NCBI RefSeq assembly: GCF_019430945.1
Contig: NZ_JAHYCB010000007.1
Span: 248,001-312,000 of the forward strand
Reading direction: 5' to 3'
From: Neorhizobium populisoli
GTDB lineage: Bacteria; Pseudomonadota; Alphaproteobacteria; Rhizobiales; Rhizobiaceae
DNA: 64,000 nucleotides
Positions 1 through 64,000 of the stretch are shown piece after piece. The notes beneath the pieces are model-generated. The model made no database searches. It was given only the letters and a program-made list of their open reading frames with translations, and was not told where the DNA came from. Positions within the stretch are counted from its first letter, which is position 1. Every line of letters begins with the position of its first letter. The translations under genes were made by a program, and so were the position numbers.

Positions 1-15
1 AAGCTATTCTGGAAA

Positions 16-45
16 GCAAAAAGGCCGCGCGAGAGCGCAGCCTTT
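16..45 (-). terminator. intrinsic terminator of lolA
   Basis: Read on the minus strand just after the lolA stop, a hairpin with arms AAAGGC+GCGC (one internal mismatch) closes a four-base loop and is followed by five T. It lies 20 bases past the stop codon. Confidence 0.75.
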
Positions 46-65
46 GCGAAGATCGCAATCTGATG

Positions 66-725
66 TCAGCCGCGGTTGCGGACGTCGTCATAAGGAATGT
101 TGAAAACCTTGTCGTCCAGGTTCACGCCGTTCTGCACGTTGTAGATCATCACCGACGTATCCTTGTTCTGGACATCGGTGATCGTCCACTGACGAAGGTC
201 GTATGTCTTGGAATCGAACATCATGGTGATGGTCGAATCGCCGAACACGGTCTTGTTTCCGAGCACGATCGTCGTGAGATCGCTTTCCTGCTTGACGTCG
301 CGGACCATCTGGTTGCCGAGATCGATGCGATCGGCCAGGAGCAGGCTAAGCGGCGTCTTCGACAGCGGATAGAGATCCCAGGTCTTGAGCTTCAGGTTGC
401 CGACGACGACGTTCTTGCCGTCTGCGATGACGCGGATCGGCGACGGGTCCTCGAAGTTGAAGCGCAGCTTGCCGGGGCGCGAGATATAGAATTTGCCGCC
501 GGTCTGTTCGCCGCGCGGGCCGAACTGCACGAACTCGCCCATCATGGTTTTGACGGAGGAGAAGTGGTCGGCAATCTTCTGTGCAGCGGCCGGAGATGCT
601 GCCTGCGCAAAGCTCATGCCGGGATCCAGCGCGGCTGCGGCAAGGCCAACAAGGCCGAGCGAAAATTGCCGGCGTCCGATGGCGCCGGCACCAATGTTCG
701 AAAGGATGGATTTTTGTTTGTTCAT
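66..725 (-). CDS. lolA: LolA-type outer-membrane lipoprotein carrier, Tat-like signal
   Basis: 219-residue exported protein of the LolA/LolB fold, which ferries lipoproteins across the periplasm to the outer membrane. The ATG at 725 has GGAGA just upstream; the frame runs further 5' but without a ribosome site. The N-terminus has paired arginines (R18-R19) in GRRQFSLGL, then a short hydrophobic run and a cleavage region near SFAQA (residues 38-42), so export may be by the Tat route rather than Sec. The body has typical LolA segments (GGKFYISRPGKLRF, then a DP-IRVIADGK strand). It lies 74 bases downstream of ftsK on the same strand, and ftsK-lolA may share a transcript. Family call is secure; the export route is inference. 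Confidence 0.88.
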   Translation of the reverse strand: MNKQKSILSNIGAGAIGRRQFSLGLVGLAAAALDPGMSFAQAASPAAAQKIADHFSSVKTMMGEFVQFGPRGEQTGGKFYISRPGKLRFNFEDPSPIRVIADGKNVVVGNLKLKTWDLYPLSKTPLSLLLADRIDLGNQMVRDVKQESDLTTIVLGNKTVFGDSTITMMFDSKTYDLRQWTITDVQNKDTSVMIYNVQNGVNLDDKVFNIPYDDVRNRG

Positions 726-799
726 TCTGGTCTCCTTCCCTTTATCTTTCGGCGTCAAACGCGGCGTCTTGATGACAATGCTCGGCAATCACGAAAACC

Positions 800-3499
800 T
801 CACCGATCGAGGATATCGCCCTCGGTCGGCACCAGAATCTCGCGTTTGCCGGCGTGGTTTGCCGGCCCGATCAGCCCTTCCTGCTCCATGCGCTCGATGA
901 GCGAAGCAGCACGGTTATAACCTATCCCGAGGCGCCGTTGGATATAGGATGTGGAGGCCTTGCCGTCTTTCAGCACGACTGCCACCGCCTGGTCGTAGGG
1001 ATCGTCCGAATCAGCAAGATTGGAGGTGCCCGCGGATCCACCGTAGCCACCTTCATCCTCGTCCTCATCGGCCGTGATGGCATCGAGATATTGGGGCTGG
1101 CCCTGAGTTTTCAAGTAGGCGACGATATCCTCGACTTCGGTATCGGAGACGAAAGGCCCGTGAACACGCTGAATGCGGCCGCCGCCGGCCATGTAGAGCA
1201 TGTCGCCCATGCCGAGCAGCTGTTCGGCGCCCTGTTCGCCGAGAATCGTGCGGCTGTCGATCTTCGAGGTGACCTGGAAGGAGATGCGGGTCGGGAAGTT
1301 CGCCTTGATCGTACCGGTGATGACATCGACGGACGGGCGCTGGGTCGCCATGATGACGTGAATGCCGGCGGCACGCGCCATCTGGGCCAGGCGCTGCACG
1401 GCGCCTTCGATATCCTTGCCGGCGACCATCATCAGGTCGGCCATTTCGTCGATGATCACGACGATATAGGGGATCGGTGCGAGATCGAATTCTTCCGTCT
1501 CGTACATCGCTTCGCCCGTATGGCGGTCGAAGCCGGTCTGCACGGTGCGGGTCAGAACCTCACCCTTTTCCATCGCCTGCTCGACGCGGCTGTTGAAGCC
1601 GTCGATATTGCGGACGCCGATCTTCGACATCTTCTTGTAGCGCTCTTCCATCTCGCGGACGGTCCATTTGAGCGCAACGACGGCCTTCTTGGGATCGGTA
1701 ACGACTGGCGAAAGCAGATGCGGAATGCCGTCATAAACAGACAATTCGAGCATCTTCGGGTCGATCATGATCAGGCGGCACTTCTCCGGCGTATAGCGGT
1801 AGAGAAGCGACAGAATCATCGTGTTGATGGCAACCGACTTACCGGAACCGGTCGTACCGGCCACCAGCAGATGCGGCATCTTGGCGAGATCGGCCACGAC
1901 CGGCTCGCCGCCGATCGTCTTGCCGAGCGCCATGGCAAGCTTCGCCTTGCTGCCTTCGAAATCCTTGGAGCCGATCATCTCGCGCAGATAGACGGTCTCG
2001 CGGGTACGGTTCGGCAGTTCGATACCGATCGCATTGCGGCCTGGAACGACAGCGACACGGGCGGCAATCGCGCTCATCGAACGGGCGATGTCGTCCGCAA
2101 GACCGATGACGCGTGAGGACTTGATACCGGGTGCAGGCTCGAGTTCGTAAAGCGTCACGACGGGGCCGGGACGGACATGGATGATCTCGCCCTTGACGCC
2201 GAAATCCTCCAGTACGCCTTCAAGCAGACGCGCATTCTGCTCCAGCGCATCGGCGGAAAGCGAGGTGTCGCGGGCAATAGCCTTCGGCTCGTTCAGGAGA
2301 TGCACCGAGGGTAGCTGGAACCCATCGGCCGACAGGAAGGAAGTCTGCGCATCACGGCCGACGCGGGCGCTCGGCTTCGGCGGCGCGGCAGCCGGCGTAA
2401 CACGCGAGGGTGCGCGGCCGCTTGGCGAAACCGGAGCGCGGGAAGCGACGAACGGCGCATCGTCATCCTCGTCGTCATCGGACAGGATGCCGGCCGGACG
2501 TGCCGGCATGTCGAACGGCGGATCGTCGTCGTAATCGTCATCTTCGCCATGCGCCGAGATCGGCGGCGCGGCTACGACGCGGCGAGATGTGCCGGCCCGT
2601 TCGGCAAGACCGTCGAGAGACGGTTCGGCGCGGCGGCCGATATTGGACGGCGTGGCCTTGGCGCGCACGGGTTCGTTCAAAGTGCCGAACTCGTCGTCGT
2701 TGAAATCATAGGGCTGATCGAAATTCATCTGCGCCCGCGGCTTGACGCCAGCAAGCCGGCGCAGACGCGCCTGCGCGGTGTACCAGTAGTGCGCGAGTGC
2801 CCCGAAAGCGAGGAAATTGCCGAAGCCGCCCTCCTCTTCGTCCTCTTCTTCAACTTCTTCGCGGCGCGGACGCGCCTTGACGGCCGCCACCGGCTTGTCT
2901 TCGTCTTCCGATTCCTCTTCGAGAGCCTCTCCGATGAGACCGGAAGCAAACAGCATGAGATAGGCGCAAGGCAGCGTAAAGATGCAGCCGAGCACGGTGG
3001 CCACCATGCCGGTCGGATAGGCGCCGACGAAAAGTGCTGGAAAACGCAGGATCATGTCGCCGATCACTCCACCGATACCGTTCGGGATCGGCCAGGTCAG
3101 CGGCGCCGGAAAACAGCCAAGCGTTGCGGAGGCGAGCAGCGTGCCGCCGCCCCAGGCAGCGAGACGAGCCGGAACGCGGTCATATTTGCGGCCGGAAATC
3201 AGTGCCAGCGCGAAAGCAAGGACGGGCAGCAGCGCGACGATGCTGGCAAGCCCGAAGAACTGCATCATCAGGTCGGCAAAGGTGGCACCGGCACGGCCGA
3301 GAAGATTGGCGGGCGTATTGTCGGTAGCGTAGGAGAAGCTCGGATCGGCCACGTTCCAGGTTGCAAGTGCCGCAACCGCCAGCCCAAGGCCCAAAAATAT
3401 CGCGAAGCCGACCAGCGCCATCGTCTGTCGCCAGACGAACGCGGTGAGCACCAAGCGCGTGGATCGGTTTGCCATCGCCGCCGAACTGCTTCTGCCCAT
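800..3499 (-). CDS. ftsK: DNA translocase FtsK
   Basis: 899-residue septal DNA pump that clears and aligns chromosome termini and activates XerCD at dif during division. Residues 10-190 contain about four membrane segments. An acidic, low-complexity linker (runs of D/E, then proline-rich) follows to about residue 400. The motor has Walker A GTTGSGKS near residue 548, Walker [10 protein letters not shown], and a C-terminal winged-helix gamma domain ending [10 protein letters not shown] that reads polar DNA signals. Start chosen at 3499 ([13 protein letters not shown]) because GAGGAAG lies upstream; the frame is open 20 residues further. Length is usual for rhizobial FtsK. A CtrA-like box lies about 100 bases upstream. 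Confidence 0.95.
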
Positions 3500-3593
3500 C
3501 TTTGCTGCCCACTTCCTCGTAACGCAACGCCTCACGCGAATCGGCACGCCGCCGGCCAATTCACGGAATTCCCGTCGGTTATAGCCTGCTGAT

Positions 3594-3612
3594 GGTTAAC
3601 GGCGCTTTAACC
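3594..3612. promoter_or_regulatory. CtrA-type binding box upstream of ftsK
   Basis: GGTTAA and TTAACC form perfect inverted arms around seven bases, giving the full CtrA consensus TTAA-N7-TTAA. It sits 95-113 bases upstream of the ftsK start and outside any gene. CtrA is the alphaproteobacterial cell-cycle master regulator; binding here is inferred from the motif alone. Confidence 0.55.
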
Positions 3613-3643
3613 TCAACGAATGATGAATGTCTAAAATAACCAT

Positions 3644-3670
3644 AAAAAAGCCCGGACCAACGGTCCGGGC
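3644..3670 (-). terminator. intrinsic terminator of glnK-amtB
   Basis: Nine-base perfect stem GCCCGGACC/GGTCCGGGC with a three-base loop, followed on the minus strand by six T. It lies 75 bases past the amtB stop and before the ftsK promoter region. Confidence 0.85.
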
Positions 3671-3744
3671 CAGTGCGGCATCCGCAATCGGACGCCGCGG
3701 CGGGAGATCTGGGAGCGGCAGTCGCCCGCCGCCCATACGATTGA

Positions 3745-5175
3745 TTAGGAGTGGTAAGCAGCTTCGCCGTGGGACGCGAGGTCGAGACCTTCGCGCTCGG
3801 CTTCGACCGGAACGCGCAGGCCGACGATCAGGTCGACGATCTTGTAGAGGATCGCAGAACCGATGCCAGACCACAGCAGGGTGACGATGACACCCTTGGT
3901 CTGTGCCCAGACCTGAGTTGCCGTGCCGGCGTAGCTGGCTGCGAAGTCAGCCGTCGAGTAGTCGACAATGCCGGTACCACCGAGGGCCGGGTTGACGAAT
4001 ACGCCGGTCAGGATGGCGCCGATGATACCGCCGATGCCGTGAACGCCGAAGACGTCAGCCGTATCGTCGTAGCCGAACTTGTTCTTCACAGTCGAAACGA
4101 AGAAGTAGCAGACCGGCGAAACAATCAGGCCCATGATGATGGCGCCCATCGGGCCGACGAAGCCGGCAGCCGGGGTGATGACGACGAGACCGGCGACGGC
4201 ACCCGAGGCAGCACCCAGCATGGAAGCCTTGCCGCGAGCGAAGGTTTCGACGATCGACCAGGCGGCGACGGCAGCCGCGGTGGCAACGAAGGTGTTGAGC
4301 ATAGCGAGCGCAGCGTAGGCGTTCGCCTCGAGGTTGGAACCGGCGTTGAAGCCGAACCAGCCGACCCACAGAAGCGCTGCACCGACCATGGTGAGCGTCA
4401 TGGAGTGCGGAGCCATCATATCCTTGCCGAAGCCGGTGCGCTTGCCGACCATGATCGCGCCGACGAGACCGGCAATACCGGCGTTGATGTGAACCACGGT
4501 GCCGCCTGCGAAGTCGATCGCGCCGAAGCCGAAGATCAGGCCGGTCGGGCCGTCATATGCGCTCGGGCCGCCCCAGAACCAGACCATATGGGCCATCGGG
4601 AAGTAGACGAAGGTAAGCCACAGAATGGTGAAGAGGATGACCGCGGAGAACTTGATACGCTCGGCGAATGCACCGACGATCAGCGCCGGGGTGATCGCGG
4701 CGAAGGTCATCTGGAAGCAGACGAAGACGAGTTCCGGAATGGCTGCACCCTTGGTGAAGCTTTCCGACATCGTTGTGACATCGACGCCAGCCAGGAACAT
4801 CTTGGAGAAGCCGCCGACGAAGCTGTTCAGCGAACCGCCGTCGGTGAAGGCGAGCGAATAACCATAGGTGACCCAGATAATCATCGCGACGGCCGCGATC
4901 ATCATCACCTGCATCAAAACCGACAGCATGTTCTTGGTGCGAACCAGACCGCCATAGAACAGGGCAAGGCCCGGCACGATCATCAGCAGAACGAGAATGG
5001 AAGAGATCAGCATCCAGGTCGTGTCGCCCTTGTCGACCTTCATGACCGGTGCTGCTGCAGCCGCGGCTTCCGCCGCAGGTGCTGCGGCCGTCTGCGCGAA
5101 CGCGACAGCCGGCGCCATCAGGGCCGCGAAAGCAGCGCCCAGGCGTCCGAGAGTGGAAATCTTGTTCAATTGCAT
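3745..5175 (-). CDS. amtB: ammonium transporter AmtB
   Basis: 476-residue Amt/Rh-family channel for ammonium uptake in the inner membrane. A cleavable signal (residues 1-27, ending AVAFAQ) and an Ala-rich periplasmic stretch precede eleven predicted membrane helices. The two pore histidines sit in GGTVVHINAG and VFGVHGIGG. It follows glnK by 28 bases on the same strand, the standard pairing in which the PII trimer plugs the channel when nitrogen is sufficient. The pair should be induced under nitrogen limitation from the sigma54-like element before glnK. A perfect hairpin terminator follows. Confidence 0.96.
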   Translation of the reverse strand: MQLNKISTLGRLGAAFAALMAPAVAFAQTAAAPAAEAAAAAAPVMKVDKGDTTWMLISSILVLLMIVPGLALFYGGLVRTKNMLSVLMQVMMIAAVAMIIWVTYGYSLAFTDGGSLNSFVGGFSKMFLAGVDVTTMSESFTKGAAIPELVFVCFQMTFAAITPALIVGAFAERIKFSAVILFTILWLTFVYFPMAHMVWFWGGPSAYDGPTGLIFGFGAIDFAGGTVVHINAGIAGLVGAIMVGKRTGFGKDMMAPHSMTLTMVGAALLWVGWFGFNAGSNLEANAYAALAMLNTFVATAAAVAAWSIVETFARGKASMLGAASGAVAGLVVITPAAGFVGPMGAIIMGLIVSPVCYFFVSTVKNKFGYDDTADVFGVHGIGGIIGAILTGVFVNPALGGTGIVDYSTADFAASYAGTATQVWAQTKGVIVTLLWSGIGSAILYKIVDLIVGLRVPVEAEREGLDLASHGEAAYHS

Positions 5176-5203
5176 AGCTAAAAAACTCCCCTGTCAGCCG
5201 TGC

Positions 5204-5644
<441 letters not shown>

Positions 5645-5738
5645 GTTTCGAACGGGGGTATAAGTTATTGAAATTTAAAAGCTTATAAAAACGGCGCCAA
5701 GAAACGGGCAATTGGTCGGCGTAAATATGTCTAAAACA

Positions 5739-5762
5739 TGTGCAATCTAAAAATTTTGCACA
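5739..5762. promoter_or_regulatory. palindrome between tesB and glnK
   Basis: Seven-base inverted arms TGTGCAA/TTGCACA around ten A/T-rich bases, immediately past the tesB stop and about 100 bases upstream of the glnK -24 element. It could be an activator site for the sigma54 promoter or a weak tesB terminator. The half-site order is opposite to the usual NtrC consensus, so the role stays open. Confidence 0.3.
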
Positions 5763-5766
5763 AAGA

Positions 5767-6651
5767 TTATGCGTTTGCCTTTTTCCGAATCAGTCCTTCC
5801 TGTGCCACCGATGCGATCAGCACGCCGGAGCGGCTATAAATGCTGCCGCGCGTCATGCCTCGGGCACCGGAAGCACTGGGGCTGTCCTGCGTGTAGAGCA
5901 GCCAGTCGTCGAATGTGACGGATCGGTGAAACCACATGGCATGGTCCAGGCTCGCCGCCTGCAGCTTCAGATCGAAGATCGACGTGCCGTGCGGATAAAG
6001 CGAAGCGTCGAGCAGCGTCATGTCGGAAAGCCAGGCAAGCACCGCATTCCGATAACGTCGATCCTGCGGCACTTCTCCGAGCGTGCGCACCCAGACATCC
6101 TGCCGCGGTTCAAGCTTGTCGCGCGTCAGGTAATGCACCAGCGACGTCGGGCGAACTTCGATCGGCCGTTCGCGCGACCAGTAGCGCCTAACGTTTTCCG
6201 GCGCGCTCTTCATGAAGAGTTCCTTGAACTCCTTCTCGCCCATCAGCTCTTCCGGCTGGGTGACCGCCGGCATGGCGATCTGATGTTCGTATCCATCCTC
6301 TTCGATCTGGAAGGAGACCGACATGGCAAAGATCGCCTTTCCATGCTGCACGGCGACCACACGGCGGGTGTTGAAGCTGGATCCGTCACGGATGCGCTCC
6401 ACCTGGTATAGGATCGGCACCGACGGATCGCCGGGGCGCATAAAATAGGCATGCAGCGAATGGGCAAAGCGATCGTCGTCGACGGTGCGTTGCGCCGCCA
6501 TCAGCGCCTGCGCGATCACTTGTCCGCCAAACACGCGTTGCCAACCGACATCGGGACTGACGCCGCGAAACAGGTTTTCCTCAAGCTTTTCGAGGTCGAG
6601 CGTCGCGATCAGCTCTTCCATGGCGGATCGAAATTCGGGCTGGCGCGACAT
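5767..6651 (-). CDS. tesB: acyl-CoA thioesterase II
   Basis: 294-residue double-hotdog thioesterase that hydrolyses medium- and long-chain acyl-CoA to free acid and CoA in the cytoplasm. TesB signatures are visible: LFRGVSPDVGWQRVFGGQV in the first hotdog, HSLHAYFMRPGDPSVPI, and ASLDHAMWFHR with its acid residue in the second. The start MSRQPEF is chosen because it gives family length; the open frame extends 29 residues upstream into the promoter area of the divergent hydroxylase gene. It precedes glnK on the same strand. Confidence 0.92.
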   Translation of the reverse strand: MSRQPEFRSAMEELIATLDLEKLEENLFRGVSPDVGWQRVFGGQVIAQALMAAQRTVDDDRFAHSLHAYFMRPGDPSVPILYQVERIRDGSSFNTRRVVAVQHGKAIFAMSVSFQIEEDGYEHQIAMPAVTQPEELMGEKEFKELFMKSAPENVRRYWSRERPIEVRPTSLVHYLTRDKLEPRQDVWVRTLGEVPQDRRYRNAVLAWLSDMTLLDASLYPHGTSIFDLKLQAASLDHAMWFHRSVTFDDWLLYTQDSPSASGARGMTRGSIYSRSGVLIASVAQEGLIRKKANA

Positions 6652-6738
6652 TATGACGGTCTCCGGCGGTAGGAAGCGGCGGTTGGATGATCTATATCCA
6701 GGTTGAAAGTTTCTCAAGTCGCACGGGAGTTTGGGCAA

Positions 6739-7965
6739 ATGCCGGACACGCTAGTTGACATGCTGGTTGTAGGTGGCGGTTACGTCGGTCTTGCCGCCGC
6801 TGTGGCGGTCAAGCAGGCTGCGCCGCACCTGAATGTCGAGGTGATCGAAGCGGCCCCCGAACACGTCTGGCAGAAGGACGAGCGCGCGTCGGCAATCATC
6901 GCGGCAGCAACCAAGATGCTCGACGTGCTCGGCGTCTGGAACGAGATCGCCACGGAGGCTCAACCGATCAACCGGATGATCGTCACCGACAGCCGCACCG
7001 CCGATCCCGTCCGCCCCGTTTTCCTGACCTTCGATGGCGAGATCGAGGAAGGCCGGCCCTTCGCCCATATGGTGCCGAATGTCGCCATGGTGCGGGCACT
7101 GCGCGGCGCCGCAGAGCGGCTCGGCATCGCTATTCGCCACGGCCTGATGGCGACCGGCTTCGTGACCACCAGTACCCGCTGCACCGTTTCGCTCTCCGAC
7201 GGCTCGACGGTCGCCACCCGCCTCCTCGTCGCCTGCGACGGCGTGCGCTCCAAACTGCGCGACATGGCCGGCATCAAGACCGTCACCTGGGATTACGGCC
7301 AGTCCGGCATCGTCGCCACCGTTGCCCATGAGCGGCCGCACGAAGGCGTGGCTGAAGAACATTTCCTGCCATCCGGCCCCTTCGCCATCCTGCCGCTCAC
7401 CAACAATCGTTCTTCACTCGTCTGGACCGAACGCACGGCAGAAGCCGATCGTCTCGTCTCGTCGGATGATCTGGTGTTCGAGGAAGAGCTGCAGCGCCGC
7501 TTCGGCCACAAGCTCGGCGATCTGCAGGTCGTTGGCGGCAAGAAAGCCTTCCCGCTTGGCCTGACGCTTGCCCGCGCCTTTGTCGCCCCGCGCTTCGCGC
7601 TTGCCGGCGACGCGGCCCATGGCATCCACCCGATTTCCGGTCAGGGCCTCAACCTCGGCTTCAAGGATGTCGCAGCTTTGGCCGAAACCATCGTTGAAGG
7701 CGATCGCCTCGGCCTCGATATCGGCGCGCTGAACGTGCTTGAGCGCTACCAGTCCTGGCGCCGTTTCGACACCTTCCGCATGGGCGTGACGACGGATGTC
7801 CTGAACCGACTGTTTTCCAACGACATCACCCCGATCCGCATCGCCCGCGACTTCGGGCTGGGTGTGGTAGAGCGGATGCCGAGGTTGAAGAATTTCTTCA
7901 TCGATCAGGCTGCCGGGAAGAGTGGTGAGGGTGGGCCGAAATTGTTGGCAGGCGAGGCGATTTGA
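6739..7965 (+). CDS. UbiH/UbiF-family FAD-dependent hydroxylase
   Basis: 408-residue flavoprotein monooxygenase of the ubiquinone-hydroxylase family. Dinucleotide motif GGGYVGLAAA is at residues 12-21, the mid-protein DG segment is ACDGVRSKLR, and the second FAD motif is ALAGDAAHGIHPISGQGLNLG. Such enzymes add ring hydroxyls during ubiquinone synthesis; which carbon is modified cannot be told from sequence. The ATG at 6739 has GGGAG upstream, while an upstream in-frame start would overlap the divergent tesB leader. It is divergent from tesB. Confidence 0.85.
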   Translation: MPDTLVDMLVVGGGYVGLAAAVAVKQAAPHLNVEVIEAAPEHVWQKDERASAIIAAATKMLDVLGVWNEIATEAQPINRMIVTDSRTADPVRPVFLTFDGEIEEGRPFAHMVPNVAMVRALRGAAERLGIAIRHGLMATGFVTTSTRCTVSLSDGSTVATRLLVACDGVRSKLRDMAGIKTVTWDYGQSGIVATVAHERPHEGVAEEHFLPSGPFAILPLTNNRSSLVWTERTAEADRLVSSDDLVFEEELQRRFGHKLGDLQVVGGKKAFPLGLTLARAFVAPRFALAGDAAHGIHPISGQGLNLGFKDVAALAETIVEGDRLGLDIGALNVLERYQSWRRFDTFRMGVTTDVLNRLFSNDITPIRIARDFGLGVVERMPRLKNFFIDQAAGKSGEGGPKLLAGEAI

Positions 7966-7974
7966 GACATTAGC

Positions 7975-8165
7975 TGCCCCTCATCCGCCCTGCCGGGCAC
8001 CTTCTCCCCACACGCGGGGCGAAGGAAACAAACGGCTAACTCACCGCCTCGATCAACCTCAAAGTAACTCGGTTGATCGGAAAGTCGTTTTTTGGGTGAA
8101 CACAGTGCGGCATATGTCCTTCTCCCCGCGAGCGGGGAGAAGGTGCCGGCAGGCGGATGAGGGGC
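7975..8165. repeat. intergenic inverted-repeat element (RIME-like)
   Basis: About 32-base near-perfect inverted arms, GCCCCTCATCCGCC... at 7975 and its complement ending GCGGATGAGGGGC at 8165, enclose a 110-130 base centre. The centre has a smaller GATCAACC/GGTTGATC inverted pair. Dispersed rhizobial mosaic elements of the RIME type have such arms and sit between genes. It fills the gap between the convergent hydroxylase and Trm112 genes and encodes nothing. Confidence 0.75.
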
Positions 8166-8180
8166 GACACCGCCCTCGCC

Positions 8181-8369
8181 TCAACTCTCGATCTTCCGAG
8201 CCTCCGAAATCAACATGATCGGAATCCCGTCGCGGATCGGATAGGCCAATTGCGCCTTCTCCGAGATCAGCTCGTTGGTTTCCCGATTGAGCGAAAGCCG
8301 GCTCTTGGTCAGCGGGCAGACGAGAAGGTCGAGCAGTTTCGGATCGACCTTGCTGAGTTTTTCATCCAT
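8181..8369 (-). CDS. Trm112-family small protein
   Basis: 62-residue protein of the Trm112/YcaR family, small zinc-ribbon-like partners of methyltransferases in other organisms. The sequence [17 protein letters not shown]...[20 protein letters not shown] is typical. Only one cysteine is left, so zinc binding is unlikely here. It starts 8 bases after the stop of the Lon-N gene and is probably translated with it. Its partner is unknown. Confidence 0.85.
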
Positions 8370-8377
8370 CTGCCGGC

Positions 8378-9049
8378 CTATTGCAGGATCGTGTCGGATT
8401 CGTTGAATCCACGCGCCAGAAAGATTTCCGTAATCGCGATCAGCGTCTCAGCTCGGGTTTTCAAATCCGGCGCTTCCAGCAATGCCTGTTTTTCGGCCGG
8501 ACCGAAAGGCGACATCATCGAAAGCGAGTTGACCAGCGTCCGGTTACCGGCCCGCTCGACGCTTTCCCAATCGGCTTCCAGCTTGTTGGCATCCAGATAG
8601 GCCTTGAAGACGCGCAGCAGCTCATGGCGATCGACGGAGCTTTCGTCATCTTCGAGATCGGCCATAAAAGGCGCGATCTTGAAGGTCCGATAAGGATGTC
8701 CGCCACCTACTTCTTCGATCAGGCGGATACGGCATACACCGCTGATCGAGGTGATGTAACGACCATCGCCCGTCTCCGCGAAGGATGTGATCCGGCCGAT
8801 ACAACCGACCGTGGACAACGCCGCACGCGGACTTTCCGCCGCGCCGCCCGCCTCCAGAAGCGATGGCTGTACGATACCGATCAGCCGATCGCCGGTGATC
8901 GCGGCGTCGAACAGAGCGAGGTAACGGGGTTCGAAGATGTTGAGCGGCAGCTGCCCGCCGGGCAGAAGCAATGCACCGGTCAAAGGGAAAACGGGAACCG
9001 TTTCCGGCAAATCTTCGCGTTTCAGATATCTAGCATTGCCCACATGCAT
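8378..9049 (-). CDS. LON substrate-binding (Lon-N) domain protein
   Basis: 223-residue protein made almost wholly of the N-terminal substrate-recognition domain of Lon protease, with no ATPase or protease domain. Diagnostic strands are [27 protein letters not shown] near residue 20 and [18 protein letters not shown]. Stand-alone Lon-N proteins are common in rhizobia and their role is not established. It forms a likely operon with Trm112 and lies downstream of the thioredoxin-TPR gene, from which a strong terminator separates it. Confidence 0.88.
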
Positions 9050-9167
9050 GGGTCCGACACCTCCCAGATCAGCGGCCAGACCGCGACGTAAATTCGCCGC
9101 TGAGGATAATGTGGGGCAGCCTCGCCATAACGCAAGGCTGATCGTGATTCCGATCCACAGGCCGCGA

Positions 9168-9193
9168 CAAAAGAGGCCGGTAAGACCGGCCTC
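9168..9193 (-). terminator. intrinsic terminator of the thioredoxin-TPR gene
   Basis: Nine-base perfect stem GAGGCCGGT/ACCGGCCTC with a three-base loop, followed by four T on the minus strand, 13 bases past the stop codon. Confidence 0.8.
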
Positions 9194-9205
9194 CTCAAGT
9201 AGATT

Positions 9206-10183
9206 TTATGAAAAAAGGATCGACGACAGACGCCGGCGGGCAGAGATCGTCGCCGGGTCCTTTGGCCCCCAGACCTCGAAGAAGGCGAGCAGCTCGCGGC
9301 GGGCGCCATCGTCCTCGAACGTGCGGTCCTTGCGCATGATCGTCAGAAGATGTTCGGCCGCCTGGTCGCGCTCGCCTTGCACATTGAGGATCTTGGCAAG
9401 CTTCAGGCGGGCGGCGTGGTCGTCCGGGTTGGCAGCGAGATCACGCTCCAGTGCGACGGGATCGCCGAGCTTGCGGGCTTCCTCGATCTGGTCGAGCTTT
9501 TTGGCGACAGCCTGGACGGCAGCATCCTTGGCAAGCTCTTCCGGCAGGGATGCGAGCATCTGGCTGGCACGCTCAGTCTCGCCCATAGCGATCAGGCACT
9601 GCATCATGCCCGCGGCAGCCTTGGCACTTTCCGGATCGGCCTGCAGAACGGCGCCGTAAAGCTGCGCCGCACCCTGAATGTCGCCGCCGGCGAGCAGCGT
9701 TTCCGCCTCAGCAAGTGCTGCCTCGATCTCGGCAGCCTGGTCTGTGCCTTCAGAACCGGCAACCCGTTCAATGAACTGGCGGACCTGGCTTTCCGGAACG
9801 GCACCCATGAAACCGTCGACCGGACGGCCATCGACGAAGGCGATGACGGCCGGGATCGACTGGATGCCGAGCTGGCCTGGGATCGACGGATGATCGTCAA
9901 TGTTCATCTTGACGAGCTTTACCCGACCTTGCGCTTCGTTGACGACCTTTTCGATGATCGGCGTCAGCTGCTTGCACGGGCCGCACCACGGCGCCCAGAA
10001 ATCCACAAGCACCGGCTGCTGCCGCGATGCTTCGATGACGTCCTTGGCGAAGCCGGCTGTGCTGGTGTCGCTGACATAACCACCAGCTGCCGGCGAACCC
10101 GCTGCGGGTCCAGCGCCAAAGCTCGCCGAAGCGGTCATCTGACCACCGTAGGAGCCGCCATAGGGATTGTCGCTGCCGCTCAT
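9206..10183 (-). CDS. thioredoxin-TPR chaperedoxin (CnoX/YbbN family)
   Basis: 325-residue cytoplasmic protein. A Gly/Ser-rich leader covers residues 1-45. A thioredoxin domain with active site WAPWCGPCK near residue 75 follows, then a helical TPR region (residues 150-320) with repeats such as AEAETLLAGGDIQGAAQLYGA. E. coli CnoX has this order and protects proteins from hypochlorite damage, handing them to DnaK and GroEL; here CxxC is complete, so redox activity is possible. The start MSGSDNPYGG has GGGAG six bases upstream. It lies 58 bases downstream of the ProX gene on the same strand. Confidence 0.87.
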   Translation of the reverse strand: MSGSDNPYGGSYGGQMTASASFGAGPAAGSPAAGGYVSDTSTAGFAKDVIEASRQQPVLVDFWAPWCGPCKQLTPIIEKVVNEAQGRVKLVKMNIDDHPSIPGQLGIQSIPAVIAFVDGRPVDGFMGAVPESQVRQFIERVAGSEGTDQAAEIEAALAEAETLLAGGDIQGAAQLYGAVLQADPESAKAAAGMMQCLIAMGETERASQMLASLPEELAKDAAVQAVAKKLDQIEEARKLGDPVALERDLAANPDDHAARLKLAKILNVQGERDQAAEHLLTIMRKDRTFEDDGARRELLAFFEVWGPKDPATISARRRLSSILFS

Positions 10184-10241
10184 GAGTGTTCTCCCGGAAC
10201 GCTTGGGTAATATTGCCTGTTTCGCTGGCAAAGATCGTATG

Positions 10242-10751
10242 TCAGTCCGTGACTTTCAAGACAAGCGGCGTGTGTCCTGTCGCTTCCAGAAAGCGGATCA
10301 GGTCGTCGCGACCGATCGAGGTCGTCGCGTCGTTGGACAACGGATGTCCGTTGATGATGTCGTACTTCATGAGGTCTTCGTCGAGCACGAAGGTGACCTT
10401 GTTACCCGTGTCGTTGAAGGCACCGAACACGGTCACCGAACCCGGCACGACGCCGAGATATTCGAGCAGCATTTCCGGCCGGCCGAAGGAGACGCGGCTC
10501 GAAGCGCCGATCACCTTGTGAACCGTCTTCAGGTCCACCGTCGCATTCTCTTCGACGGTCAGCACGAAATACTGATCCTTCTTGTCCTTGACGAAAAGGT
10601 TTTTGGTGTGCCCGCCGGGGATTTCGTCGCGCAGGCTTTCCGACTCCGCAACGGTAAAGACCGGCGGATGCGTCTTGGTCGAATGAGAAATGTTGAGGCT
10701 GTCGAGGAAACGGAAAAATTCCTCGGCGGTTTTCGGGGCAGTCTCGGTCAT
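10242..10751 (-). CDS. ProX/YbaK-type aminoacyl-tRNA deacylase
   Basis: 169-residue YbaK/PrdX-like editing-domain protein. Members hydrolyse mischarged Ala-tRNA(Pro) or Cys-tRNA(Pro) in trans. Family marks are FTVAESESLRDEIPGGHTKNLFVKDKK near residue 35 and the ASSRVSFG...LEYLGVVPGSVTVFGA strand pair. The start MTETAPKTAEE is preferred; the frame continues 46 residues upstream through sequence unlike the family. Substrate is inferred from the PrdX-like GGHTKNLFV pattern. Confidence 0.85.
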   Translation of the reverse strand: MTETAPKTAEEFFRFLDSLNISHSTKTHPPVFTVAESESLRDEIPGGHTKNLFVKDKKDQYFVLTVEENATVDLKTVHKVIGASSRVSFGRPEMLLEYLGVVPGSVTVFGAFNDTGNKVTFVLDEDLMKYDIINGHPLSNDATTSIGRDDLIRFLEATGHTPLVLKVTD

Positions 10752-11053
10752 GTTCGGAAGGGCTCTGTTGGTAGGCCGCGCGACTATAGCGGCAATGTTG
10801 CAGGTGGCCAAGCGAGCGCACACGATCTCGTGAGCACCTTGACCTTGTATGATGGTCGACCATTTAATTGAAATGCGGGGGACCGGCATTTCGCATGCGG
10901 ACTACCTGACTGATAAGAAATAACTATTCCAATTATCTCAAGTTTGTTTCGGCGCGTCTCGCCGCGCCCTGGGTACCGGCTCCGGCCGATAGCATAGTCG
11001 CCTTTAAACCGATGCCGGCGGGGCGCCGGCGTTCAAGAACGAGAGGTCCGACC
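10752..11053. other. divergent gap between proX-like and ior operon
   Basis: 302 bases with no gene. It holds a plausible sigma70 promoter and a 12-bp palindrome (listed separately) directed at the ior operon. Nothing else was recognised. Confidence 0.5.
10839..10868 (+). promoter_or_regulatory. candidate ior promoter with internal palindrome
   Basis: TTGACC at 10839 and TTTAAT at 10863 are spaced 18 bases and point to iorA, 185 bases ahead. The perfect 12-bp palindrome ATGGTCGACCAT (10852-10863) lies between the two boxes, where a bound repressor would block polymerase. No regulator gene is adjacent. Motif-based only. Confidence 0.4.
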
Positions 11054-11512
11054 ATGGTCAGCTTCACACTCAACGGCCAGCAGAAAGAGTTCGACGGCGA
11101 TCCCGATACGCCGCTTCTCTGGGTCATCCGCGACGCCGAAAAGCTTACCGGTACGAAATACGGCTGCGGCGTTGCCCAGTGCGGCGCCTGCACGGTGCAT
11201 CTCGACGGCATGCCGCGCCGTTCCTGCGTGACGCCGATCTCCATGGTGGACGGTTCCGAAGTCATCACCGTCGAAGGGGTATCCGGCAAGGAAGCCGACG
11301 CCGTCAAGACGGCCTGGGCTGGCCTCGACGTGCCGCAATGCGGTTACTGTCAGTCCGGACAGGTCATGTCGGCCGTCGCCCTGCTCCAGATGGTGCCGAA
11401 ACCCACCGACGCGGATATCGACGGCGCGATGGCCGGCAATATCTGTCGATGCGCCACCTACCATCGCATCCGCGCGGCGATCCACAATGCCGCCAATTCG
11501 ATGGAGGGCTGA
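11054..11512 (+). CDS. iorA: 2Fe-2S subunit of isoquinoline 1-oxidoreductase-type hydroxylase
   Basis: 152-residue small subunit of the xanthine-oxidase family, carrying two [2Fe-2S] clusters that pass electrons from the molybdenum centre. The plant-ferredoxin-like cluster uses GCGVAQCGACTVHLDG...C near residues 38-60, and the second cluster uses CGYCQSGQ and NICRCATYHRI near residues 98-140. The ATG at 11054 gives the conserved MVSFTLNGQ start. It is followed after 3 bases by the large subunit. IorA is a family name; the real substrate may be another aldehyde or N-heterocycle. Confidence 0.9.
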   Translation: MVSFTLNGQQKEFDGDPDTPLLWVIRDAEKLTGTKYGCGVAQCGACTVHLDGMPRRSCVTPISMVDGSEVITVEGVSGKEADAVKTAWAGLDVPQCGYCQSGQVMSAVALLQMVPKPTDADIDGAMAGNICRCATYHRIRAAIHNAANSMEG

Positions 11513-11515
11513 GCC

Positions 11516-13666
11516 ATGACGCTTCAGGATTTGAACACCAGCCGCCGTGGCTTCATTGCCGGCTCCGGTCTCGTCATTGGCGTGGCGATCGCGCCAAAAT
11601 TCCTTTCCGCCGCTCCGACCGGCGTCAGGGCCGGCGGTGATTCGGCTCTCCTGCCGATGAATACCTTCGTTCGGGTCGGCACCGATGATACGGTGACGGT
11701 GCTTTCCAAACATATCGAGTTCGGCCAGGGTCCGTTTACGGGCCTCGCAACGCTGGTGGCGGAAGAACTCGACGCCGACTGGAGCCAGATGCGCGCCGTC
11801 CACTCGCCGACCGAAAACAAGATCTACGCAAACCTCGCCTTCGGCCTGCAGGGCACCGGCGGTTCGAGCTCGATCGCCAACTCCTATGAGCAGATGCGCA
11901 AGGCAGGCGCTGCTGCCCGTGCCATGCTGGTCGCCGCGGCCGCCAACGAATGGAAGGTTCCGGCATCGGAAATCACCGTCGAAAAGGGCCGCATCAAACA
12001 TGCCGCCTCCGGCAAGGAAAGCGGCTTCGGCGCCTTCGCCGAAAAGGCCGCCAAGCAGATGCCGGGCGAACCAAAACTGAAGGATCCCAAGGATTTCAAG
12101 CTGATCGGCACTGAACTGCCGAAACTCGACACCCGCGGCAAGATCAATGGCACGGCGATCTTCACGCTCGACATCACGCCAGACAATCTGCTGATCGCCG
12201 TCGTCGCCCATCCTGAACATTTCGGCGCGACCGTGAAGAGCTTCGACGATGCGGAAGCCCACAAGGTGCAAGGCGTTGTGGATGTGAAACAGGTCCCGTC
12301 TGGCGTCGCGGTCTATGCGGACAACACGTTCGCAGCACTGAAGGGTCGCGATGCGCTGAGCATCGAGTGGGATCTCTCCAAGGCAGAGACTCGCTCTTCC
12401 GAGGAGCTGGCGGCGGAATATGTCAGGCATTTCCGCGAGCCCGGCATCGAAGCGACCAACAAGGGCAATGTCGACGACGCCTTCAAGGCGACTGGCGTGC
12501 AGAGCATCGAGGCAGAGATCGTCTTTCCCTTCCTCGCGCATGCGCCGATGGAACCGCTGGACGCCGTCTTCATCAAGTCTGGCGATGGCTCGGTCGATAT
12601 CTATAATGGCGCCCAGTTCCCGGCCATGGACCAGCAGGTTGCTGCAAAAATCCTCGGCATGGACGAAAAGCAGGTTCGGGTGAATACCCAGCTTGCGGGC
12701 GGCAGCTTCGGCCGCAAGGCGCAGTTCGGTTCGCCCTACATGCAGGAGGCCGCCAACGTCTATAAGGCAAGCGGCGGCAGCCGGCCACTGAAGCACATGT
12801 GGACCCGCGAGGACGACATTCGCGGCGGCTTCTACCGCCCGATGTATGCCCACAGGATGCGCGGCGCGATCAACGCGGACGGCCAGATCACCGCGTGGGA
12901 GCAATCGATCGTCGGCCAGTCGATCATGGGCAAGGCCGATCTCGATTCGACCTCGGTCGAAGGCGCCTCGAATCTGCCCTATGCGATCCCCAACCTGAAG
13001 GTGACTTCGCATAACGTGAAACTCGTCATCCCACCACTCTGGTGGCGGTCTGTCGGTCATACCCATACCGGCTTTGCGGTCGAGACCTTTGTCGACGAAC
13101 TCTTCCAGAAGATCGGCAAGGACCCGGTCGAAGGCCGCTTGGCGCTTCTGAAGGACGAACCGCGCCATGCGGGCGTGCTGAAGAAGGCGGCCGAAATGTC
13201 GAACTGGGGCTCAAAGCTTCCGGAAGGCCGCATGCGCGGTGTCGCTGTGGTGGAAAGCTTCAACACCTATGTCGGCCAGGTCGTCGAAGTCTCGGTCGGG
13301 CCGGAAGGCACACCGCAGGTCCACAAGGTCTGGTGCGCGGTCGATTGCGGCGTGGCGATCAACCCCAATGTCATCAAGGCACAGATGGAAGGCGGCATCG
13401 GCTACGGGCTCGGTGCGGTCCTCTTCGACGCGGTGACGCTGGGCAAAGGCGGCAGGATCATCCAGTCGAACTTCCACGACTACCGCTCGATCCGCATCAA
13501 CGAGATGCCGGATGTTGCGGTGGAAATCATCAAGTCGTCCGAAAAGCCGACAGGCGTCGGCGAGCCCGGCGTGCCGCCCGTTGGCCCGGCGGTTGCCAAT
13601 GCCTGGCGGCGCCTGACCGGAGCCCCGGTCCGGCAGCTTCCGATCGTCAACATCGTTTCGGCCTAG
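11516..13666 (+). CDS. iorB: molybdopterin subunit of isoquinoline 1-oxidoreductase-type hydroxylase, Tat-exported
   Basis: 716-residue catalytic subunit of a periplasmic molybdenum hydroxylase. The N-terminus has a Tat signal, TSRRGFIAGS (R10-R11), then a hydrophobic run; this is usual for IorB-type subunits and sets them apart from cytosolic xanthine dehydrogenase. Cofactor-binding stretches include GQGPFTGLATLVAEELDADW, LQGTGGSSSIANS, LAGGSFGRKAQFG and the late GEPGVPPVGPAVANA with the catalytic glutamate. No FAD subunit is encoded nearby, so electrons probably leave through the following cytochrome. Substrate unknown. Confidence 0.88.
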   Translation: MTLQDLNTSRRGFIAGSGLVIGVAIAPKFLSAAPTGVRAGGDSALLPMNTFVRVGTDDTVTVLSKHIEFGQGPFTGLATLVAEELDADWSQMRAVHSPTENKIYANLAFGLQGTGGSSSIANSYEQMRKAGAAARAMLVAAAANEWKVPASEITVEKGRIKHAASGKESGFGAFAEKAAKQMPGEPKLKDPKDFKLIGTELPKLDTRGKINGTAIFTLDITPDNLLIAVVAHPEHFGATVKSFDDAEAHKVQGVVDVKQVPSGVAVYADNTFAALKGRDALSIEWDLSKAETRSSEELAAEYVRHFREPGIEATNKGNVDDAFKATGVQSIEAEIVFPFLAHAPMEPLDAVFIKSGDGSVDIYNGAQFPAMDQQVAAKILGMDEKQVRVNTQLAGGSFGRKAQFGSPYMQEAANVYKASGGSRPLKHMWTREDDIRGGFYRPMYAHRMRGAINADGQITAWEQSIVGQSIMGKADLDSTSVEGASNLPYAIPNLKVTSHNVKLVIPPLWWRSVGHTHTGFAVETFVDELFQKIGKDPVEGRLALLKDEPRHAGVLKKAAEMSNWGSKLPEGRMRGVAVVESFNTYVGQVVEVSVGPEGTPQVHKVWCAVDCGVAINPNVIKAQMEGGIGYGLGAVLFDAVTLGKGGRIIQSNFHDYRSIRINEMPDVAVEIIKSSEKPTGVGEPGVPPVGPAVANAWRRLTGAPVRQLPIVNIVSA

Positions 13667-13688
13667 GAACGGGGAAGAGGACAACCTG

Positions 13689-14354
13689 ATGAAGCTTAAA
13701 CTCGCCTTCACCGGCCTCGCGGCCATCTGTCTTTTCGTGGGCGCCGGCATGGCGCTGTCGCCCGCGTCCATCGCTCAGAACGCCCAAGGGGGAACTAAGC
13801 CGGACGGCAAGACACTGAAGCCCGCGGCCTCCTTCCAGTCGATCACCAACCAGCAGCAGCGCTCCGTGGCACTGTTCCAGGAGGCCGGCAAGGTCATCCA
13901 GCATCCGCGCTGCGTCAACTGTCACCCTGCTACCGACCGGCCGCTGCAGGGTGCCACCATGCATCCGCATCAACCGCCGGTCTTCCGCGGCGATGGCGGC
14001 ATGGGCATGCCCGGCATGCAATGCACCACCTGCCACAGCCCGCAGAACACGCCGGTCGTCGGGCAGGCCGATACGATCAAGAGCATTCCCGGCAATCCCG
14101 CCTGGCATCTCGCGCCGATCGAAATGGCCTGGGTCGGTAAATCGCTTGGCCAGATCTGTCAGCAGATAAAGGATCCGGCCCGCAACGGCGGCAAGAGCAT
14201 GGATCAGATCGTCGAACATATGGCGCATGACGAACTGGTCGGCTGGGGTTGGGATCCGGGTGCCGGCCGCGAACCGGTGCCGGGAACGCAGGCCGAATTC
14301 GGCGAACTGATCAAAGCCTGGGTCGATACCGGAGCCGCCTGCCCGGCCTCCTGA
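13689..14354 (+). CDS. dihaem c-type cytochrome, electron acceptor of the ior hydroxylase
   Basis: 221-residue exported protein with a signal peptide (residues 1-29, ending SIAQ) and two haem-binding CxxCH motifs: CVNCH at residue 75 and CTTCH at residue 112. The His-Pro-rich stretch between them may supply axial ligands. It starts 22 bases after iorB. Cytochrome partners replacing the FAD subunit are known for several periplasmic xanthine-oxidase-family enzymes, so it likely carries electrons from IorAB to the respiratory chain. Role inferred from context; haem binding is read directly. Confidence 0.82.
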   Translation: MKLKLAFTGLAAICLFVGAGMALSPASIAQNAQGGTKPDGKTLKPAASFQSITNQQQRSVALFQEAGKVIQHPRCVNCHPATDRPLQGATMHPHQPPVFRGDGGMGMPGMQCTTCHSPQNTPVVGQADTIKSIPGNPAWHLAPIEMAWVGKSLGQICQQIKDPARNGGKSMDQIVEHMAHDELVGWGWDPGAGREPVPGTQAEFGELIKAWVDTGAACPAS

Positions 14355-14470
14355 CGTGTGAAAGCTGCCGGCCTCCACAGGGAAGCCGGCGGTCGCCTCA
14401 AGGAAAATCAAATACTTTCAACAGCTTGCAAGTTTACAAATTTTTCTTCGAAATAATCGTCATTTCCCTG

Positions 14471-14499
14471 TTGCATTTGAAAGTCGTCTGAGCGATATA
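14471..14499 (+). promoter_or_regulatory. sigma70 promoter of tRNA-Gly
   Basis: TTGCAT and GATATA are spaced 17 bases and end 65 bases before the mature tRNA 5' end. Spacing and position suit a tRNA promoter. Confidence 0.5.
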
Positions 14500-14564
14500 G
14501 CGCCCGTCGCCGCAACAAACGGCGGCCACGGTCTAGCGAACTACCCCGGACCGGTGGAATATGA

Positions 14565-14639
14565 GCGGGCGTAGCTCAGGGGTAGAGCATAACCTTGCCA
14601 AGGTTAGGGTCGGGCGTTCGAATCGCCTCGCCCGCTCCA
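14565..14639 (+). tRNA. tRNA-Gly (GCC anticodon)
   Basis: A 75-base cloverleaf can be drawn. Acceptor arms GCGGGCG/CGCCCGC, D arm with TAGCTCAGGGGTAGAGC, anticodon stem TAACC/GGTTA with loop TTGCCAA (anticodon GCC), T arm with GTTCGAATC, discriminator T and an encoded CCA end. It decodes GGC/GGU glycine codons. Confidence 0.97.
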
Positions 14640-14666
14640 ATTCTCTCTAGAGAGATATAAACAAGT

Positions 14667-14692
14667 AAAGCGCCATCCGGCGCTTTTTGCTT
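14667..14692 (+). terminator. intrinsic terminator of tRNA-Gly
   Basis: Eight-base perfect stem AAAGCGCC/GGCGCTTT with a four-base loop and a T run, 27 bases past the tRNA end. Confidence 0.85.
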
Positions 14693-14744
14693 TTCTGGCC
14701 CAAGCATCTCGCAAAATTCCCAATTTCACGCCCTACGCGACGCA

Positions 14745-14774
14745 AAAACGCCGCCGACCGAAGCCGACGGCGTC
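14745..14774 (-). terminator. intrinsic terminator of the chemoreceptor gene
   Basis: On the minus strand an 11-bp stem (two G-U pairs) is capped by the stable C(UUCG)G tetraloop and followed by five T, 22 bases past the stop. Confidence 0.8.
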
Positions 14775-14795
14775 TGCATTGCAAATCGCTTGGGA

Positions 14796-16922
14796 TCACG
14801 CAGCGCGGTAGCGGTTCCCGCCGGACGAATAATTGCCCGTAGCATTGCCCGCATTCGTCTTGAACTGGGCCATCATCTCCGCAAGGCTCTCGGTCTCCTG
14901 AGTCAGGTTCTGGGCTGCCGCCGTGGTTTCTTCCACCATCGCGGCGTTCTGCTGTGTCACCTTGTCCATCTGATCGGCGGATGCCGCCACTTCACGCAGG
15001 CTGTCGGCCTGTTCGCTGGTGCTGGAGGTGATTGTGTTGACGAAAGTGCTCATCTGGGCGACTTCGGCGACGATATCCTCCAGCGACTTGCCGGAGGCAC
15101 TGACGAGATCGACGCCCTGCTTCACCTGTGCCGACGAGGTGGAAATCAGCGATTTGATCTCCTTGGCGGCATCGGCCGAGCGTTGCGCAAGGCCGCGGAC
15201 TTCCTGGGCGACGACCGCAAAACCGCGGCCGGCTTCACCGGCGCGGGCCGCTTCGACACCGGCATTCAGCGCCAGAAGGTTGGTCTGGAAAGCGATGTCG
15301 TCGATCACGCCGATGATCTTGGAGATTTCCTCAGACGAATGTTCGATACCACCCATGGCATCGATGGCCTGGGCGACGATATCGCCGCCGCGCTTGGCCT
15401 TTTCCTGGGCCTGAGCGGCAACGCCCTGGGCGCGGCTCGCGCCGCTGGCGCTGTCGTTGACGGCCGAGGTGACCTGGCCGAGCGCCGCGACGGTTTCCTC
15501 AAGGCTTGCAGCCTGCTGCTCCGTGCGCTTCGCAAGATCGTTCGAGGCCATGGAGATTTCCTGCAGGCCGGAACGGATCGTCGACACGGCACCGACGACC
15601 GAACCGATCGCCTGTTCGAGATTGGTGACCGAACTGTTGAACTTGGCGCGGATCGGCTCGAATTCAGCTGCGACGGCATGATCCATGCGCACCGTCAGAT
15701 CGCCGCCGGCAAGCCGGTTGAAGCCACTTTCGATATCATGCACGAAGGCACGTAGATCCTCGGCCTTGGCGCTGTCGATCGCGGTCTGCCGTTCACGCTG
15801 GCTTTCCTGCGCAACACGCGCGTCTGCCGTCTCCCGCTCAAGGCGAACGTTTTCGTTGGCCGCCTCTTTGAAGACCTGCACGGCCCGCGCCATGGCGCCA
15901 AGTTCGTCCTGACGGTCTTGGCCGGACACGTCGGCGGAAAGATCGCCGGCGGCAAGCTGCGTCATCGTCGTCGTCAGGCGACGCACGGTGCCGCCGAGCG
16001 AGCGGGCGAAGACGAGGAAACCGATCAGCGACAGGAGGGAGACGAGCACGGTCCCGCCGACGGTCATCCACAGAGCCGTATCGCTTGCCTTCACCAGCGG
16101 CGTGATGTTGGAGGCGATTTCCAGCACGCCGACCTTGGCGCCGGAGAAATCAAGCAGCGGTACCGCTTCGATTGCATAGCTCTTGTCGCCGATGCTGGCG
16201 TAACGACGCACCTTGCCGGTGTCGAAAGCCTGCTGCAGTTCGGCGGGCGTCAGCATCGGCTCGCCGGTATAGGTGGAAGCCTGCTTGTCGAACTTGTTGT
16301 CACCCTTGGTATAGAGCGCGATATACGCATCCACTTCCTTGGAAAGTCGCCCGAAATAGGCATCCACCAGCTTCAGGCCAACATCGGCGACGCCAACGAC
16401 CTTGCCATCCTTGACGACCGGCGCGGTGGCGAAGAGGCTGACGGCAGTACGGCCGGTCTCCACACCTGCCACGAGCTTGTTGTCGCTGAGTGCGGTCGCC
16501 ACCATTTTGCGGCGCGCCTTGATATTGTCGCCAAAGACATCCGGATCGTGAACGCGGGCAACGACATCGGCAGTCGCGGTGCTGAAGGTGATCATCTCGA
16601 TGCTGCTTGCCTCTTTCACCGCCTTCATGTTGGCATAGCGGGAAAGCAGGGCCTGCCGGTCATTGGCGAGGATGAGGGGGGCGGTCTCCGGTGTCGCGGC
16701 AATCGTCAGCGCCAGCGCCGAGGCTGCACGCTTCTGGGCCGTCATGTCGTCTTCGATGACCGCAAGATCACTCTCAAGCTCCGCTTGCAGCGATTGATCC
16801 GTCATCCGCGATTGACGTTCCCACGCCAGCCCGCCGATCAGGCCACTCGCAAATAGAACGGCTGCAAAACCGAAGATGGTAAGCCGCCGCGATAGCGGCT
16901 TCTTGATAGTGACCTCGCTCAT
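14796..16922 (-). CDS. methyl-accepting chemotaxis protein
   Basis: 708-residue transmembrane chemoreceptor. A first membrane helix at about residues 12-32 is followed by a periplasmic sensor region of about 260 residues with Cache-like strands ([28 protein letters not shown]), a second helix near residues 290-315, a HAMP domain ([12 protein letters not shown] and a second [11 protein letters not shown] segment) and the signalling hairpin with the conserved tip [24 protein letters not shown]. It ends NRYRAA without a CheR-tethering pentapeptide. The ligand cannot be inferred. The start at 16922 has GGGGGA upstream. No che genes are adjacent. Confidence 0.93.
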
Positions 16923-17095
16923 TTGTCCCCCAGTGACGTAACGCGACGACGCGAGCTGCAGTCCGACTTTCGGGTGCAAGCCAATCCTGAAGAAAAATAT
17001 TACGAGACCTGTTGAAATTTAACTAATACAGAAAGAATGCTCGCCCGAGACATGTAAATCCAGATATTGGGCGGCATTTTCCGATATATTGAACA

Positions 17096-17125
17096 AGGGC
17101 AGGATTTCATTGGAAATCCTGCCCT
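17096..17125. other. perfect 13-bp hairpin without T tract
   Basis: Arms AGGGCAGGATTTC/GAAATCCTGCCCT around ATTG, in the gap between galM and the chemoreceptor gene. No T run follows on either strand. It may be a 3' end-stabilising structure or weak terminator for galM, 100 bases past its stop. Confidence 0.5.
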
Positions 17126-17224
17126 TACCTATTCTACTTGCTAGATAAAATCACATCACCGCTACACGGAATTTCTACTGCTTGTCCGGCGACTAGGCGG
17201 GGCAAATAAAATTAGCCGGCTTCA

Positions 17225-18247
17225 TCATTGCCGCGAAAATACGTAGTCCGTTTCCTGTTTCAGCGTTTCGCCGGGACGCAGGATCGGATTCGGGAAGCCC
17301 TTGTGGTTGATGGCGTCCGGCCAGACCTGGGTTTCCAGGCAGAAGCCGGAAAATGGACCGTATTGGCGGCCATCAAGACCCGGCACCGGCAACTGCTGCA
17401 GCTTGAAGGCGGCGTAGAACTGTATGCCGGGTTCGGTCGTGCGCACTTCCATCGAGACGCCGGAATAATTGCTGCGCACCAGCACGACGGAGCGTTTGCG
17501 CATGCGCTCGCCGGACAGGCAGAAATTATGATCGAACAGAACCTGCGTATCGCCGTCGAAACGCTTCATCGATGTCATCTGTCGGAGGTCGAATTGCGTG
17601 CCTGCGACGTCCAGCAACTCGCCGGTCGGCACCTGCTTGTCGTCGAGCGCCAGAACATGATCTGCAGCGATCATGATATCGTGGCCAAGCGCATCCTCGC
17701 GACCGTCGAGATTGAAATAGGAATGCTGGCAGATATTGGCGAGCGTCGCCTGGTCGCTGGTGGTTTCGTAGACGACCGACAGCACCCCACCAGACTGTAG
17801 CTGATAGGTCGCGGTCACGGTGCAATTGCCCGGATAGCCGGCGCGGCCGTCCGGATCGGTAATCCGCAGCACGACCTTGTCGGTGGCATGCTCGACGATC
17901 GTCCAATTGCTGCGCCCAATACCATCGCTGCCGCCATGCAGATGGGTGACGCCGCGCTCGTTGAGTTCCAGCTGGTACAGCTTGCCGTCCAGCGTGAAGC
18001 GCCCGCCGCCGATACGGTTGGAGCACCGGCCCGGCGTCGCGCCGAAATAGGGGGAATGCGCGAGGTAATCCTCGAAACTCTCGAAACCGAGCACCAGCGG
18101 CGCCTGATGGCCTTCGAGCCGCAAATCCTGGATGACAGCGCCCCAGGTGATGACATTCGCCGTCAGCCCGCCGCCGGCAATCTTCACCCGATAGACCGGC
18201 TCGCCTTTTTCGGTCGTGCCAAAAACTTCGAAATTCTTGTCGGCCAT
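17225..18247 (-). CDS. galM: galactose mutarotase (aldose 1-epimerase)
   Basis: 340-residue GalM-fold enzyme that interconverts alpha and beta anomers of galactose and related sugars. Conserved catalytic context is seen at ATPGRCSNRIGGGRFTLDG, THLHGG, LANICQHSYFNLDG (general-acid His) and the late FCLETQVWPDAINHKGFPNP with the base Glu. No signal peptide. The gene lies 99 bases downstream of the VWA gene on the same strand. No other galactose genes are nearby, so its substrate is uncertain. Confidence 0.92.
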   Translation of the reverse strand: MADKNFEVFGTTEKGEPVYRVKIAGGGLTANVITWGAVIQDLRLEGHQAPLVLGFESFEDYLAHSPYFGATPGRCSNRIGGGRFTLDGKLYQLELNERGVTHLHGGSDGIGRSNWTIVEHATDKVVLRITDPDGRAGYPGNCTVTATYQLQSGGVLSVVYETTSDQATLANICQHSYFNLDGREDALGHDIMIAADHVLALDDKQVPTGELLDVAGTQFDLRQMTSMKRFDGDTQVLFDHNFCLSGERMRKRSVVLVRSNYSGVSMEVRTTEPGIQFYAAFKLQQLPVPGLDGRQYGPFSGFCLETQVWPDAINHKGFPNPILRPGETLKQETDYVFSRQ

Positions 18248-18346
18248 ATGCCGTCCTCCGCTTGGATTGTCCTGCCCGATGGGTTGGCGGCAAACTGCGC
18301 GATTTGAAGGCGGGCCGCAACGCCGAAGCCTAAGAAAAATCGACGG

Positions 18347-19528
18347 TCAACGGGTGAGAAGGCGCGTCGCCTGTTCGAGCCCGCCGAGTGTCAGCGGAAA
18401 CATCCGCTCGCCCATCAACTGCCGCAGCAGGCCGATCGAGGTCGTGTAGCGCCAGTGATCCTCCGGCACCGGATTGAGCCAGACGCTGCGGCGGAAATGA
18501 TCGGTGACGCGGGTCACCCAGGCTGCTCCCGGCTCCTGGTTCCAGTGCTCGACGGATCCACCCGTATGAGTGACCTCATAAGGGCTCATCGAGGCATCGC
18601 CGACAAAGATCACCTTGTAGTCCGGGCCGTAGCTGCGAATGAGATCGAGCGTCGGCATGCGGTCGGAACGGCGGCGGTTTTCCTTCCATACGCCTTCATA
18701 GAGGCAATTGTGGAAGTAGAAATGCTCCATATGCCTGAATTCGGCGCGGGCGGCTGAAAACAGCTCCTCGACGATGCGGATATGATCGTCCATCGAGCCA
18801 CCGACATCGAAGAACATCAGCAGCTTCACCGCATTGCGCCGCTCCGGCCGGGTCTGCACGTCGAGATAACCGTGCTCGGCCGTGGAACGGATCGTGCCGG
18901 GAAGGTCGAATTCCTCGACCGCCCCTTGCCGCACCCAGCGGCGCAAGCGCTTCAGCGCGATCTTGATATTGCGGGTGCCGAGCTCGACCGTGTCGTCGAA
19001 ATCCTTGAACTCGCGCTTGTCCCACACCTTTACCGCCCGGCGATGGCGGGACTGGTCCTGGCCGATCCGGACACCTTCGGGATTGTAGCCGTAAGCGCCG
19101 AAAGGCGACGTGCCGCCTGTGCCGATCCATTTCGACCCGCCCTGATGCCGGCCCTTCTGCTCTTCGAGCCGCTTCTTCAGCGTCTCCATCAGCGTCTCGA
19201 AGCCGCCGAGCGACTCGACCAGCTTTTTCTCCTCATCGGTCAGATGTTTTTCGACGAGCTTGCGCAGCCATTCTTCCGGAATTTCGGCGACATCGACGCC
19301 CGGCTCGCCGGACACCGCCTCCAACCCCCGGAAATAGGAGGAGAAGACGGCATCGAACCTGTCGATATGCCGTTCATCTTTAACCAGCGCAGTGCGAGCG
19401 AGGAAATAAAAAGCTTCGACATCGAAATCAGCGAGCCCTGCTTCCATGCCTTCTAAGAGCGCCAGGAATTCCCGCAGAGTGACGGGAATTTTTGCCTCTT
19501 TGAGCTGAAGGAAGAAGGGGATGAACAT
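18347..19528 (-). CDS. VWA-domain protein, CoxE-like MoxR partner
   Basis: 393-residue protein with an N-terminal helical region that begins MFIPFFLQLKEAKIPVTLREFLALLEGMEAG and a C-terminal von Willebrand factor A domain. The metal-binding MIDAS motif reads FFDVGGSMDDH near residue 225. Such proteins work with MoxR-type AAA ATPases as metal-insertion or assembly chaperones. A MoxR gene lies 1.6 kb upstream on the same strand, but metA and a NUDIX gene lie between. It starts 12 bases after the metA stop, so it is probably co-transcribed with metA. Confidence 0.85.
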   Translation of the reverse strand: MFIPFFLQLKEAKIPVTLREFLALLEGMEAGLADFDVEAFYFLARTALVKDERHIDRFDAVFSSYFRGLEAVSGEPGVDVAEIPEEWLRKLVEKHLTDEEKKLVESLGGFETLMETLKKRLEEQKGRHQGGSKWIGTGGTSPFGAYGYNPEGVRIGQDQSRHRRAVKVWDKREFKDFDDTVELGTRNIKIALKRLRRWVRQGAVEEFDLPGTIRSTAEHGYLDVQTRPERRNAVKLLMFFDVGGSMDDHIRIVEELFSAARAEFRHMEHFYFHNCLYEGVWKENRRRSDRMPTLDLIRSYGPDYKVIFVGDASMSPYEVTHTGGSVEHWNQEPGAAWVTRVTDHFRRSVWLNPVPEDHWRYTTSIGLLRQLMGERMFPLTLGGLEQATRLLTR

Positions 19529-19540
19529 TAAGCCTCGAAA

Positions 19541-20461
19541 CTACTCCGTGCCGATCTTCTCCAGATCGTAGGACGTCGTCTGGTAGATTTCGTTGATCCA
19601 GTTGCCGAACAGAAGGTGAGCATGGCTGCGCCAGCGGTTCAAGGGTGTCAGCGTGTCGTCGTTATGCGGGAAATAGTTGTGCGGCATCTTGATCGGCACG
19701 CCGGCATTGACGTCGCGGAAATATTCGTCGGCGAGCGAGGTCGAGTCATATTCCACATGGTTGAACATGAAGAGCCGCTTGCCAGCTTTTTCATGCACCA
19801 GGCAAATGCCCATTTCTTCCGATTCCATCAGAACCTCGAGTTCCGGCACCTTGTCGATATCGGCGCGGCGAACCTCGGTCCAGCGCGATACCGGCACCTG
19901 GAAATCGTCGGAGAACCCGTTGAGATAGACGGAAGATGGCACGAGATTGCGGTGGCGATAGACGCCGAATGCCTTTTCCTTCAGCTCGTATTTCGGCACG
20001 CCGTGGAAATGATAGGCCGCCGCCATCGCGCCCCAGCAGACATTCATCGTCGAATGGACATTGGTCTCGGTCCAATCGAAGATCTTCTGCATTTCCTCCC
20101 AATAGTTGACGTCCTCATAGGCAAGCGTCTCGATCGGCGCACCGGTGATGATGAATCCGTCGAACTTGCGGTCCTTCACTTCTTCCCAGGTCTGGTAGAA
20201 CGACAGGAGGTGCTCTTCGGAGGTGTTCTTGGCCTTGTGATTGCCGACGCGCACCAGCGACAGCTCGACCTGCAGTGGCGAGGCGCCGACGAGGCGCGCC
20301 ATCTGGATCTCGGTCTTGATCTTGTTCGGCATGAGGTTCAGGAGCCCGATCTGCAGCGGACGGATGTCCTGCCGGACCGCCGCGGTTTCGGTCATCACGC
20401 GCACGCCTTCGGAAACGAGCGTGCTGAAAGCGGGAAGAGTATCGGGAATCTTGATCGGCAT
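19541..20461 (-). CDS. metA: homoserine O-acyltransferase MetA, probably acetyl-CoA-dependent
   Basis: 306-residue MetA-family enzyme acylating homoserine in methionine synthesis. The nucleophile Cys is in [15 protein letters not shown], and the His-x-Glu pair is in FNHVEYDS. The segment [19 protein letters not shown] has Glu where E. coli MetA has Gly in GAPLG; in studied members this residue goes with acetyl rather than succinyl transfer. The start [12 protein letters not shown] is the family start; the frame is open 21 residues upstream, but that part is the leader terminator. It is preceded by a SAM-II riboswitch, so expression should fall when SAM is plentiful. Confidence 0.94.
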
Positions 20462-20474
20462 GGCTAAACCCAGC

Positions 20475-20512
20475 AAAAAATAAAAAACCGGCGGCGAAAA
20501 ATCGCGACCGGT
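20475..20512 (-). terminator. leader terminator between SAM-II riboswitch and metA
   Basis: On the minus strand an ACCGG/CCGGT stem encloses an inner GCGA/TCGC stem, and TTTTTT-A-TTTTTT follows at once. The T run ends 14 bases before the metA start. Its place between aptamer and gene suggests that ligand binding acts by transcription attenuation. Confidence 0.7.
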
Positions 20513-20548
20513 CCGTGGAAGCATCTTTTAGGTAGATACATTCTCGCG

Positions 20549-20604
20549 GCCCTTTAGCGACTTTTTTTACGTGGCTGCAAGCCGGCCGGCCAAATCACCA
20601 CGAA
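20549..20604 (-). promoter_or_regulatory. SAM-II riboswitch (metA motif)
   Basis: Minus-strand order fits the SAM-II H-type pseudoknot: CGTGG (5' P1), GTGATTTGG, a short GGCC-rich stretch, GCTTGCAG, CCACG (3' P1), an A-rich linker and CGCTAAAGG at the end. The conserved GTGATTT and GCTAAA elements are both present. It lies about 90 bases upstream of metA, the usual place in alphaproteobacteria. Confidence 0.92.
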
Positions 20605-20664
20605 TTCACAATGCTTCAAATACGCCTTGCTACAAGCGTCGTCAATGGGAGCAAAATCTTGCGC

Positions 20665-21105
20665 TTACGGAGCACCCTTGAGAAGAAGCGGTAGCGCATC
20701 CCCCATTCCGCCACCGAGCCGGCGCGCGGCCTCGTCCAGGCTCATCCAGGAAAAACGGAAACGGATCGGTCCGCCGCCATCGAAACTGTGTTCCTCGAGG
20801 TGAATCCAGGAGGCAGGATATTCACCCGTCAGGCGAAGCAGGAAATAGTGTCTGCGATGGCAGATCTCTCTGCCATCTTTTGGAAAACGATAATCGTGGA
20901 CCATCAGCCGCTGCAGAGAAACCTCGACTTCAAGTTCCGTCTCCTCGAAGAACTCACGAGCAGCCGCGACATCGGGCGCTTCTCCGGGCTCGATCGTGCC
21001 GCCCGGCACCTGCAGCCACTGGTCAGGAAAATCCGGCTCATCGAAAACCAGAAACCGATCCTGCCAGACGGCGTAGATCAGCACCTTGAACGCATCCGGC
21101 ATCAT
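20665..21105 (-). CDS. NUDIX hydrolase
   Basis: 146-residue NUDIX pyrophosphohydrolase. The box reads GGTIEPGEAPDVAAAREFFEETEL at about residues 35-58. Metal-binding REFFEE is kept, but the last conserved glycine is Glu, so substrate handling may be atypical. The start overlaps the moxR stop by four bases (ATG at 21105, or a second ATG at 21102), which suggests translational coupling. Substrate unknown. Confidence 0.85.
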   Translation of the reverse strand: MMPDAFKVLIYAVWQDRFLVFDEPDFPDQWLQVPGGTIEPGEAPDVAAAREFFEETELEVEVSLQRLMVHDYRFPKDGREICHRRHYFLLRLTGEYPASWIHLEEHSFDGGGPIRFRFSWMSLDEAARRLGGGMGDALPLLLKGAP

Positions 21106-21941
21106 CTTTCCCGCCGCGCCATGAAAGCCATACGCTCGAAAAGATGCACATCCTGTTCGTTCTTCAGGAGCGCGCCATGCAGTTTCGGCAAGGCATTTTT
21201 CGCATCGCCGCGCAGATCAGCCGGATCGACGTCATCGGAAACCAGGAGTCTGATCCAGTCCAGCGCTTCGGAGGTCGACGGCTTCTTCTTCAGCCCCGGC
21301 ACGTCACGGATTTCGTAGAACTGGGTCAGCGCGTTGCGGACGAGGTTCTGCTTGATGCCGGGGTAATGCACCTCGACGATGCGGGCGAGCGTCTCGACAT
21401 CCGGAAAGCGGATATAGTGGAAGAAGCAGCGTCGCAGAAAGGCGTCCGGCAACTCCTTCTCGTTGTTGGAGGTGATGATGACGATCGGGCGCACCTTGGC
21501 CTTCACCATCTCGCCGGTCTCGTAGACATGGAACTCCATTCGGTCGAGCTCCTGCAACAGATCGTTCGGAAATTCGATATCCGCCTTGTCGATCTCGTCG
21601 ATCAAAAGCACGACTTTCCTGTCGACCGAAAAAGCCTGCCACAGCTTGCCGCGACGAATGTAGTTGCCGACGTCATGCACGCGTTCGTCGCCAAGCTGAC
21701 TGTCGCGCAGGCGCGAGACGGCATCGTATTCGTAGAGCCCCTGCTGTGCCTTGGTGGTGGACTTGATGTTCCATTCGATCAGGTCGAGGCCGAGTGCCCC
21801 CGCCACCTGCCGAGCCAGTTCCGTCTTGCCGGTACCGGGTTCGCCCTTGACCAGAAGCGGGCGTTCCAGCCTGATCGCGGCATTCACCGCCACCATCAGA
21901 TCCTTGTCGGCAATATAGTCCGCGGTACCCTGAAACTGCAT
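21102..21941 (-). CDS. MoxR-family AAA+ ATPase
   Basis: 279-residue AAA+ ATPase of the MoxR group, chaperone-like ATPases that act with VWA proteins on metal-enzyme assembly. Walker A is GEPGTGKTE near residue 37, Walker B LLIDEIDKAD near residue 105, sensor 1 IITSNNEKELPDAFLRRC. The start MQFQGTADYI fits the family; the frame upstream runs antisense to the thiamine pyrophosphokinase gene and is rejected. It is coupled to the NUDIX gene; the VWA partner is two genes on. Confidence 0.92.
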   Translation of the reverse strand: MQFQGTADYIADKDLMVAVNAAIRLERPLLVKGEPGTGKTELARQVAGALGLDLIEWNIKSTTKAQQGLYEYDAVSRLRDSQLGDERVHDVGNYIRRGKLWQAFSVDRKVVLLIDEIDKADIEFPNDLLQELDRMEFHVYETGEMVKAKVRPIVIITSNNEKELPDAFLRRCFFHYIRFPDVETLARIVEVHYPGIKQNLVRNALTQFYEIRDVPGLKKKPSTSEALDWIRLLVSDDVDPADLRGDAKNALPKLHGALLKNEQDVHLFERMAFMARRER

Positions 21942-22050
21942 GCTCTTGTCTCGGCATTCGAAATTTGCGAGCAAACTAGGCGCTGGAATCCCTTCAAGCA
22001 AGCGCAAGCGCCTTTCCCTTTTGCCCTGCTTTACGCTATGGGCAGTGCCC

Positions 22051-22704
22051 ATGAGCATTTCGACCTTCACCATCCTGCTCGGCGGCAATCTCAAAGTCAC
22101 CGACCGCCTCAAGACGGAACTGTCCGGCAGCCGCTTCATCGCGGCCGACAGCGGCATGCGGCATGCCTTGGCTTTGGATGTGAAGCCGGAACTTTGGGTC
22201 GGCGATTTCGACTCCTCCGATGCCGAACTGATCGCAAGGTTTCCGAACGTCGAAAAGCAGCCCTTCCCCGCCGCCAAGAACGAGACGGATGGCGAGATCG
22301 CTACGGCGGAAGCGATCCGGCGCGGCGCGGCGCGGCTGATCTTCGCCGGCGCGCTCGGCGGTGAGCGCAGCGACCACGCGCTTCAGCACTTCTTTCATGC
22401 CATGAGCCTTGCCGAACGCGGCCTCGATGTGATGTTGACTTCCGGCGACGAGGAGGCATTTCCACTGCTCGCCGGCACCGACAGGAAGCTCGATGTGCCG
22501 AAAGGCTCTCTGTTCTCGGTCGTCGGCTTTTCCGCGCTGGAAGGTCTCGACATTTTTGGCGCACGGTATCCGCTCGCCAGCTTTTCGCTCCCCTTCGGCT
22601 CCTCCCGCACGGTTTCCAACGTTGCGGAAGGGCCGGTGGAATTCCATTTGAGGGACGGCAGGGCAATGATCCTCGCCCGCCCCTACGACTTTACAGGAGC
22701 CTGA
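22051..22704 (+). CDS. thiamine pyrophosphokinase
   Basis: 217-residue thiamine diphosphokinase, which turns thiamine plus ATP into thiamine pyrophosphate and AMP. The catalytic core reads FIAADSGMRHALALDVKPELWVGDFDSSD (residues 30-58) and PAAKNETDGEIATAEAI with the essential D-x-E-x-A pattern. The start MSISTFTILLGG is chosen over upstream in-frame ATGs that overlap the divergent moxR leader. It pairs logically with the thiBPQ importer 3 kb away. The ABC-F gene begins one base after its stop. Confidence 0.9.
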   Translation: MSISTFTILLGGNLKVTDRLKTELSGSRFIAADSGMRHALALDVKPELWVGDFDSSDAELIARFPNVEKQPFPAAKNETDGEIATAEAIRRGAARLIFAGALGGERSDHALQHFFHAMSLAERGLDVMLTSGDEEAFPLLAGTDRKLDVPKGSLFSVVGFSALEGLDIFGARYPLASFSLPFGSSRTVSNVAEGPVEFHLRDGRAMILARPYDFTGA

Positions 22705-22705
22705 T

Positions 22706-24526
22706 TTGGCGCCCCCTATTCTTAAACTCGACAATATCTTCCTGAGCTTCGGCGGCGCGCCGCTGTTGAACGGCGCCGGCATGCAGGTGGAGCCGGGCGA
22801 CCGCATCTGCCTCGTCGGCCGCAACGGTTCCGGCAAGTCGACGCTGATGAAGATCGCCGCAGGCTTTGTCGAGCCGCAGTCCGGCGAGGTCTTTCGCCAC
22901 CCGTCCTCGACTATCCGTTACCTCGAACAGGCACCGGATTTTGCGGGCTACACGACCGTGCAGGCCTATGCGGAAGCGTGCCTCGGCCCCGGCGACGATC
23001 CCTATCGTGTCACGTATCTATTGGAACATCTCGGCCTGACCGGCCAGGAAGACCCGAATACCCTGTCCGGCGGTGAATCACGTCGCGCGGCACTTGCCCG
23101 CGTCATGGCGCCGGAGCCGGACATCCTGATGCTGGACGAACCGACCAACCATCTCGACCTGCCGACCATCGAATGGCTGGAAGACGAGCTGCGCAAGACG
23201 AGAAGCGCGCTTGTGGTGATCTCCCACGACCGTCGTTTCCTTGAAAAGGTTTCAAATGCCACCGTCTGGCTCGACCGCGGCAATTCCCGCCGTCTCGATC
23301 GCGGGTTTGCCTCCTTCGAAGCCTGGCGCGATGAAGTGCTCGAGGCCGAGGAGCTGGAACAGCATAAGCTCGGTAAAGCGATAGAGCGCGAGGAACACTG
23401 GCTGCGTTATGGCGTCACCGCGCGACGCAAGCGCAACATGCGCCGCCTTGGCGAATTGCAGACCATGCGCGCTGACTATCGCGGCCACAAGGGACCGCAG
23501 GGCACTGTACAGGCCAGTGTCACCGAAGGCCGCGAATCCGGCAAGCTCGTGATTGAGGCTGAACATATCGCCAAGGCCTACGACCGGCCGATCGTCGCGC
23601 CATTCTCCATCCGCGTCCATCGCGGCGATTGCATCGGTCTCGTTGGCCCGAACGGCGCCGGCAAGACGACGCTACTGAAGATGCTGACCGGCCAGCTGGC
23701 ACCCGATAGCGGCACCGTGAAGCTTGGCACAAAACTGGAAATCGCCACTCTCGACCAGAAGCGCGAGGATCTGAACCCGGAAGATACCCTGTCCCATTAT
23801 CTGACGGATGGTCGCGGCGAAACGCTGCTGGTCAACGGCGAGCAGAAACACGTCGCGGGCTACATGAAGGATTTCCTGTTCCAGCCTGAACAGATCCGCA
23901 CGCCGATCAAGAACCTTTCCGGCGGCGAGCGCGCCCGCCTGATGCTCGCCCGCATCATGGCCAAGCCCTCGAACCTGCTGATCCTCGACGAACCGACCAA
24001 CGATCTCGATATCGAAACGCTCGACCTGCTGCAGGAAATCGTTTCCGGTTACACCGGCACCGTCATCCTCGTCAGCCACGACCGCGATTTCCTCGACCGT
24101 ACCGTGACCTCCACTATCGCCCCGGCAAATCCGGATGCGCCGGACGGCCGCTGGATCGAATATGCTGGCGGCTATACGGACATGCTCTCCCAACGAAAAG
24201 GCGCGCTGGAGGAAAAGCGCCGTGTCGAGAAGGCAGAAAAGGCGAAGACCGAAACATTTGCACCGGCTGCAGACACCTCCAAGGCGAGGGGCAAGCTTTC
24301 CTTCAAGCAGAAATTCGCCCTCGAAAACCTGCCGAAAGAGATGCAGAAGTCTGAAGCCGAGATCGCCGCCCGCGAAAAAAAGATGGCCGATCCCAACCTC
24401 TTCACCAAGGACCCCGCGACGTTCAACAAACTTGCGGCCGAGATGGAGAAGCTACGGGAAAACCTGACAAAAATGGAAGAGGAATGGCTTGAACTCGAGA
24501 TGCTCAGAGAAGAGCTTGAAGGCTAA
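22706..24526 (+). CDS. ABC-F family ATPase (Uup-like)
   Basis: 606-residue cytoplasmic ABC-F protein with two ATPase halves and no membrane domain. Walker A motifs are GRNGSGKST (residue ~37) and GPNGAGKTT (~316); signatures are LSGGESRRAAL and LSGGERARLML; Walker B motifs are ILMLDEPTNHLDLPT and LLILDEPTNDLDIE. A charged coiled-coil tail (residues 510-606) matches Uup/EttA-type ribosome-associated factors. The start codon is TTG with AGGAG eight bases upstream, one base after the thiamine pyrophosphokinase stop, so the pair is tightly coupled. Role in translation is family knowledge. Confidence 0.92.
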   Translation: MAPPILKLDNIFLSFGGAPLLNGAGMQVEPGDRICLVGRNGSGKSTLMKIAAGFVEPQSGEVFRHPSSTIRYLEQAPDFAGYTTVQAYAEACLGPGDDPYRVTYLLEHLGLTGQEDPNTLSGGESRRAALARVMAPEPDILMLDEPTNHLDLPTIEWLEDELRKTRSALVVISHDRRFLEKVSNATVWLDRGNSRRLDRGFASFEAWRDEVLEAEELEQHKLGKAIEREEHWLRYGVTARRKRNMRRLGELQTMRADYRGHKGPQGTVQASVTEGRESGKLVIEAEHIAKAYDRPIVAPFSIRVHRGDCIGLVGPNGAGKTTLLKMLTGQLAPDSGTVKLGTKLEIATLDQKREDLNPEDTLSHYLTDGRGETLLVNGEQKHVAGYMKDFLFQPEQIRTPIKNLSGGERARLMLARIMAKPSNLLILDEPTNDLDIETLDLLQEIVSGYTGTVILVSHDRDFLDRTVTSTIAPANPDAPDGRWIEYAGGYTDMLSQRKGALEEKRRVEKAEKAKTETFAPAADTSKARGKLSFKQKFALENLPKEMQKSEAEIAAREKKMADPNLFTKDPATFNKLAAEMEKLRENLTKMEEEWLELEMLREELEG

Positions 24527-24583
24527 TTTAAGAATTCATTAGGCTTAACAAAGAGTTACGCACAAAAATATTTGTCGCGGACC

Positions 24584-24609
24584 GGAACATATTAGCTTCA
24601 CGAGACGTT
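24584..24609 (+). promoter_or_regulatory. EcfG/RpoE2-type promoter of the response-regulator gene
   Basis: GGAAC and CGTT are separated by exactly 17 bases, the general-stress ECF sigma pattern of Rhizobiales (GGAAC-N16/17-CGTT). It ends 80 bases before the start codon and points at it. Confidence 0.6.
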
Positions 24610-24688
24610 CGGTCAGAAAATAACGGTCGAAATGTCGCTTTAGACTCAATCGGCCGGACCGGAACCGCAACCTTAATGGGGACGTCCA

Positions 24689-25141
24689 ATGCTGACAAAT
24701 GTAGTGCGTCGTCGGCTGGCCAGTGAAGCGATGAACCAGCGCGTATTGATCATCGAGGATGAGTTTCTGATTGCTCTTGACGTCGCCGAGACCGTCGAGG
24801 CGATGGGCTTGAAGGTTGCCGGTTTTGCCAGCGCCCGCAAACATGCCCTCAATCTTGCGGCTTATGCGGATATCGCGCTTGTCGACGTCAACCTCTCCGA
24901 CGGCCGCACCGGCCCGGAGATTGGCCGCGAACTTGCCCAGGAATACGGCATCACCGTCATCTTCATGACCGGCAACCCGGAAGACGTCGAAGACGGCGTC
25001 GAAGGCTCGCTCGGCGTGCTGACCAAGCCGGTCATGCCGGACGTTGTGGAAAAGACGATCGATTACGCCATCGCCAACCGGCTCGGCGGCATGGCGATCG
25101 TGCCGCGCGAACTGAAGGTTTTCCGACAAAACTCCCATTGA
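24689..25141 (+). CDS. single-domain response regulator
   Basis: 150-residue receiver-only protein. Acidic pocket E23-D24 (LIIEDEF), phospho-acceptor D66 in IALVDVNLSDG, the conserved Thr in IFMTGN and Lys in LTKPV are all present. No output domain follows. A GGGGAC ribosome site supports ATG at 24689; a later in-frame ATG at 24731 (MNQRVLIIEDE) would also give a whole receiver. It has an EcfG-type promoter, so it may feed the general stress pathway, but no histidine kinase is adjacent. Confidence 0.9.
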   Translation: MLTNVVRRRLASEAMNQRVLIIEDEFLIALDVAETVEAMGLKVAGFASARKHALNLAAYADIALVDVNLSDGRTGPEIGRELAQEYGITVIFMTGNPEDVEDGVEGSLGVLTKPVMPDVVEKTIDYAIANRLGGMAIVPRELKVFRQNSH

Positions 25142-25243
25142 TTAAAAAATGGAGCTGCGATGTCGGCTTCATCCACTCTTCTCCGTCCTTGGGTAGAACG
25201 CACGACAGGGTGCGTATAATCTAAGGACAAAGAGGAGACTGAT

Positions 25244-25639
25244 ATGCGTATGATTTTCGTAAATCTGCCGGTGGCCGATCTTGAGGCTGCGACCCGTTTC
25301 TACACAGCGCTCGGCTTCACCAAAAACCCCCAATTTTCCGATGATACGGCAAGCTGCATGGTCATTAGCGAGCAGATCTACGTGATGCTGCTGACGCATG
25401 ACAAATTCAAGGGCTTCATCAATGGCGACATCGGCGACGCAAAGAAGGCTACGCAGGTCCTGAACTGCCTTTCGGCCGGTAGCCGCGCCGAAGTCGACGA
25501 TTTCAAGGCCAAGGCGCTCGGTGCCGGTGGTGGTGAATGGAAACCGAACATGGAGTTCGGCCCGATGTACGGCTGCAGTTTCCGTGACCCGGACGGCCAT
25601 GTCTGGGAAATCATGTACATGGATATGAGCGCCGCCTAA
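25244..25639 (+). CDS. VOC-superfamily (glyoxalase-like) protein
   Basis: 131-residue protein with two beta-alpha-beta-beta-beta halves of the vicinal-oxygen-chelate fold: MIFVNLPVADLEAATRFYTALGF at the start and CSFRDPDGHVWEIMYMDM at the end, with the usual Glu metal ligand in WEIMYM. GAGGAG precedes the ATG. Members include lactoylglutathione lyases, dioxygenases and resistance proteins; none can be chosen here. It stands alone upstream of the thi riboswitch. Confidence 0.85.
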   Translation: MRMIFVNLPVADLEAATRFYTALGFTKNPQFSDDTASCMVISEQIYVMLLTHDKFKGFINGDIGDAKKATQVLNCLSAGSRAEVDDFKAKALGAGGGEWKPNMEFGPMYGCSFRDPDGHVWEIMYMDMSAA

Positions 25640-25686
25640 GCAGCTCTCTTGCCAGAAAATCCCTCCGCCGTTACATCTGATCTCGC

Positions 25687-25777
25687 TCTAACGGGGTGCC
25701 GCACGGTTTCGTGCGGCTGAGAGGCCTCCGGCCAACCCGCGGAACCTGATCCGGTTAACACCGGCGGAGGGATTAGA
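25687..25777 (+). promoter_or_regulatory. TPP riboswitch (THI box) of thiBPQ
   Basis: Conserved aptamer blocks appear in order: GGGGTGCC, GCTGAGAGG, ACCCGCGGAACCTGATC, GGTTAACACCGGCGGAGGGA. P1 is formed by TCTAA at 25687 and TTAGA at 25773. Downstream, GCGCCT (25791-25796) can pair with AGGCGC (25818-25823) and hide the AGGAGG ribosome site, so control is probably translational. TPP should switch off thiamine import. Confidence 0.95.
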
Positions 25778-25825
25778 CGGCTCTTCATCAGCGCCTATTC
25801 CCGTAACTTGAAACAGGAGGCGCCG

Positions 25826-26839
25826 ATGCGCAGATTTATTCCATTCATCACTGCGGCCGCAGCCGCGATTTGCGCGTCCAGCTTTGCTCAGGCGCAGGAA
25901 AAGACGCTTAACCTCTATACCTATGAAAGCTTCACCTCCGAATGGGGTCCCGGCCCCAAGGTGAAGGAGGCTTTCGAAAAGACCTGCGGCTGCAAGGTCA
26001 ATTTCGTCAGCGTTTCGGACGGTGTGGCGCTTCTCACCCGCCTGAAGCTCGAAGGTCCGAAATCCGACGCCGATATTGCCCTCGGCCTCGATACCAACCT
26101 CATTTCCGAAGCCAAATCGACCGGCCTGTTCGAGCCGCATGGGCTGGACAATGCGGTCGCTGTGAAAGTGCCCGGCGATTATTCCGACGACACTTTCGTG
26201 CCCTATGATTATGGCCATTTCGCCGTCGTCTACGACACCAAGACGCTGAAGAACCCGCCGAAAAGTCTGAAGGAACTTGTGGAAGGCGATCCGTCGCAGA
26301 AGATCGCCATCGAAGACCCGCGCACGTCGACGCCGGGCCTTGGCCTGCTGCTCTGGGTGAAGTCCGTCTATGGCGACAAGGCGCCGGAGGCCTGGGCCAA
26401 ACTAAAGAAGCGCGTCCTGACGGTCACGCCCGGCTGGTCGGAGGCCTATGGCCTGTTCACCAAGGGCGAGGTGCCGATGGTTCTCTCCTACACGACCTCG
26501 CCCGCCTATCACATGGTCGAGGAAAAGTCCGAACAGTATCAAGCGGCATCCTTCTCCGAAGGTCATTACATCCAGATCGAGGTCGCAGGCATCCTGAAGG
26601 GCGCCCATGAGAAGGACCTCGCCAGGCAATTCCTCAAATTCATGGTCTCCCCTGCCTTTCAGAACGTTATTCCGACCACCAACTGGATGATGCCGGTCAC
26701 GAAAACGTCGACACCCCTGCCGGATGCCTTCAGCAAGCTCGTCCAGCCCCAAAAGACGTTCCTGATGGGCTCCGACGAAGTCGCGAAGAACCGCCAGGCC
26801 TGGATCGACGAATGGCTCGCCGCCATGAGCCTGAACTGA
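25826..26839 (+). CDS. thiB: thiamine/TPP ABC transporter, periplasmic binding protein
   Basis: 337-residue solute-binding protein. A signal peptide covers residues 1-22 (ending FAQAQ), followed by [19 protein letters not shown] typical of ThiB. Conserved segments [26 protein letters not shown] and [15 protein letters not shown] follow. The ATG at 25826 lies five bases from AGGAGG; an ATG 18 bases upstream overlaps this ribosome site and is rejected. First gene of thiBPQ under the TPP riboswitch. Confidence 0.95.
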
Positions 26840-26843
26840 GCCC

Positions 26844-28463
26844 ATGCTGACGGGAGCCGAACGAAGACGGGGAATAGGCTACGGCGTTGGGTCCTTAGTC
26901 GGCATCACACTCTTCGTCGGCATCGCCGTCGCAGCTCTGTTCTCCTGGGATGCCGGCACCGCTTCAGGCCGGCTTTTCACCGCCTATACCTGGCGCATCC
27001 TGCAATTCACGCTGTGGCAGGCGGCGCTTTCCACCTTGCTTTCCGTAACCCTTGCGCTTCCGGTGGCGATGGCGCTCGCTCGCCGGCCAGGCTTTCCCGG
27101 CCGTATCTGGATCATTCGCCTGATGGCGCTTCCAATGGGCCTGCCGGTGCTGATCGGCGCACTTGGCCTGATCGGCATCTGGGGCCGGCAAGGCATCATC
27201 AACAGCCTGATGTTGAAAATCGGGGTCGAGCAGCCCGTCAGCATCTATGGACTATCCGGCATCCTGCTGGCGCATGTCTTTTTTAATCTCCCGCTTGCCG
27301 CCCGGCTGTTACTGGCGGCGCTGGAACGGCAACCCGCGGAATATTGGCTGCTATCCTCCAGCCTCGGCATGAAGCCGCTTTCGGTTTTTCGTTTCATTGA
27401 ATGGCCGGCGGCGCGGCGCGTCATGCCGGGCATTGCCGGGCTGATCTTCATGCTCTGCGCCACAAGCTTTACCTTGGTGCTCGTGCTCGGCGGCGGACCC
27501 GCCGCGACGACGCTGGAAGTCGCCATCTACCAGTCGCTGCGTTTCGATTTCGATCCGCCGCGCGCCATCGCCCTTGCATTCCTGCAGATTGGCATCACCG
27601 CTGCGATCCTCATCGGCATTTCGCTGTTTCCAAACGCCGATGATGCCGGCGCGATTGCCGGACGGGTCACCCGCCGTTTCGACGGCCGGACGATCGGAAC
27701 CGGCATATGGGACACGCTTGCAATCCTTCTCGCCACGCTTTTCCTCATACTGCCACTCTCATCGATCGTTTTCGCCGGCATGTGCGCCAACTTATGGAGC
27801 CTGCTCACCAGCCCGGCATTTCTGCGGGCCGCATGGACGAGCTTCACCATCGCCATCACCGCCGGGCTGCTGACCATATTGATATCGCTGGCGATCATCA
27901 GCGCCCGCGAAGCCATTGCGGACATGAAACGCCCCGGCCGAACTGCGCGAGGCTTCTCGGCCTTGCTGGGCGGCATGTCATCCCTCGTTCTTCTGGTACC
28001 TCCCGTCGTGCTCGGCACCGGCTGGTTCCTGATGGTGCGCCCATTCGGCGATGTCGCCCGTTTTGCACCATTGCTGGTCGCCATCATCAACATGCTGATG
28101 GCCTTACCCTTCGTCATGCGCGTGCTGTCACCTGCCGTCGAAACCCACCGCAGGAGAACGGCCCGACTGTCCGCCAGCCTCGGAATTTCAGGGATTTCGA
28201 AACTCTGGCGGATCGATCTTCCGATTCTGGCAAGACCGCTGCTGACCGCGCTCTCCTTCGCCATGGCACTCTCGTTGGGCGATCTCGGCGCGGTCGCTCT
28301 GTTCGGCTCCAGCGATCTCACCACCCTGCCCTGGCTTGTTTATAGCCGGCTATCCAGCTACCGCACCAATGATGCCGATGGGCTGGCGCTCATTCTCGGT
28401 GTCATATGCCTGATGCTGACCATGCTCGGCACGGCCGGACAAAGAGAGGCGAAACATGGCTGA
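26844..28463 (+). CDS. thiP: thiamine/TPP ABC transporter, permease
   Basis: 539-residue inner-membrane permease with two fused six-helix halves, each with a BPD_transp_1 EAA-like loop: SSSLGMKPLSVFRFIEWPAARRVMPG near residue 175 and SASLGISGISKLWRIDLPILARPLLTA near residue 445. The fused arrangement is usual for ThiP. It starts four bases after thiB, and its last eight bases overlap thiQ. Confidence 0.94.
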   Translation: MLTGAERRRGIGYGVGSLVGITLFVGIAVAALFSWDAGTASGRLFTAYTWRILQFTLWQAALSTLLSVTLALPVAMALARRPGFPGRIWIIRLMALPMGLPVLIGALGLIGIWGRQGIINSLMLKIGVEQPVSIYGLSGILLAHVFFNLPLAARLLLAALERQPAEYWLLSSSLGMKPLSVFRFIEWPAARRVMPGIAGLIFMLCATSFTLVLVLGGGPAATTLEVAIYQSLRFDFDPPRAIALAFLQIGITAAILIGISLFPNADDAGAIAGRVTRRFDGRTIGTGIWDTLAILLATLFLILPLSSIVFAGMCANLWSLLTSPAFLRAAWTSFTIAITAGLLTILISLAIISAREAIADMKRPGRTARGFSALLGGMSSLVLLVPPVVLGTGWFLMVRPFGDVARFAPLLVAIINMLMALPFVMRVLSPAVETHRRRTARLSASLGISGISKLWRIDLPILARPLLTALSFAMALSLGDLGAVALFGSSDLTTLPWLVYSRLSSYRTNDADGLALILGVICLMLTMLGTAGQREAKHG

Positions 28464-29163
28464 CGGAATCTTGCTGGAAAAGGTCGAGCTGAAGCTCGGC
28501 ACCAAGGAGTTTCGGTTCGATTGCGCCATTCCGGCCGGCACCGTCACAGCTATGACCGGTCCGTCAGGCTCCGGAAAGACGACCCTCCTGAATCTCATCG
28601 CCGGTTTCGAAACGGCAGACAGTGGCAGCATCCGGATTGCCGGAGACGACGTTTCTCGAAAACATCCGTCCGAACGTCCGATCTCGCTGGTCTTTCAGGA
28701 CAACAATCTCTTTGCCCATCTCGACCTGTTCACCAATATCGGCCTCGGTATCAGCCCTTCGCTGAAACTTTCGCCAGAAGATCGAAAGTCGATATCGCAG
28801 GCGCTGGAACGCGTCGGCCTTGGCGGCTTTGAAAAACGCATGCCCGGCACGCTCTCCGGCGGTGAAAGGCAGCGCTCCGCCTTTGCCCGCGCCCTGGTGC
28901 GCAAAAAGCCAGTCCTGCTGATGGACGAACCTTTCGCTGCGCTTGATCCGGGCTTGCGGCTGTCGATGGCAAACCTGCTGCTCGAACTGCATAAAGAAAC
29001 CGGCAACACGGTGCTGATCGTCACCCATGACCCGGACGAGGTCAGCCGTCTGGCCGACCATGCCCTTTTCATCGATCACGGCCGTATTCTGCTTCAGGCT
29101 CAGGCGGGCGAATTCCTCGCCCGCCGCGATATTCCGGCGCTTACCGAATTCCTGTCAGGCTGA
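28456..29163 (+). CDS. thiQ: thiamine/TPP ABC transporter, ATPase
   Basis: 235-residue ABC ATPase that powers ThiBP. Walker A is GPSGSGKTT (residue ~35), Q-loop VFQDNNLF, signature LSGGERQRSAFARAL, Walker B PVLLMDEPFAALDPGL and H-loop VTHDPDEV. The start overlaps thiP by eight bases. The stop overlaps the convergent MATE gene by nine bases, leaving no room for a separate terminator. Confidence 0.95.
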   Translation: MADGILLEKVELKLGTKEFRFDCAIPAGTVTAMTGPSGSGKTTLLNLIAGFETADSGSIRIAGDDVSRKHPSERPISLVFQDNNLFAHLDLFTNIGLGISPSLKLSPEDRKSISQALERVGLGGFEKRMPGTLSGGERQRSAFARALVRKKPVLLMDEPFAALDPGLRLSMANLLLELHKETGNTVLIVTHDPDEVSRLADHALFIDHGRILLQAQAGEFLARRDIPALTEFLSG

Positions 29164-30579
29164 CTTGCCGCGGAACCAGACACCGGCGCGAATGCCGATC
29201 AATTGCAGCGAGCCGTAAACCACAAGCCCGGCAGCCAGCGCGAAAAACAGGCCATTCAGGGAACCGGTCAGCCTCAGCGCCAGCCAACCGCCGGCTGCGG
29301 CAATCGCAAGGCGCACGAAACCGCAAAGAAGCGGCCAGAGCAGTTGCCCCGCCCCCTGGCTCGCGAAATAAAGCGCCAACCCTGCTCCGAAGAATCCATA
29401 AACTGGCCCGACGATCTGCAGATAGGCGACACCCGCATCGATCGCGCCATGCTCTTCGCTGAACAGCGAAATCCAGCCGGCCGGGAAGATTGCAGCGATC
29501 AGGCCAATCGTCTCCGTGATGACAAAGGCAATCGCTGCGCCAGTGAAGGCGATGCGGAGCGCTCGATCCTTCTTGCCGGCGCCCATATTCGTGCCGACCA
29601 GCGCCACCATCGGCGCACCGATGCCGAAGATGACAGGAATGAGCAGATATTCCAGCCGCGCGCCGGTACCGAAACCGGCAACCGCCTCGACGCCCGCTTC
29701 AGTGGCGACCAGAGCCGTCGCCACACCGATCGTCACATTGGTCAAGACCGAGTTGATCGCCGCGGCAGCCCCCATCTTGAAGATATCGCCGAAGATCGAC
29801 CAGCGGATGGGACCGATGCCGAAGCGCGCGAGGTTACGGCCGGAGAGGATATACCAGCCCAACACTGCTGTGCCGCCGACGCTATAAAGTACCAGCGCCA
29901 GCCCGCCGCCGGCAATGCCCATGGCCGGAATTGGCCCGAAACCGAAGATCAGCAACGGCGAAATCGGCACCAGCAGAAACGCACCGACACAAGTTACCGC
30001 CGCAGGAAACAGCATGTTGCCGGTGCCGCGCACGACGCTCGCCAGCCCGTTCATCAGCCAGACGAACACCATGCCGCCAAACACGACGTTGGAATAGGTC
30101 AGCGCCGCCTCAAGCTCTTCGCCCTGCCCGCCCAGCGCTTGATAGATCGGTCGCCCGAACGCCAGCAGGATGACGGAAAACAGCAGTCCGATCGCGATAT
30201 TCACCACGACCGCATGCCAGGCGATCAGATCGGCATCCGCCCGCCGTCCGCTGCCGAGTGCCCGCGCGATGGAGGAGGAGATGGCTCCGCCAAAACCGCC
30301 GGCACTCATCATCTGCATCAGCATCACGGCCGGAAACACCAGCGCCATACCGGCGAGTGCGGCCGTGCCCATATGCGAAACCCACCAGGTTTCGATCAGG
30401 CCGGTCGAGGCCTGCGCCAGCATGATCAGGATATTCGGCCAGGCGAGCTTGATCAGCATCGGCAGGATCGGCGCTTCGAGCAGCATCCGAGTGCGTGGAT
30501 TGATCGGCGCAGGCTCGCTTTCCTTCGGCGTCTCGATGTCCTGGCCTGCTGCCAGCTCTTGGGATGTAACGGCGCTCAT
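29155..30579 (-). CDS. MATE-family efflux transporter
   Basis: 474-residue inner-membrane protein with about twelve membrane segments in two six-helix halves, of the multidrug and toxic compound extrusion family (Na+ or H+ antiport). Characteristic are LIKLAWPNILIMLAQASTGLIETWWVSHMGTAALAGMAL in the first half and GIGAPMVALVGTNMGAGKKDRALRIAF in the second. Its start overlaps the stop of the HxlR regulator by four bases, so it is probably controlled by that regulator. Substrate unknown. Confidence 0.92.
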   Translation of the reverse strand: MSAVTSQELAAGQDIETPKESEPAPINPRTRMLLEAPILPMLIKLAWPNILIMLAQASTGLIETWWVSHMGTAALAGMALVFPAVMLMQMMSAGGFGGAISSSIARALGSGRRADADLIAWHAVVVNIAIGLLFSVILLAFGRPIYQALGGQGEELEAALTYSNVVFGGMVFVWLMNGLASVVRGTGNMLFPAAVTCVGAFLLVPISPLLIFGFGPIPAMGIAGGGLALVLYSVGGTAVLGWYILSGRNLARFGIGPIRWSIFGDIFKMGAAAAINSVLTNVTIGVATALVATEAGVEAVAGFGTGARLEYLLIPVIFGIGAPMVALVGTNMGAGKKDRALRIAFTGAAIAFVITETIGLIAAIFPAGWISLFSEEHGAIDAGVAYLQIVGPVYGFFGAGLALYFASQGAGQLLWPLLCGFVRLAIAAAGGWLALRLTGSLNGLFFALAAGLVVYGSLQLIGIRAGVWFRGKSA

Positions 30580-31088
30580 CGGTCGGTCTCGCGGTGTTCG
30601 GGGAACTGGTTCATGGAAGGATATCGTCTGCGCAAGCGCTCGCTTGCCGCCGGCCCGGCAGCCTGGGCAAAGACCGGATCGCTGAGCTGCCGGCCGCTGA
30701 TGCGATCGACCATCACCGGATCTGCCTGCTTTCCGGTCTCGCGATCGACGATCACGACGCTCTCGCCCTCCGGCGCAAAATGCCGGTTGCCCCAGGCGAG
30801 CATGGCCTGAAGCACCGGCTTGAAGCCCCGACCGCTCTCGGTCAGGGAATATTCATCGCGCGGCGGATGCTCGGAGTAGCGCCGGCGCTCCATCAGGCCC
30901 GCCTCTTCGAGCGCCTTCAGTCGTCCGCTCAAAATATTGGGGGCGATATCGAGATTTTTCTGGAATTCGTCGAAACGAGTAGCGCCGGCTAGCGCATCAC
31001 GCAGAATAAGGAAGGTCCACGTATCCCCGACATGTTTGAGGCTGCGCAGCACGGGACAGCCTGTATCGGCCGGACCTGAGCGTTTCAT
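30576..31088 (-). CDS. HxlR-family transcriptional regulator
   Basis: 170-residue winged-helix regulator. The HxlR core spans residues 8-100: GCPVLRSLKHVGDTWTFLILRDALAGATRFDEFQKNLDIAPNILSGRLKALEEAGL and the wing RYSEHPPRDEYSLTESGR. One N-terminal cysteine (C11) sits where redox- or electrophile-sensing HxlR proteins such as YodB/HypR have theirs. First gene of an operon with the MATE exporter (ATGA overlap), so it likely governs exporter and itself. Confidence 0.9.
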   Translation of the reverse strand: MKRSGPADTGCPVLRSLKHVGDTWTFLILRDALAGATRFDEFQKNLDIAPNILSGRLKALEEAGLMERRRYSEHPPRDEYSLTESGRGFKPVLQAMLAWGNRHFAPEGESVVIVDRETGKQADPVMVDRISGRQLSDPVFAQAAGPAASERLRRRYPSMNQFPEHRETDR

Positions 31089-31409
31089 CGGAAATCTCCT
31101 TGATGACGCGCCTTTCTGCCTGGGTTACTTTTTATTTGCAAGTCACTATTCGCGAGATCACGTTTCTATAAAGCCACGAAGGGAGCGTTATCCGCGCCGC
31201 CACAATTTGGACTTTCCGCAATGGCATCGCCAAATTGCTGCGGGGATTTTCTTTGCAAACGTGCCGGTGAGACATATTTCAGTTAGACTATCTGTGCATG
31301 CGGCGCGAAAATCGCTAAGCGGAACATAGATGCAACCGGCTTGGGATGGGAACACCTCTCCGAAGCCGGACGATGGACCTTGGAATTGATGGTGCGGACA
31401 ACGAGGACG
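31089..31409. other. divergent intergenic region, HxlR / M48 protease
   Basis: 321 bases between divergent genes, so it should hold both promoters. GGAGA lies before the HxlR start. No clear operator palindrome or small gene was found. Confidence 0.4.
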
Positions 31410-32921
31410 ATGAGACGCGAACAGGCGATTCCTCTCTTTGGGAACGTCCGTTCGATGCCGGTGATACGGACATTCGCCGCGCTGCTGTTGAGCAGCGTGA
31501 TGCTGGCCGGTTGCCAATCGGTCTTTGACCAGGCCTATACGCCGAACGTCGCGCCCTCGGAAAATCCCCAGATCGTTGACGAGGTTCAGAAGAACGACCC
31601 GCGTGCCCAGATGGGAGCCCGCGAGCATCCCCGCATCGTCGCCAGTTACGGCGGCGAATATCGCGACGCCAAGACCGAACGACTGGTCGCCCGCATTGCC
31701 GGCGCGCTGACGGCGGTATCGGAAAACCCGAACCAGTCTTTCCGCATCACCATCCTGAATTCACCGGCAATCAATGCCTTCGCGCTGCCCGGCGGTTATC
31801 TTTACGTCACCCGCGGCCTGCTGGCGCTTGCCAATGATGCATCGGAAGTGGCCGCCGTGCTCTCGCACGAAATGGGCCACGTCACCGCCAATCACGGTAT
31901 CGAGCGCCAGCGCCGCGAAGAGGCGGAAGTCATCGCCAGCCGTGTCGTGGCGGAAGTCCTGTCCAGCGATCTTGCCGGCAAGCAGGCGCTTGCGCGCGGC
32001 AAGCTCAGGCTCGCCGCCTTCTCCCGCCAGCAGGAACTGCAGGCGGACGTGATCGGTGTACGCATGCTCGGCGAGGCTGGTTACGACCCCTTTGCCGCCG
32101 CCCGCTTTCTGGATTCGATGGCAGCCTATGCCCGTTATTCAGCGGTCGACCCGGACAATGACCAGAGCCTCGACTTCCTGTCCAGCCACCCGAATTCGGC
32201 GCAACGCGTCGATCTCGCCCGCCGTCATGCCCGCAACTTCGGTCAGGAAGGCCAGGTTGGCGACAAGGGGCGCGAATATTTCCTCGCCGGTATCGATGGC
32301 CTGCTGTATGGCGACAGCCCGCAGGAAGGTTATGTCCGCGGCCAGACATTCATGCATGGCGGCCTTGGCATTCGTTTCGACGTGCCGGAAGATTTCCGGA
32401 TCGACAACAAGGTGGAAGCGGTGCTGGCGACCGGTCCGAATGAAACAGCAATCCGTTTCGATGGTGTCGCTGCCGGCGACAACAACAATCTCAGCAATTA
32501 CCTGACGAGCGGTTGGGTAGCCGGCCTGCAGCCCGATACGGTGCGCGAAACGCAGATCAACGGCCTGCCGGCGGCAACCGCCCGTGCATCCGCTGAGCGT
32601 TGGGATTTCGATGTCACCGTCATTCGGGTTGAAAGTCAGATCTTTCGCTTCCTGACCGCCGTACCGAAGGGCAGCCCTTCTCTCGAACCGACGGCGAATA
32701 CGCTGCGCACCAGTTTCCGCCGCATGACCCAGCCGGAAATCGCCTCGTTGAAGCCTTTGCGGGTCCGCATCGTCACGGTCACCAAGGACGATACGATCGC
32801 ATCGCTTTCGGCACGGATGATGGGCACCGATCGCAAGCTCGATCTTTTCAAGCTCATCAACGCGCTGCCGGCCGGCGCGACATTGTCGCCCGGCCAGAGA
32901 GTCAAGATCATCGCTGAGTAA
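31410..32921 (+). CDS. M48 zinc metalloprotease lipoprotein with C-terminal LysM-like domain
   Basis: 503 residues from ATG 31410 (another ATG at 31455 is possible). A hydrophobic run and lipobox LAGC predict a lipoprotein. The M48 domain has the zinc site HEMGH at residues 153-157 and the third ligand in RQQELQADVIGVRML, with the preceding ALPGGYLYVTRGLL. The C-terminal 50 residues (VTVTKDDTIASLSARMMG...LSPGQRVKIIAE) resemble a LysM peptidoglycan-binding module. This recalls the BepA/LoiP group that quality-controls the outer membrane, but with LysM rather than TPR. It probably acts in the periplasm. Confidence 0.87.
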   Translation: MRREQAIPLFGNVRSMPVIRTFAALLLSSVMLAGCQSVFDQAYTPNVAPSENPQIVDEVQKNDPRAQMGAREHPRIVASYGGEYRDAKTERLVARIAGALTAVSENPNQSFRITILNSPAINAFALPGGYLYVTRGLLALANDASEVAAVLSHEMGHVTANHGIERQRREEAEVIASRVVAEVLSSDLAGKQALARGKLRLAAFSRQQELQADVIGVRMLGEAGYDPFAAARFLDSMAAYARYSAVDPDNDQSLDFLSSHPNSAQRVDLARRHARNFGQEGQVGDKGREYFLAGIDGLLYGDSPQEGYVRGQTFMHGGLGIRFDVPEDFRIDNKVEAVLATGPNETAIRFDGVAAGDNNNLSNYLTSGWVAGLQPDTVRETQINGLPAATARASAERWDFDVTVIRVESQIFRFLTAVPKGSPSLEPTANTLRTSFRRMTQPEIASLKPLRVRIVTVTKDDTIASLSARMMGTDRKLDLFKLINALPAGATLSPGQRVKIIAE

Positions 32922-32968
32922 ATCAGCTACCTGAGGAAATGACTATGGGCGCATGGCGCCCATAAATC

Positions 32969-33832
32969 TCAGCTGACCATCGCCATCTGCGGATTGGCGG
33001 TAACCAGCGCCGATTTCAGTTTCTCGATCGCCCGGCTTTCGATCTGTCGCACGCGTTCCTTGGAAATGCCAAGTTCCGCCCCGAGCGCCTCCAGCGTCGC
33101 GCCGTCATCAGTCAGGCGGCGAGCACGAATAATTTTCTTCTCACGGTCATTGAGCTTGGTCAGCGCGCCCTGCAGCCACCGCAAGCGGCGTTCGCCATCG
33201 ATCATGCCGGACACCTGTTCATCCGGCAGCGGCTCGGCGCTGGCCAACATGTCTAGACGCTCCCCGCTATCTGCATCGCCGGCTATGGAAGGCGCCTGCA
33301 GCGAAGCGTCGTTGCCCGAGAGACGGGCATCCATGGTCTGCACGTCGGCAACGCTGACGCCAAGGGCGACCGCGATCTCTTCGTGGATGGCACGGGCAGT
33401 CAAATTGGAATCGCCGCGGGCGAGTTTCGCGCGCAGGCGACGAAGATTGAAAAACAGTGCTTTTTGCGCAGAACTGGTACCACCGCGCACGATCGACCAG
33501 TTGCGAAGAATGTAATCCTGCATCGAAGCGCGGATCCACCAGCTGGCGTAAGTGGAAAAACGAACGTCGCGGGCCGGCTCAAACCTTGCCGCCGCTTCAA
33601 GCAGCCCTACATAGCCTTCTTGAACGAGGTCGCTCATCGGCAAACCAAAGCCGCGAAACTTCGAGGCCATGGCGATCACGAGACGCATATGCGCAAGAGC
33701 GATCTGATTACGGGCATCTTGGTCCTGGTCGTCCTTCCAGCGGACCGCCAGATCGCGCTCCTCCTCGCGGGCGAGATAAGGAGCCGACATTGCGATCTTG
33801 ATCATGGTGCGGTCTGCGGACATGGCTGTCAT
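32969..33832 (-). CDS. rpoH2: heat-shock/stress sigma factor RpoH (RpoH2 type)
   Basis: 287-residue sigma70-family factor. Region 2 has MSDLVQEGYVGLLEAAARFEPARDVRFSTYASWWIRASMQDYIL. The RpoH box, QKALFFNLRRLRAKL near residue 120, marks the sigma32 group. Region 4 is LEALGAELGISKERVRQIESRAIEKL. GGAG lies six bases before the ATG at 33832. The RpoH2 assignment rests on sequence character and on the EcfG-type promoter upstream, as rpoH2 of S. meliloti is RpoE2-dependent. A leader of about 215 bases separates promoter and start. Confidence 0.88.
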   Translation of the reverse strand: MTAMSADRTMIKIAMSAPYLAREEERDLAVRWKDDQDQDARNQIALAHMRLVIAMASKFRGFGLPMSDLVQEGYVGLLEAAARFEPARDVRFSTYASWWIRASMQDYILRNWSIVRGGTSSAQKALFFNLRRLRAKLARGDSNLTARAIHEEIAVALGVSVADVQTMDARLSGNDASLQAPSIAGDADSGERLDMLASAEPLPDEQVSGMIDGERRLRWLQGALTKLNDREKKIIRARRLTDDGATLEALGAELGISKERVRQIESRAIEKLKSALVTANPQMAMVS

Positions 33833-34054
33833 CGTGTTCTCCGTGAACGGGCTGATCCAGCAGGAACAACAGGCACAAACTCAACACCGTGCATGGGCCA
33901 CGAACGGGAGATGATGTTTGGAAGACCTTTTGCCCTTGCTCCCCTCGTTAAGTTACGCGGGGATTCACACCGGCCGATAAGCCGAATATGACGCCCCGCT
34001 TTGCTTGTCCCGGAGGCGAGCCGATGCAGCATCAGTTCGCCGTTCCGGCGGGGT

Positions 34055-34079
34055 AACGCGGCAGGTCGCAAAAAGTTCC
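34055..34079 (-). promoter_or_regulatory. EcfG/RpoE2-type promoter of rpoH2
   Basis: Minus-strand GGAAC and CGTT are separated by exactly 16 bases. It lies just past the carD terminator and about 220 bases upstream of the rpoH2 start, matching direct general-stress sigma control of rpoH2. Confidence 0.72.
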
Positions 34080-34082
34080 AAT

Positions 34083-34113
34083 AAAAAACCCGGCGCTGAG
34101 GCCGGGTTTTTTG
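34083..34113. terminator. bidirectional intrinsic terminator after carD
   Basis: AAAAAACCCGGC/GCCGGGTTTTTT stem with a five-base loop; T runs on both strands. It ends carD on the minus strand, 24 bases past the stop, and shields rpoH2 from read-through. Confidence 0.88.
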
Positions 34114-34136
34114 CATAAGTCCCGAAGGAGTGCGAA

Positions 34137-34715
34137 TTACGCAGCTTCTTCTTCCGGAGCATCGTCTTCTTCTACCGTCTTGCCGCGCTTGGGACCCTTT
34201 GCGAGATTGACCTCGACAAGGCGAACGGCTTCGGTTTCGGACATCTTGTTCACGGCAGCGATTTCGCGAGCCATGCGATCGAGAGCAGCTTCATAAAGCT
34301 GGCGCTCGGAATAGGATTGCTCCGGCTGGTTTTCAGCGCGGTAAAGGTCGCGAACGACTTCGGCAATCGAGATCAGGTCGCCGGAATTGATCTTGGCATC
34401 ATATTCCTGGGCGCGGCGCGACCACATGGTGCGCTTCACGCGGGCCTTACCTTGAACAACCTTGAGAGCGCGCTCGACAAAATCCGTCTCGGACAGCTTA
34501 CGCATACCGATGCTGACGGCCTTGGCGACCGGCACCTTAAGGCGCATCTTGTCTTTCTCGAAATCGATTACGAAAAGCTCAAGCTTCATGCCGGCAACTT
34601 CCTGCTCTTCGATAGCAGTAATCGTGCCGACGCCATGAGCGGGATATACAATCGCTTCACCGGTCTTGAAGCCCTGGCGCGCGGGAGAAGTCTTCTTCTG
34701 CTGGGTCGTCGTCAT
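34137..34715 (-). CDS. CarD-family transcription regulator
   Basis: 192-residue CarD/CdnL-type protein. The N-terminal Tudor-like RNA-polymerase-binding domain reads FKTGEAIVYPAHGVGTITAIEEQEVAGMKLELFVIDF (residues 18-55), followed by a helical DNA-contacting domain with KVVQGKARVKRTMWSRRAQEYDAKINSGD, whose Trp is the conserved wedge residue. CarD stabilises open promoter complexes. ATG 34715 is chosen; an in-frame GTG 27 bases upstream adds non-family residues. The acidic C-tail (EEDDAPEEEAA) is common. Confidence 0.93.
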   Translation of the reverse strand: MTTTQQKKTSPARQGFKTGEAIVYPAHGVGTITAIEEQEVAGMKLELFVIDFEKDKMRLKVPVAKAVSIGMRKLSETDFVERALKVVQGKARVKRTMWSRRAQEYDAKINSGDLISIAEVVRDLYRAENQPEQSYSERQLYEAALDRMAREIAAVNKMSETEAVRLVEVNLAKGPKRGKTVEEDDAPEEEAA

Positions 34716-35138
34716 TCGTTTTACAAACTCCCTGTTACTCACCCGTTACCGGGCCGGGGGAACCGGGTCTGTCAGGCCCGGATGAGACGGGGGAAACCGT
34801 CGGGTCACTCCATACTGGTCCGAAGAACGCGCGCGAAAAAACAAACCCCATCGCGAAACTGCGACCGACAACAGTTCAGTGTTGCAATGTCACGGAGACC
34901 GCGTTTGGGTGATCTGTTGCTTTCGTGATGTTTTTTGGGCACGCGAGTGCCGCCTTGTGGAACAGTTCTTATTGTCTACCACAAAAAAGTGCGGAAATCA
35001 ATAATTTGCTTTTGCATGCGCACAAACGGCAACACCGGCCTTGTGCTCAACAAAAAGGCAGCGCGATTCGAACGGGTTGCCGAGCCATGTGTTTTCGCCG
35101 GATCCAGGCGGCCTTAGCGGCGGCCGCTCGATCTATCC
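34716..35138. other. gap between fdxA and carD with two leader hairpins
   Basis: 423 bases without a convincing gene; short frames here have no family features. Near carD, in its likely leader, lie two small hairpins: CCGGG/CCCGG at 34763-34781 and GACGG/CCGTC at 34786-34801. A small GCGGCC/GGCCGC inverted pair lies past the fdxA stop. No promoter was identified with confidence. Confidence 0.4.
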
Positions 35139-35477
35139 TCAGTCGCCCTTGCCGGGCTCGGCGGAGAAATACTGCTCGTACTTGTTTCCGACGCCGTCCA
35201 TTTCTTTGGCCTCCGGCAGCGCATCACGCTTGACGGTAATGTTTGGCCAGATCTGGGCAAACTCGGCATTTACCTTGAGCCACTTGTCAAGGCCCGGTTC
35301 GGTATCCGGCTTGATCGCCTCGGCGGGACATTCCGGTTCGCAGACGCCACAATCGATGCATTCATCCGGATGGATGACGAGGAAATTTTCGCCCTCATAG
35401 AAACAATCGACCGGGCAGACCTCGACACAGTCGGTATATTTGCAACGGATACAATTGTCGGTCACGACATAAGTCAT
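35139..35477 (-). CDS. fdxA: seven-iron ferredoxin FdxA
   Basis: 112-residue ferredoxin with one [3Fe-4S] and one [4Fe-4S] cluster. The first motif is [18 protein letters not shown] (residues 9-26), the second [12 protein letters not shown] (residues 40-51), followed by the long C-terminal extension of the Azotobacter FdI/FdxA type. It acts as a cytoplasmic low-potential electron carrier; partners are not indicated. It is monocistronic, 205 bases from the S4 gene. Confidence 0.95.
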
Positions 35478-35682
35478 GCGGCACCCCAGCGATATCTCGG
35501 ATCAACGGCACGTCGGCGGAGGAGAGCCGGCACACCGGAAAGCCGGGACAGGCGAAACCTAAACTGTAAAGAGGACAGGAGGCGAGCGATCCGGCTTTTC
35601 GACTGTCAGGTAAAGCCTTTGGCTTGGCTTAGCAAGGATAAAGCGTGCCGAAAACTGCCATGCCGCGGGTGATTTTTCTAAT

Positions 35683-36105
35683 CTAGTCGCTATCCGCGTC
35701 CGGAAAAAGCAGGTCGATTTCCCGCCGCTCCTTCTTCGTGGGTCGCCCTGCGCCCGGAGCCCGCTGGGCCTGTTCGAAAAGCGTCAGTTTCGCGCGCTCT
35801 TCCGGGGGCGGACTCACGTCATCATAGAGAAGCCTGGCTTCCTCGAAAGGCCCGCGCCTTTCGCCACCGGCCTTTACGACCAGAACCACATCGCGTCGCT
35901 CGAGTTTCAGCTCGATACGGTCGCCAGTCTTCACATGAGCACTGGGCTGGGAAACGAGTTCGCCATTCACCCGCACATGGTTCGAGCGGATAAGATCCTG
36001 GGCGATGGAACGGGATTTCGCCATGCGGGTGAAAAAGAGCCACTTGTCGATGCGCTGGCGTGATCCGCCCGGCAACATCCTTTGTGGCTCCTCTTTCCCC
36101 GACAT
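35683..36105 (-). CDS. S4-domain RNA-binding protein (HslR/Hsp15 type)
   Basis: 140-residue protein with an S4 fold at residues 18-75: RIDKWLFFTRMAKSRSIAQDLIRSNHVRVNGELVSQPSAHVKTGDRIEL. E. coli Hsp15 has this architecture and rescues stalled 50S subunits carrying peptidyl-tRNA after heat shock. The C-tail is basic and acidic in blocks. It begins 16 bases after the helicase stop, so the two RNA-related genes probably form an operon. Confidence 0.88.
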   Translation of the reverse strand: MSGKEEPQRMLPGGSRQRIDKWLFFTRMAKSRSIAQDLIRSNHVRVNGELVSQPSAHVKTGDRIELKLERRDVVLVVKAGGERRGPFEEARLLYDDVSPPPEERAKLTLFEQAQRAPGAGRPTKKERREIDLLFPDADSD

Positions 36106-36121
36106 GTTTCCCTTCAGGGCC

Positions 36122-39100
36122 TCACTTCTTCATCTGCTCCTTGAGAGCAGCGAGCTTTGCGAAAGGCGAATCCGGATCGATCGGCTTTTCCTTGCGCGGC
36201 GGCTTGGCCTCGAAGCGAGCGGGCTGCGGCCCTTTGCCGCGATCGTTGCGATCCGGACGGGAACCGCCTTCAGGACGCTCCCCACGGTTCGGCCGGTCGC
36301 CGCGATTGTTGTCCGGTCGGCGATTGTTGTCGCGGTTCGGCCGGCCGCCGTCGCGACGCTCCTGATCGCGGTTACCGCTCGGACGGGCGTCCTTGCGATC
36401 ACCCTCCTTCCGCTCGCCATCACGACGATCGTCACGGCGGCCCTGCGGCGCACCTTCCGCGCCGCCAGCATTGCGCGGCTGGCCGCCATGGCCACGGCGA
36501 TCGCCATGCTGCGGACGGCCGCCACGCTGGTTGCTTTCACGGCCACCGCCCGGACGCCAGAGAAGAACCGGCTTCGGCTCTTCCGGTTCGGTCGGTTTGA
36601 CCTCATCGGAAACAGCCGTTTCTTCGGTAGCAACGGCTTCAGCCGGAGCAGCTTCGATCGGAGCGGCCTCGGTCGAAGCATCTGCCTCAACGGGAGCGAC
36701 TGCTTCCGACGAAGTTTCCGTCGCATCACCTGCATCCGCGTCGTCGCCTTCGGAAGTTTCTACAGCTTCAGCGGAAGGAGCGACGGCGACGACAGCGCCT
36801 GCGGAAGCGGCGTCCTGCGTTCCGAGGAACGCCTGCGCTTCTTCAGCCTTCACGCTGTCTGCACGATAACCGAGGCCCTTGAGGATTTCTTCCATATCGT
36901 CCGGCGTTGCGCCGAGAATGGAAAGCATTGCGGTCGTCGTCATGAAACGGCGACCGTCATAGGCGCCTTCTGGACGCGACGTCGAACCCGGCTTCCACTG
37001 CAGGAGCGGACGAATGAGATCTGCGAGGCGTTCGAGAATATCGATACGCACTGCGCGCTTGCCGAGGAAACGGAAACCCGCAAGCTTGTAGAACATCCGC
37101 TCGAAGTTCGGATCGGCGACGACCGACGTGCGGCCTGCCGCAAGCGCCGGGATGAGATCGCCGTAACCCGGCTTGTCGAGACCGTCATTCTTCAGCGCCC
37201 AGAGCATCGTGATGAGCTCGGCAGGGGCCGGCTTCAGAAGAAGCGGCATGAAGACATGGTAGGCGCCGAAGCGAATGCCATAACGGCGCATCGAAGCGCG
37301 GGCGTCCTGATCCAGCGTCTTGACGTCGTCTGCGACATCGCGACGGAAAAGCACACCGAGATTTTCGACGAGCTGAAACGCCAGTCCCTTGGCAAGACCC
37401 TGCAGGTCTTCGGCGCGCGACAGGTCGTCGAGCGGCTTCAGCACGGTGGCGATATGATGATTGACGAAGCGCTCGATGCGGGCCAGCACATGTTCGCGTG
37501 CATTGCCCGTCAGCTGCTCGTCGGAAAGCAGGATGACGCGCGGCCGCATGATGTGATCGCTCGCCGAAAGGCGGCCGACCGGCTCGCCCAGCCAGCGCAC
37601 GAAACCGTCAGACCCGACAGCGAGATCGCTATTGCCGGATGCGTAAAGCCGCGCGGCGCGCGCCTCGAACTCCAGAGCCAGCGCCTTCTGCGCAGCCGTC
37701 TGCACGGCCTTGGCATCGGGCCCCTCCGCCCCCGCGACAGGCGTGAACCGGAACCCGGCCAATTGCCCGACGTGATGTCCTTCCACAAAGACATCGCCAT
37801 TTACACTGATTTCAGCTTCCAGCATCGCATTCTCTCTCAGGCGCTTCATGAGCACAGATGTCCTGCGATCAACAAAGCGTTTCGTCAACCTTTCATGTAG
37901 CGCGTCCGACAACCTATCCTCGATTTCCCGCGTCTTTTCCTGCCAGTGTGTCGGATCGGCAAGCCAGCCGGGGCGGTTGGAGACATAGGTCCAGGTTCGA
38001 ATCTGCGCAATACGGGCCGATAGCGTGTCGATTTCGCCATCGGTCCGGTCGGCACGGCGAACCTGTTCTCCCATGAAATCTTCGTTCACCGTCCCGAACC
38101 GCAAAAGATCGGAAAAAAGAGTCGAAATGAGGTCGGCGTGCTGCGCCGGCGTAATACGACGGTAGTCGGGAAGTGCACAAGCCTCCCACAGCTTTTCGAC
38201 GCGCTCTGGAGTCGTCGCGGTATCCTTTATCTCCGGATATCGTGAAAGATAATCAAAGGCCTGGCTGTCGGTTGCGGGAAGTGCCCGGGCAAGACCTGCC
38301 ACCGTCGGCGGCGCATCGAGACTGTCGCGCAGCGATCTCAGCGACGAGAAATCGAGATTTTTTGAGCGCCATTGCAGCACTTTCACCGGATCGAAATGGT
38401 GGCCTTCGATTCGCTCGACCAGTTCGGGATCGAAAGGATCGACCTGCCCGGTAACGCCAAAGGTGCCATCCCGCACGTGACGACCGGCGCGACCCGCGAT
38501 CTGCCCGAGTTCGCCGGGATTGAGGTTGCGGAACTGGTAACCGTCGAATTTCCGGTCCTGTGCGAAGGCGACATGATCGACATCGAGATTGAGGCCCATG
38601 CCGATCGCGTCGGTGGCAACCAGATATTCGACGTCGCCTTCCTGATAGAGACCCACCTGCGCATTGCGCGTGCGCGGGCTGAGCGCCCCGAGCACAACGG
38701 CTGCCCCGCCACGCTGGCGGCGGATCAGTTCGGCAATCGCATAAACTTCTTCGGCCGAAAAAGCGACGATGGCCGAACGTTGCGGCAGGCGGGTGATCTT
38801 CTTCTGTCCGGCGTAAAACAGCTGCGACATGCGCGGGCGCTCGACGACGGTTATACCCGGCAACAGCTTTTCAAGGATCGGCCGCATCGTCGCGGCGCCG
38901 AGCAACAACGTTTCCTCACGGCCGCGCAGGTGCATGATCCGGTCTGTGAAGATATGCCCGCGCTCGAGATCGCCTGCGAGCTGCACCTCATCGATCGCCA
39001 CGAAAGCAGCACGCGTATCGCGCGGCATGGCTTCAACGGTGCAGACAGAAAAGCGGGCGTTCGGCGGCGTGATCTTTTCTTCGCCCGTTACCAGTGCCAC

Positions 39101-39274
39101 ATGGGCGACACCGACCTTCTCGACCACGCGCGTATAGACTTCGCGCGCCAGGAGCCGGAGCGGCAACCCGATGACGCCGGACCCGTGCGCCACCATGCGC
39201 TCGATGGCATAATGGGTCTTGCCAGTATTGGTGGGTCCGAGAACGGCGGTAACGCCGCGCCCGCTGAGCAACAT
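36122..39274 (-). CDS. Suv3-like superfamily 2 helicase with disordered Arg/Gly-rich tail
   Basis: About 1050 residues. The helicase core opens with Walker A GPTNTGKTHYAIERM near residue 13, motif II AIDEVQLAG, motif III LLLGAATM and motif VI QIAGRAGRHVRDG. This resembles the mitochondrial Suv3 RNA helicase. A middle helical region follows. After about residue 780 comes an acidic Ala/Glu/Pro tract, then some 150 residues rich in R, G, D and N (RGG-like), then a short conserved end LAALKEQMKK. The start is uncertain: ATG 39274 lacks a clear ribosome site, and GTG or TTG starts within 30 bases upstream are possible. The frame stays open to 39589, but this part crosses the repeat region. Confidence 0.85.
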   Translation of the reverse strand: MLLSGRGVTAVLGPTNTGKTHYAIERMVAHGSGVIGLPLRLLAREVYTRVVEKVGVAHVALVTGEEKITPPNARFSVCTVEAMPRDTRAAFVAIDEVQLAGDLERGHIFTDRIMHLRGREETLLLGAATMRPILEKLLPGITVVERPRMSQLFYAGQKKITRLPQRSAIVAFSAEEVYAIAELIRRQRGGAAVVLGALSPRTRNAQVGLYQEGDVEYLVATDAIGMGLNLDVDHVAFAQDRKFDGYQFRNLNPGELGQIAGRAGRHVRDGTFGVTGQVDPFDPELVERIEGHHFDPVKVLQWRSKNLDFSSLRSLRDSLDAPPTVAGLARALPATDSQAFDYLSRYPEIKDTATTPERVEKLWEACALPDYRRITPAQHADLISTLFSDLLRFGTVNEDFMGEQVRRADRTDGEIDTLSARIAQIRTWTYVSNRPGWLADPTHWQEKTREIEDRLSDALHERLTKRFVDRRTSVLMKRLRENAMLEAEISVNGDVFVEGHHVGQLAGFRFTPVAGAEGPDAKAVQTAAQKALALEFEARAARLYASGNSDLAVGSDGFVRWLGEPVGRLSASDHIMRPRVILLSDEQLTGNAREHVLARIERFVNHHIATVLKPLDDLSRAEDLQGLAKGLAFQLVENLGVLFRRDVADDVKTLDQDARASMRRYGIRFGAYHVFMPLLLKPAPAELITMLWALKNDGLDKPGYGDLIPALAAGRTSVVADPNFERMFYKLAGFRFLGKRAVRIDILERLADLIRPLLQWKPGSTSRPEGAYDGRRFMTTTAMLSILGATPDDMEEILKGLGYRADSVKAEEAQAFLGTQDAASAGAVVAVAPSAEAVETSEGDDADAGDATETSSEAVAPVEADASTEAAPIEAAPAEAVATEETAVSDEVKPTEPEEPKPVLLWRPGGGRESNQRGGRPQHGDRRGHGGQPRNAGGAEGAPQGRRDDRRDGERKEGDRKDARPSGNRDQERRDGGRPNRDNNRRPDNNRGDRPNRGERPEGGSRPDRNDRGKGPQPARFEAKPPRKEKPIDPDSPFAKLAALKEQMKK

Positions 39275-39465
39275 GGGCTGGAAGTTCAAAATCAAATTCC
39301 GCACATCAGATAATGCATCCGTCTCCGCCTGGGGCTTAGACGCGAGCCACGCAACACATGGCGATACCTGCACGCAAACGCAAGTCTGAAGATGACTTTT
39401 AGGCCCCTCAATCCGCCGAATTCCACCGCTTGAGGCCGCAAATCCTGCCGTTAAGGAACAGACGC

Positions 39466-39525
39466 GAACGAATCGGCGACGAATCGAAGACTCCAAATGA
39501 TTCAGTCTTTGTTCACGGCTAGATA
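39466..39525 (+). repeat. iteron repeat copy 1 (diverged)
   Basis: Two 11-bp direct iterons, CGAATCGGCGA (39469) and CGAATCGAAGA (39480). GTTCAC starts 45 bases after GAACGAATC, followed by a TAGATATTG segment like the CAATATC of other copies. Confidence 0.7.
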
Positions 39526-39694
39526 TTGATGAGAGTCTCCCCTCGGCCACGACATCCTGAATCTGCGTCGGAATCCTTCGTTCATACAATGCGGACTCGA
39601 ACAGAAGCGCCGATTTCAGAAAGAATCGCGAGAGTCAATGCGTTGATATGGTTAATCATTTTTAACCGGTTACGCCTCTCTGCAAGCTGCCGCA

Positions 39695-39790
39695 TAGCCG
39701 ACGTTAAGATTCGGGTCAAAGACGGAACGAATCAATGACGAATCGCTGACATCATTATTTTCCCGTTCCGTTCTCACAATATCTAGTGGG
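39695..39790 (+). repeat. iteron repeat copy 2 (diverged)
   Basis: Iterons CGAATCAATGA (39728) and CGAATCGCTGA (39739), preceded by GGAA and followed after the same 45-base interval by GTTCTCACAATATCTAGTGGG. It has one extra base before the iterons compared with copies 3-5. Confidence 0.75.
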
Positions 39791-39917
39791 TATGTGGGCA
39801 AGGCAGGCGCAAGAAAACCGCTCTGTTTCCTTGATCGTCAAGGTGCTTCCATAGCCCGTGTTAACGTTGCCTAACGAACTTTAACCACACGTGAGCGCAA
39901 CCGTGTTCATTGAAGCG

Positions 39918-39942
39918 GGAACAAAAATCGACAAGCCACGTT
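39918..39942 (+). promoter_or_regulatory. EcfG/RpoE2-type promoter of the DUF3309 gene
   Basis: GGAAC and CGTT are separated by exactly 16 bases and end 58 bases before the ATG. DUF3309 genes are often part of the general stress response. Confidence 0.7.
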
Positions 39943-40000
39943 TCCTCGCCAAATCAATGCCGGCCTGATGGAAGCCGGATGATCAAGTGGAGTGGAAACT

Positions 40001-40156
40001 ATGCTCGGAACCGTGTTGCTCATCGTCCTTATTCTGCTACTCCTAGGCGCGTTGCCGAACTGGGGTTATAGCCGAAGCTGGGGTTACGGTCCTTCGGGCG
40101 GCTTAGGCCTCGTAGTCCTGATCATCATCATCCTGCTGCTGATGGGCAGGATTTAA
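40001..40156 (+). CDS. DUF3309 small membrane protein
   Basis: 51-residue protein MLGTVLLIVLILLLLGALPNW...GGLGLVVLIIIILLLMGRI. Two hydrophobic helices flank a central Trp/Tyr/Gly turn (NWGYSRSWGYG), the DUF3309 pattern. GGAG lies nine bases before the ATG. It is too short for many gene finders. Function unknown; the EcfG-type promoter 60 bases upstream marks it as a probable general-stress gene. Confidence 0.88.
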   Translation: MLGTVLLIVLILLLLGALPNWGYSRSWGYGPSGGLGLVVLIIIILLLMGRI

Positions 40157-40198
40157 AAGTACGGCAAAGCCGTCAGTAACCAGGGAAGGGAAAGTGAC

Positions 40199-40453
40199 AT
40201 GAAAAAGATTATTCTCGTAGGCTGCATGGTCGGCGCTCTTGCGTCTTGCACCGCGACTGAAAAGGGCACCGCAATCGGTGCAGGCACCGGCGCCGTCATC
40301 GGCGGCGCTGTTACCAACAGCTGGGGTGGCGCAGCAGTCGGCGCAGTTGCCGGCGGCCTCGTCGGCGCCGCAATCGGCCATTCGTCGGAACGCCGCGGCT
40401 ACTGCATCTATCGCGATCGTTACGGCCGCACTTACGAAGCTCGTTGCCGCTAA
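40199..40453 (+). CDS. glycine-zipper small lipoprotein
   Basis: 84 residues. Signal with lipobox LASC (Cys 17), then Gly-zipper repeats KGTAIGAGTGAVIGGAVTNSWGGAAVGAVAGGLVGAAIG of the 17-kDa surface antigen/YMGG type, then a basic, cysteine-containing tail RRGYCIYRDRYGRTYEARCR. It lies 42 bases after the DUF3309 gene and may share its stress promoter. Probably an envelope protein; function unknown. Confidence 0.85.
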   Translation: MKKIILVGCMVGALASCTATEKGTAIGAGTGAVIGGAVTNSWGGAAVGAVAGGLVGAAIGHSSERRGYCIYRDRYGRTYEARCR

Positions 40454-40482
40454 TACCGGACGAGCGGGGAGAAATCCCTCGA

Positions 40483-40513
40483 ACCGGCGCCCGGGTAACC
40501 GGCGCCGGTTTTT
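40483..40513 (+). terminator. intrinsic terminator of the glycine-zipper gene
   Basis: Nine-base stem ACCGGCGCC/GGCGCCGGT around nine bases, followed by five T; 29 bases past the stop. Confidence 0.82.
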
Positions 40514-40556
40514 CTTTGCCTTTCGGCTGTCAAAACTTCGACAAAAATGGCTGGCG

Positions 40557-40803
40557 TTAACCTCTCGGCCAAAGCCGGAACGAATCGCTGACGAATCGGC
40601 GACATTGCTCGTTTCCCGTTTCGTTCACCGCAATATCATGTGTAAAAACAATTTGTTAACCATAGATGGCGACGATCTCGAAGCTGTTTTATCTGCAAGA
40701 GCCCTTTGAAAATTAAGCTTTGTAACTGAGCTGGCAAGAGCCACGCAAAAGGTGTGAAATCTCCGAGTTTGAAAGCCGCCTACCAGGCACCTGTCGCGTG
40801 CCA
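40557..40803 (+). repeat. tandem iteron repeat copy 3 (247 bp)
   Basis: Unit starts TTAACCTCTCGGCC. Iterons CGAATCGCTGA (40581) and CGAATCGGCGA (40592), GTTCACCGCAATATCATGTG at +45 from GAACGAATC, then GTTAACCAT, then a less conserved 140-base half with TTTGAAAATTAAGCTTTG shared with copy 4. Confidence 0.88.
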
Positions 40804-41049
40804 TTAACGTCTCGGCCAAACCCGGAACGAATCACCGACGAATCGGTGACATCGGGCATTTCCCGTTTCGTTCACCGCAATATCATGTGTAAAAACAATT
40901 CGTTAACCATACAAAATAGCTATCTTGGAACCGCTTTCACCGTGAAGAGAGTTTGAAAATTAAGCTTTGAAATGGGCCGGCAATGCCTCGCGAAGCCCGT
41001 GACATTTGCGAGCTCGAAAGTCAGGCACACAGCTCCTCGCACCGCGCTG
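40804..41049 (+). repeat. tandem iteron repeat copy 4 (246 bp)
   Basis: Same order as copy 3: TTAACGTCTCGGCC start, iterons CGAATCACCGA (40828) and CGAATCGGTGA (40839), GTTCACCGCAATATCATGTG, GTTAACCAT, and the TTTGAAAATTAAGCTTTG block. Confidence 0.88.
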
Positions 41050-41160
41050 TTAACCTCTCGGTCAAACCCGGAACGAATCGCTGACGAATCGGCGACATCA
41101 TCTGTTTCCGGGTTTGTTCACCGCAACATCTCGTGGGAAAACAATCTGTTAACCATAAGG
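41050..41160 (+). repeat. tandem iteron repeat copy 5 (truncated)
   Basis: Conserved first 110 bases only: TTAACCTCTCGGTC, iterons CGAATCGCTGA (41074) and CGAATCGGCGA (41085), GTTCACCGCAACATCTCGTGGG and GTTAACCAT. The second half is missing where the phbB 3' region begins. Confidence 0.88.
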
Positions 41161-41167
41161 GCCGGCT

Positions 41168-41197
41168 GCCTTTGGCGCAAATTCCCGCACCAAAGGC
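41168..41197 (-). terminator. hairpin after phbB
   Basis: Eight-base arms GCCTTTGG/CCAAAGGC with further GCG/CGC pairing inside the loop, 22 bases past the phbB stop. No T run follows, so termination is uncertain. Confidence 0.45.
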
Positions 41198-41218
41198 TTC
41201 CAGGAGTTAACGTCGAGA

Positions 41219-41947
41219 TCAACCGGACATGTACTGGCCGCCATTGGCGGTCAGCGTCGAGCCTGTGATGAACCCGGCCTCGTCTGAGGCGAGGAACACG
41301 ACGCAGCGGGCAATCTCCTCCGGCTCGCCGAGACGACCGACCGGGATCTGCGGGATAATGCGCTCGTTCAGCACCTTTTCCGGCACTGCCTTCACCATTT
41401 CCGTGGCGATATAGCCTGGGCAGATCGCATTGACCGTGATGCCCTTGGCCGCGCCTTCTTGCGCCAGCGCCTTGGTGAAACCGAGATCGCCGGCCTTGGC
41501 GGCGGAATAGTTCACCTGCCCCATCTGCCCCTTCTGACCATTGATCGAAGAGATGGAGATGATGCGGCCGAAATTGCGGTCGCGCATGCCGGTCCAGACG
41601 GGATGCGTCATGTTGAACAGACCGGATAGATTGGTGCCGATCACCTCGTTCCACTGTTCCGGCGTCATCTTGTGGAACATGCCATCGCGGGTAATGCCGG
41701 CATTGTTGACGAGGATCTCGATCGGACCAAGCTCGGCCTCGACCTTGGCGATGCCCTCGGCACAGGCCTGATAGCTGGACACGTCCCATTTGAAGACCGG
41801 AATACCGGTCTCATCATGGAAAGCTTTGGCCTTTTCCTCGTTACCGGCAAAATTCGCCGCAACGCGATAGCCGGCAGCCTTCAAAGCGATCGAGATCGCG
41901 GCACCGATACCCCGGGTGCCACCGGAAACCAACGCAACCCTGCTCAT
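41219..41947 (-). CDS. phbB: acetoacetyl-CoA reductase
   Basis: 242-residue NADPH-dependent short-chain dehydrogenase that makes (R)-3-hydroxybutyryl-CoA, step two of PHB synthesis. Cofactor motif SGGTRGIGAAI is at residues 8-18, NNAGI mid-protein, and the catalytic Ser/Tyr/Lys in ISISSINGQKGQMGQVNYSAAKAG. It follows phbA by 138 bases on the same strand, with phaR divergent upstream, a complete PHB block except for the synthase, which is not in this window. Confidence 0.96.
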   Translation of the reverse strand: MSRVALVSGGTRGIGAAISIALKAAGYRVAANFAGNEEKAKAFHDETGIPVFKWDVSSYQACAEGIAKVEAELGPIEILVNNAGITRDGMFHKMTPEQWNEVIGTNLSGLFNMTHPVWTGMRDRNFGRIISISSINGQKGQMGQVNYSAAKAGDLGFTKALAQEGAAKGITVNAICPGYIATEMVKAVPEKVLNERIIPQIPVGRLGEPEEIARCVVFLASDEAGFITGSTLTANGGQYMSG

Positions 41948-42085
41948 GCTGATCTTCCCCTTTTCGTTTGCTCCGATCCTTCTGCGTGATCGGATACTTA
42001 CTGATTTTGACAGGCTTTCGTCGAGGAGATAGTCCCGCTGCGCAGTTTGGCAACGGCAGCGGGATTATCCACAACCAATACGGGC

Positions 42086-43267
42086 TTACATGGCCTCAAG
42101 GCACATGGCGACACCCATGCCGCCACCGATGCAAAGCGTGGCAAGACCCTTCTTGGCGCCGCGACGCTTCATCTCGAACACCAGCGTGTTGAGGATGCGG
42201 GCGCCGGACGCACCGATCGGATGACCGATGGCAATCGCGCCGCCATTGACGTTGACGATCGAGGGATCGAGGCCGAGATCCTTGACGACGGCACAGGACT
42301 GGGCCGCAAAAGCTTCGTTGGCTTCAACGAGATCGAGATCGCCGACCTTCCAGCCGGCCTTTTCCAAAGCCTTGCGCGAAGCCGGGATCGGGCCTGTGCC
42401 CATGATCTGCGGATCGACGCCGGCCGTTGCCCAGGAGACGATGCGAACCATCGGCGTGATGCCGCGGCGGGCAGCTTCCGCTTCAGTCATCAGAACGGCG
42501 GCGGCGCCACCGTCGTTGAGACCCGATGCGTTGCCGGCGGTTACGGTGCCTTCCTTGTCGAAGGCCGGACGCAGCTTTGTCATCGCATCGATCGTCGCAC
42601 CGGTGCGGATATATTCGTCGTTCTCGACCGTGACGTCGCCCTTGCGCGTCTGGATCAGGAAAGGGATGATTTCATCCTTGAAGCGGCCGGCAACCTGGGC
42701 GGCTTCTGCCTTGTTCTGCGAGGCGACGGCGAACTGGTCCTGCTCGTCGCGGGAAAGCTGCCACTGGCGGGCGATGTTTTCCGCCGTGATGCCCATGTGA
42801 TAGCCGTAGAACGCGTCGGTCAGGCCATCCTTGATCATCGTGTCGATCATTTTGAAATCGCCCATCTTCACGCCGCCGCGAAGATGCGCGCAATGCGGCG
42901 CCATGGACATCGATTCCTGGCCGCCGGCAACGATGATCTTGGCATCGCCAAGCGCGATCTGCTGCATGCCGAGCGCTACGGCGCGCAGGCCCGAACCGCA
43001 GAGCTGGTTGACGCCCCAGCCGGTCGCTTCCTTCGGCACGCCCGCCTTCATCGCCGCCTGACGGGCCGGGTTCTGGCCTTCGCCGGCCGGCAGGACCTGG
43101 CCGAGAATGACTTCGTCCACTTCGGCCGCATCGACGCCGGCACGCGCGAGCGCGCCCTTGATCGCTGCGGCACCAAGCTCATGCGCCGGAGTGTTGGCAA
43201 ACGCACCATTGAATGAGCCGACAGCCGTACGGGCCGCGGAAGCGATTACGATGGATGGATTGGTCAT
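42086..43267 (-). CDS. phbA: acetyl-CoA C-acetyltransferase (beta-ketothiolase)
   Basis: 393-residue biosynthetic thiolase condensing two acetyl-CoA to acetoacetyl-CoA, first step of PHB synthesis. Nucleophile Cys is in [11 protein letters not shown] near residue 89, the catalytic His in [14 protein letters not shown] near 349, and the second Cys in [11 protein letters not shown] near 379. The length is exactly that of PhaA enzymes from the start [14 protein letters not shown]; an ATG 15 codons upstream is rejected. Confidence 0.97.
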
Positions 43268-43522
43268 TGGACGTCTCCTCTTTTTATTCGGTTGTTGAGT
43301 GGAGACTGTCAAAGCTTTGCCGCAGTGTCAAACCTGTGGAGAATGCTTTTGCTGCATCGCACGAAAAGTACCCATTTGCTGCGGGTTTGCTGCGCAACAA
43401 GCGCATCGCCGCGCCGCACAATTCGATTGTAACTGTTCCAGATTTAGGCTTACATTCCAGACGGGAGAAGCATGCATTATTCGCTTATAATCAAACCATA
43501 TTGACGGGAGCAGGAGGCAATC

Positions 43523-44098
43523 ATGGCAAAGACCGAAGGCGAAATCATAATCAAGAAATATGCCAACAGGCGCCTCTACAACACGGGCACCAGCACATAC
43601 GTGACGCTGGAAGACCTGGCGAAGATGGTGAAGAAGGGTGAGGAATTCACCGTCCAGGACGCCAAGACCGGCGAGGACATCACTCACTCGGTGCTGACGC
43701 AGATCATTTTCGAGCAGGAATCGAAGACCGGCAACACGCTGCTTCCGATTTCCTTCCTACGCCAGCTGATCTCCTATTACGGCGACCAGATGCAGATGGT
43801 AGTGCCGACCTTCCTCGAACATTCGATGAAGACCTTCAGCGATCAGCAATCCCAGATGCGTGAACAGATGACGCGCGCCCTCGGCGATACGCCGATCGCC
43901 AAGAACCTGCAGATGCCAATGCAGCTGATGGAAGAACAGGTGCGCCGCAATACGGAAATGTTCCGCCAGGCCGTGCAGATGTTTTCGCCTTTTACCGGCC
44001 AGCCGCAGCAGCCGGTCGCCAAGAAAACCGACGCCAAGGATATCGACGAATTGAAGGAACAGCTCCGCAACCTGCAGAGCCGCCTCGACAACCTTTAA
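43523..44098 (+). CDS. phaR: PHB synthesis repressor PhaR
   Basis: 191-residue regulator. The N-terminal PHB/PHA DNA-binding domain reads IIIKKYANRRLYNTGTSTYVTLEDLAKMVKKGEEFTVQDAKTGEDIT (residues 7-53), then one or two PHB-accumulation repeats (SILTQIIFEQESK-like), and a Gln-rich C-terminal helix. PhaR binds nascent PHB granules and, when free, represses phasin genes. AGGAGG precedes the ATG. It is divergent from phbAB. Also called aniA in rhizobia. Confidence 0.95.
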   Translation: MAKTEGEIIIKKYANRRLYNTGTSTYVTLEDLAKMVKKGEEFTVQDAKTGEDITHSVLTQIIFEQESKTGNTLLPISFLRQLISYYGDQMQMVVPTFLEHSMKTFSDQQSQMREQMTRALGDTPIAKNLQMPMQLMEEQVRRNTEMFRQAVQMFSPFTGQPQQPVAKKTDAKDIDELKEQLRNLQSRLDNL

Positions 44099-44111
44099 GC
44101 CAAAGCGCTGA

Positions 44112-44519
44112 TTACAGCCCGATCGACACGTCGCGGCCCGCAGTGCGGATCGCGACGGCAAAGCCGCCGACGACATCGACGAAAGTGATCGTCATAAGGA
44201 TGAAGAAGATCTGCGTCGCCGCGTTCCTGACCAGCAGGAACTCCACCAGATAGGCGATGAACACCAGCAGCGACAGCATATGGTTGATCAGCGAGCCCCG
44301 CCCGTTGCGGCTCGCCTTCAGGATTTCCACAAAAAGCAGAACAAGCCCGATGACGATCAGAACGTCGCCGAGCGACATGGTCCAGACCGCACCCGAGAGC
44401 ATTTGCAGCGATGTCACGACATTGGTGAGCGATGCGATACCGCCTCCGCCCATCATGCCAAGCATGGCGATGTTATAGAGGACAAGCGGGATGATCATCA
44501 GCGGCAGGGCAACGAGCAT
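44112..44519 (-). CDS. four-helix membrane protein of unknown function
   Basis: 135 residues with four hydrophobic segments, at about residues 2-22, 48-66, 78-98 and 102-125. The N-terminus is uncleaved, and a polar Gly/Met loop (MMGGGGIASLTN) follows the first helix. A basic loop KASRNGRGS lies between helices 2 and 3. No known family recognised. Its stop lies 13 bases from the phaR stop (convergent). Nothing in the context indicates function. Confidence 0.75.
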   Translation of the reverse strand: MLVALPLMIIPLVLYNIAMLGMMGGGGIASLTNVVTSLQMLSGAVWTMSLGDVLIVIGLVLLFVEILKASRNGRGSLINHMLSLLVFIAYLVEFLLVRNAATQIFFILMTITFVDVVGGFAVAIRTAGRDVSIGL

Positions 44520-44613
44520 GAGCGGCTCCGGACTCGGAAATTATCTGGCCGGACTGTGATGCGTGCCCGCGCGATCCGCAAGGGATGCCAAAGCAAAACA
44601 GGAAACAGCGCAA

Positions 44614-44640
44614 CAAAAAAGCCGCCGAAACGGCGGCCTT
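44614..44640 (-). terminator. intrinsic terminator of rpmF
   Basis: Minus-strand stem GCCGCCG/CGGCGGC with a three-base loop followed by six T, 29 bases past the rpmF stop. Confidence 0.85.
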
Positions 44641-44665
44641 CATGCAAACCTTCAGGGTCAAACGC

Positions 44666-44851
44666 TTATGCGTTTTCCTTCGGGGTCAGAACCTGGCGAC
44701 CACGGTACATACCGGTCTTCAGGTCGATGTGGTGCGGACGGCGAAGTTCGCCGGAGTTCTTGTCTTCGACATAGGTCGAAGCCTTGAGCGCGTCAGCAGA
44801 GCGGCGCATACCGCGCTTGGACGGGCTCGTTTTTCTTTTCGGTACAGCCAT
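44666..44851 (-). CDS. rpmF: 50S ribosomal protein L32
   Basis: 61-residue bL32, starting [22 protein letters not shown] and ending [10 protein letters not shown]. This is the alphaproteobacterial form without the four-cysteine zinc site. The start is fixed by the universal MAVPKRK; the frame reads upstream 32 residues without family match. Confidence 0.98.
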
Positions 44852-45019
44852 TTTCGTTACTCCACTTCGTGCAAGACTTGATCCCCGGCCGGAACTGAAG
44901 CCGAATTCATCTCGTCTCGATCTCGGAAATTTGCCGGGCTTATACATGCCGGGCAGGGCTTTGACCAGTCCCTGCCGGCTTTTTTTACAAATTTGCGACG
45001 CTGATAGGCGCTGGCGCCA

Positions 45020-45667
45020 TCAAGCCTCGTCTTCTGGCACGATCCAGGGCTCAAGCAAAGCCGCTTCCTGCCATTTCACCCAGGCCGGATGCGCCTTCAT
45101 CGCCGCCATATAGGCGAGCGTGTCCGCATCCGTTACCAGGTCGTAGACATCGAACCGGTTGACCACCGGCGCAAACATCGCATCCGCTCCGGAGAATTCG
45201 CCGAACAGGAACGGCCCGCCGGATTTCTGGCGAAGCTCCTTCCATATCGTCGAAATCCGCGCGACATCTACTGCTACTCCGTCCGGCAGAGCGATCTTGC
45301 CCTTGGGCCGGCGAATGTTCATCGGGCAGGCACTGCGCAGCGCCCGAAAGCCGGAAATCATCTCCATGGAGATGGCACGCGCCACGGCGCGATCGGCAGC
45401 GGCTTTCGGCCAGATACCTTTGTCCGGAAACAGCTCCGCCACGTATTCGATGATTGCCAGAGATTCCCACACACGGACCTCGCCGTGATGCAGGACCGGC
45501 ACCTTGCCCGTCGGCGAGATCGGCTTGAATTTCGGATTGCCAGCTGGAAAATCGAAAGGGATCACGACTTCCTCGAACGCAACGCCCGCTGCCGTCATGG
45601 CGATCCAGGGGCGGAAGGACCAGGAGGAATAGTTCTTGTTGCCGATATAGAGGGTAAGCTTTTCCAT
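45020..45667 (-). CDS. glutathione S-transferase family protein
   Basis: 215 residues. N-terminal thioredoxin-like domain (TLYIGNKNYSSWSFRPWIAMTAAGVAFEEVVIPF) with NYSSWS in the active-site loop, the cis-Pro segment GKVPVLHHGEVRVWESLAIIEYVAE, and a helical C-terminal domain. Substrate and role are not indicated. It lies downstream of mtgA but 72 bases apart; both are on the minus strand. Confidence 0.9.
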   Translation of the reverse strand: MEKLTLYIGNKNYSSWSFRPWIAMTAAGVAFEEVVIPFDFPAGNPKFKPISPTGKVPVLHHGEVRVWESLAIIEYVAELFPDKGIWPKAAADRAVARAISMEMISGFRALRSACPMNIRRPKGKIALPDGVAVDVARISTIWKELRQKSGGPFLFGEFSGADAMFAPVVNRFDVYDLVTDADTLAYMAAMKAHPAWVKWQEAALLEPWIVPEDEA

Positions 45668-45739
45668 TCACGGCTCTCCGGTTGATTTCCTGAGCCTATA
45701 GCCAGCACGGCCCCTTAGGACCAATGAAATCGCTGAAAC

Positions 45740-46510
45740 TCAGCCATAAATGCATTTGATATAGTCGCCGGAGCCACGCGCCCGCTGCTCCACGACGCCG
45801 GCGAGCCGCTGCATGCTGCGACCGGGTTTACCGGCAACGCGGGTGATCGGATTGGGCAGGGCAACGGCAAGCAATGCCGCCTGCCGGGCGCTGAGTTTCG
45901 AAGCCGGGATCTTGAAATGATATTGCGCGGCCGCCTCGGCGCCGTAGATGCCCGGCCCCCATTCCGCGATATTGAGATAGATTTCCATCATCCGCCGCTT
46001 GGACCAGACGAAATCCGCCCCCAGCGCCAGTGGCAGTTCCAGCCCCTTGCGGATGAAGGAGCGTCCATTCCAGAGGAAGAGGTTCTTTGCCGTCTGCATG
46101 GAGATAGTGCTGGCACCTCGCGTCGCCTCGCCGTCGAGTGCATCCTGCACCACACCGCGCATCTGGTTCCAGTCCACGCCGCCATGGAAGCAGAACTGGC
46201 CGTCCTCCGACATCATCACCGAACGTACCAGATTGGGTGAAATCTGGTCGAGGCTCACCCAGCGCCGGTCATAACCGCGCACCAGCAGCAGTTCGGACAG
46301 CATCAGCGTCGAGACGGGACGGGTGAAAGGCAGGGCGTAGACGAGGACCAGCAGATAGGGCAGCGCCAGAATGGCAATGACGATCAGCACCACCCGCCGG
46401 AGAAAGCTACGGGAAAGCAGGCGGGCGCGCCATCCGGCCTTCACGGGCTCCTCCTGGATGGGGCGTTCGGGGGCTTGCTGTTCGGGTGCGATGTCCAATA
46501 TGCCGTTCAT
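45740..46510 (-). CDS. mtgA: monofunctional peptidoglycan glycosyltransferase MtgA
   Basis: 256-residue GT51 enzyme that polymerises lipid II without a transpeptidase domain. A proline-rich cytoplasmic start and one membrane helix (residues 35-58, [23 protein letters not shown]) precede the catalytic domain. The catalytic Glu is in [18 protein letters not shown], followed by [21 protein letters not shown] and the second Glu in [20 protein letters not shown]. Divergent from the ispA-like gene. Confidence 0.95.
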
Positions 46511-46628
46511 CCCCTGTTTGAAGTTTCATAACCGCTCAACGCGGCCAAGGCGAGTCCGGCGCCCAAAACTTCCCGTGTACTGGTAAATCGCCGTTGCCAG
46601 CCCTTCGGCGGCATGCCAAACAGCCGCC

Positions 46629-47543
46629 ATGACCGAGCTCAAGACCGCATTCGAGATCAGCTTGAAACGGAGCGCCGCCGAAGTGGAGGCGCTGTTGCGT
46701 ATCGTCCTGTCTGATGCCGCCCTGAGCGACGAAATCACTCGCCCGGCAAACCTGATGGCGGCGATGCGCCACGGCGCGCTGAACGGCGGCAAGCGCCTGC
46801 GGCCCTTCCTGGTGCGGGAAAGTGCTGCCCTGCTCGGCGGGACGCCTGAGGCGGCCTTGCGGGTTGGTGTGGCGCTCGAATGCCTGCACTGTTACTCGCT
46901 GATCCATGACGACCTGCCGGCCATGGACAATGACGACCTGCGCCGTGGCCTGCCGACGGTCCACAAGGCCTTCGATGAGGCGACCGCCATCCTCGCCGGC
47001 GACAGCCTGCTCACCTACGCCTTCGATATCATCGCCGCACCTGAAACCGAAATCTCCGACCGCCAGAAGACGGAGCTGGTTCTGGCGCTAGCCCGCGCCG
47101 CCGGTGCCGGCGGCATGGCAGGCGGCCAGGCGCTCGATCTCGCAGCGGAAAAGTCTCCGCCGGATGAAAAAGGGATCGAAACATTGCAGGCGATGAAGAC
47201 CGGCGCGCTGCTGCGTTTCGCCTGCGAGGCCGGCGCGATCGTTGCAGGCTCGGACATCGAAGACCGCAAGCGCCTGCGGCTCTTCGGCCAGAAGATCGGC
47301 CTTGCCTTTCAGCTGGCCGACGACGTGCTCGACCTCACCTCGGACGCAAAGACGATGGGCAAGGCGACCGGCAAGGACGCCGCCCGCGGCAAGGGCACGC
47401 TGGTCGCCCTGCACGGCCTGGACTGGGCCGAGAAAAAGCTCGACGAACTGACGGCCGAGGCCGTCGACCTGCTTGCGCCTTATGGAGAAAAGGCGCTTAT
47501 TCTGCAGGAAACGGCGCGCTTCATCGCCAGCCGGGAAAACTGA
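46629..47543 (+). CDS. ispA: short-chain polyprenyl (farnesyl) diphosphate synthase
   Basis: 304-residue IspA-type prenyltransferase that condenses IPP with DMAPP/GPP to farnesyl diphosphate. First Asp-rich motif with the two-residue insertion of bacterial FPP synthases: LIHDDLPAMDNDDLRRG near residue 91; second motif FQLADDVLDLTSD near residue 228; GGKRLRPFL near residue 53. It may supply undecaprenol and quinone synthesis. IspG of the same pathway lies 4 kb downstream. Chain length is inferred from the motif. Confidence 0.92.
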   Translation: MTELKTAFEISLKRSAAEVEALLRIVLSDAALSDEITRPANLMAAMRHGALNGGKRLRPFLVRESAALLGGTPEAALRVGVALECLHCYSLIHDDLPAMDNDDLRRGLPTVHKAFDEATAILAGDSLLTYAFDIIAAPETEISDRQKTELVLALARAAGAGGMAGGQALDLAAEKSPPDEKGIETLQAMKTGALLRFACEAGAIVAGSDIEDRKRLRLFGQKIGLAFQLADDVLDLTSDAKTMGKATGKDAARGKGTLVALHGLDWAEKKLDELTAEAVDLLAPYGEKALILQETARFIASREN

Positions 47544-47561
47544 CGCCTTCGGGAAAAGAGC

Positions 47562-48206
47562 ATGTCGTCCGATATCCTGAGTTACCTGCCCTATATGTGG
47601 CCGGCCTATGTCGCCTACATCATCAATGTCGCAAGCCCCGGTCCCGCCAATTTCGCGATCATCGGCGCCTCGATCAGCCAAGGCCGCCGTGCCGGCCTGA
47701 TTACTGCACTCGGCATAGCCAGCGGATCTTTCACTTGGGCGTGTGCTGCCGCACTCGGGCTTGCTGCTCTTCTGCGCAACTATGCGATCGCACTGGAAAT
47801 CCTCAAGGTTCTCGGCGGCCTCTATCTGATCTATCTTGCCTGGAAGGCTTATAAATCCGCCCGACTGCCGGATTCGAAGGTCGCGCTCGGCAATGCCCGC
47901 ACCAATTACAGCGCCCGCCAACTCTGGCTGCGCGGCTACGCCATCCACTTGACCAATCCGAAGGCGATATTCGCCTGGCTCGCCATCATCTCGCTCGGCC
48001 TGCCGGAAAACGCTCCGACCGCCGCGATCATCATGATCGTCTCGATCTGCATGGCATCCAGCATCTCGATCTTCACCACCTACGCCGTGGTGTTTTCGAC
48101 CCCGCATGCGCTGAAGGGCTACAAGGCCGCCCGCCGCTGGATCGAGGGCACGATGGCGGTGTTTTACAGCGCCGCCGGTTTGAAGCTGCTCACCAGCCGC
48201 ATCTAG
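47562..48206 (+). CDS. LysE-family amino-acid exporter
   Basis: 214-residue inner-membrane protein with six predicted helices of the LysE/RhtB family. The signature MWPAYVAYIINVASPGPANFAIIGASISQGRRAGLITALG is at residues 9-48 and LTNPKAIFAWLAI near residue 130. It exports amino acids or analogues; substrate not determinable. It starts 19 bases after the ispA-like gene, probably the same transcript. Confidence 0.9.
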   Translation: MSSDILSYLPYMWPAYVAYIINVASPGPANFAIIGASISQGRRAGLITALGIASGSFTWACAAALGLAALLRNYAIALEILKVLGGLYLIYLAWKAYKSARLPDSKVALGNARTNYSARQLWLRGYAIHLTNPKAIFAWLAIISLGLPENAPTAAIIMIVSICMASSISIFTTYAVVFSTPHALKGYKAARRWIEGTMAVFYSAAGLKLLTSRI

Positions 48207-48278
48207 TTGCCGGCCTCTCCTCCTTCATCCTCGGGTTTGTCCCGAGAATGACGCCAAGAGAGCGACACCTCCAAAACG

Positions 48279-48311
48279 CAAAAAGCGCGCAGCCGTGCTA
48301 CGCGCTTTTCG
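48279..48311 (-). terminator. intrinsic terminator of the OmpA-lipoprotein gene
   Basis: Minus-strand AAAAGCGCG-TAGC pairs with GCTG-CGCGCTTTT across a three-base loop and ends in a T run. It may serve both convergent genes. Confidence 0.8.
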
Positions 48312-48329
48312 TTTGTCTAAATTTCCGTA

Positions 48330-48989
48330 TCAGCCCTGGGTTATCGGCGCGATTGCCACTTCGACGCGGCGATTTTGGGCGCGGCCGTCCGGCGTCGCGT
48401 TGGAGGCAACCGGCTGCGACGGTCCAAAGCCCATGGTCGACATGCGGCGCTGGTCGACATTACGGCTGCCGAGGTAGTTGGCGACAGAAGCGGCGCGGCG
48501 CTCGGAAAGCTGCTGGTTATGCTGCAAGCTGCCGGTCGAGTCAGTATGGCCGTTCACGTCGACGAGGGTCTTGTTGAACTTGTTCAGCACCAGCGCAACC
48601 GAATCCAGCGTCCGGTAGAACGGCGGAATGACCTGGTCCTGGTCGGTCGCGAACGTGATGTTCGACGGCATGTTGAGGATGATGCGGTCGCCCTGGCGGG
48701 TAACGGAGACGCCCGTGCCCTGCAGCTGTGCACGCAGCTCGGCTTCCTGGTTGTCCATATAAGCGCCGATGCCACCGCCGGCCAGTGCGCCGATGCCTGC
48801 GCCGATCAGCGCATTGCGGCCCGCATGGCGTCCGCCCGTCAGACCGCCGGCAAGAGCGCCGAGGCCCGCGCCGATGGCAGCACCGCCGGCCGTGTTGGAA
48901 ATCTTCTGCTCGCCCGTATAGGGATCGGTCGTGGTGCAGGCAGACAGATAGGTCGCGCAAAGTGCAACGATTGCGATTTTTTTGATCAT
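48330..48989 (-). CDS. OmpA-family lipoprotein with glycine zipper
   Basis: 219 residues. Lipoprotein signal with lipobox LSAC, a Gly-zipper (GAGLGALAGGLTGGRHAGRNALIGAGIGALAGGGIGAYMD), then an OmpA domain with NKFNKTLVDVNGHTDSTGS and QQLSERRAASVANYLGSRNVDQRRMSTMGFGPSQPVASNATPDGRAQNRRVEVAI, which binds peptidoglycan. The start MIKKIAIVAL gives a normal signal; an ATG 13 codons upstream lacks one. It anchors outer membrane to wall, like YiaD. Confidence 0.93.
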   Translation of the reverse strand: MIKKIAIVALCATYLSACTTTDPYTGEQKISNTAGGAAIGAGLGALAGGLTGGRHAGRNALIGAGIGALAGGGIGAYMDNQEAELRAQLQGTGVSVTRQGDRIILNMPSNITFATDQDQVIPPFYRTLDSVALVLNKFNKTLVDVNGHTDSTGSLQHNQQLSERRAASVANYLGSRNVDQRRMSTMGFGPSQPVASNATPDGRAQNRRVEVAIAPITQG

Positions 48990-49095
48990 TTCGATTCGAT
49001 GTCCCCGTCCAAGGTGGTGACACCTCATTTACCATGAATTGCGGCAATAGCGAGGTGAGAAGGACCGCCATTCGGCAGGCCCTTCTCTCGATGGA

Positions 49096-49515
49096 TCAGG
49101 CAAAAGCCGGCGAGCGCTGAGGCAGACGCTGGCCGAGGATCGCGACGACCATCAGGCCGCCCACGACGGTAATGTGCTCGAACACGAACATCATCTCCAG
49201 GAAGGCCATCTCCCCCGTCATTGTCCAGAACGGATGGGCGATCGGAATCGTCAGCAGGGTGAAGATGCCGAGCGCGCCGGCTCCCAACCAGACATATCGG
49301 CCGGAAATCACCAGAGCCGCACCGCCGAGCTGCACGATGATGACCGCAATCGCCATCGGAGCAGTCGGCACAACGCCGAAATGCTCCATCTCGGCCATGG
49401 CCCCATTAAAATCGAAGAGTTTTGCAAGGCCGCTGGACCAGAAAACGAAGGTCAGCACCCCGCGTGCAAAAATGCCGAAAGTCGGCGAGGCCAGAAGTCT
49501 TTCAATGATCGGCAT
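49096..49515 (-). CDS. DoxX-family membrane protein
   Basis: 139 residues, four predicted helices; FWSSGLAKLFDF in the first pair is the DoxX sign. ATG 49515 has GAGGAG upstream, which overlaps the stop of the cupin gene. The longer frame starting GTG at 49530 is rejected. Second gene of a cupin-doxX operon, probably repressed by the divergent TetR. Function uncertain; some family members are linked to redox or thiosulfate metabolism. Confidence 0.88.
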   Translation of the reverse strand: MPIIERLLASPTFGIFARGVLTFVFWSSGLAKLFDFNGAMAEMEHFGVVPTAPMAIAVIIVQLGGAALVISGRYVWLGAGALGIFTLLTIPIAHPFWTMTGEMAFLEMMFVFEHITVVGGLMVVAILGQRLPQRSPAFA

Positions 49516-49526
49516 GGCTCCGCTCC

Positions 49527-50015
49527 TCACGCATTTGCCGGAACGGGAATGTCGATCCCGAACCGCGCCGCCGTCGCGACGATCTTCGGTACGTCCGGCG
49601 CCTGCATTTCTGGAAACTCCGTCGTGCCGGCCGGCAGCGGATCGCCGATCGCCACGAAAAATGACTCGTGCAGATCTCCCGGGAAGTTGATCAGCAACAT
49701 ACGCGACGGCGTATCGGCGATATTGCGGAAGGCATGCATGACGCCTGGAGATACGTGGACGAATTCACCTGGACCGCATTGCCGCACCTCGTCGCCGACA
49801 ATGATCTCATAAAGCCCTTCCATCACAAGAAAGGCTTCCTGGTCGGTTTGAGTATGCGGCGGCGGCCCGGCATTCGGTGCGGTCAGCACGTCGATCACAG
49901 TAAAGGTCTGCTTCGTGTCCGCATAACGAGCGCGGAAGGTGAGGATATTGCCGAGGAAATGCACGGTCAGCGGCGAGGCTGTACCGGCTGTCGGGGATGC
50001 GGAAATGGAGGTCAT
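49527..50015 (-). CDS. cupin-domain protein
   Basis: 162-residue single-cupin protein. Motif 1 is PPPHTQTDQEAFLVMEGLYEI (His and Glu metal ligands near residue 56) and motif 2 is GEFVHVSPGVMHAFRNI (residue ~90). Similar proteins include dioxygenases and quercetinase-like enzymes. Start MTSISASPTAG at 50015; ten more in-frame codons upstream are not conserved. It is divergent from a TetR regulator, with an inverted repeat between. Confidence 0.85.
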   Translation of the reverse strand: MTSISASPTAGTASPLTVHFLGNILTFRARYADTKQTFTVIDVLTAPNAGPPPHTQTDQEAFLVMEGLYEIIVGDEVRQCGPGEFVHVSPGVMHAFRNIADTPSRMLLINFPGDLHESFFVAIGDPLPAGTTEFPEMQAPDVPKIVATAARFGIDIPVPANA

Positions 50016-50055
50016 CGCTTGTGCCCTTTGGCTTTTGTGATACACTAAACTCTTA

Positions 50056-50073
50056 ATGAGATTAATGTCTCAT
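50056..50073. promoter_or_regulatory. operator-like palindrome, TetR / cupin-doxX
   Basis: Arms ATGAGA/TCTCAT around TTAATG, 12 bases before the tetR start and 40 bases before the cupin start. The repeat occupies what would be extra N-terminal codons of an extended tetR frame. Confidence 0.6.
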
Positions 50074-50085
50074 AATGAGGTGCAT

Positions 50086-50700
50086 ATGGACAGTCAAGAG
50101 AGAAGTTTCGAGCGGGTGAACCAAAAGCGTCGGACGCGCTCCGAATTGCTGCGCGCGGCCCGCGCCATCATTGAAAAGGGCAGCCATCCTTCCGTCGCCG
50201 AAGTAGCGGACCATGCCGGCATATCGCGGGCGACAGCCTATCGGTATTTCTCGACGCCCGACGAAATGATCCGTGAAGCCGTACTCGACGGCGTCGCAAC
50301 CAGCATCACGGTGGAACCGGCCGGCGAAGACGCCGACGCCGCCCAGGTGGCGAAGCGGCTCGACAAGCTGGTCACGGATGTCTTCAAGATGATTTTGGAG
50401 AACGAGGCCGTCTTCCGTGCCCTACTGGGAAGCTCGGCTGCCGGTGAAAACCAGAACCGCCGCGGCGGCCGGCGTCTTGCGTGGCTGAAGGAGGCGCTTG
50501 GCCCCGTCGAAAGCGAAATGCCCCCTCCCCAGTTTCAGCGGCTGGTCAACGCCCTCTCACTCGTCATGGGGATCGAATCCATGATCGTCATGCGCGATAT
50601 CTGCGATCTGGACACGGAAGAGGGAGAAAAGGTGCTACGCTGGACGGCAAAAACACTGCTTGCCGGCGCCCTGCAGGGCGCCGAAGACGGCGCCAAATAA
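50086..50700 (+). CDS. TetR-family transcriptional regulator
   Basis: 204 residues. The N-terminal helix-turn-helix is SELLRAARAIIEKGSHPSVAEVADHAGISRATAYRYFSTPDEMIREAVLDG (residues 16-66); the rest is a helical ligand-binding domain. ATG 50086 has GAGG six bases upstream. Divergent from cupin-doxX with a shared palindrome, so it likely represses that operon and itself. Inducer unknown. Confidence 0.9.
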   Translation: MDSQERSFERVNQKRRTRSELLRAARAIIEKGSHPSVAEVADHAGISRATAYRYFSTPDEMIREAVLDGVATSITVEPAGEDADAAQVAKRLDKLVTDVFKMILENEAVFRALLGSSAAGENQNRRGGRRLAWLKEALGPVESEMPPPQFQRLVNALSLVMGIESMIVMRDICDLDTEEGEKVLRWTAKTLLAGALQGAEDGAK

Positions 50701-50740
50701 AAAGCCCTCCAGGCAACGGCCAGAAGGGCTTTCAATGATT
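50701..50740 (-). terminator. intrinsic terminator of ispG
   Basis: AAAGCCCT/AGGGCTTT arms around 16 bases. On the minus strand the stem runs into TTTTTATTT, 30 bases past the ispG stop. It abuts the tetR stop and may serve both. Confidence 0.7.
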
Positions 50741-50762
50741 GCTTTCGACTGAATGAAACGGC

Positions 50763-52013
50763 TTATTCCGCAGCCGTCTTCTGGCCGAAACGGTTCTCGA
50801 TATAGTCGATGACCAGCTTTTCGAAATCGGCGGCGATGTTCGGTCCCTTGAGGGTCATCGCCTTCTTGCCGTCGATAAAGATAGGCGCAGCCGGGGTTTC
50901 GCCGGTGCCGGGCAGCGAAATGCCGATATCGGCATGTTTGCTTTCGCCCGGGCCGTTGACGATGCAGCCCATGACGGCGACGTTCAGCGCTTCGACGCCC
51001 GGATATTTCTCGCGCCAGACCGGCATGTTCTTGCGGATGTCGTTCTGGATGTTCTGCGCCAGTTCCTGGAAAACCGTCGACGTCGTGCGACCACAGCCGG
51101 GACAAGCGGCGACGACCGGAATGAACTGTCGGAAGCCCATGACCTGCAGCAGCTCCTGCGCCACCTGCACTTCGCGGGTGCGGTCGCCATTCGGCTCCGG
51201 CGTCAGCGAGACGCGGATCGTATCGCCGATCCCGTGCTGCAGCACATAACCCATAGCCGCCGACGAGGCGACGATGCCCTTCGATCCCATGCCGGCTTCG
51301 GTGAGGCCGAGATGCAGGGCATGGTTGGAGCGCTCGGCCAGCATTGAATAACAGGCGATCAGATCCTGCACCTGGCTGACCTTGGCGGAAAGGATGATGC
51401 GATTGCGCGGCAGGCCGATGCTTTCGGCAAGCTCGGCGGAAATCAGCGCCGACTGGACGATTGCCTCGTGCATTACCTGGCGGGCCGAAAGCGGCGAGCC
51501 TTCGGCGGAATTACGGTCCATCAGCGTCGTCAGAAGATCCTGGTCGAGCGAACCCCAGTTGACGCCGATGCGGACCGGCTTGTCGTAGCGGATCGCCATC
51601 TCGATAATGTCGGCGAACTGCTTGTCCTTCTTGTCCTTGAAACCGACATTGCCCGGATTGATGCGGTATTTTGCCAGCGCCTCCGCACAGGCCGGATGGT
51701 CGGCCAGCAGCTTATGGCCGATATAGTGAAAGTCGCCGATCAGCGGCACGTCCATGCCGAGACGCAGCAGGCGTTCACGGATTTTTGGCACGGCGGCGGC
51801 ACTCTCGTCGCGGTCGACCGTGATGCGCACGATTTCGGAACCGGCTTTATAAAGCGCGGCGACCTGCGCCACTGTCGCATCTATATCCGCCGTATCCGTA
51901 TTGGTCATCGACTGGACGACGACAGGCGCCCCGCCCCCGACGATGACACCGCCGACATCGACGGCAACGGTGGCACGGCGCGGCTTCGGATCGTATTCGA
52001 CGGGTGACGACAT
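50763..52013 (-). CDS. ispG: 4-hydroxy-3-methylbut-2-enyl diphosphate synthase (IspG)
   Basis: 416-residue [4Fe-4S] enzyme of the MEP isoprenoid pathway, turning MEcPP into HMBPP. The N-terminal barrel begins [43 protein letters not shown]. The cluster cysteines are [13 protein letters not shown] near residue 305 and GCIVNGPGE near residue 350. Start [13 protein letters not shown] fits family length; the frame is open 31 residues further without likeness. Confidence 0.96.
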
Positions 52014-52154
52014 GGGAGTTCTCGTTGCCTTCAAAAGAGCTTTGGTGCGATGAGCGCCTTTCAGGTGGCGTATGACCGGCGCCTTGTCAACGGGCGCAGC
52101 ATACACTTTCGCTCGCTGATTATCTAAGCTCTATCAAAGCTGCATTGCGTCTTT

Positions 52155-53345
52155 TTAGTGATGCGCATTGTCCGCATGCCTGGCGAGCGACGACAGGAAC
52201 AGCACCACGACGATCAGCACCGAGATGCCCGCAAAAACCGCGGCAAGGCCGGTATGTTCGGCGATGAAACCGATGCCAGACGGCGCGACCAGAATGCCGG
52301 AATAACCCATCGTCGTTACTACCGAGAGCCCGACTCCAGCCGCCATGCCCGGCAGGTTGCCGGCCGCCGAGAAGCAGATCGGCACGATATTGGAAATGCC
52401 GATACCGGCCAACGCAAACCCGGCGATCGCCATCGGCGCATTTTCGGCAAAACCGATCAACAGCAGGCCAAGGATGGCGATGACGGCGCAGGCGCGAAGC
52501 GTGTTGACCGCGCCGAACCGGTCGCGGATGAGATCCCCGGCAAAGCGCATCGTAGCCATGGTGAGCGAGAATGCTGCGAAGGCAAAGCCGGAGAGGGTTA
52601 CCGAAGCAGCAAGCTCGTTGCGCATGTAAAGCGCACCCCAATCGAGGATCGCACCTTCCGGGATCATGCAGAACAGCGCCATGATGCCGATCAGCCAGGG
52701 AAGCGCCGAACGCGGCAAGCGTCGACCGGCAGCGTGCGCCTCGTCATCCGGATGTGGCGCATCGTGGAAAACGAGTCCCCAGCAGGCCGCGACCATCACA
52801 GCCGCAACGATCGTCACGAGGATAGCATGCGTTGAAACACCGATATGATCGATCAGGAAGCCGCCGGTCGACGAGCCGATCAGGCCGCCGAGGCTCCAGA
52901 ACGCATGGCAGGACGACATGATCGACCGGCGCATCTGCTTTTCGACGGATACGGCATTCGCATTCATCGCCACGTCCATGGCACCGAGCAAGCCGCCGAA
53001 CAGGAAGATCGCTACCGCACCCGTCCAGACCGAGCCGACGAAGGTCAGGAGCAACAGCGTCGGCGTCAGCAACACCGCAGCGAACTTGCTCACCTGGCTG
53101 GAGCCGAACCGGGCGATCTGGCTGCCGGCGACCGGCATCATCACGATCGAACCAAGGCCAAAGGTCAGGATCATCAGGCCGAGTTGGCTTTCGCTGACGC
53201 CGAGGCGGCTGGCAAATTCGGGGATTTTCGGCGCCCAGGCTCCCACCATAAAACCGTTCATCAGGAAAAGCAGCGCCACACCCACCCGTTCGCGGGTAAT
53301 GAAGGCACGTGGTCCGGAGGGGCGGGTGGAAGCTTGAGTATCCAT
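52155..53345 (-). CDS. MFS transporter
   Basis: 396 residues, twelve predicted membrane helices. The first cytoplasmic-loop motif region reads GVSESQLGLMILTFGLGSIVMMPVAGSQIARFGSSQV. Family similar to YbjJ/fucose-permease-like carriers. Substrate unknown. It is divergent from a DMT transporter; the 213 bases between contain no clear operator. Confidence 0.9.
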   Translation of the reverse strand: MDTQASTRPSGPRAFITRERVGVALLFLMNGFMVGAWAPKIPEFASRLGVSESQLGLMILTFGLGSIVMMPVAGSQIARFGSSQVSKFAAVLLTPTLLLLTFVGSVWTGAVAIFLFGGLLGAMDVAMNANAVSVEKQMRRSIMSSCHAFWSLGGLIGSSTGGFLIDHIGVSTHAILVTIVAAVMVAACWGLVFHDAPHPDDEAHAAGRRLPRSALPWLIGIMALFCMIPEGAILDWGALYMRNELAASVTLSGFAFAAFSLTMATMRFAGDLIRDRFGAVNTLRACAVIAILGLLLIGFAENAPMAIAGFALAGIGISNIVPICFSAAGNLPGMAAGVGLSVVTTMGYSGILVAPSGIGFIAEHTGLAAVFAGISVLIVVVLFLSSLARHADNAHH

Positions 53346-53558
53346 GGAATCATTCCTTCAGGTTGCCGCGAACATCATTTAAATCGATTGAAATTGCAAC
53401 TCGCCGCGGCCTCTCCCGTTTCACAAATTGTATCTGAAGGAAACCTGAACAACCTCCTGCGGCGAGATTGACAGTGCCCAAGAACTCCGGTTTGTGGCAT
53501 CGAAAATCATTATTCATTTCAGTTCCAACCAAAGTCCGCTTCCTGGCTCGGTGTTCCC

Positions 53559-54464
53559 GTGAAAACTCCCTATGGCCTCGGCATCCTGCTGGTCACCATT
53601 TCCTATTTCATCTTCAGCACTCATGATGCGGTCATCAAACTGCTGGTCGAGCACGTCACCGTCTGGCAGATCCTGTTCTTCCGCAGTGTTACGGTTTTCG
53701 TCTCCTGCCTGCTGATCGGCGGACCGCGACTGGCGCGCCGGGCAGCAACGTCCGACATCGTCAAGCCGATGGCGATCCGCAGCTTGTTCCTGATCGGCGC
53801 ATGGATTTCCTATTACACCGCCGCGAAAAGCCTGCAGCTCGGCGAGCTGACGACGCTTTATTTCGCCGCTCCCGTCGTCGCCATGCTGCTTGCCGGCCCG
53901 ATGTTGAAGGAGCATGTGACGCCGGCACGCTGGGCAGCCGTTATCGTCGGCTTTGTCGGGGTGATCATCGCCAGCAATCCGATCGGGCTGAAAATTTCGC
54001 TGCCGGTTTATCTCGCGCTACAGGCCGCCTGCCTCTGGGCTTTCTCGACTGTGCTTCTCCGCCGCACAGCGTTGCACGAAACCAGCCTGGTGCAGATGAC
54101 TCTGACCAATTTCTTCTTCATCGTGCTGACGGGCGGCATGCTGATCGTCGAATGGAGCAATGTCGATCTCAGGACCACCGCCATGCTGTTCGGTGTCGGC
54201 CTACTCGGCGGAATGGCGCAATATGCCTATTTCGAGGGAATGCGCCGCGCGCCGGTGTCGATCCTCGCACCGTTCGAATATACGGCGCTCATCTGGGCCT
54301 TCGTGCTCGGCTTTCTGATCTGGGGCGATCTGCCGGCAGCCAACGTGGCGGTCGGCGCCGTGCTGATCGGCGGTGCCGGTCTTCTGATCATCTTTGGTGA
54401 ACGGTCCCGCCGCAGGAAAGCCGGCGGAACCGAAGGGGCTGATATCAGCCGCCATAAACGATGA
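53559..54464 (+). CDS. EamA/DMT-family transporter
   Basis: 301 residues with ten hydrophobic helices in two EamA halves. The first half starts GLGILLVTISYFIFSTHDAVIKLLVEHVTVWQILFFRSV, the second VYLALQAACLWAFSTVLLRR. The start is GTG with only a weak ribosome site. Its last 20 bases overlap the convergent pyc end. Substrate unknown. Confidence 0.9.
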   Translation: MKTPYGLGILLVTISYFIFSTHDAVIKLLVEHVTVWQILFFRSVTVFVSCLLIGGPRLARRAATSDIVKPMAIRSLFLIGAWISYYTAAKSLQLGELTTLYFAAPVVAMLLAGPMLKEHVTPARWAAVIVGFVGVIIASNPIGLKISLPVYLALQAACLWAFSTVLLRRTALHETSLVQMTLTNFFFIVLTGGMLIVEWSNVDLRTTAMLFGVGLLGGMAQYAYFEGMRRAPVSILAPFEYTALIWAFVLGFLIWGDLPAANVAVGAVLIGGAGLLIIFGERSRRRKAGGTEGADISRHKR

Positions 54465-57400
54465 GCAAATCCTTCGCGTCAATCTGGTCGCCGGCCTTGA
54501 CGAGAACTTCGGCGATAGTGCCGTCCTTCTCCGCATGCAGCGCCGTCTCCATCTTCATCGCCTCGATGGAGAGCAGCACGTCACCCGCCTTGACCGCCTG
54601 ACCCGTCGTGGCAAAGACGCGCGAGATGACGCCAGGCATCGGCGCGCCAAGATGCGCGGCATTGCCGGTTTCAGCCTTGCGACGCACCGCCGAGCCGGAA
54701 GCGCCATGCGCCCGGTCCGGCACCTTGATACGGCGCGGCTGGCCATTCAGCTCGAAGAACACGGTGACGAGCCCCTGTGCATCGGTCTGGCTCATCGCCT
54801 GGTTGACGACGACCAGCGTCTTGCCCTTCTCGATATCGGCAAACAGCTCCTCGCCATCCTTCAAGCCGTAGAAATAGGCCGGCGTCGGCAGGACCGAAAC
54901 CGGACCGTAAGTGTCCGCGGCAAAAGCGAAGTCGGTGAAGACTTTCGGATACATGAGATACGATGCGAACTCGAAATCATCGACCTGGCGACCGAGCTTC
55001 TCCTCGATTGCCTTGCGTTCGGCATCGAGATCGGCCGGCGCCAGCAACGAGCCTGGAACTGCAGTATAGGGCTCTTCGCCCTTCAGCGCCTTTTTCTGGA
55101 TCGCTTCCGGCCATCCGCCCGGAGGCTGGCCGAGATCGCCCTTCAGCATCGACACGACCGACTCCGGAAACGCGATGTCCTTTGCCGGGTTCTCGACATC
55201 GGCGACCGTCAGCTCCTGACTGACCATCATCAGCGCCATGTCGCCGACCACCTTGGAGGACGGTGTCACCTTGACGATATCGCCGAACATCTGGTTCACG
55301 TCCGCATAGGTCTGCGCCACCTTGTGCCACTTGGTGTCGAGACCGAGCGACCGCGCCTGTTCCTTGAGATTGGTGAACTGCCCACCCGGCATTTCGTGCA
55401 GATAGACTTCCGAAGCCGGTCCTTTGAGATCACTCTCGAAGGCGGCGTACTGGTTGCGCACCGCTTCCCAGTAGAAGGAAATCTTGCGGATCCATTCCGG
55501 ATCGAGACCCGGGTCCCGCTCTGTACCTGCCAGCGCTTCGACGATCGAGCCGAGGCAAGGCTGCGACGTATTGCCGGAAAGCGCATCCATCGCCGCATCG
55601 ACCGCATCGACGCCAGCATCGATCGCTGCCAGCACCGTCGCCGCCGAGATGCCCGACGTGTCATGGGTGTGGAAATGGATCGGCAGCGAGGTCGCTTCGC
55701 GCAGCGCCGTGAACAGCACGCGGGCGGCGGCCGGCTTCAATAGGCCCGCCATATCCTTCAGCGCGATGATATGCGCACCGGCCTTTTCCAGCTCCTGCGC
55801 CAGGCCGGTATAATATTTCAGGTCGTATTTCGGCCGCGCGGAATTCAGCAGATCGCCGGTATAGCAGATCGCCGCCTCGCAGAGCCGGTTCTCCTCGTTG
55901 ATCGCATCCATCGAGACGCGCATGTTCTCGACCCAGTTCAGGCAGTCAAAAACCCGGAATAGATCGATGCCGCCCTTCGCTGCCTGGCGCACGAAGAATT
56001 TGACGACATTGTCCGGGTAGTTCTTATAGCCGACGCCATTGGCGCCGCGCAAAAGCATCTGCAGGAGCAGGTTCGGCGCATCCTCGCGGATCATCGCCAG
56101 ACGCTCCCACGGGTCTTCCGTCAGGAAGCGCATCGACACGTCGAAGGTGGCTCCGCCCCAGCATTCCAGCGAGAACAGGTTCGGCAAAGCCCGCGCATAA
56201 ACGCCGGCAACACGCGCGATGTCATAGGTGCGCATGCGGGTGGCCAGCAGCGACTGATGCCCGTCACGCATCGTCGTATCGGTCATCAGCACGCGCTTTT
56301 CGTTGCGCATCCATTCGCCGAATTTTTTCGGGCCAAGCTGGTCGAGCAGCTGCTTGGTGCCATTAGGGATCGCACCGTTGATATAGGGCAGGACCGGCTT
56401 TGCCGCCTGCGCTAGAGGCTCCGGCCGGCCCTTGGTTTCCGGATGGCCGTTGACGGTGACATCCGCAAGATAGTTCAGGAGCTTCGTCGCACGGTCGGCG
56501 CGCTTCACCTGCTCGAACAGTTCCGGCGTCGAATCGATGAATCGCGTCGTATAGGTGTTGTTGCGGAATTTCTCGTGGCCGATGATCGCTTCGAGGAAGG
56601 TCAGGTTGGTCGCCACGCCGCGGATACGGAACTCACGCAATGCGCGGTCCATGCGGCTGATCGCCTCCTGCGGGCTCGGCGCCCAGGCCGTCACCTTGAC
56701 GAGAAGCGGATCGTAATAACGCGTGATGATCGCCCCGGCATAGGAAGTGCCGCCATCGAGACGGATGCCGAAACCCGAAGCCGAACGGTAAGCGGTAATA
56801 CGGCCATAGTCCGGGATGAAGTTGTGCTCCGGATCTTCCGTGGTGATACGGCACTGCAGCGCGTGACCGTTCAGCCGGATATCGGCCTGTGCCGGCACAC
56901 CCGATTCCGGCGTGCCGATCGCAAACCCTTCCAGGATATGGATCTGCGCCTTGACGATATCGATGCCGGTGACGACTTCGGTCACCGTATGCTCGACCTG
57001 GATGCGCGGGTTCACTTCGATGAAGTAGAATTTGCCGCTATCGGCGTCCATCAGATATTCGACCGTGCCGGCACCGACATAGTTCGTGGCATCCGCGATC
57101 TTCAGAGAATAGGCCGCAAGTTCGGCTCTTTGCGCTTCCGACAGATATGGCGCAGGCGCCCGCTCGACGACCTTCTGGTTACGTCGCTGGATCGAACAGT
57201 CGCGCTCGAACAGATGCACGACATTGCCATGCGTATCGCCAAGAATCTGACTTTCCACATGGCGGGCGCGCTCAACCAGCTTTTCGAGATAGACCTCGTC
57301 CTTGCCGAAGGCGGCCATCGCCTCGCGCTTGGCTTCCGTCACTTCCTTGGCGAGGTCCTTCGGATCGCGGATGGCGCGCATGCCGCGACCACCGCCACCC

Positions 57401-57906
57401 CAGGAGGCTTTCAGCATCACTGGATAACCGATCTCTTCGGCCATCTTGGCAACGGTCGTCATGTCGTCCGGCAAAGGCTCCGTCGCCGGCACGACCGGAA
57501 CGCCGACCGAAATCGCCAGATTGCGCGCCGCCACCTTGTTGCCGAGCTGGCGCATCGTATCCGGCCGTGGGCCGATGAAGATGATGCCGGCTTCGTTGCA
57601 GGCCTCAACGAATTCCGGGCTTTCGGAGAGAAGACCGTAGCCGGGATGGATCGCATCGGCACCGGAAAGTTTGGCGACCCGGATCACTTCCGGGATCGAC
57701 AGATAGCTTTCGATCGGCCCCATGTCCTTTGAAAGATGCGGGCCGCGGCCGACCTGATAACTCTCATCCGCTTTGAAGCGATGCAGCGAAAGTTTGTCTT
57801 CCTCCGCCCAGATCGCCACGGTCTTGATTCCGAGCTCATTGGCGGCGCGGAATACGCGGATCGCAATTTCGGAACGGTTGGCAACGAGAATCTTCGTTAT
57901 CGGCAA
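54445..57906 (-). CDS. pyc: pyruvate carboxylase
   Basis: 1153-residue single-chain biotin enzyme that makes oxaloacetate from pyruvate and bicarbonate. Order: biotin carboxylase (ILVANRSEIAIRVFRAANELG at the start; ATP-grasp GGGGRGMRAI near 165), carboxyltransferase (MRDGHQSLLATRMRT near 545, with metal ligands in HFHTHDTSG), allosteric linker, and biotin domain with EAMKMETALHAEKDG near the C-terminus. Start is TTG 57906 with GGGGAGGG eight bases upstream; this gives MPITKILVAN and the length known for R. etli PYC. The further open 13 codons lack family likeness. Confidence 0.97.
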   Translation of the reverse strand: MPITKILVANRSEIAIRVFRAANELGIKTVAIWAEEDKLSLHRFKADESYQVGRGPHLSKDMGPIESYLSIPEVIRVAKLSGADAIHPGYGLLSESPEFVEACNEAGIIFIGPRPDTMRQLGNKVAARNLAISVGVPVVPATEPLPDDMTTVAKMAEEIGYPVMLKASWGGGGRGMRAIRDPKDLAKEVTEAKREAMAAFGKDEVYLEKLVERARHVESQILGDTHGNVVHLFERDCSIQRRNQKVVERAPAPYLSEAQRAELAAYSLKIADATNYVGAGTVEYLMDADSGKFYFIEVNPRIQVEHTVTEVVTGIDIVKAQIHILEGFAIGTPESGVPAQADIRLNGHALQCRITTEDPEHNFIPDYGRITAYRSASGFGIRLDGGTSYAGAIITRYYDPLLVKVTAWAPSPQEAISRMDRALREFRIRGVATNLTFLEAIIGHEKFRNNTYTTRFIDSTPELFEQVKRADRATKLLNYLADVTVNGHPETKGRPEPLAQAAKPVLPYINGAIPNGTKQLLDQLGPKKFGEWMRNEKRVLMTDTTMRDGHQSLLATRMRTYDIARVAGVYARALPNLFSLECWGGATFDVSMRFLTEDPWERLAMIREDAPNLLLQMLLRGANGVGYKNYPDNVVKFFVRQAAKGGIDLFRVFDCLNWVENMRVSMDAINEENRLCEAAICYTGDLLNSARPKYDLKYYTGLAQELEKAGAHIIALKDMAGLLKPAAARVLFTALREATSLPIHFHTHDTSGISAATVLAAIDAGVDAVDAAMDALSGNTSQPCLGSIVEALAGTERDPGLDPEWIRKISFYWEAVRNQYAAFESDLKGPASEVYLHEMPGGQFTNLKEQARSLGLDTKWHKVAQTYADVNQMFGDIVKVTPSSKVVGDMALMMVSQELTVADVENPAKDIAFPESVVSMLKGDLGQPPGGWPEAIQKKALKGEEPYTAVPGSLLAPADLDAERKAIEEKLGRQVDDFEFASYLMYPKVFTDFAFAADTYGPVSVLPTPAYFYGLKDGEELFADIEKGKTLVVVNQAMSQTDAQGLVTVFFELNGQPRRIKVPDRAHGASGSAVRRKAETGNAAHLGAPMPGVISRVFATTGQAVKAGDVLLSIEAMKMETALHAEKDGTIAEVLVKAGDQIDAKDLLIVYGG

Positions 57907-58042
57907 GACGGTCCCTCCCCAGGTGCCATCGAAAAAATGCTGCACTGCAATGTAAGCAGTATCGCTTTATTCGCACAAGCGCAATTTACCGGGGAAGCCA
58001 GATGACAAATTTATGTTCTAGAAATTTCAACGGGTTGGATTC

Positions 58043-58783
58043 TCAATTCGCCAGACCCAGACGAAATGCCGACGCCACGACGTGCTGACGATTCTTCGCC
58101 TTGAGTTTTTCCTGCAGCCCGTTGATGTACCAATCCACGGTATGGCTTGAAATATCGAGCGACTTGGCGATTTCGTTCGAGGTCAGTCCATCGGTCAGAA
58201 GCGCAATGACTTCCATCTCCCGCCGCGTCAGCTGGGTATCGACCTTGGCGGCGGTTTCTAGTTCTTCGGCCTGTCCGCGCAATTCCATGAACCGCCAGAA
58301 AACGCGGGTAGCCAGCGCGCCGAACATCGACATCTCGGCGTGCGAAAGTTCTACCGGCCGGCCACCGACGGTAAAATTGCCCAGGAGGCCGTTGCGCCCA
58401 TGGATCGGGAACATATAGCCGTCGAGTAGGCCGTAACGGGTACCTTCCTGCATCATGCGTTGCATGCGCTGGCGGTGTGGATCGTTACGAAGCGTCATCA
58501 CCGCATCGCGCCAGCGAAACGGGCGCTGGGCTATGCCCAGCATCCGAACGGTAGGATCGATCAGCGCGTATTTCCGCTCGACATAAATTTCGCTCCAGCC
58601 ATCCGGCCAGCGCGCCACGATGACATTCCCCTGCGAACTCTGGTTGGGACGCGACTGCAGCGACAGACTGTAATGGTCGAAACCGTAAGCCTTCAGCAGC
58701 GATTCCAGCTGCGCTATCAGTTCGGCCTCGGACTTGGCCTCGCCGGCAAGCACCAGGAGTTGTATGATCAGTTGGACATTCAA
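58043..58783 (-). CDS. LuxR-family quorum-sensing regulator, ExpR-like
   Basis: 246 residues. N-terminal autoinducer-binding domain (residues 17-160) with W/Y/D landmarks such as YGFDHYSLSL, WSEIYVERKYALIDPTVR and PFRWRDAV; C-terminal LuxR helix-turn-helix LTRREMEVIALLTDGLTSNEIAKSLDISSHTVDWYINGLQEKL (residues ~180-225). No luxI synthase nearby. Its position between pyc and ndvA matches expR in S. meliloti, which controls exopolysaccharide and motility with AHL. Identity is by context and domain content; orthology not tested. Confidence 0.82.
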   Translation of the reverse strand: MNVQLIIQLLVLAGEAKSEAELIAQLESLLKAYGFDHYSLSLQSRPNQSSQGNVIVARWPDGWSEIYVERKYALIDPTVRMLGIAQRPFRWRDAVMTLRNDPHRQRMQRMMQEGTRYGLLDGYMFPIHGRNGLLGNFTVGGRPVELSHAEMSMFGALATRVFWRFMELRGQAEELETAAKVDTQLTRREMEVIALLTDGLTSNEIAKSLDISSHTVDWYINGLQEKLKAKNRQHVVASAFRLGLAN

Positions 58784-59131
58784 GACACTTCCCCTGGCGC
58801 GCTCTTCCCAGCGCTTTTCGGCTAAGCCTTAATTTTCAGAGGCTTCTACGATTGATAATCGATTAGCATAGTTATCATTCGTTGAAGGTATACCGCGAAA
58901 TCTAGCCCTTGACTGATTGTTGAACAGACGACAGCTCAACTTGAAGAGAGGGACTGGCCCAACCTTGCCCTTCGGCAAAGATTTCTGGCAGAAGGATATT
59001 TAATCCAGTATCGCCGTCGCGGAATTGCCGTTTCCGATGATTAGTTTAGGAATGCCGCTACAGGCGGTTACAATGCCGCTTTGCGGTAACGATGCCGCCA
59101 TGCGGTCATTACATGAACGAGGTTGCGCCAC
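58784..59131. other. divergent gap luxR / ndvA
   Basis: 348 bases between divergent genes, holding both promoters and the triple hairpin repeat listed next. No lux-box-type dyad was found with confidence. Confidence 0.45.
59052..59110 (+). repeat. three short tandem hairpin repeats before ndvA
   Basis: Three consecutive 19-20 base units of the form ATGCCGC-N3/5-GCGGT-(T/A/C)A, each able to form a CCGC/GCGG stem, end nine bases before the ndvA ribosome site. The loops differ (TACAG, TTT, CAT) while stems are kept. Confidence 0.65.
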
Positions 59132-60883
59132 TTGACGCTTTTCCAGGTTTACGCACGCGCTCTCAGATATCTGGCGAAAAACAAATGGCGTGTCACCGCC
59201 GTCGTCATCGCCAATATCGTGCTGGCGGTCATCACCATTGCCGAACCCATTCTGTTCGGCCGCATCATCGACGCAATCTCTTCGGGCGGCACCGTCACAC
59301 CCGTTCTCATGCTCTGGGCCGGTTTCGGTGTCTTCAACACCATCGCCTATGTGCTGGTCGCCCGCGAGGCGGACCGCCTTGCCCATGGCCGCCGCGCCTC
59401 GCTTCTGACGGAGGCCTTCGGCCGCATCATCTCCATGCCGCTGACCTGGCATCACCAGCGCGGCACGTCGAACGCTCTGCATACCCTGCTGCGCGCCGCC
59501 GAAAGCCTGTTCGGCCTCTGGCTGGAATTCATGCGGACGCATCTCGCTACGGCGGTTGCCATCGTGCTGCTCGTCCCCACGGCCATCTCGATGGACTGGC
59601 GCCTCAGTATCGTGCTTCTCGTCCTCAGCATCCTCTACTGGATCATCGGCGTCACCGTCATGAACCGCACCAAGGAAGGACAGGCCTCGGTCGAAAGTCA
59701 CTACCACACAGTATTTTCGCATGTGAGCGACTCGATCAGCAATGTTTCGGTCCTGCATAGCTACGACCGGATCGATGCCGAAACCAAGGCGCTGAAAGCC
59801 TACACCAAGGATTTGCTGGCCGCCCAATATCCGGTGCTCGACTGGTGGGCGCTGGCCGGCGCCCTGAACCGTACCGCCTCGACGGTTTCCATGGGCGTCA
59901 TTCTCGTGATCGGCACCATGCTGGTGCAGCAAGGCCAGATCCGCGTCGGCGACGTTGTCGCCTTCATCGGCTTTGCCAATTTGCTTATCGGCCGCCTCGA
60001 CCTGCTACGCCAGTTCGCGACCCAGATCTTCGAAGCCCGCGCTAAGCTCGAGGACTTCTTCAACCTCGAAGACTCTGTCGAAGACCGCGCCGAGCCGGCG
60101 GATGCCCGCGATCTGGGCAGCGTCAACGGCGAAGTGGAATTCCGCGACGTTTCCTTCGGTTTCGCCAATACCAACCAGGGCGTCCACGACATTTCCTTCG
60201 TCGCCAAGGCAGGCGAAACAGTCGCGATCGTCGGCCCGACCGGCGCCGGCAAGACGACGCTGATCAACCTCCTGCAACGTGTCTACGACCCGCAACAGGG
60301 CAAGATCCTGATCGACGGCGTCGACACCAGCACGGTGACCCGCAAATCGCTGCGCAGCTCGATCGCCACCGTCTTCCAGGATGCCGGCCTGCTGAACCGC
60401 TCGATTAGCGAAAACATCGCACTCGGCCGCGAAGGCGCCACCGACGAAGAAATCCTCAAAGCCGCGGAAGCGGCGGCTGCCACCGATTTCATCGAAAGCC
60501 GCTTGACCGGCTACGACACTACCGTCGGCGAACGCGGCAACCGGCTCTCCGGCGGCGAACGCCAGCGTATCGCGATCGCCCGCGCCATCTTGAAGAACGC
60601 GCCGATTCTTGTGCTTGATGAGGCGACCAGCGCGCTCGACGTGGAAACGGAAGCCCGTGTGAAGGCGGCGATCGACCGCCTGCGCGAAAACCGCACCACC
60701 TTCATCATCGCCCATCGCCTCTCGACCGTCCGCGACGCCAACAGGGTCATCTTCCTCGAAAACGGTCGTATTGCCGAAATGGGAACCTATGACGAACTCA
60801 GCAAACTCGGCGGCCGCTTCGCCTCGCTGTTGAGGACGAGTGGTTTGTTGAATGACGAAGAAGAGACAAATCAGCCGGCTTGA
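59132..60883 (+). CDS. ndvA: cyclic beta-1,2-glucan ABC exporter NdvA/ChvA
   Basis: 583-residue half-transporter, membrane domain fused to ATPase, that moves cyclic beta-1,2-glucan to the periplasm. Six helices in residues 1-310 include HGRRASLLTEAFGRIISMPLTWHHQRGTSNALHTLLRA. The ATPase has Walker A GPTGAGKTT (~370), signature LSGGERQRIAIARAI and Walker B ILVLDEATSALD. Two in-frame TTG codons exist; 59132 has GAGG nine bases upstream and gives MTLFQVYARALRYL, close to known NdvA starts; TTG 59123 has no spacing. Glucan is needed for osmotic adaptation and host attachment/nodulation. Confidence 0.95.
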   Translation: MTLFQVYARALRYLAKNKWRVTAVVIANIVLAVITIAEPILFGRIIDAISSGGTVTPVLMLWAGFGVFNTIAYVLVAREADRLAHGRRASLLTEAFGRIISMPLTWHHQRGTSNALHTLLRAAESLFGLWLEFMRTHLATAVAIVLLVPTAISMDWRLSIVLLVLSILYWIIGVTVMNRTKEGQASVESHYHTVFSHVSDSISNVSVLHSYDRIDAETKALKAYTKDLLAAQYPVLDWWALAGALNRTASTVSMGVILVIGTMLVQQGQIRVGDVVAFIGFANLLIGRLDLLRQFATQIFEARAKLEDFFNLEDSVEDRAEPADARDLGSVNGEVEFRDVSFGFANTNQGVHDISFVAKAGETVAIVGPTGAGKTTLINLLQRVYDPQQGKILIDGVDTSTVTRKSLRSSIATVFQDAGLLNRSISENIALGREGATDEEILKAAEAAAATDFIESRLTGYDTTVGERGNRLSGGERQRIAIARAILKNAPILVLDEATSALDVETEARVKAAIDRLRENRTTFIIAHRLSTVRDANRVIFLENGRIAEMGTYDELSKLGGRFASLLRTSGLLNDEEETNQPA

Positions 60884-60893
60884 GGAAGAGTTA

Positions 60894-60918
60894 CCAGCAG
60901 AAGTGACCCTTCTGCTGG
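60894..60918. other. hairpin between convergent ndvA and serA
   Basis: Ten-base perfect arms CCAGCAGAAG/CTTCTGCTGG with a five-base loop in a 40-base gap. No T run on either strand; it may stabilise or stop both transcripts. Confidence 0.5.
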
Positions 60919-60923
60919 AGTGC

Positions 60924-62162
60924 TCAGTAGACCAATCGCGTCCTGATCGTTCCCGGTATCTCGCGTAACGACCGAAGGATCTCGTCGGCCGCCTCGGACA
61001 CGCCTTCGGCTTCGATGACTACATAACCCGTATCGCCGTGGGTCTGCAGGAATTCGGACATGATATTCAGCCCGCGCGACGAGAAGATCTCGTTCAGTTG
61101 AATGAGCATGCCGGGACGGTTTTCGTGAACGTGGATGAAGCGCGTGCCGTTCGGGCGTTCGGGCAGTTGCACCTGCGGAAAGTTGACGGCCCCCATGGTC
61201 GAGCCGATGTCCGAATATTCGACCAGCTTTCTGGAGACTTCCCCGCCGATCCGCTCCTGCGCTTCCTCAGTCGAGCCACCGATATGCGGCGTCAGGATGA
61301 CATTGCTCAGGCCCTGCAACGGCGTTTCGAACCGCTCCTTGTTCGATGCCGGCTCCTTGGGGAAAACATCGACCGCGGCACCCGCCAGATGGCCGTCTTT
61401 GAGGACTTTCGCAAGCGCGTCCAGATCGACCACCGTGCCGCGCGAATTGTTGATGAAGATGGCCCCCTTCTTCATGCGGCGCAGTTCGGTTTCGGTGATC
61501 ATATTGTGCGTCGATGGCGTTTCCGGAACGTGCATCGTTACATAATCCGAAATTTCCAGAAGCTCGCCGAGTGACGCCATCGACTCCGAATTGCCGCGGC
61601 GCAGCCTGTCGGAAAGGTCGAAATAACGCACCACCATGCCCATACTTTCCGCAAGCGCACTCAACTGGGAGCCGATATTGCCGTAACCGACGATGCCAAG
61701 CGTCTTTCCGCGCACTTCGCGGCTGCCGACAGCGGACTTCTCCCATCCGCCTTCATGCGCAGATGCCGAGCGTGGAAAAATCTGCCGTGTCAGCATAATG
61801 ATCTCGCCGATCACCAGTTCGGCCACCGAGCGCGTGTTCGAATAGGGCGCGTTGAACACCGGAATCCCGCGGCGGCGGGCCGCATCCAGATCGACCTGGT
61901 TCGTGCCGACGGAAAAACAGCCGACCGCAATCAGCTTCTTGGCGGATTCGAAAATCTCTTCCGTCAGCTGCGTCCGGGAGCGAATACCGATGATATGCGC
62001 ATCGGCGATATGGCTCTTGAGATCCCTGTCATCCAGAGCCTTCGGCAAGTGCACGAGGTTCGAGTATCCGCACGACGAAAAATAATCCACGGCGGTCTGG
62101 CTGATACCTTCGAGCAGCAGCACGGAAATCTTGTCGCGCGTGAGGGAAAGCTTGGGAGACAT
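60924..62162 (-). CDS. serA: D-3-phosphoglycerate dehydrogenase
   Basis: 412 residues, E. coli SerA-like. NAD-binding motif GKTLGIVGYGNIGSQ near residue 150; catalytic Arg in INNSRGTVVDLDAL, Glu and the His in LTPHIGGSTEEAQERIG; C-terminal ACT domain (RFIHVHENRPGMLIQLNEIFSSRGLNI) for feedback by serine. First enzyme of serine synthesis. Start MSPKLSLTRDKISVLLLEG at 62162 fits family length; the open 59 residues upstream run through the ndvB terminator and are rejected. Confidence 0.95.
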   Translation of the reverse strand: MSPKLSLTRDKISVLLLEGISQTAVDYFSSCGYSNLVHLPKALDDRDLKSHIADAHIIGIRSRTQLTEEIFESAKKLIAVGCFSVGTNQVDLDAARRRGIPVFNAPYSNTRSVAELVIGEIIMLTRQIFPRSASAHEGGWEKSAVGSREVRGKTLGIVGYGNIGSQLSALAESMGMVVRYFDLSDRLRRGNSESMASLGELLEISDYVTMHVPETPSTHNMITETELRRMKKGAIFINNSRGTVVDLDALAKVLKDGHLAGAAVDVFPKEPASNKERFETPLQGLSNVILTPHIGGSTEEAQERIGGEVSRKLVEYSDIGSTMGAVNFPQVQLPERPNGTRFIHVHENRPGMLIQLNEIFSSRGLNIMSEFLQTHGDTGYVVIEAEGVSEAADEILRSLREIPGTIRTRLVY

Positions 62163-62314
62163 GGGGAGACTTTCGTTTTCCGAATTGAACAAGCCGGTGT
62201 CGTTGAGGCCGTGCGCCGAATTACAACATGGCTTTGCGACCATCCTGCAAACAGTGCAAGCGAAAATCCCGGTATTCTCTGTTTCCATCAGGCGCAGGAT
62301 TGGCAACGGAAGAA

Positions 62315-62352
62315 CGAAAAAAGCCGCCGTCACAATCATGACGGCGGCTTTT
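62315..62352 (-). terminator. intrinsic terminator of ndvB
   Basis: 14-base arms AAAAGCCGCCGTCA/TGACGGCGGCTTTT with a six-base loop, continuing into a T run on the minus strand, 30 bases past the ndvB stop. Confidence 0.9.
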
Positions 62353-62381
62353 GATTTGATCAGCTACCCGCGGGAGCAGCT

Positions 62382-64000
62382 TCAGCCCTTAGCCGGCTCC
62401 GGCAACGTCTTGGCGCCGGTGCTCGACACCGAGAATTCGCCCTTCTTGTCGGCCGCCTTGCCGTCCACCGTCACCTTGCCGCTTTCGACGACGATCTTGT
62501 GGACCACGCCGTCCAGCGTCAGGTCGGCGCTGAAGCCGTCCCAGCCGGTCGGCAGCGAAGGATCGACATGAAGCTTGTCGCCCTGGCGGCGGATGCCGAG
62601 GATGCCTTCGATCGCCGCGCGATAGAGCCAGCCTGCAGAACCCGTGTACCAGGTCCAGCCGCCGCGGCTCTGATAGTCACCGGCGCCGTAGACGTCGGCG
62701 GCAACCACGTAAGGTTCGACGCGATAGGTCTCGGCCGCATCGCGGGTGAGCGCATGGTTGACCGGGTTGAGGATCTGGAAGCACTTCCAGGCATCGTCAC
62801 CGCGCTTCAGGGCTGCCAGCGCCATCACGACCCAGATGGCCGCATGGGTGTACTGGCCGCCGTTTTCGCGCACGCCCGGCGGATAGGCCTTGATATAGCC
62901 CGGGTCCTTGCGGGTGTTTTCGAACGGCGGCGTGAAGAGGCGGATGATGCCGGCTTCTTCGTCGACCAGCTTCTCCATGACCGCATCCATGGCCTGGGCC
63001 GAACGCTGCGGATCGCCGTAACCAGAGAGCACGCTCCAGCTCTGACCGAGCGAATCGATGCGGCATTCGTCGCTGGAGCTGGAACCGAGCGGCGTACCGT
63101 CGTCGAAGTAACCACGGCGGTAATATGTGCCGTCCCAGCCGGCCTTCTCGAGCGCCTGCTTCAGCGTCTCGATATGGTCGGTCCAGCGCTGCACGCGCTT
63201 GCGGTCCTTGCGCGCTTCCGCATAGGGCAGGAAGTCGCGTAGCGCCGAGACCAGGAACCAGCCGAGCCAGACGCTCATGCCACGGCCTGCGACGCCGACA
63301 CGGTTCATGCCGTCGTTCCAGTCGCCGCCGAGCATCAGCGGCAGGCCCTTGTCGCCGGTGCGGGCGATCGCCAGATCGAGACCGCGGGCCGCATGCTCGT
63401 AGAGGCTTCCCGTCTCGGTCGAGATGGTCGGCTGGATGAAGGCATCGTGCTTGTGTTTTTCAAGCGCCGGACCTTCGATGAACGGTAGTTCCTCGTCGAG
63501 CAGCGTAGCGTCGCCGGTCACCGAGACGTATTGATGCATCGCATAGGCAAGCCAGACAACGCCATCGGAGATCTGGGTGCGCACGCCGGCATCCGTGCCC
63601 GGAAGCCACCAGTGCAACACGTCGCCTTCCTTGAACTGATGCGCGGCCGCATTGACGATCTGGCGGCGGGCCAGCGACGGCTCGTGCACCAGGAAGGCCA
63701 GCGTATCCTGCAACTGGTCGCGGAAACCGAAAGCGCCGGATGCCTGGTAGAAGGCGGAACGGGCCATGAGACGGCAGGCGAGCGCCTGGTAGGGCAGCCA
63801 GTAGTTGACCATGTTGTTGAGCGACTTGTCCGGCGTCGAAATCTTCAGGCGGCCGGTAAAGCCGGTCCAGAAGGCCTTCGTCTCGGACAGGATCGGTGCG
63901 AACTCTTCCGCGCGGATTTGCGCAACGAGTGCTTCGGCCTCTTCCTTCGTCTCGCCGTCGCCCATGTAGAAGGTGACGGTCTTTTCTTCGCCCGGAGCAA
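62382..64000 (-). CDS. ndvB: cyclic beta-1,2-glucan synthase NdvB/ChvB, C-terminal part (cut by window end)
   Basis: The frame is open to the window edge, so this is only the last ~540 residues of an approximately 2800-residue enzyme. Visible is the GH94-like phosphorylase domain that sets glucan length: LPYQALACRLMARSAFYQASGAFGFRDQLQDTLAF, HQFKEGDVLHWWLPGTDAGVRTQISDGVVWLAYA, GGDWNDGMNRVG, SSSSDECRIDSLGQSWSVLSG and SRGGWTWYTGSAGWLYRAAIEGILGIRRQGD. The membrane glycosyltransferase part lies outside. It supplies the glucan exported by NdvA, but serA separates the two genes. Confidence 0.96.
   Translation of the reverse strand, partial: APGEEKTVTFYMGDGETKEEAEALVAQIRAEEFAPILSETKAFWTGFTGRLKISTPDKSLNNMVNYWLPYQALACRLMARSAFYQASGAFGFRDQLQDTLAFLVHEPSLARRQIVNAAAHQFKEGDVLHWWLPGTDAGVRTQISDGVVWLAYAMHQYVSVTGDATLLDEELPFIEGPALEKHKHDAFIQPTISTETGSLYEHAARGLDLAIARTGDKGLPLMLGGDWNDGMNRVGVAGRGMSVWLGWFLVSALRDFLPYAEARKDRKRVQRWTDHIETLKQALEKAGWDGTYYRRGYFDDGTPLGSSSSDECRIDSLGQSWSVLSGYGDPQRSAQAMDAVMEKLVDEEAGIIRLFTPPFENTRKDPGYIKAYPPGVRENGGQYTHAAIWVVMALAALKRGDDAWKCFQILNPVNHALTRDAAETYRVEPYVVAADVYGAGDYQSRGGWTWYTGSAGWLYRAAIEGILGIRRQGDKLHVDPSLPTGWDGFSADLTLDGVVHKIVVESGKVTVDGKAADKKGEFSVSSTGAKTLPEPAKG

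Follow-up and report, generated by a model that had tools for sequence, protein, structure and literature searches.

Repeat array and gene context in Neorhizobium populisoli

The DNA analysed here, referred to below as the window, is a 64,000 nt stretch of Neorhizobium populisoli (assembly GCF_019430945.1, contig NZ_JAHYCB010000007.1, positions 248,001-312,000 of the forward strand). Its minus strand carries a row of genes for a SUV3-like helicase, an S4-domain protein, FdxA (fdxA) and a CarD-like product (carD-like gene), the last named by resemblance. The helicase gene (36122..39280, start codon approximate) was recognized by Pfam matches to DEXQc_Suv3 and Helicase_C, and directly downstream of it on the same strand lies the S4-domain gene (35683..36105), which is Hsp15-like with a score below the NCBIfam cut-off; judging from gene order, the two genes probably form one operon. 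On the other side of the helicase gene is an array of five repeat copies, within which are two small plus-strand genes, one for a DUF3309 protein (40001..40156, between copies 2 and 3) and one for a glycine-zipper protein (40199..40453). Beyond the array, a minus-strand reductase gene (41219..41947), called phbB-like from its Pfam match and context, turns its 3' end towards copy 5.

A scan of the window with the 20-base core GAACGAATCNNNGACGAATC located it without mismatch at 39466, 39725, 40578, 40825 and 41071, and with up to three mismatches at only one further place (6380, three mismatches), compared with a mean of 0.31 and a maximum of 2 in shuffled sequences at the same tolerance. This agrees with the five copies described in an earlier, sequence-only reading of the locus, and the geometry claimed there was also borne out: in each copy the distance from the G of GAAC to the start of GTTC is exactly 45 bases, and the spacings are 259 bp between copies 1 and 2, 247 bp between copies 3 and 4, and 246 bp between copies 4 and 5. 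Copies 2 and 3 are 853 bp apart. Genome-wide (6.84 Mb), perfect matches to the 17-base core CGAATCNNNGACGAATC are confined to the five array places; one mismatch added two further places, and the reversed control pattern gave none. A conserved palindrome, which reads for example CACAATATCTAGTG in the case of copy 2, continues the repeat tract and was absent from the earlier description, and the one-base insertion formerly ascribed to copy 2 is in fact a shortening by one base between GTTC and this palindrome.

All five copies are read on the plus strand. Copies 2-5 all belong to the D type (defined below), and copy 1 differs from them in having no CAAA arm, extra GANTC sites and a second NrdR-like box. 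The helicase-proximal copy 1 (39455..39563) is P-like by its box pattern and by comparison with the family; it contains a left GAAC-N6-GAAC (39456-39469), which would need one more base to be a LexA box, GANTC sites at 39470, 39481, 39489 and 39499 (also at 39533 and 39559), an inverted box ATTC-N7-GTTC (39500-39514) and an NrdR-like box (39516-39531) with a second one 31 bp on (39547-39562). Copy 2 (39714..39788) has GGTC-N7-GAAC at 39714-39728, GANTC at 39729 and 39740, and a right half consisting of TTTC-N7-GTTC (39759-39773) and the NrdR-type palindrome CACAATATCTAGTG (39775-39788). Copies 3 (40567..40664, with an NrdR-like box at 40628-40643), 4 (40814..40911) and 5 (41060..41157) each have a trailing GTTAACCATA.

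Anatomy, distribution and the link to the helicase gene

A search for the pattern in other Rhizobiaceae, as the sequence-only reading had proposed, found the exact 17-base core in 113 of 199 genomes and the reversed control in one. From 60 of 86 suitable loci, a covariance model (R1) of the helicase-proximal copy was built on sequence alone; it matched 147 of these 199 genomes at E up to 0.001 and, among 289 genomes of Alphaproteobacteria, 31 at E up to 0.01, the genome studied here being one of the 31. On named contigs there were at least 119 loci, among them loci in Rhizobium, Ensifer, Neorhizobium, Mesorhizobium, Hoeflea, Brucella, Bartonella, Chelativorans and Labrenzia. The 147 loci with the 20-base core had one exact copy in 78 cases, two in 50, three in 17 and four in 2, and nearly all distant genomes of the class-wide set gave a single match; most sampled relatives keep one or a few copies at the same place. 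The 45-base spacing, the loss of which in close relatives would have spoken against the pattern, is kept across the family and beyond.

Numbered from the G of GAAC as 0, the class-wide pattern consists of GAAC at -11, GAAC at 0, CGAATCR at 14, T.AC at 22, NTTC at 34, GTTC at 45 and CNANATNTNG at 53, and almost all of the 29 class-wide loci keep one fixed spacing throughout this block. Two types were distinguished, namely P, with GAAC-N7-GAAC, and D, with CAAA at -8. The P type accounts for 108 of 113 first copies and 14 of 99 other copies, the D type for none of the first and 78 of the other copies, and the remaining five first and seven other copies are neither. Strictly, copy 1 of the window is also neither: it has the place of a P copy, the P-type GANTC sites and the paired NrdR-like boxes, and its outer GAAC stands at N6. 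Within Rhizobiaceae the P copies have further GANTC sites at 4, 23 and 33, joined in roughly half of them by one at -7, and they carry another NrdR-like box, 31 bp beyond the first. The D-type left arm reads G..CAAAGCCGGAAC, and the present reading assigns no protein to the conserved CAAAGCCG arm of D copies. TTAACCAT follows 20 of 97 D copies, and TTAA stands at -21 in approximately 70% of P copies; despite these two features a CtrA site was left out of the pattern, as inspection of the consensus revealed no TTAA-N7-TTAA. Helical phasing from copy to copy was also considered: the 28 distinct spacings below 300 bp have no 10.5-bp period (R about 0.06), and spacings counted per locus (73) gave R of 0.37 at 10.5 bp and a higher value, 0.55, at 11.6 bp. 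Because of this higher value, and because related genomes repeat the same spacing, copy-to-copy phasing is unsupported.

The sequence-only reading had also proposed a test of synteny between the helicase and phbB genes; the helicase side proved conserved and the other side variable (phbB, phbA and others). A helicase gene lies to the left of the element at 100 of the 119 loci among the named ones listed, and at 28 of the 30 loci from the scan of Rhizobiaceae with the exact 17-base core. In twelve of the 19 named loci without it, among the matches listed, no more than 650 bp separate the first copy from the left end, so that the helicase may lie outside. Among the other seven, five (L091, L128, L133, L135 and L156) have no GTTC at +45 and therefore look like chance matches, and two (L101 and L122) have a different arrangement at another place, with no helicase match. 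For the 126 loci with a placeable helicase start, in which some genomes are present twice, the first exact copy is no more than 290 bp from that start in 113 (median 188 bp), and none of 149 loci has cores on both strands, so that each locus has one orientation.

Class-wide, the helicase adjoins the element in matching orientation at 25 of 29 loci. The exceptions are L205, with the helicase 4.7 kb away (genome G400), the weak matches L221 and L222, and L208 (genome G252), in which the element is present without a helicase match; there it precedes a 261-codon frame of a different protein by approximately 25 bp, and a carD-like frame is 5.9 kb away. In L209, L212 and L214 the gene flanking the element opposite the helicase is read by resemblance as an acyl-CoA dehydrogenase. 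As a separate observation, SMc03880 is a transcription regulator, probably phaR. Among 80 further alphaproteobacterial helicase upstream regions, taken from 146 helicase-bearing genomes after removal of those already matched, only two gave weak model matches, and the 80 regions displayed no clear enrichment of single boxes. As 78 of the 80 have no element, the helicase manages without it in most sampled lineages, and the link between the two is lineage-bound.

Resemblance of the parts to GANTC, LexA and NrdR sites

GANTC sites are dense in the element, at 47.6 per kb in P copies (flanks 6.2) and 22.8 per kb in D copies (flanks 4.6), with 1.59 per kb in the window and 0.90-1.83 per kb given for Ensifer genomes in PMC8725594. 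The neighbourhood of copy 1 is the only place in the window with at least five GANTC in 107 bp. This density is a feature of the Rhizobiaceae, the 29 distant loci having one to four GANTC each and only one in 16 of them. The central CGAATCR is present in all five window copies and in all 29 aligned class-wide loci, the alignment itself being anchored on CGAATC. On the reverse, helicase-facing strand it reads YGATTCG, which is a form of YGAKTCK, the GcrA motif in Caulobacter; for Brevundimonas, the same source reports no preferred extended GcrA motif (PMC7987155). A GcrA ChIP-seq dataset of Brucella exists (PMC6813329).

The left arm resembles a LexA box. Of 108 distinct P copies, 103 have the outer GAAC at a spacing of exactly N7, and in the alignment of the 29 distant loci the full GAAC-N7-GAAC is present in eight, with the outer half matching in four of four letters in 16 and three of four in eight. 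At the right box the outer half is mostly ATTC or TTTC instead of GTTC, and a perfect GTTC-N7-GTTC is present in no more than 13 of the 108 P copies and 11 of the 97 D copies. In the window itself the left boxes are imperfect (N6 in copy 1, and GGTC or GGCC as the outer half in copies 2-5), and the right boxes match seven of the eight letters of the LexA box. In the same genome, recA has GAAC-N7-GAAC (GAACAGGATGAGAAC) 184 bp before the family match, and the inner letters of this box resemble those of P copies such as GAACAGGGTGGGAAC. A perfect LexA box was found in the 500 bp upstream of recA in only five of 18 genomes. The pattern GTTCNNNNTTTGTTC gave six matches in the own genome compared with none for the control; three of these, identified from translations, lie in the ssb/uvrA interval and at two dinB genes, and the other three are at no recognized SOS gene. 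Given the recA count and these three sites, the LexA yardstick must be regarded as loose. An overlap of GANTC with the degenerate LexA motif GTTC-N7-GTTC arises easily, as noted in PMC7987155.

The palindrome of the copies resembles an NrdR box. It was found at four places in the own genome, namely upstream of nrdJ, in copy 2, before a response-regulator gene and inside a coding frame; copy 2 and the nrdJ upstream box match CMCWANATNTWGKG without mismatch, and the other copies do so with mismatches. The box core was present upstream of nrdJ-family matches in nine of nine Rhizobiaceae (the own genome and eight others) and in six of nine other genomes, three of these six nrdJ matches being below the family cut-off. 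A second half box could be read by eye approximately 31 bp on in nine aligned nrdJ upstream regions. In P copies the second box likewise peaks at an offset of 31 (4.23 of 6, the next best being 2.83), and D copies have a good first box and a weak second one (2.54 of 6). According to PMC12051234, NrdR proteins bind best with spacers of 15-17 bp (approximately three turns) and again at 24-27 bp. No ribonucleotide reductase gene lies beside the array, the neighbours of which are the helicase, DUF3309, glycine-zipper and phbB-like genes. When the D model was run over 19 nrdJ and recA loci, the complete element was matched in none of them, which indicates that these promoters share boxes, but not the module, with the array.

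A probable composite operator and its alternatives

The sequence-only reading had left open whether the repeats were a protein-binding array, a partition site or tandem small-RNA genes. Tandem copies in an intergenic region might have pointed to the last, but the repeat has no Rfam match at the gathering score (a permissive search gave only sub-gathering matches, with E of 0.42 or more), its consensus folds at only -0.88 kcal/mol with five pairs and no compensatory change, and covariation in the symmetric stem GAAC...GTTC was equalled or exceeded by shuffles in 142 of 500 (D) and 487 of 500 (P) cases. Terminators did not exceed chance either, and we regard small-RNA genes as highly improbable. 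A remnant or conserved coding sequence for the peptide PERI...FVHRNI, proposed because an open frame runs over copies 3 and 5 in the list of reading frames, has a close to negligible likelihood, as this frame is open over 75 nt in only 115 of 205 distinct copies and the conservation is without codon periodicity. The suggestion of a nucleoid or partition site likewise gained no support, a 16-mer parS consensus having no match in the window with up to three mismatches. The chance expansion here of a mobile or dispersed repeat of the REP, RIME or MITE kind would suit the tandem copies of similar unit length, but is barely credible given that copy 3, used as a query against its own genome, found nothing outside the array below E 0.36, and that relatives have the repeat at the same site in one orientation. 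The fixed spacing across the family and beyond, together with the absence of covariation, Rfam, terminator and coding signals, supports the regulatory protein-binding array. The assertion that no named family has this layout stood for the whole, in the searches made, but not for the parts, which match LexA, NrdR and GANTC/GcrA boxes.

On this evidence, the array is probably, though by no means certainly, a composite DNA-damage and replication operator of the helicase operon that was multiplied in Rhizobiaceae, its candidate binders being predicted from the boxes. Whereas conservation, spacing, place, orientation, the two types and the lack of RNA or coding signals are observed, the binding proteins, the promoter served, the direction of regulation and any role of the distal copies are what we infer in the following scheme. 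Each copy would be a composite operator of approximately 75-110 bp, comprising GAAC-N7-GAAC on the left and an inverted NTTC-N7-GTTC on the right, 45 bp apart, GANTC sites of the form preferred by GcrA (CGAATCR) and an NrdR box, which in the proximal type is one of a pair 31 bp apart. The ancestral state may have been a single copy upstream of the SUV3-like helicase gene, at which LexA and NrdR would hold the promoter down until DNA damage or falling dNTP released them, and at which CcrM methylation, read by GcrA, would limit firing to a window after passage of the fork, with the helicase operon as the output. Duplication in Rhizobiaceae would then have produced the array, with one P-type copy beside the helicase and, more distantly, at least one of the D type. 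These distal copies, with their better NrdR box and weaker left LexA box, may stabilize looping or co-operative repression, or may serve other ends.

Several observations stand against a plain promoter: 78 of the 80 other helicase upstream regions have no element, genome G252 keeps it without the helicase, the distal copies are turned towards no conserved gene, the LexA boxes in the window itself are imperfect, and no sigma-70-like promoter rose above chance. In addition, boxes for supposedly separate proteins stand at fixed spacings, a regularity that the operator reading leaves unexplained and that is the main reason why readings by titration or by a single complex stay in play. The array might not be, or not only be, a promoter, but an origin-proximal control site at which repeated LexA, NrdR and GANTC modules, in some genera with a DnaA box as well, titrate or stage replication-linked proteins. 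We think this rather unlikely, while giving weight to the distal copies being conserved as a type of their own, to the single orientation per locus, to G252, and to DnaA-like boxes following 20 of 97 D copies compared with four of 108 P copies, as raw counts without a chance control. With hemE, a neighbour of the origin in Sinorhizobium, as the origin marker, 17 genomes were compared, two of which had hemE and the element on different contigs; the distance was 108-483 kb in 14 of the 15 with both on one contig, and 810 kb in the fifteenth (G033), for the better of its two hemE matches. These distances are consistent with an origin-near place, which may only reflect conserved gene order, and against titration are also the low copy numbers (1-5) and the helicase as the class-wide constant, almost every distant genome having just one match.

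It is quite unlikely, in our view, that one DNA-binding protein, neither LexA nor NrdR, reads the whole 65-bp block and that the box resemblance is partial. The block-wide fixed spacing, the ATTC or TTTC of most right boxes and the D-type left arm would suit such a protein, but the full GAAC-N7-GAAC of nearly all P copies would not, nor would the match of the NrdR part to nrdJ boxes, the 31-bp pairing included. Equally speculative, and to be held with considerable doubt, is a class-old non-coding replication-control site at which LexA, NrdR and methylation-read GcrA form one fixed-geometry complex near the origin, gating or titrating these regulators chromosome-wide, with the helicase as only one of several outputs.

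In the literature searched, no paper on the element or on LexA or NrdR control of the helicase was recognized among titles and abstract openings; the kinds of box are mostly known, and the layout and multiplicity were found described nowhere in that literature. Should the composite operator be real, one module would tie the SOS response, dNTP supply and the methylation-timed cell cycle together before a little-known SUV3-like helicase, in symbionts (Rhizobium, Mesorhizobium) as well as in relatives such as Brucella and Bartonella. The helicase, a mitochondrial relative of which works in RNA turnover, would become a candidate replication or repair factor, and the array would provide a clean case for asking why bacteria keep tandem operator copies that face no gene.

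Among known systems, the datA locus of E. coli, which titrates DnaA, and loci like it are likewise non-coding and origin-proximal with several protein sites, but the boxes of the present element are not mainly DnaA boxes and a titration role here is putative. A LexA box is usually single and situated at the promoter of a repair gene. The P-type left arm is like the alphaproteobacterial LexA boxes (GTTC-N7-GTTC) and resembles the recA boxes of the five genomes above, whereas the element has two inverted boxes 45 bp apart, arrayed, with a degenerate right box and distal outer half. Promoter sites for CcrM and GcrA (YGAKTCK) share the central CGAATCR of the class-wide loci, but in the Rhizobiaceae element as many as eight GANTC fit into 111 bp, the first of them spaced by approximately 11 bp. 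The paired NrdR boxes of nrdJ promoters have the same palindrome and the same 31-bp pairing, which fits the spacing rule published in PMC12051234, whereas in the element the box has no nrd neighbour and stands at a fixed distance from LexA-like and GANTC sites.

GANTC sites and other features of the window

Beyond the core of copy 1, the helicase-proximal copy of the repeat, further GANTC sites (CcrM/GcrA type) were found within 39533-39636, starting at 39533, 39559, 39571, 39594, 39623 and 39632, and the neighbourhood of this copy is the sole place in the window with at least five GANTC within 107 bp. Rfam also identified a tRNA gene (14565-14636, forward strand), a SAM_alpha riboswitch (20534-20611, reverse strand) and a TPP riboswitch (25682-25789, forward strand), and Pfam a gene for a PHB accumulation regulator of the PhaR/AniA type (43523-44098).

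A related arrangement at another place

Loci from a Methylopila MAG (L101, near 1870) and from Chelatococcus (L122, near 4877) both show a related arrangement at another place, including GAACGAATCNNNGACGAATC, GATTCGTTC and a trailing TTAACCAT, with no helicase match in the 8 kb examined.

NrdR-type palindromes and nrdJ box pairs

Elsewhere in the N. populisoli genome, an NrdR-type palindrome (L191, 1501-1514) lies upstream of an OmpR-like response regulator gene that adjoins flagellar genes, all named by resemblance. Eight genomes of the Rhizobiaceae (L363-L367 and L370-L372) carry two NrdR-type box cores in the region upstream of nrdJ, placed in one of two ways with respect to that gene. The separation of the two cores, 245-251 bp, is similar to the repeat length of 246-247 bp in the array of the window.
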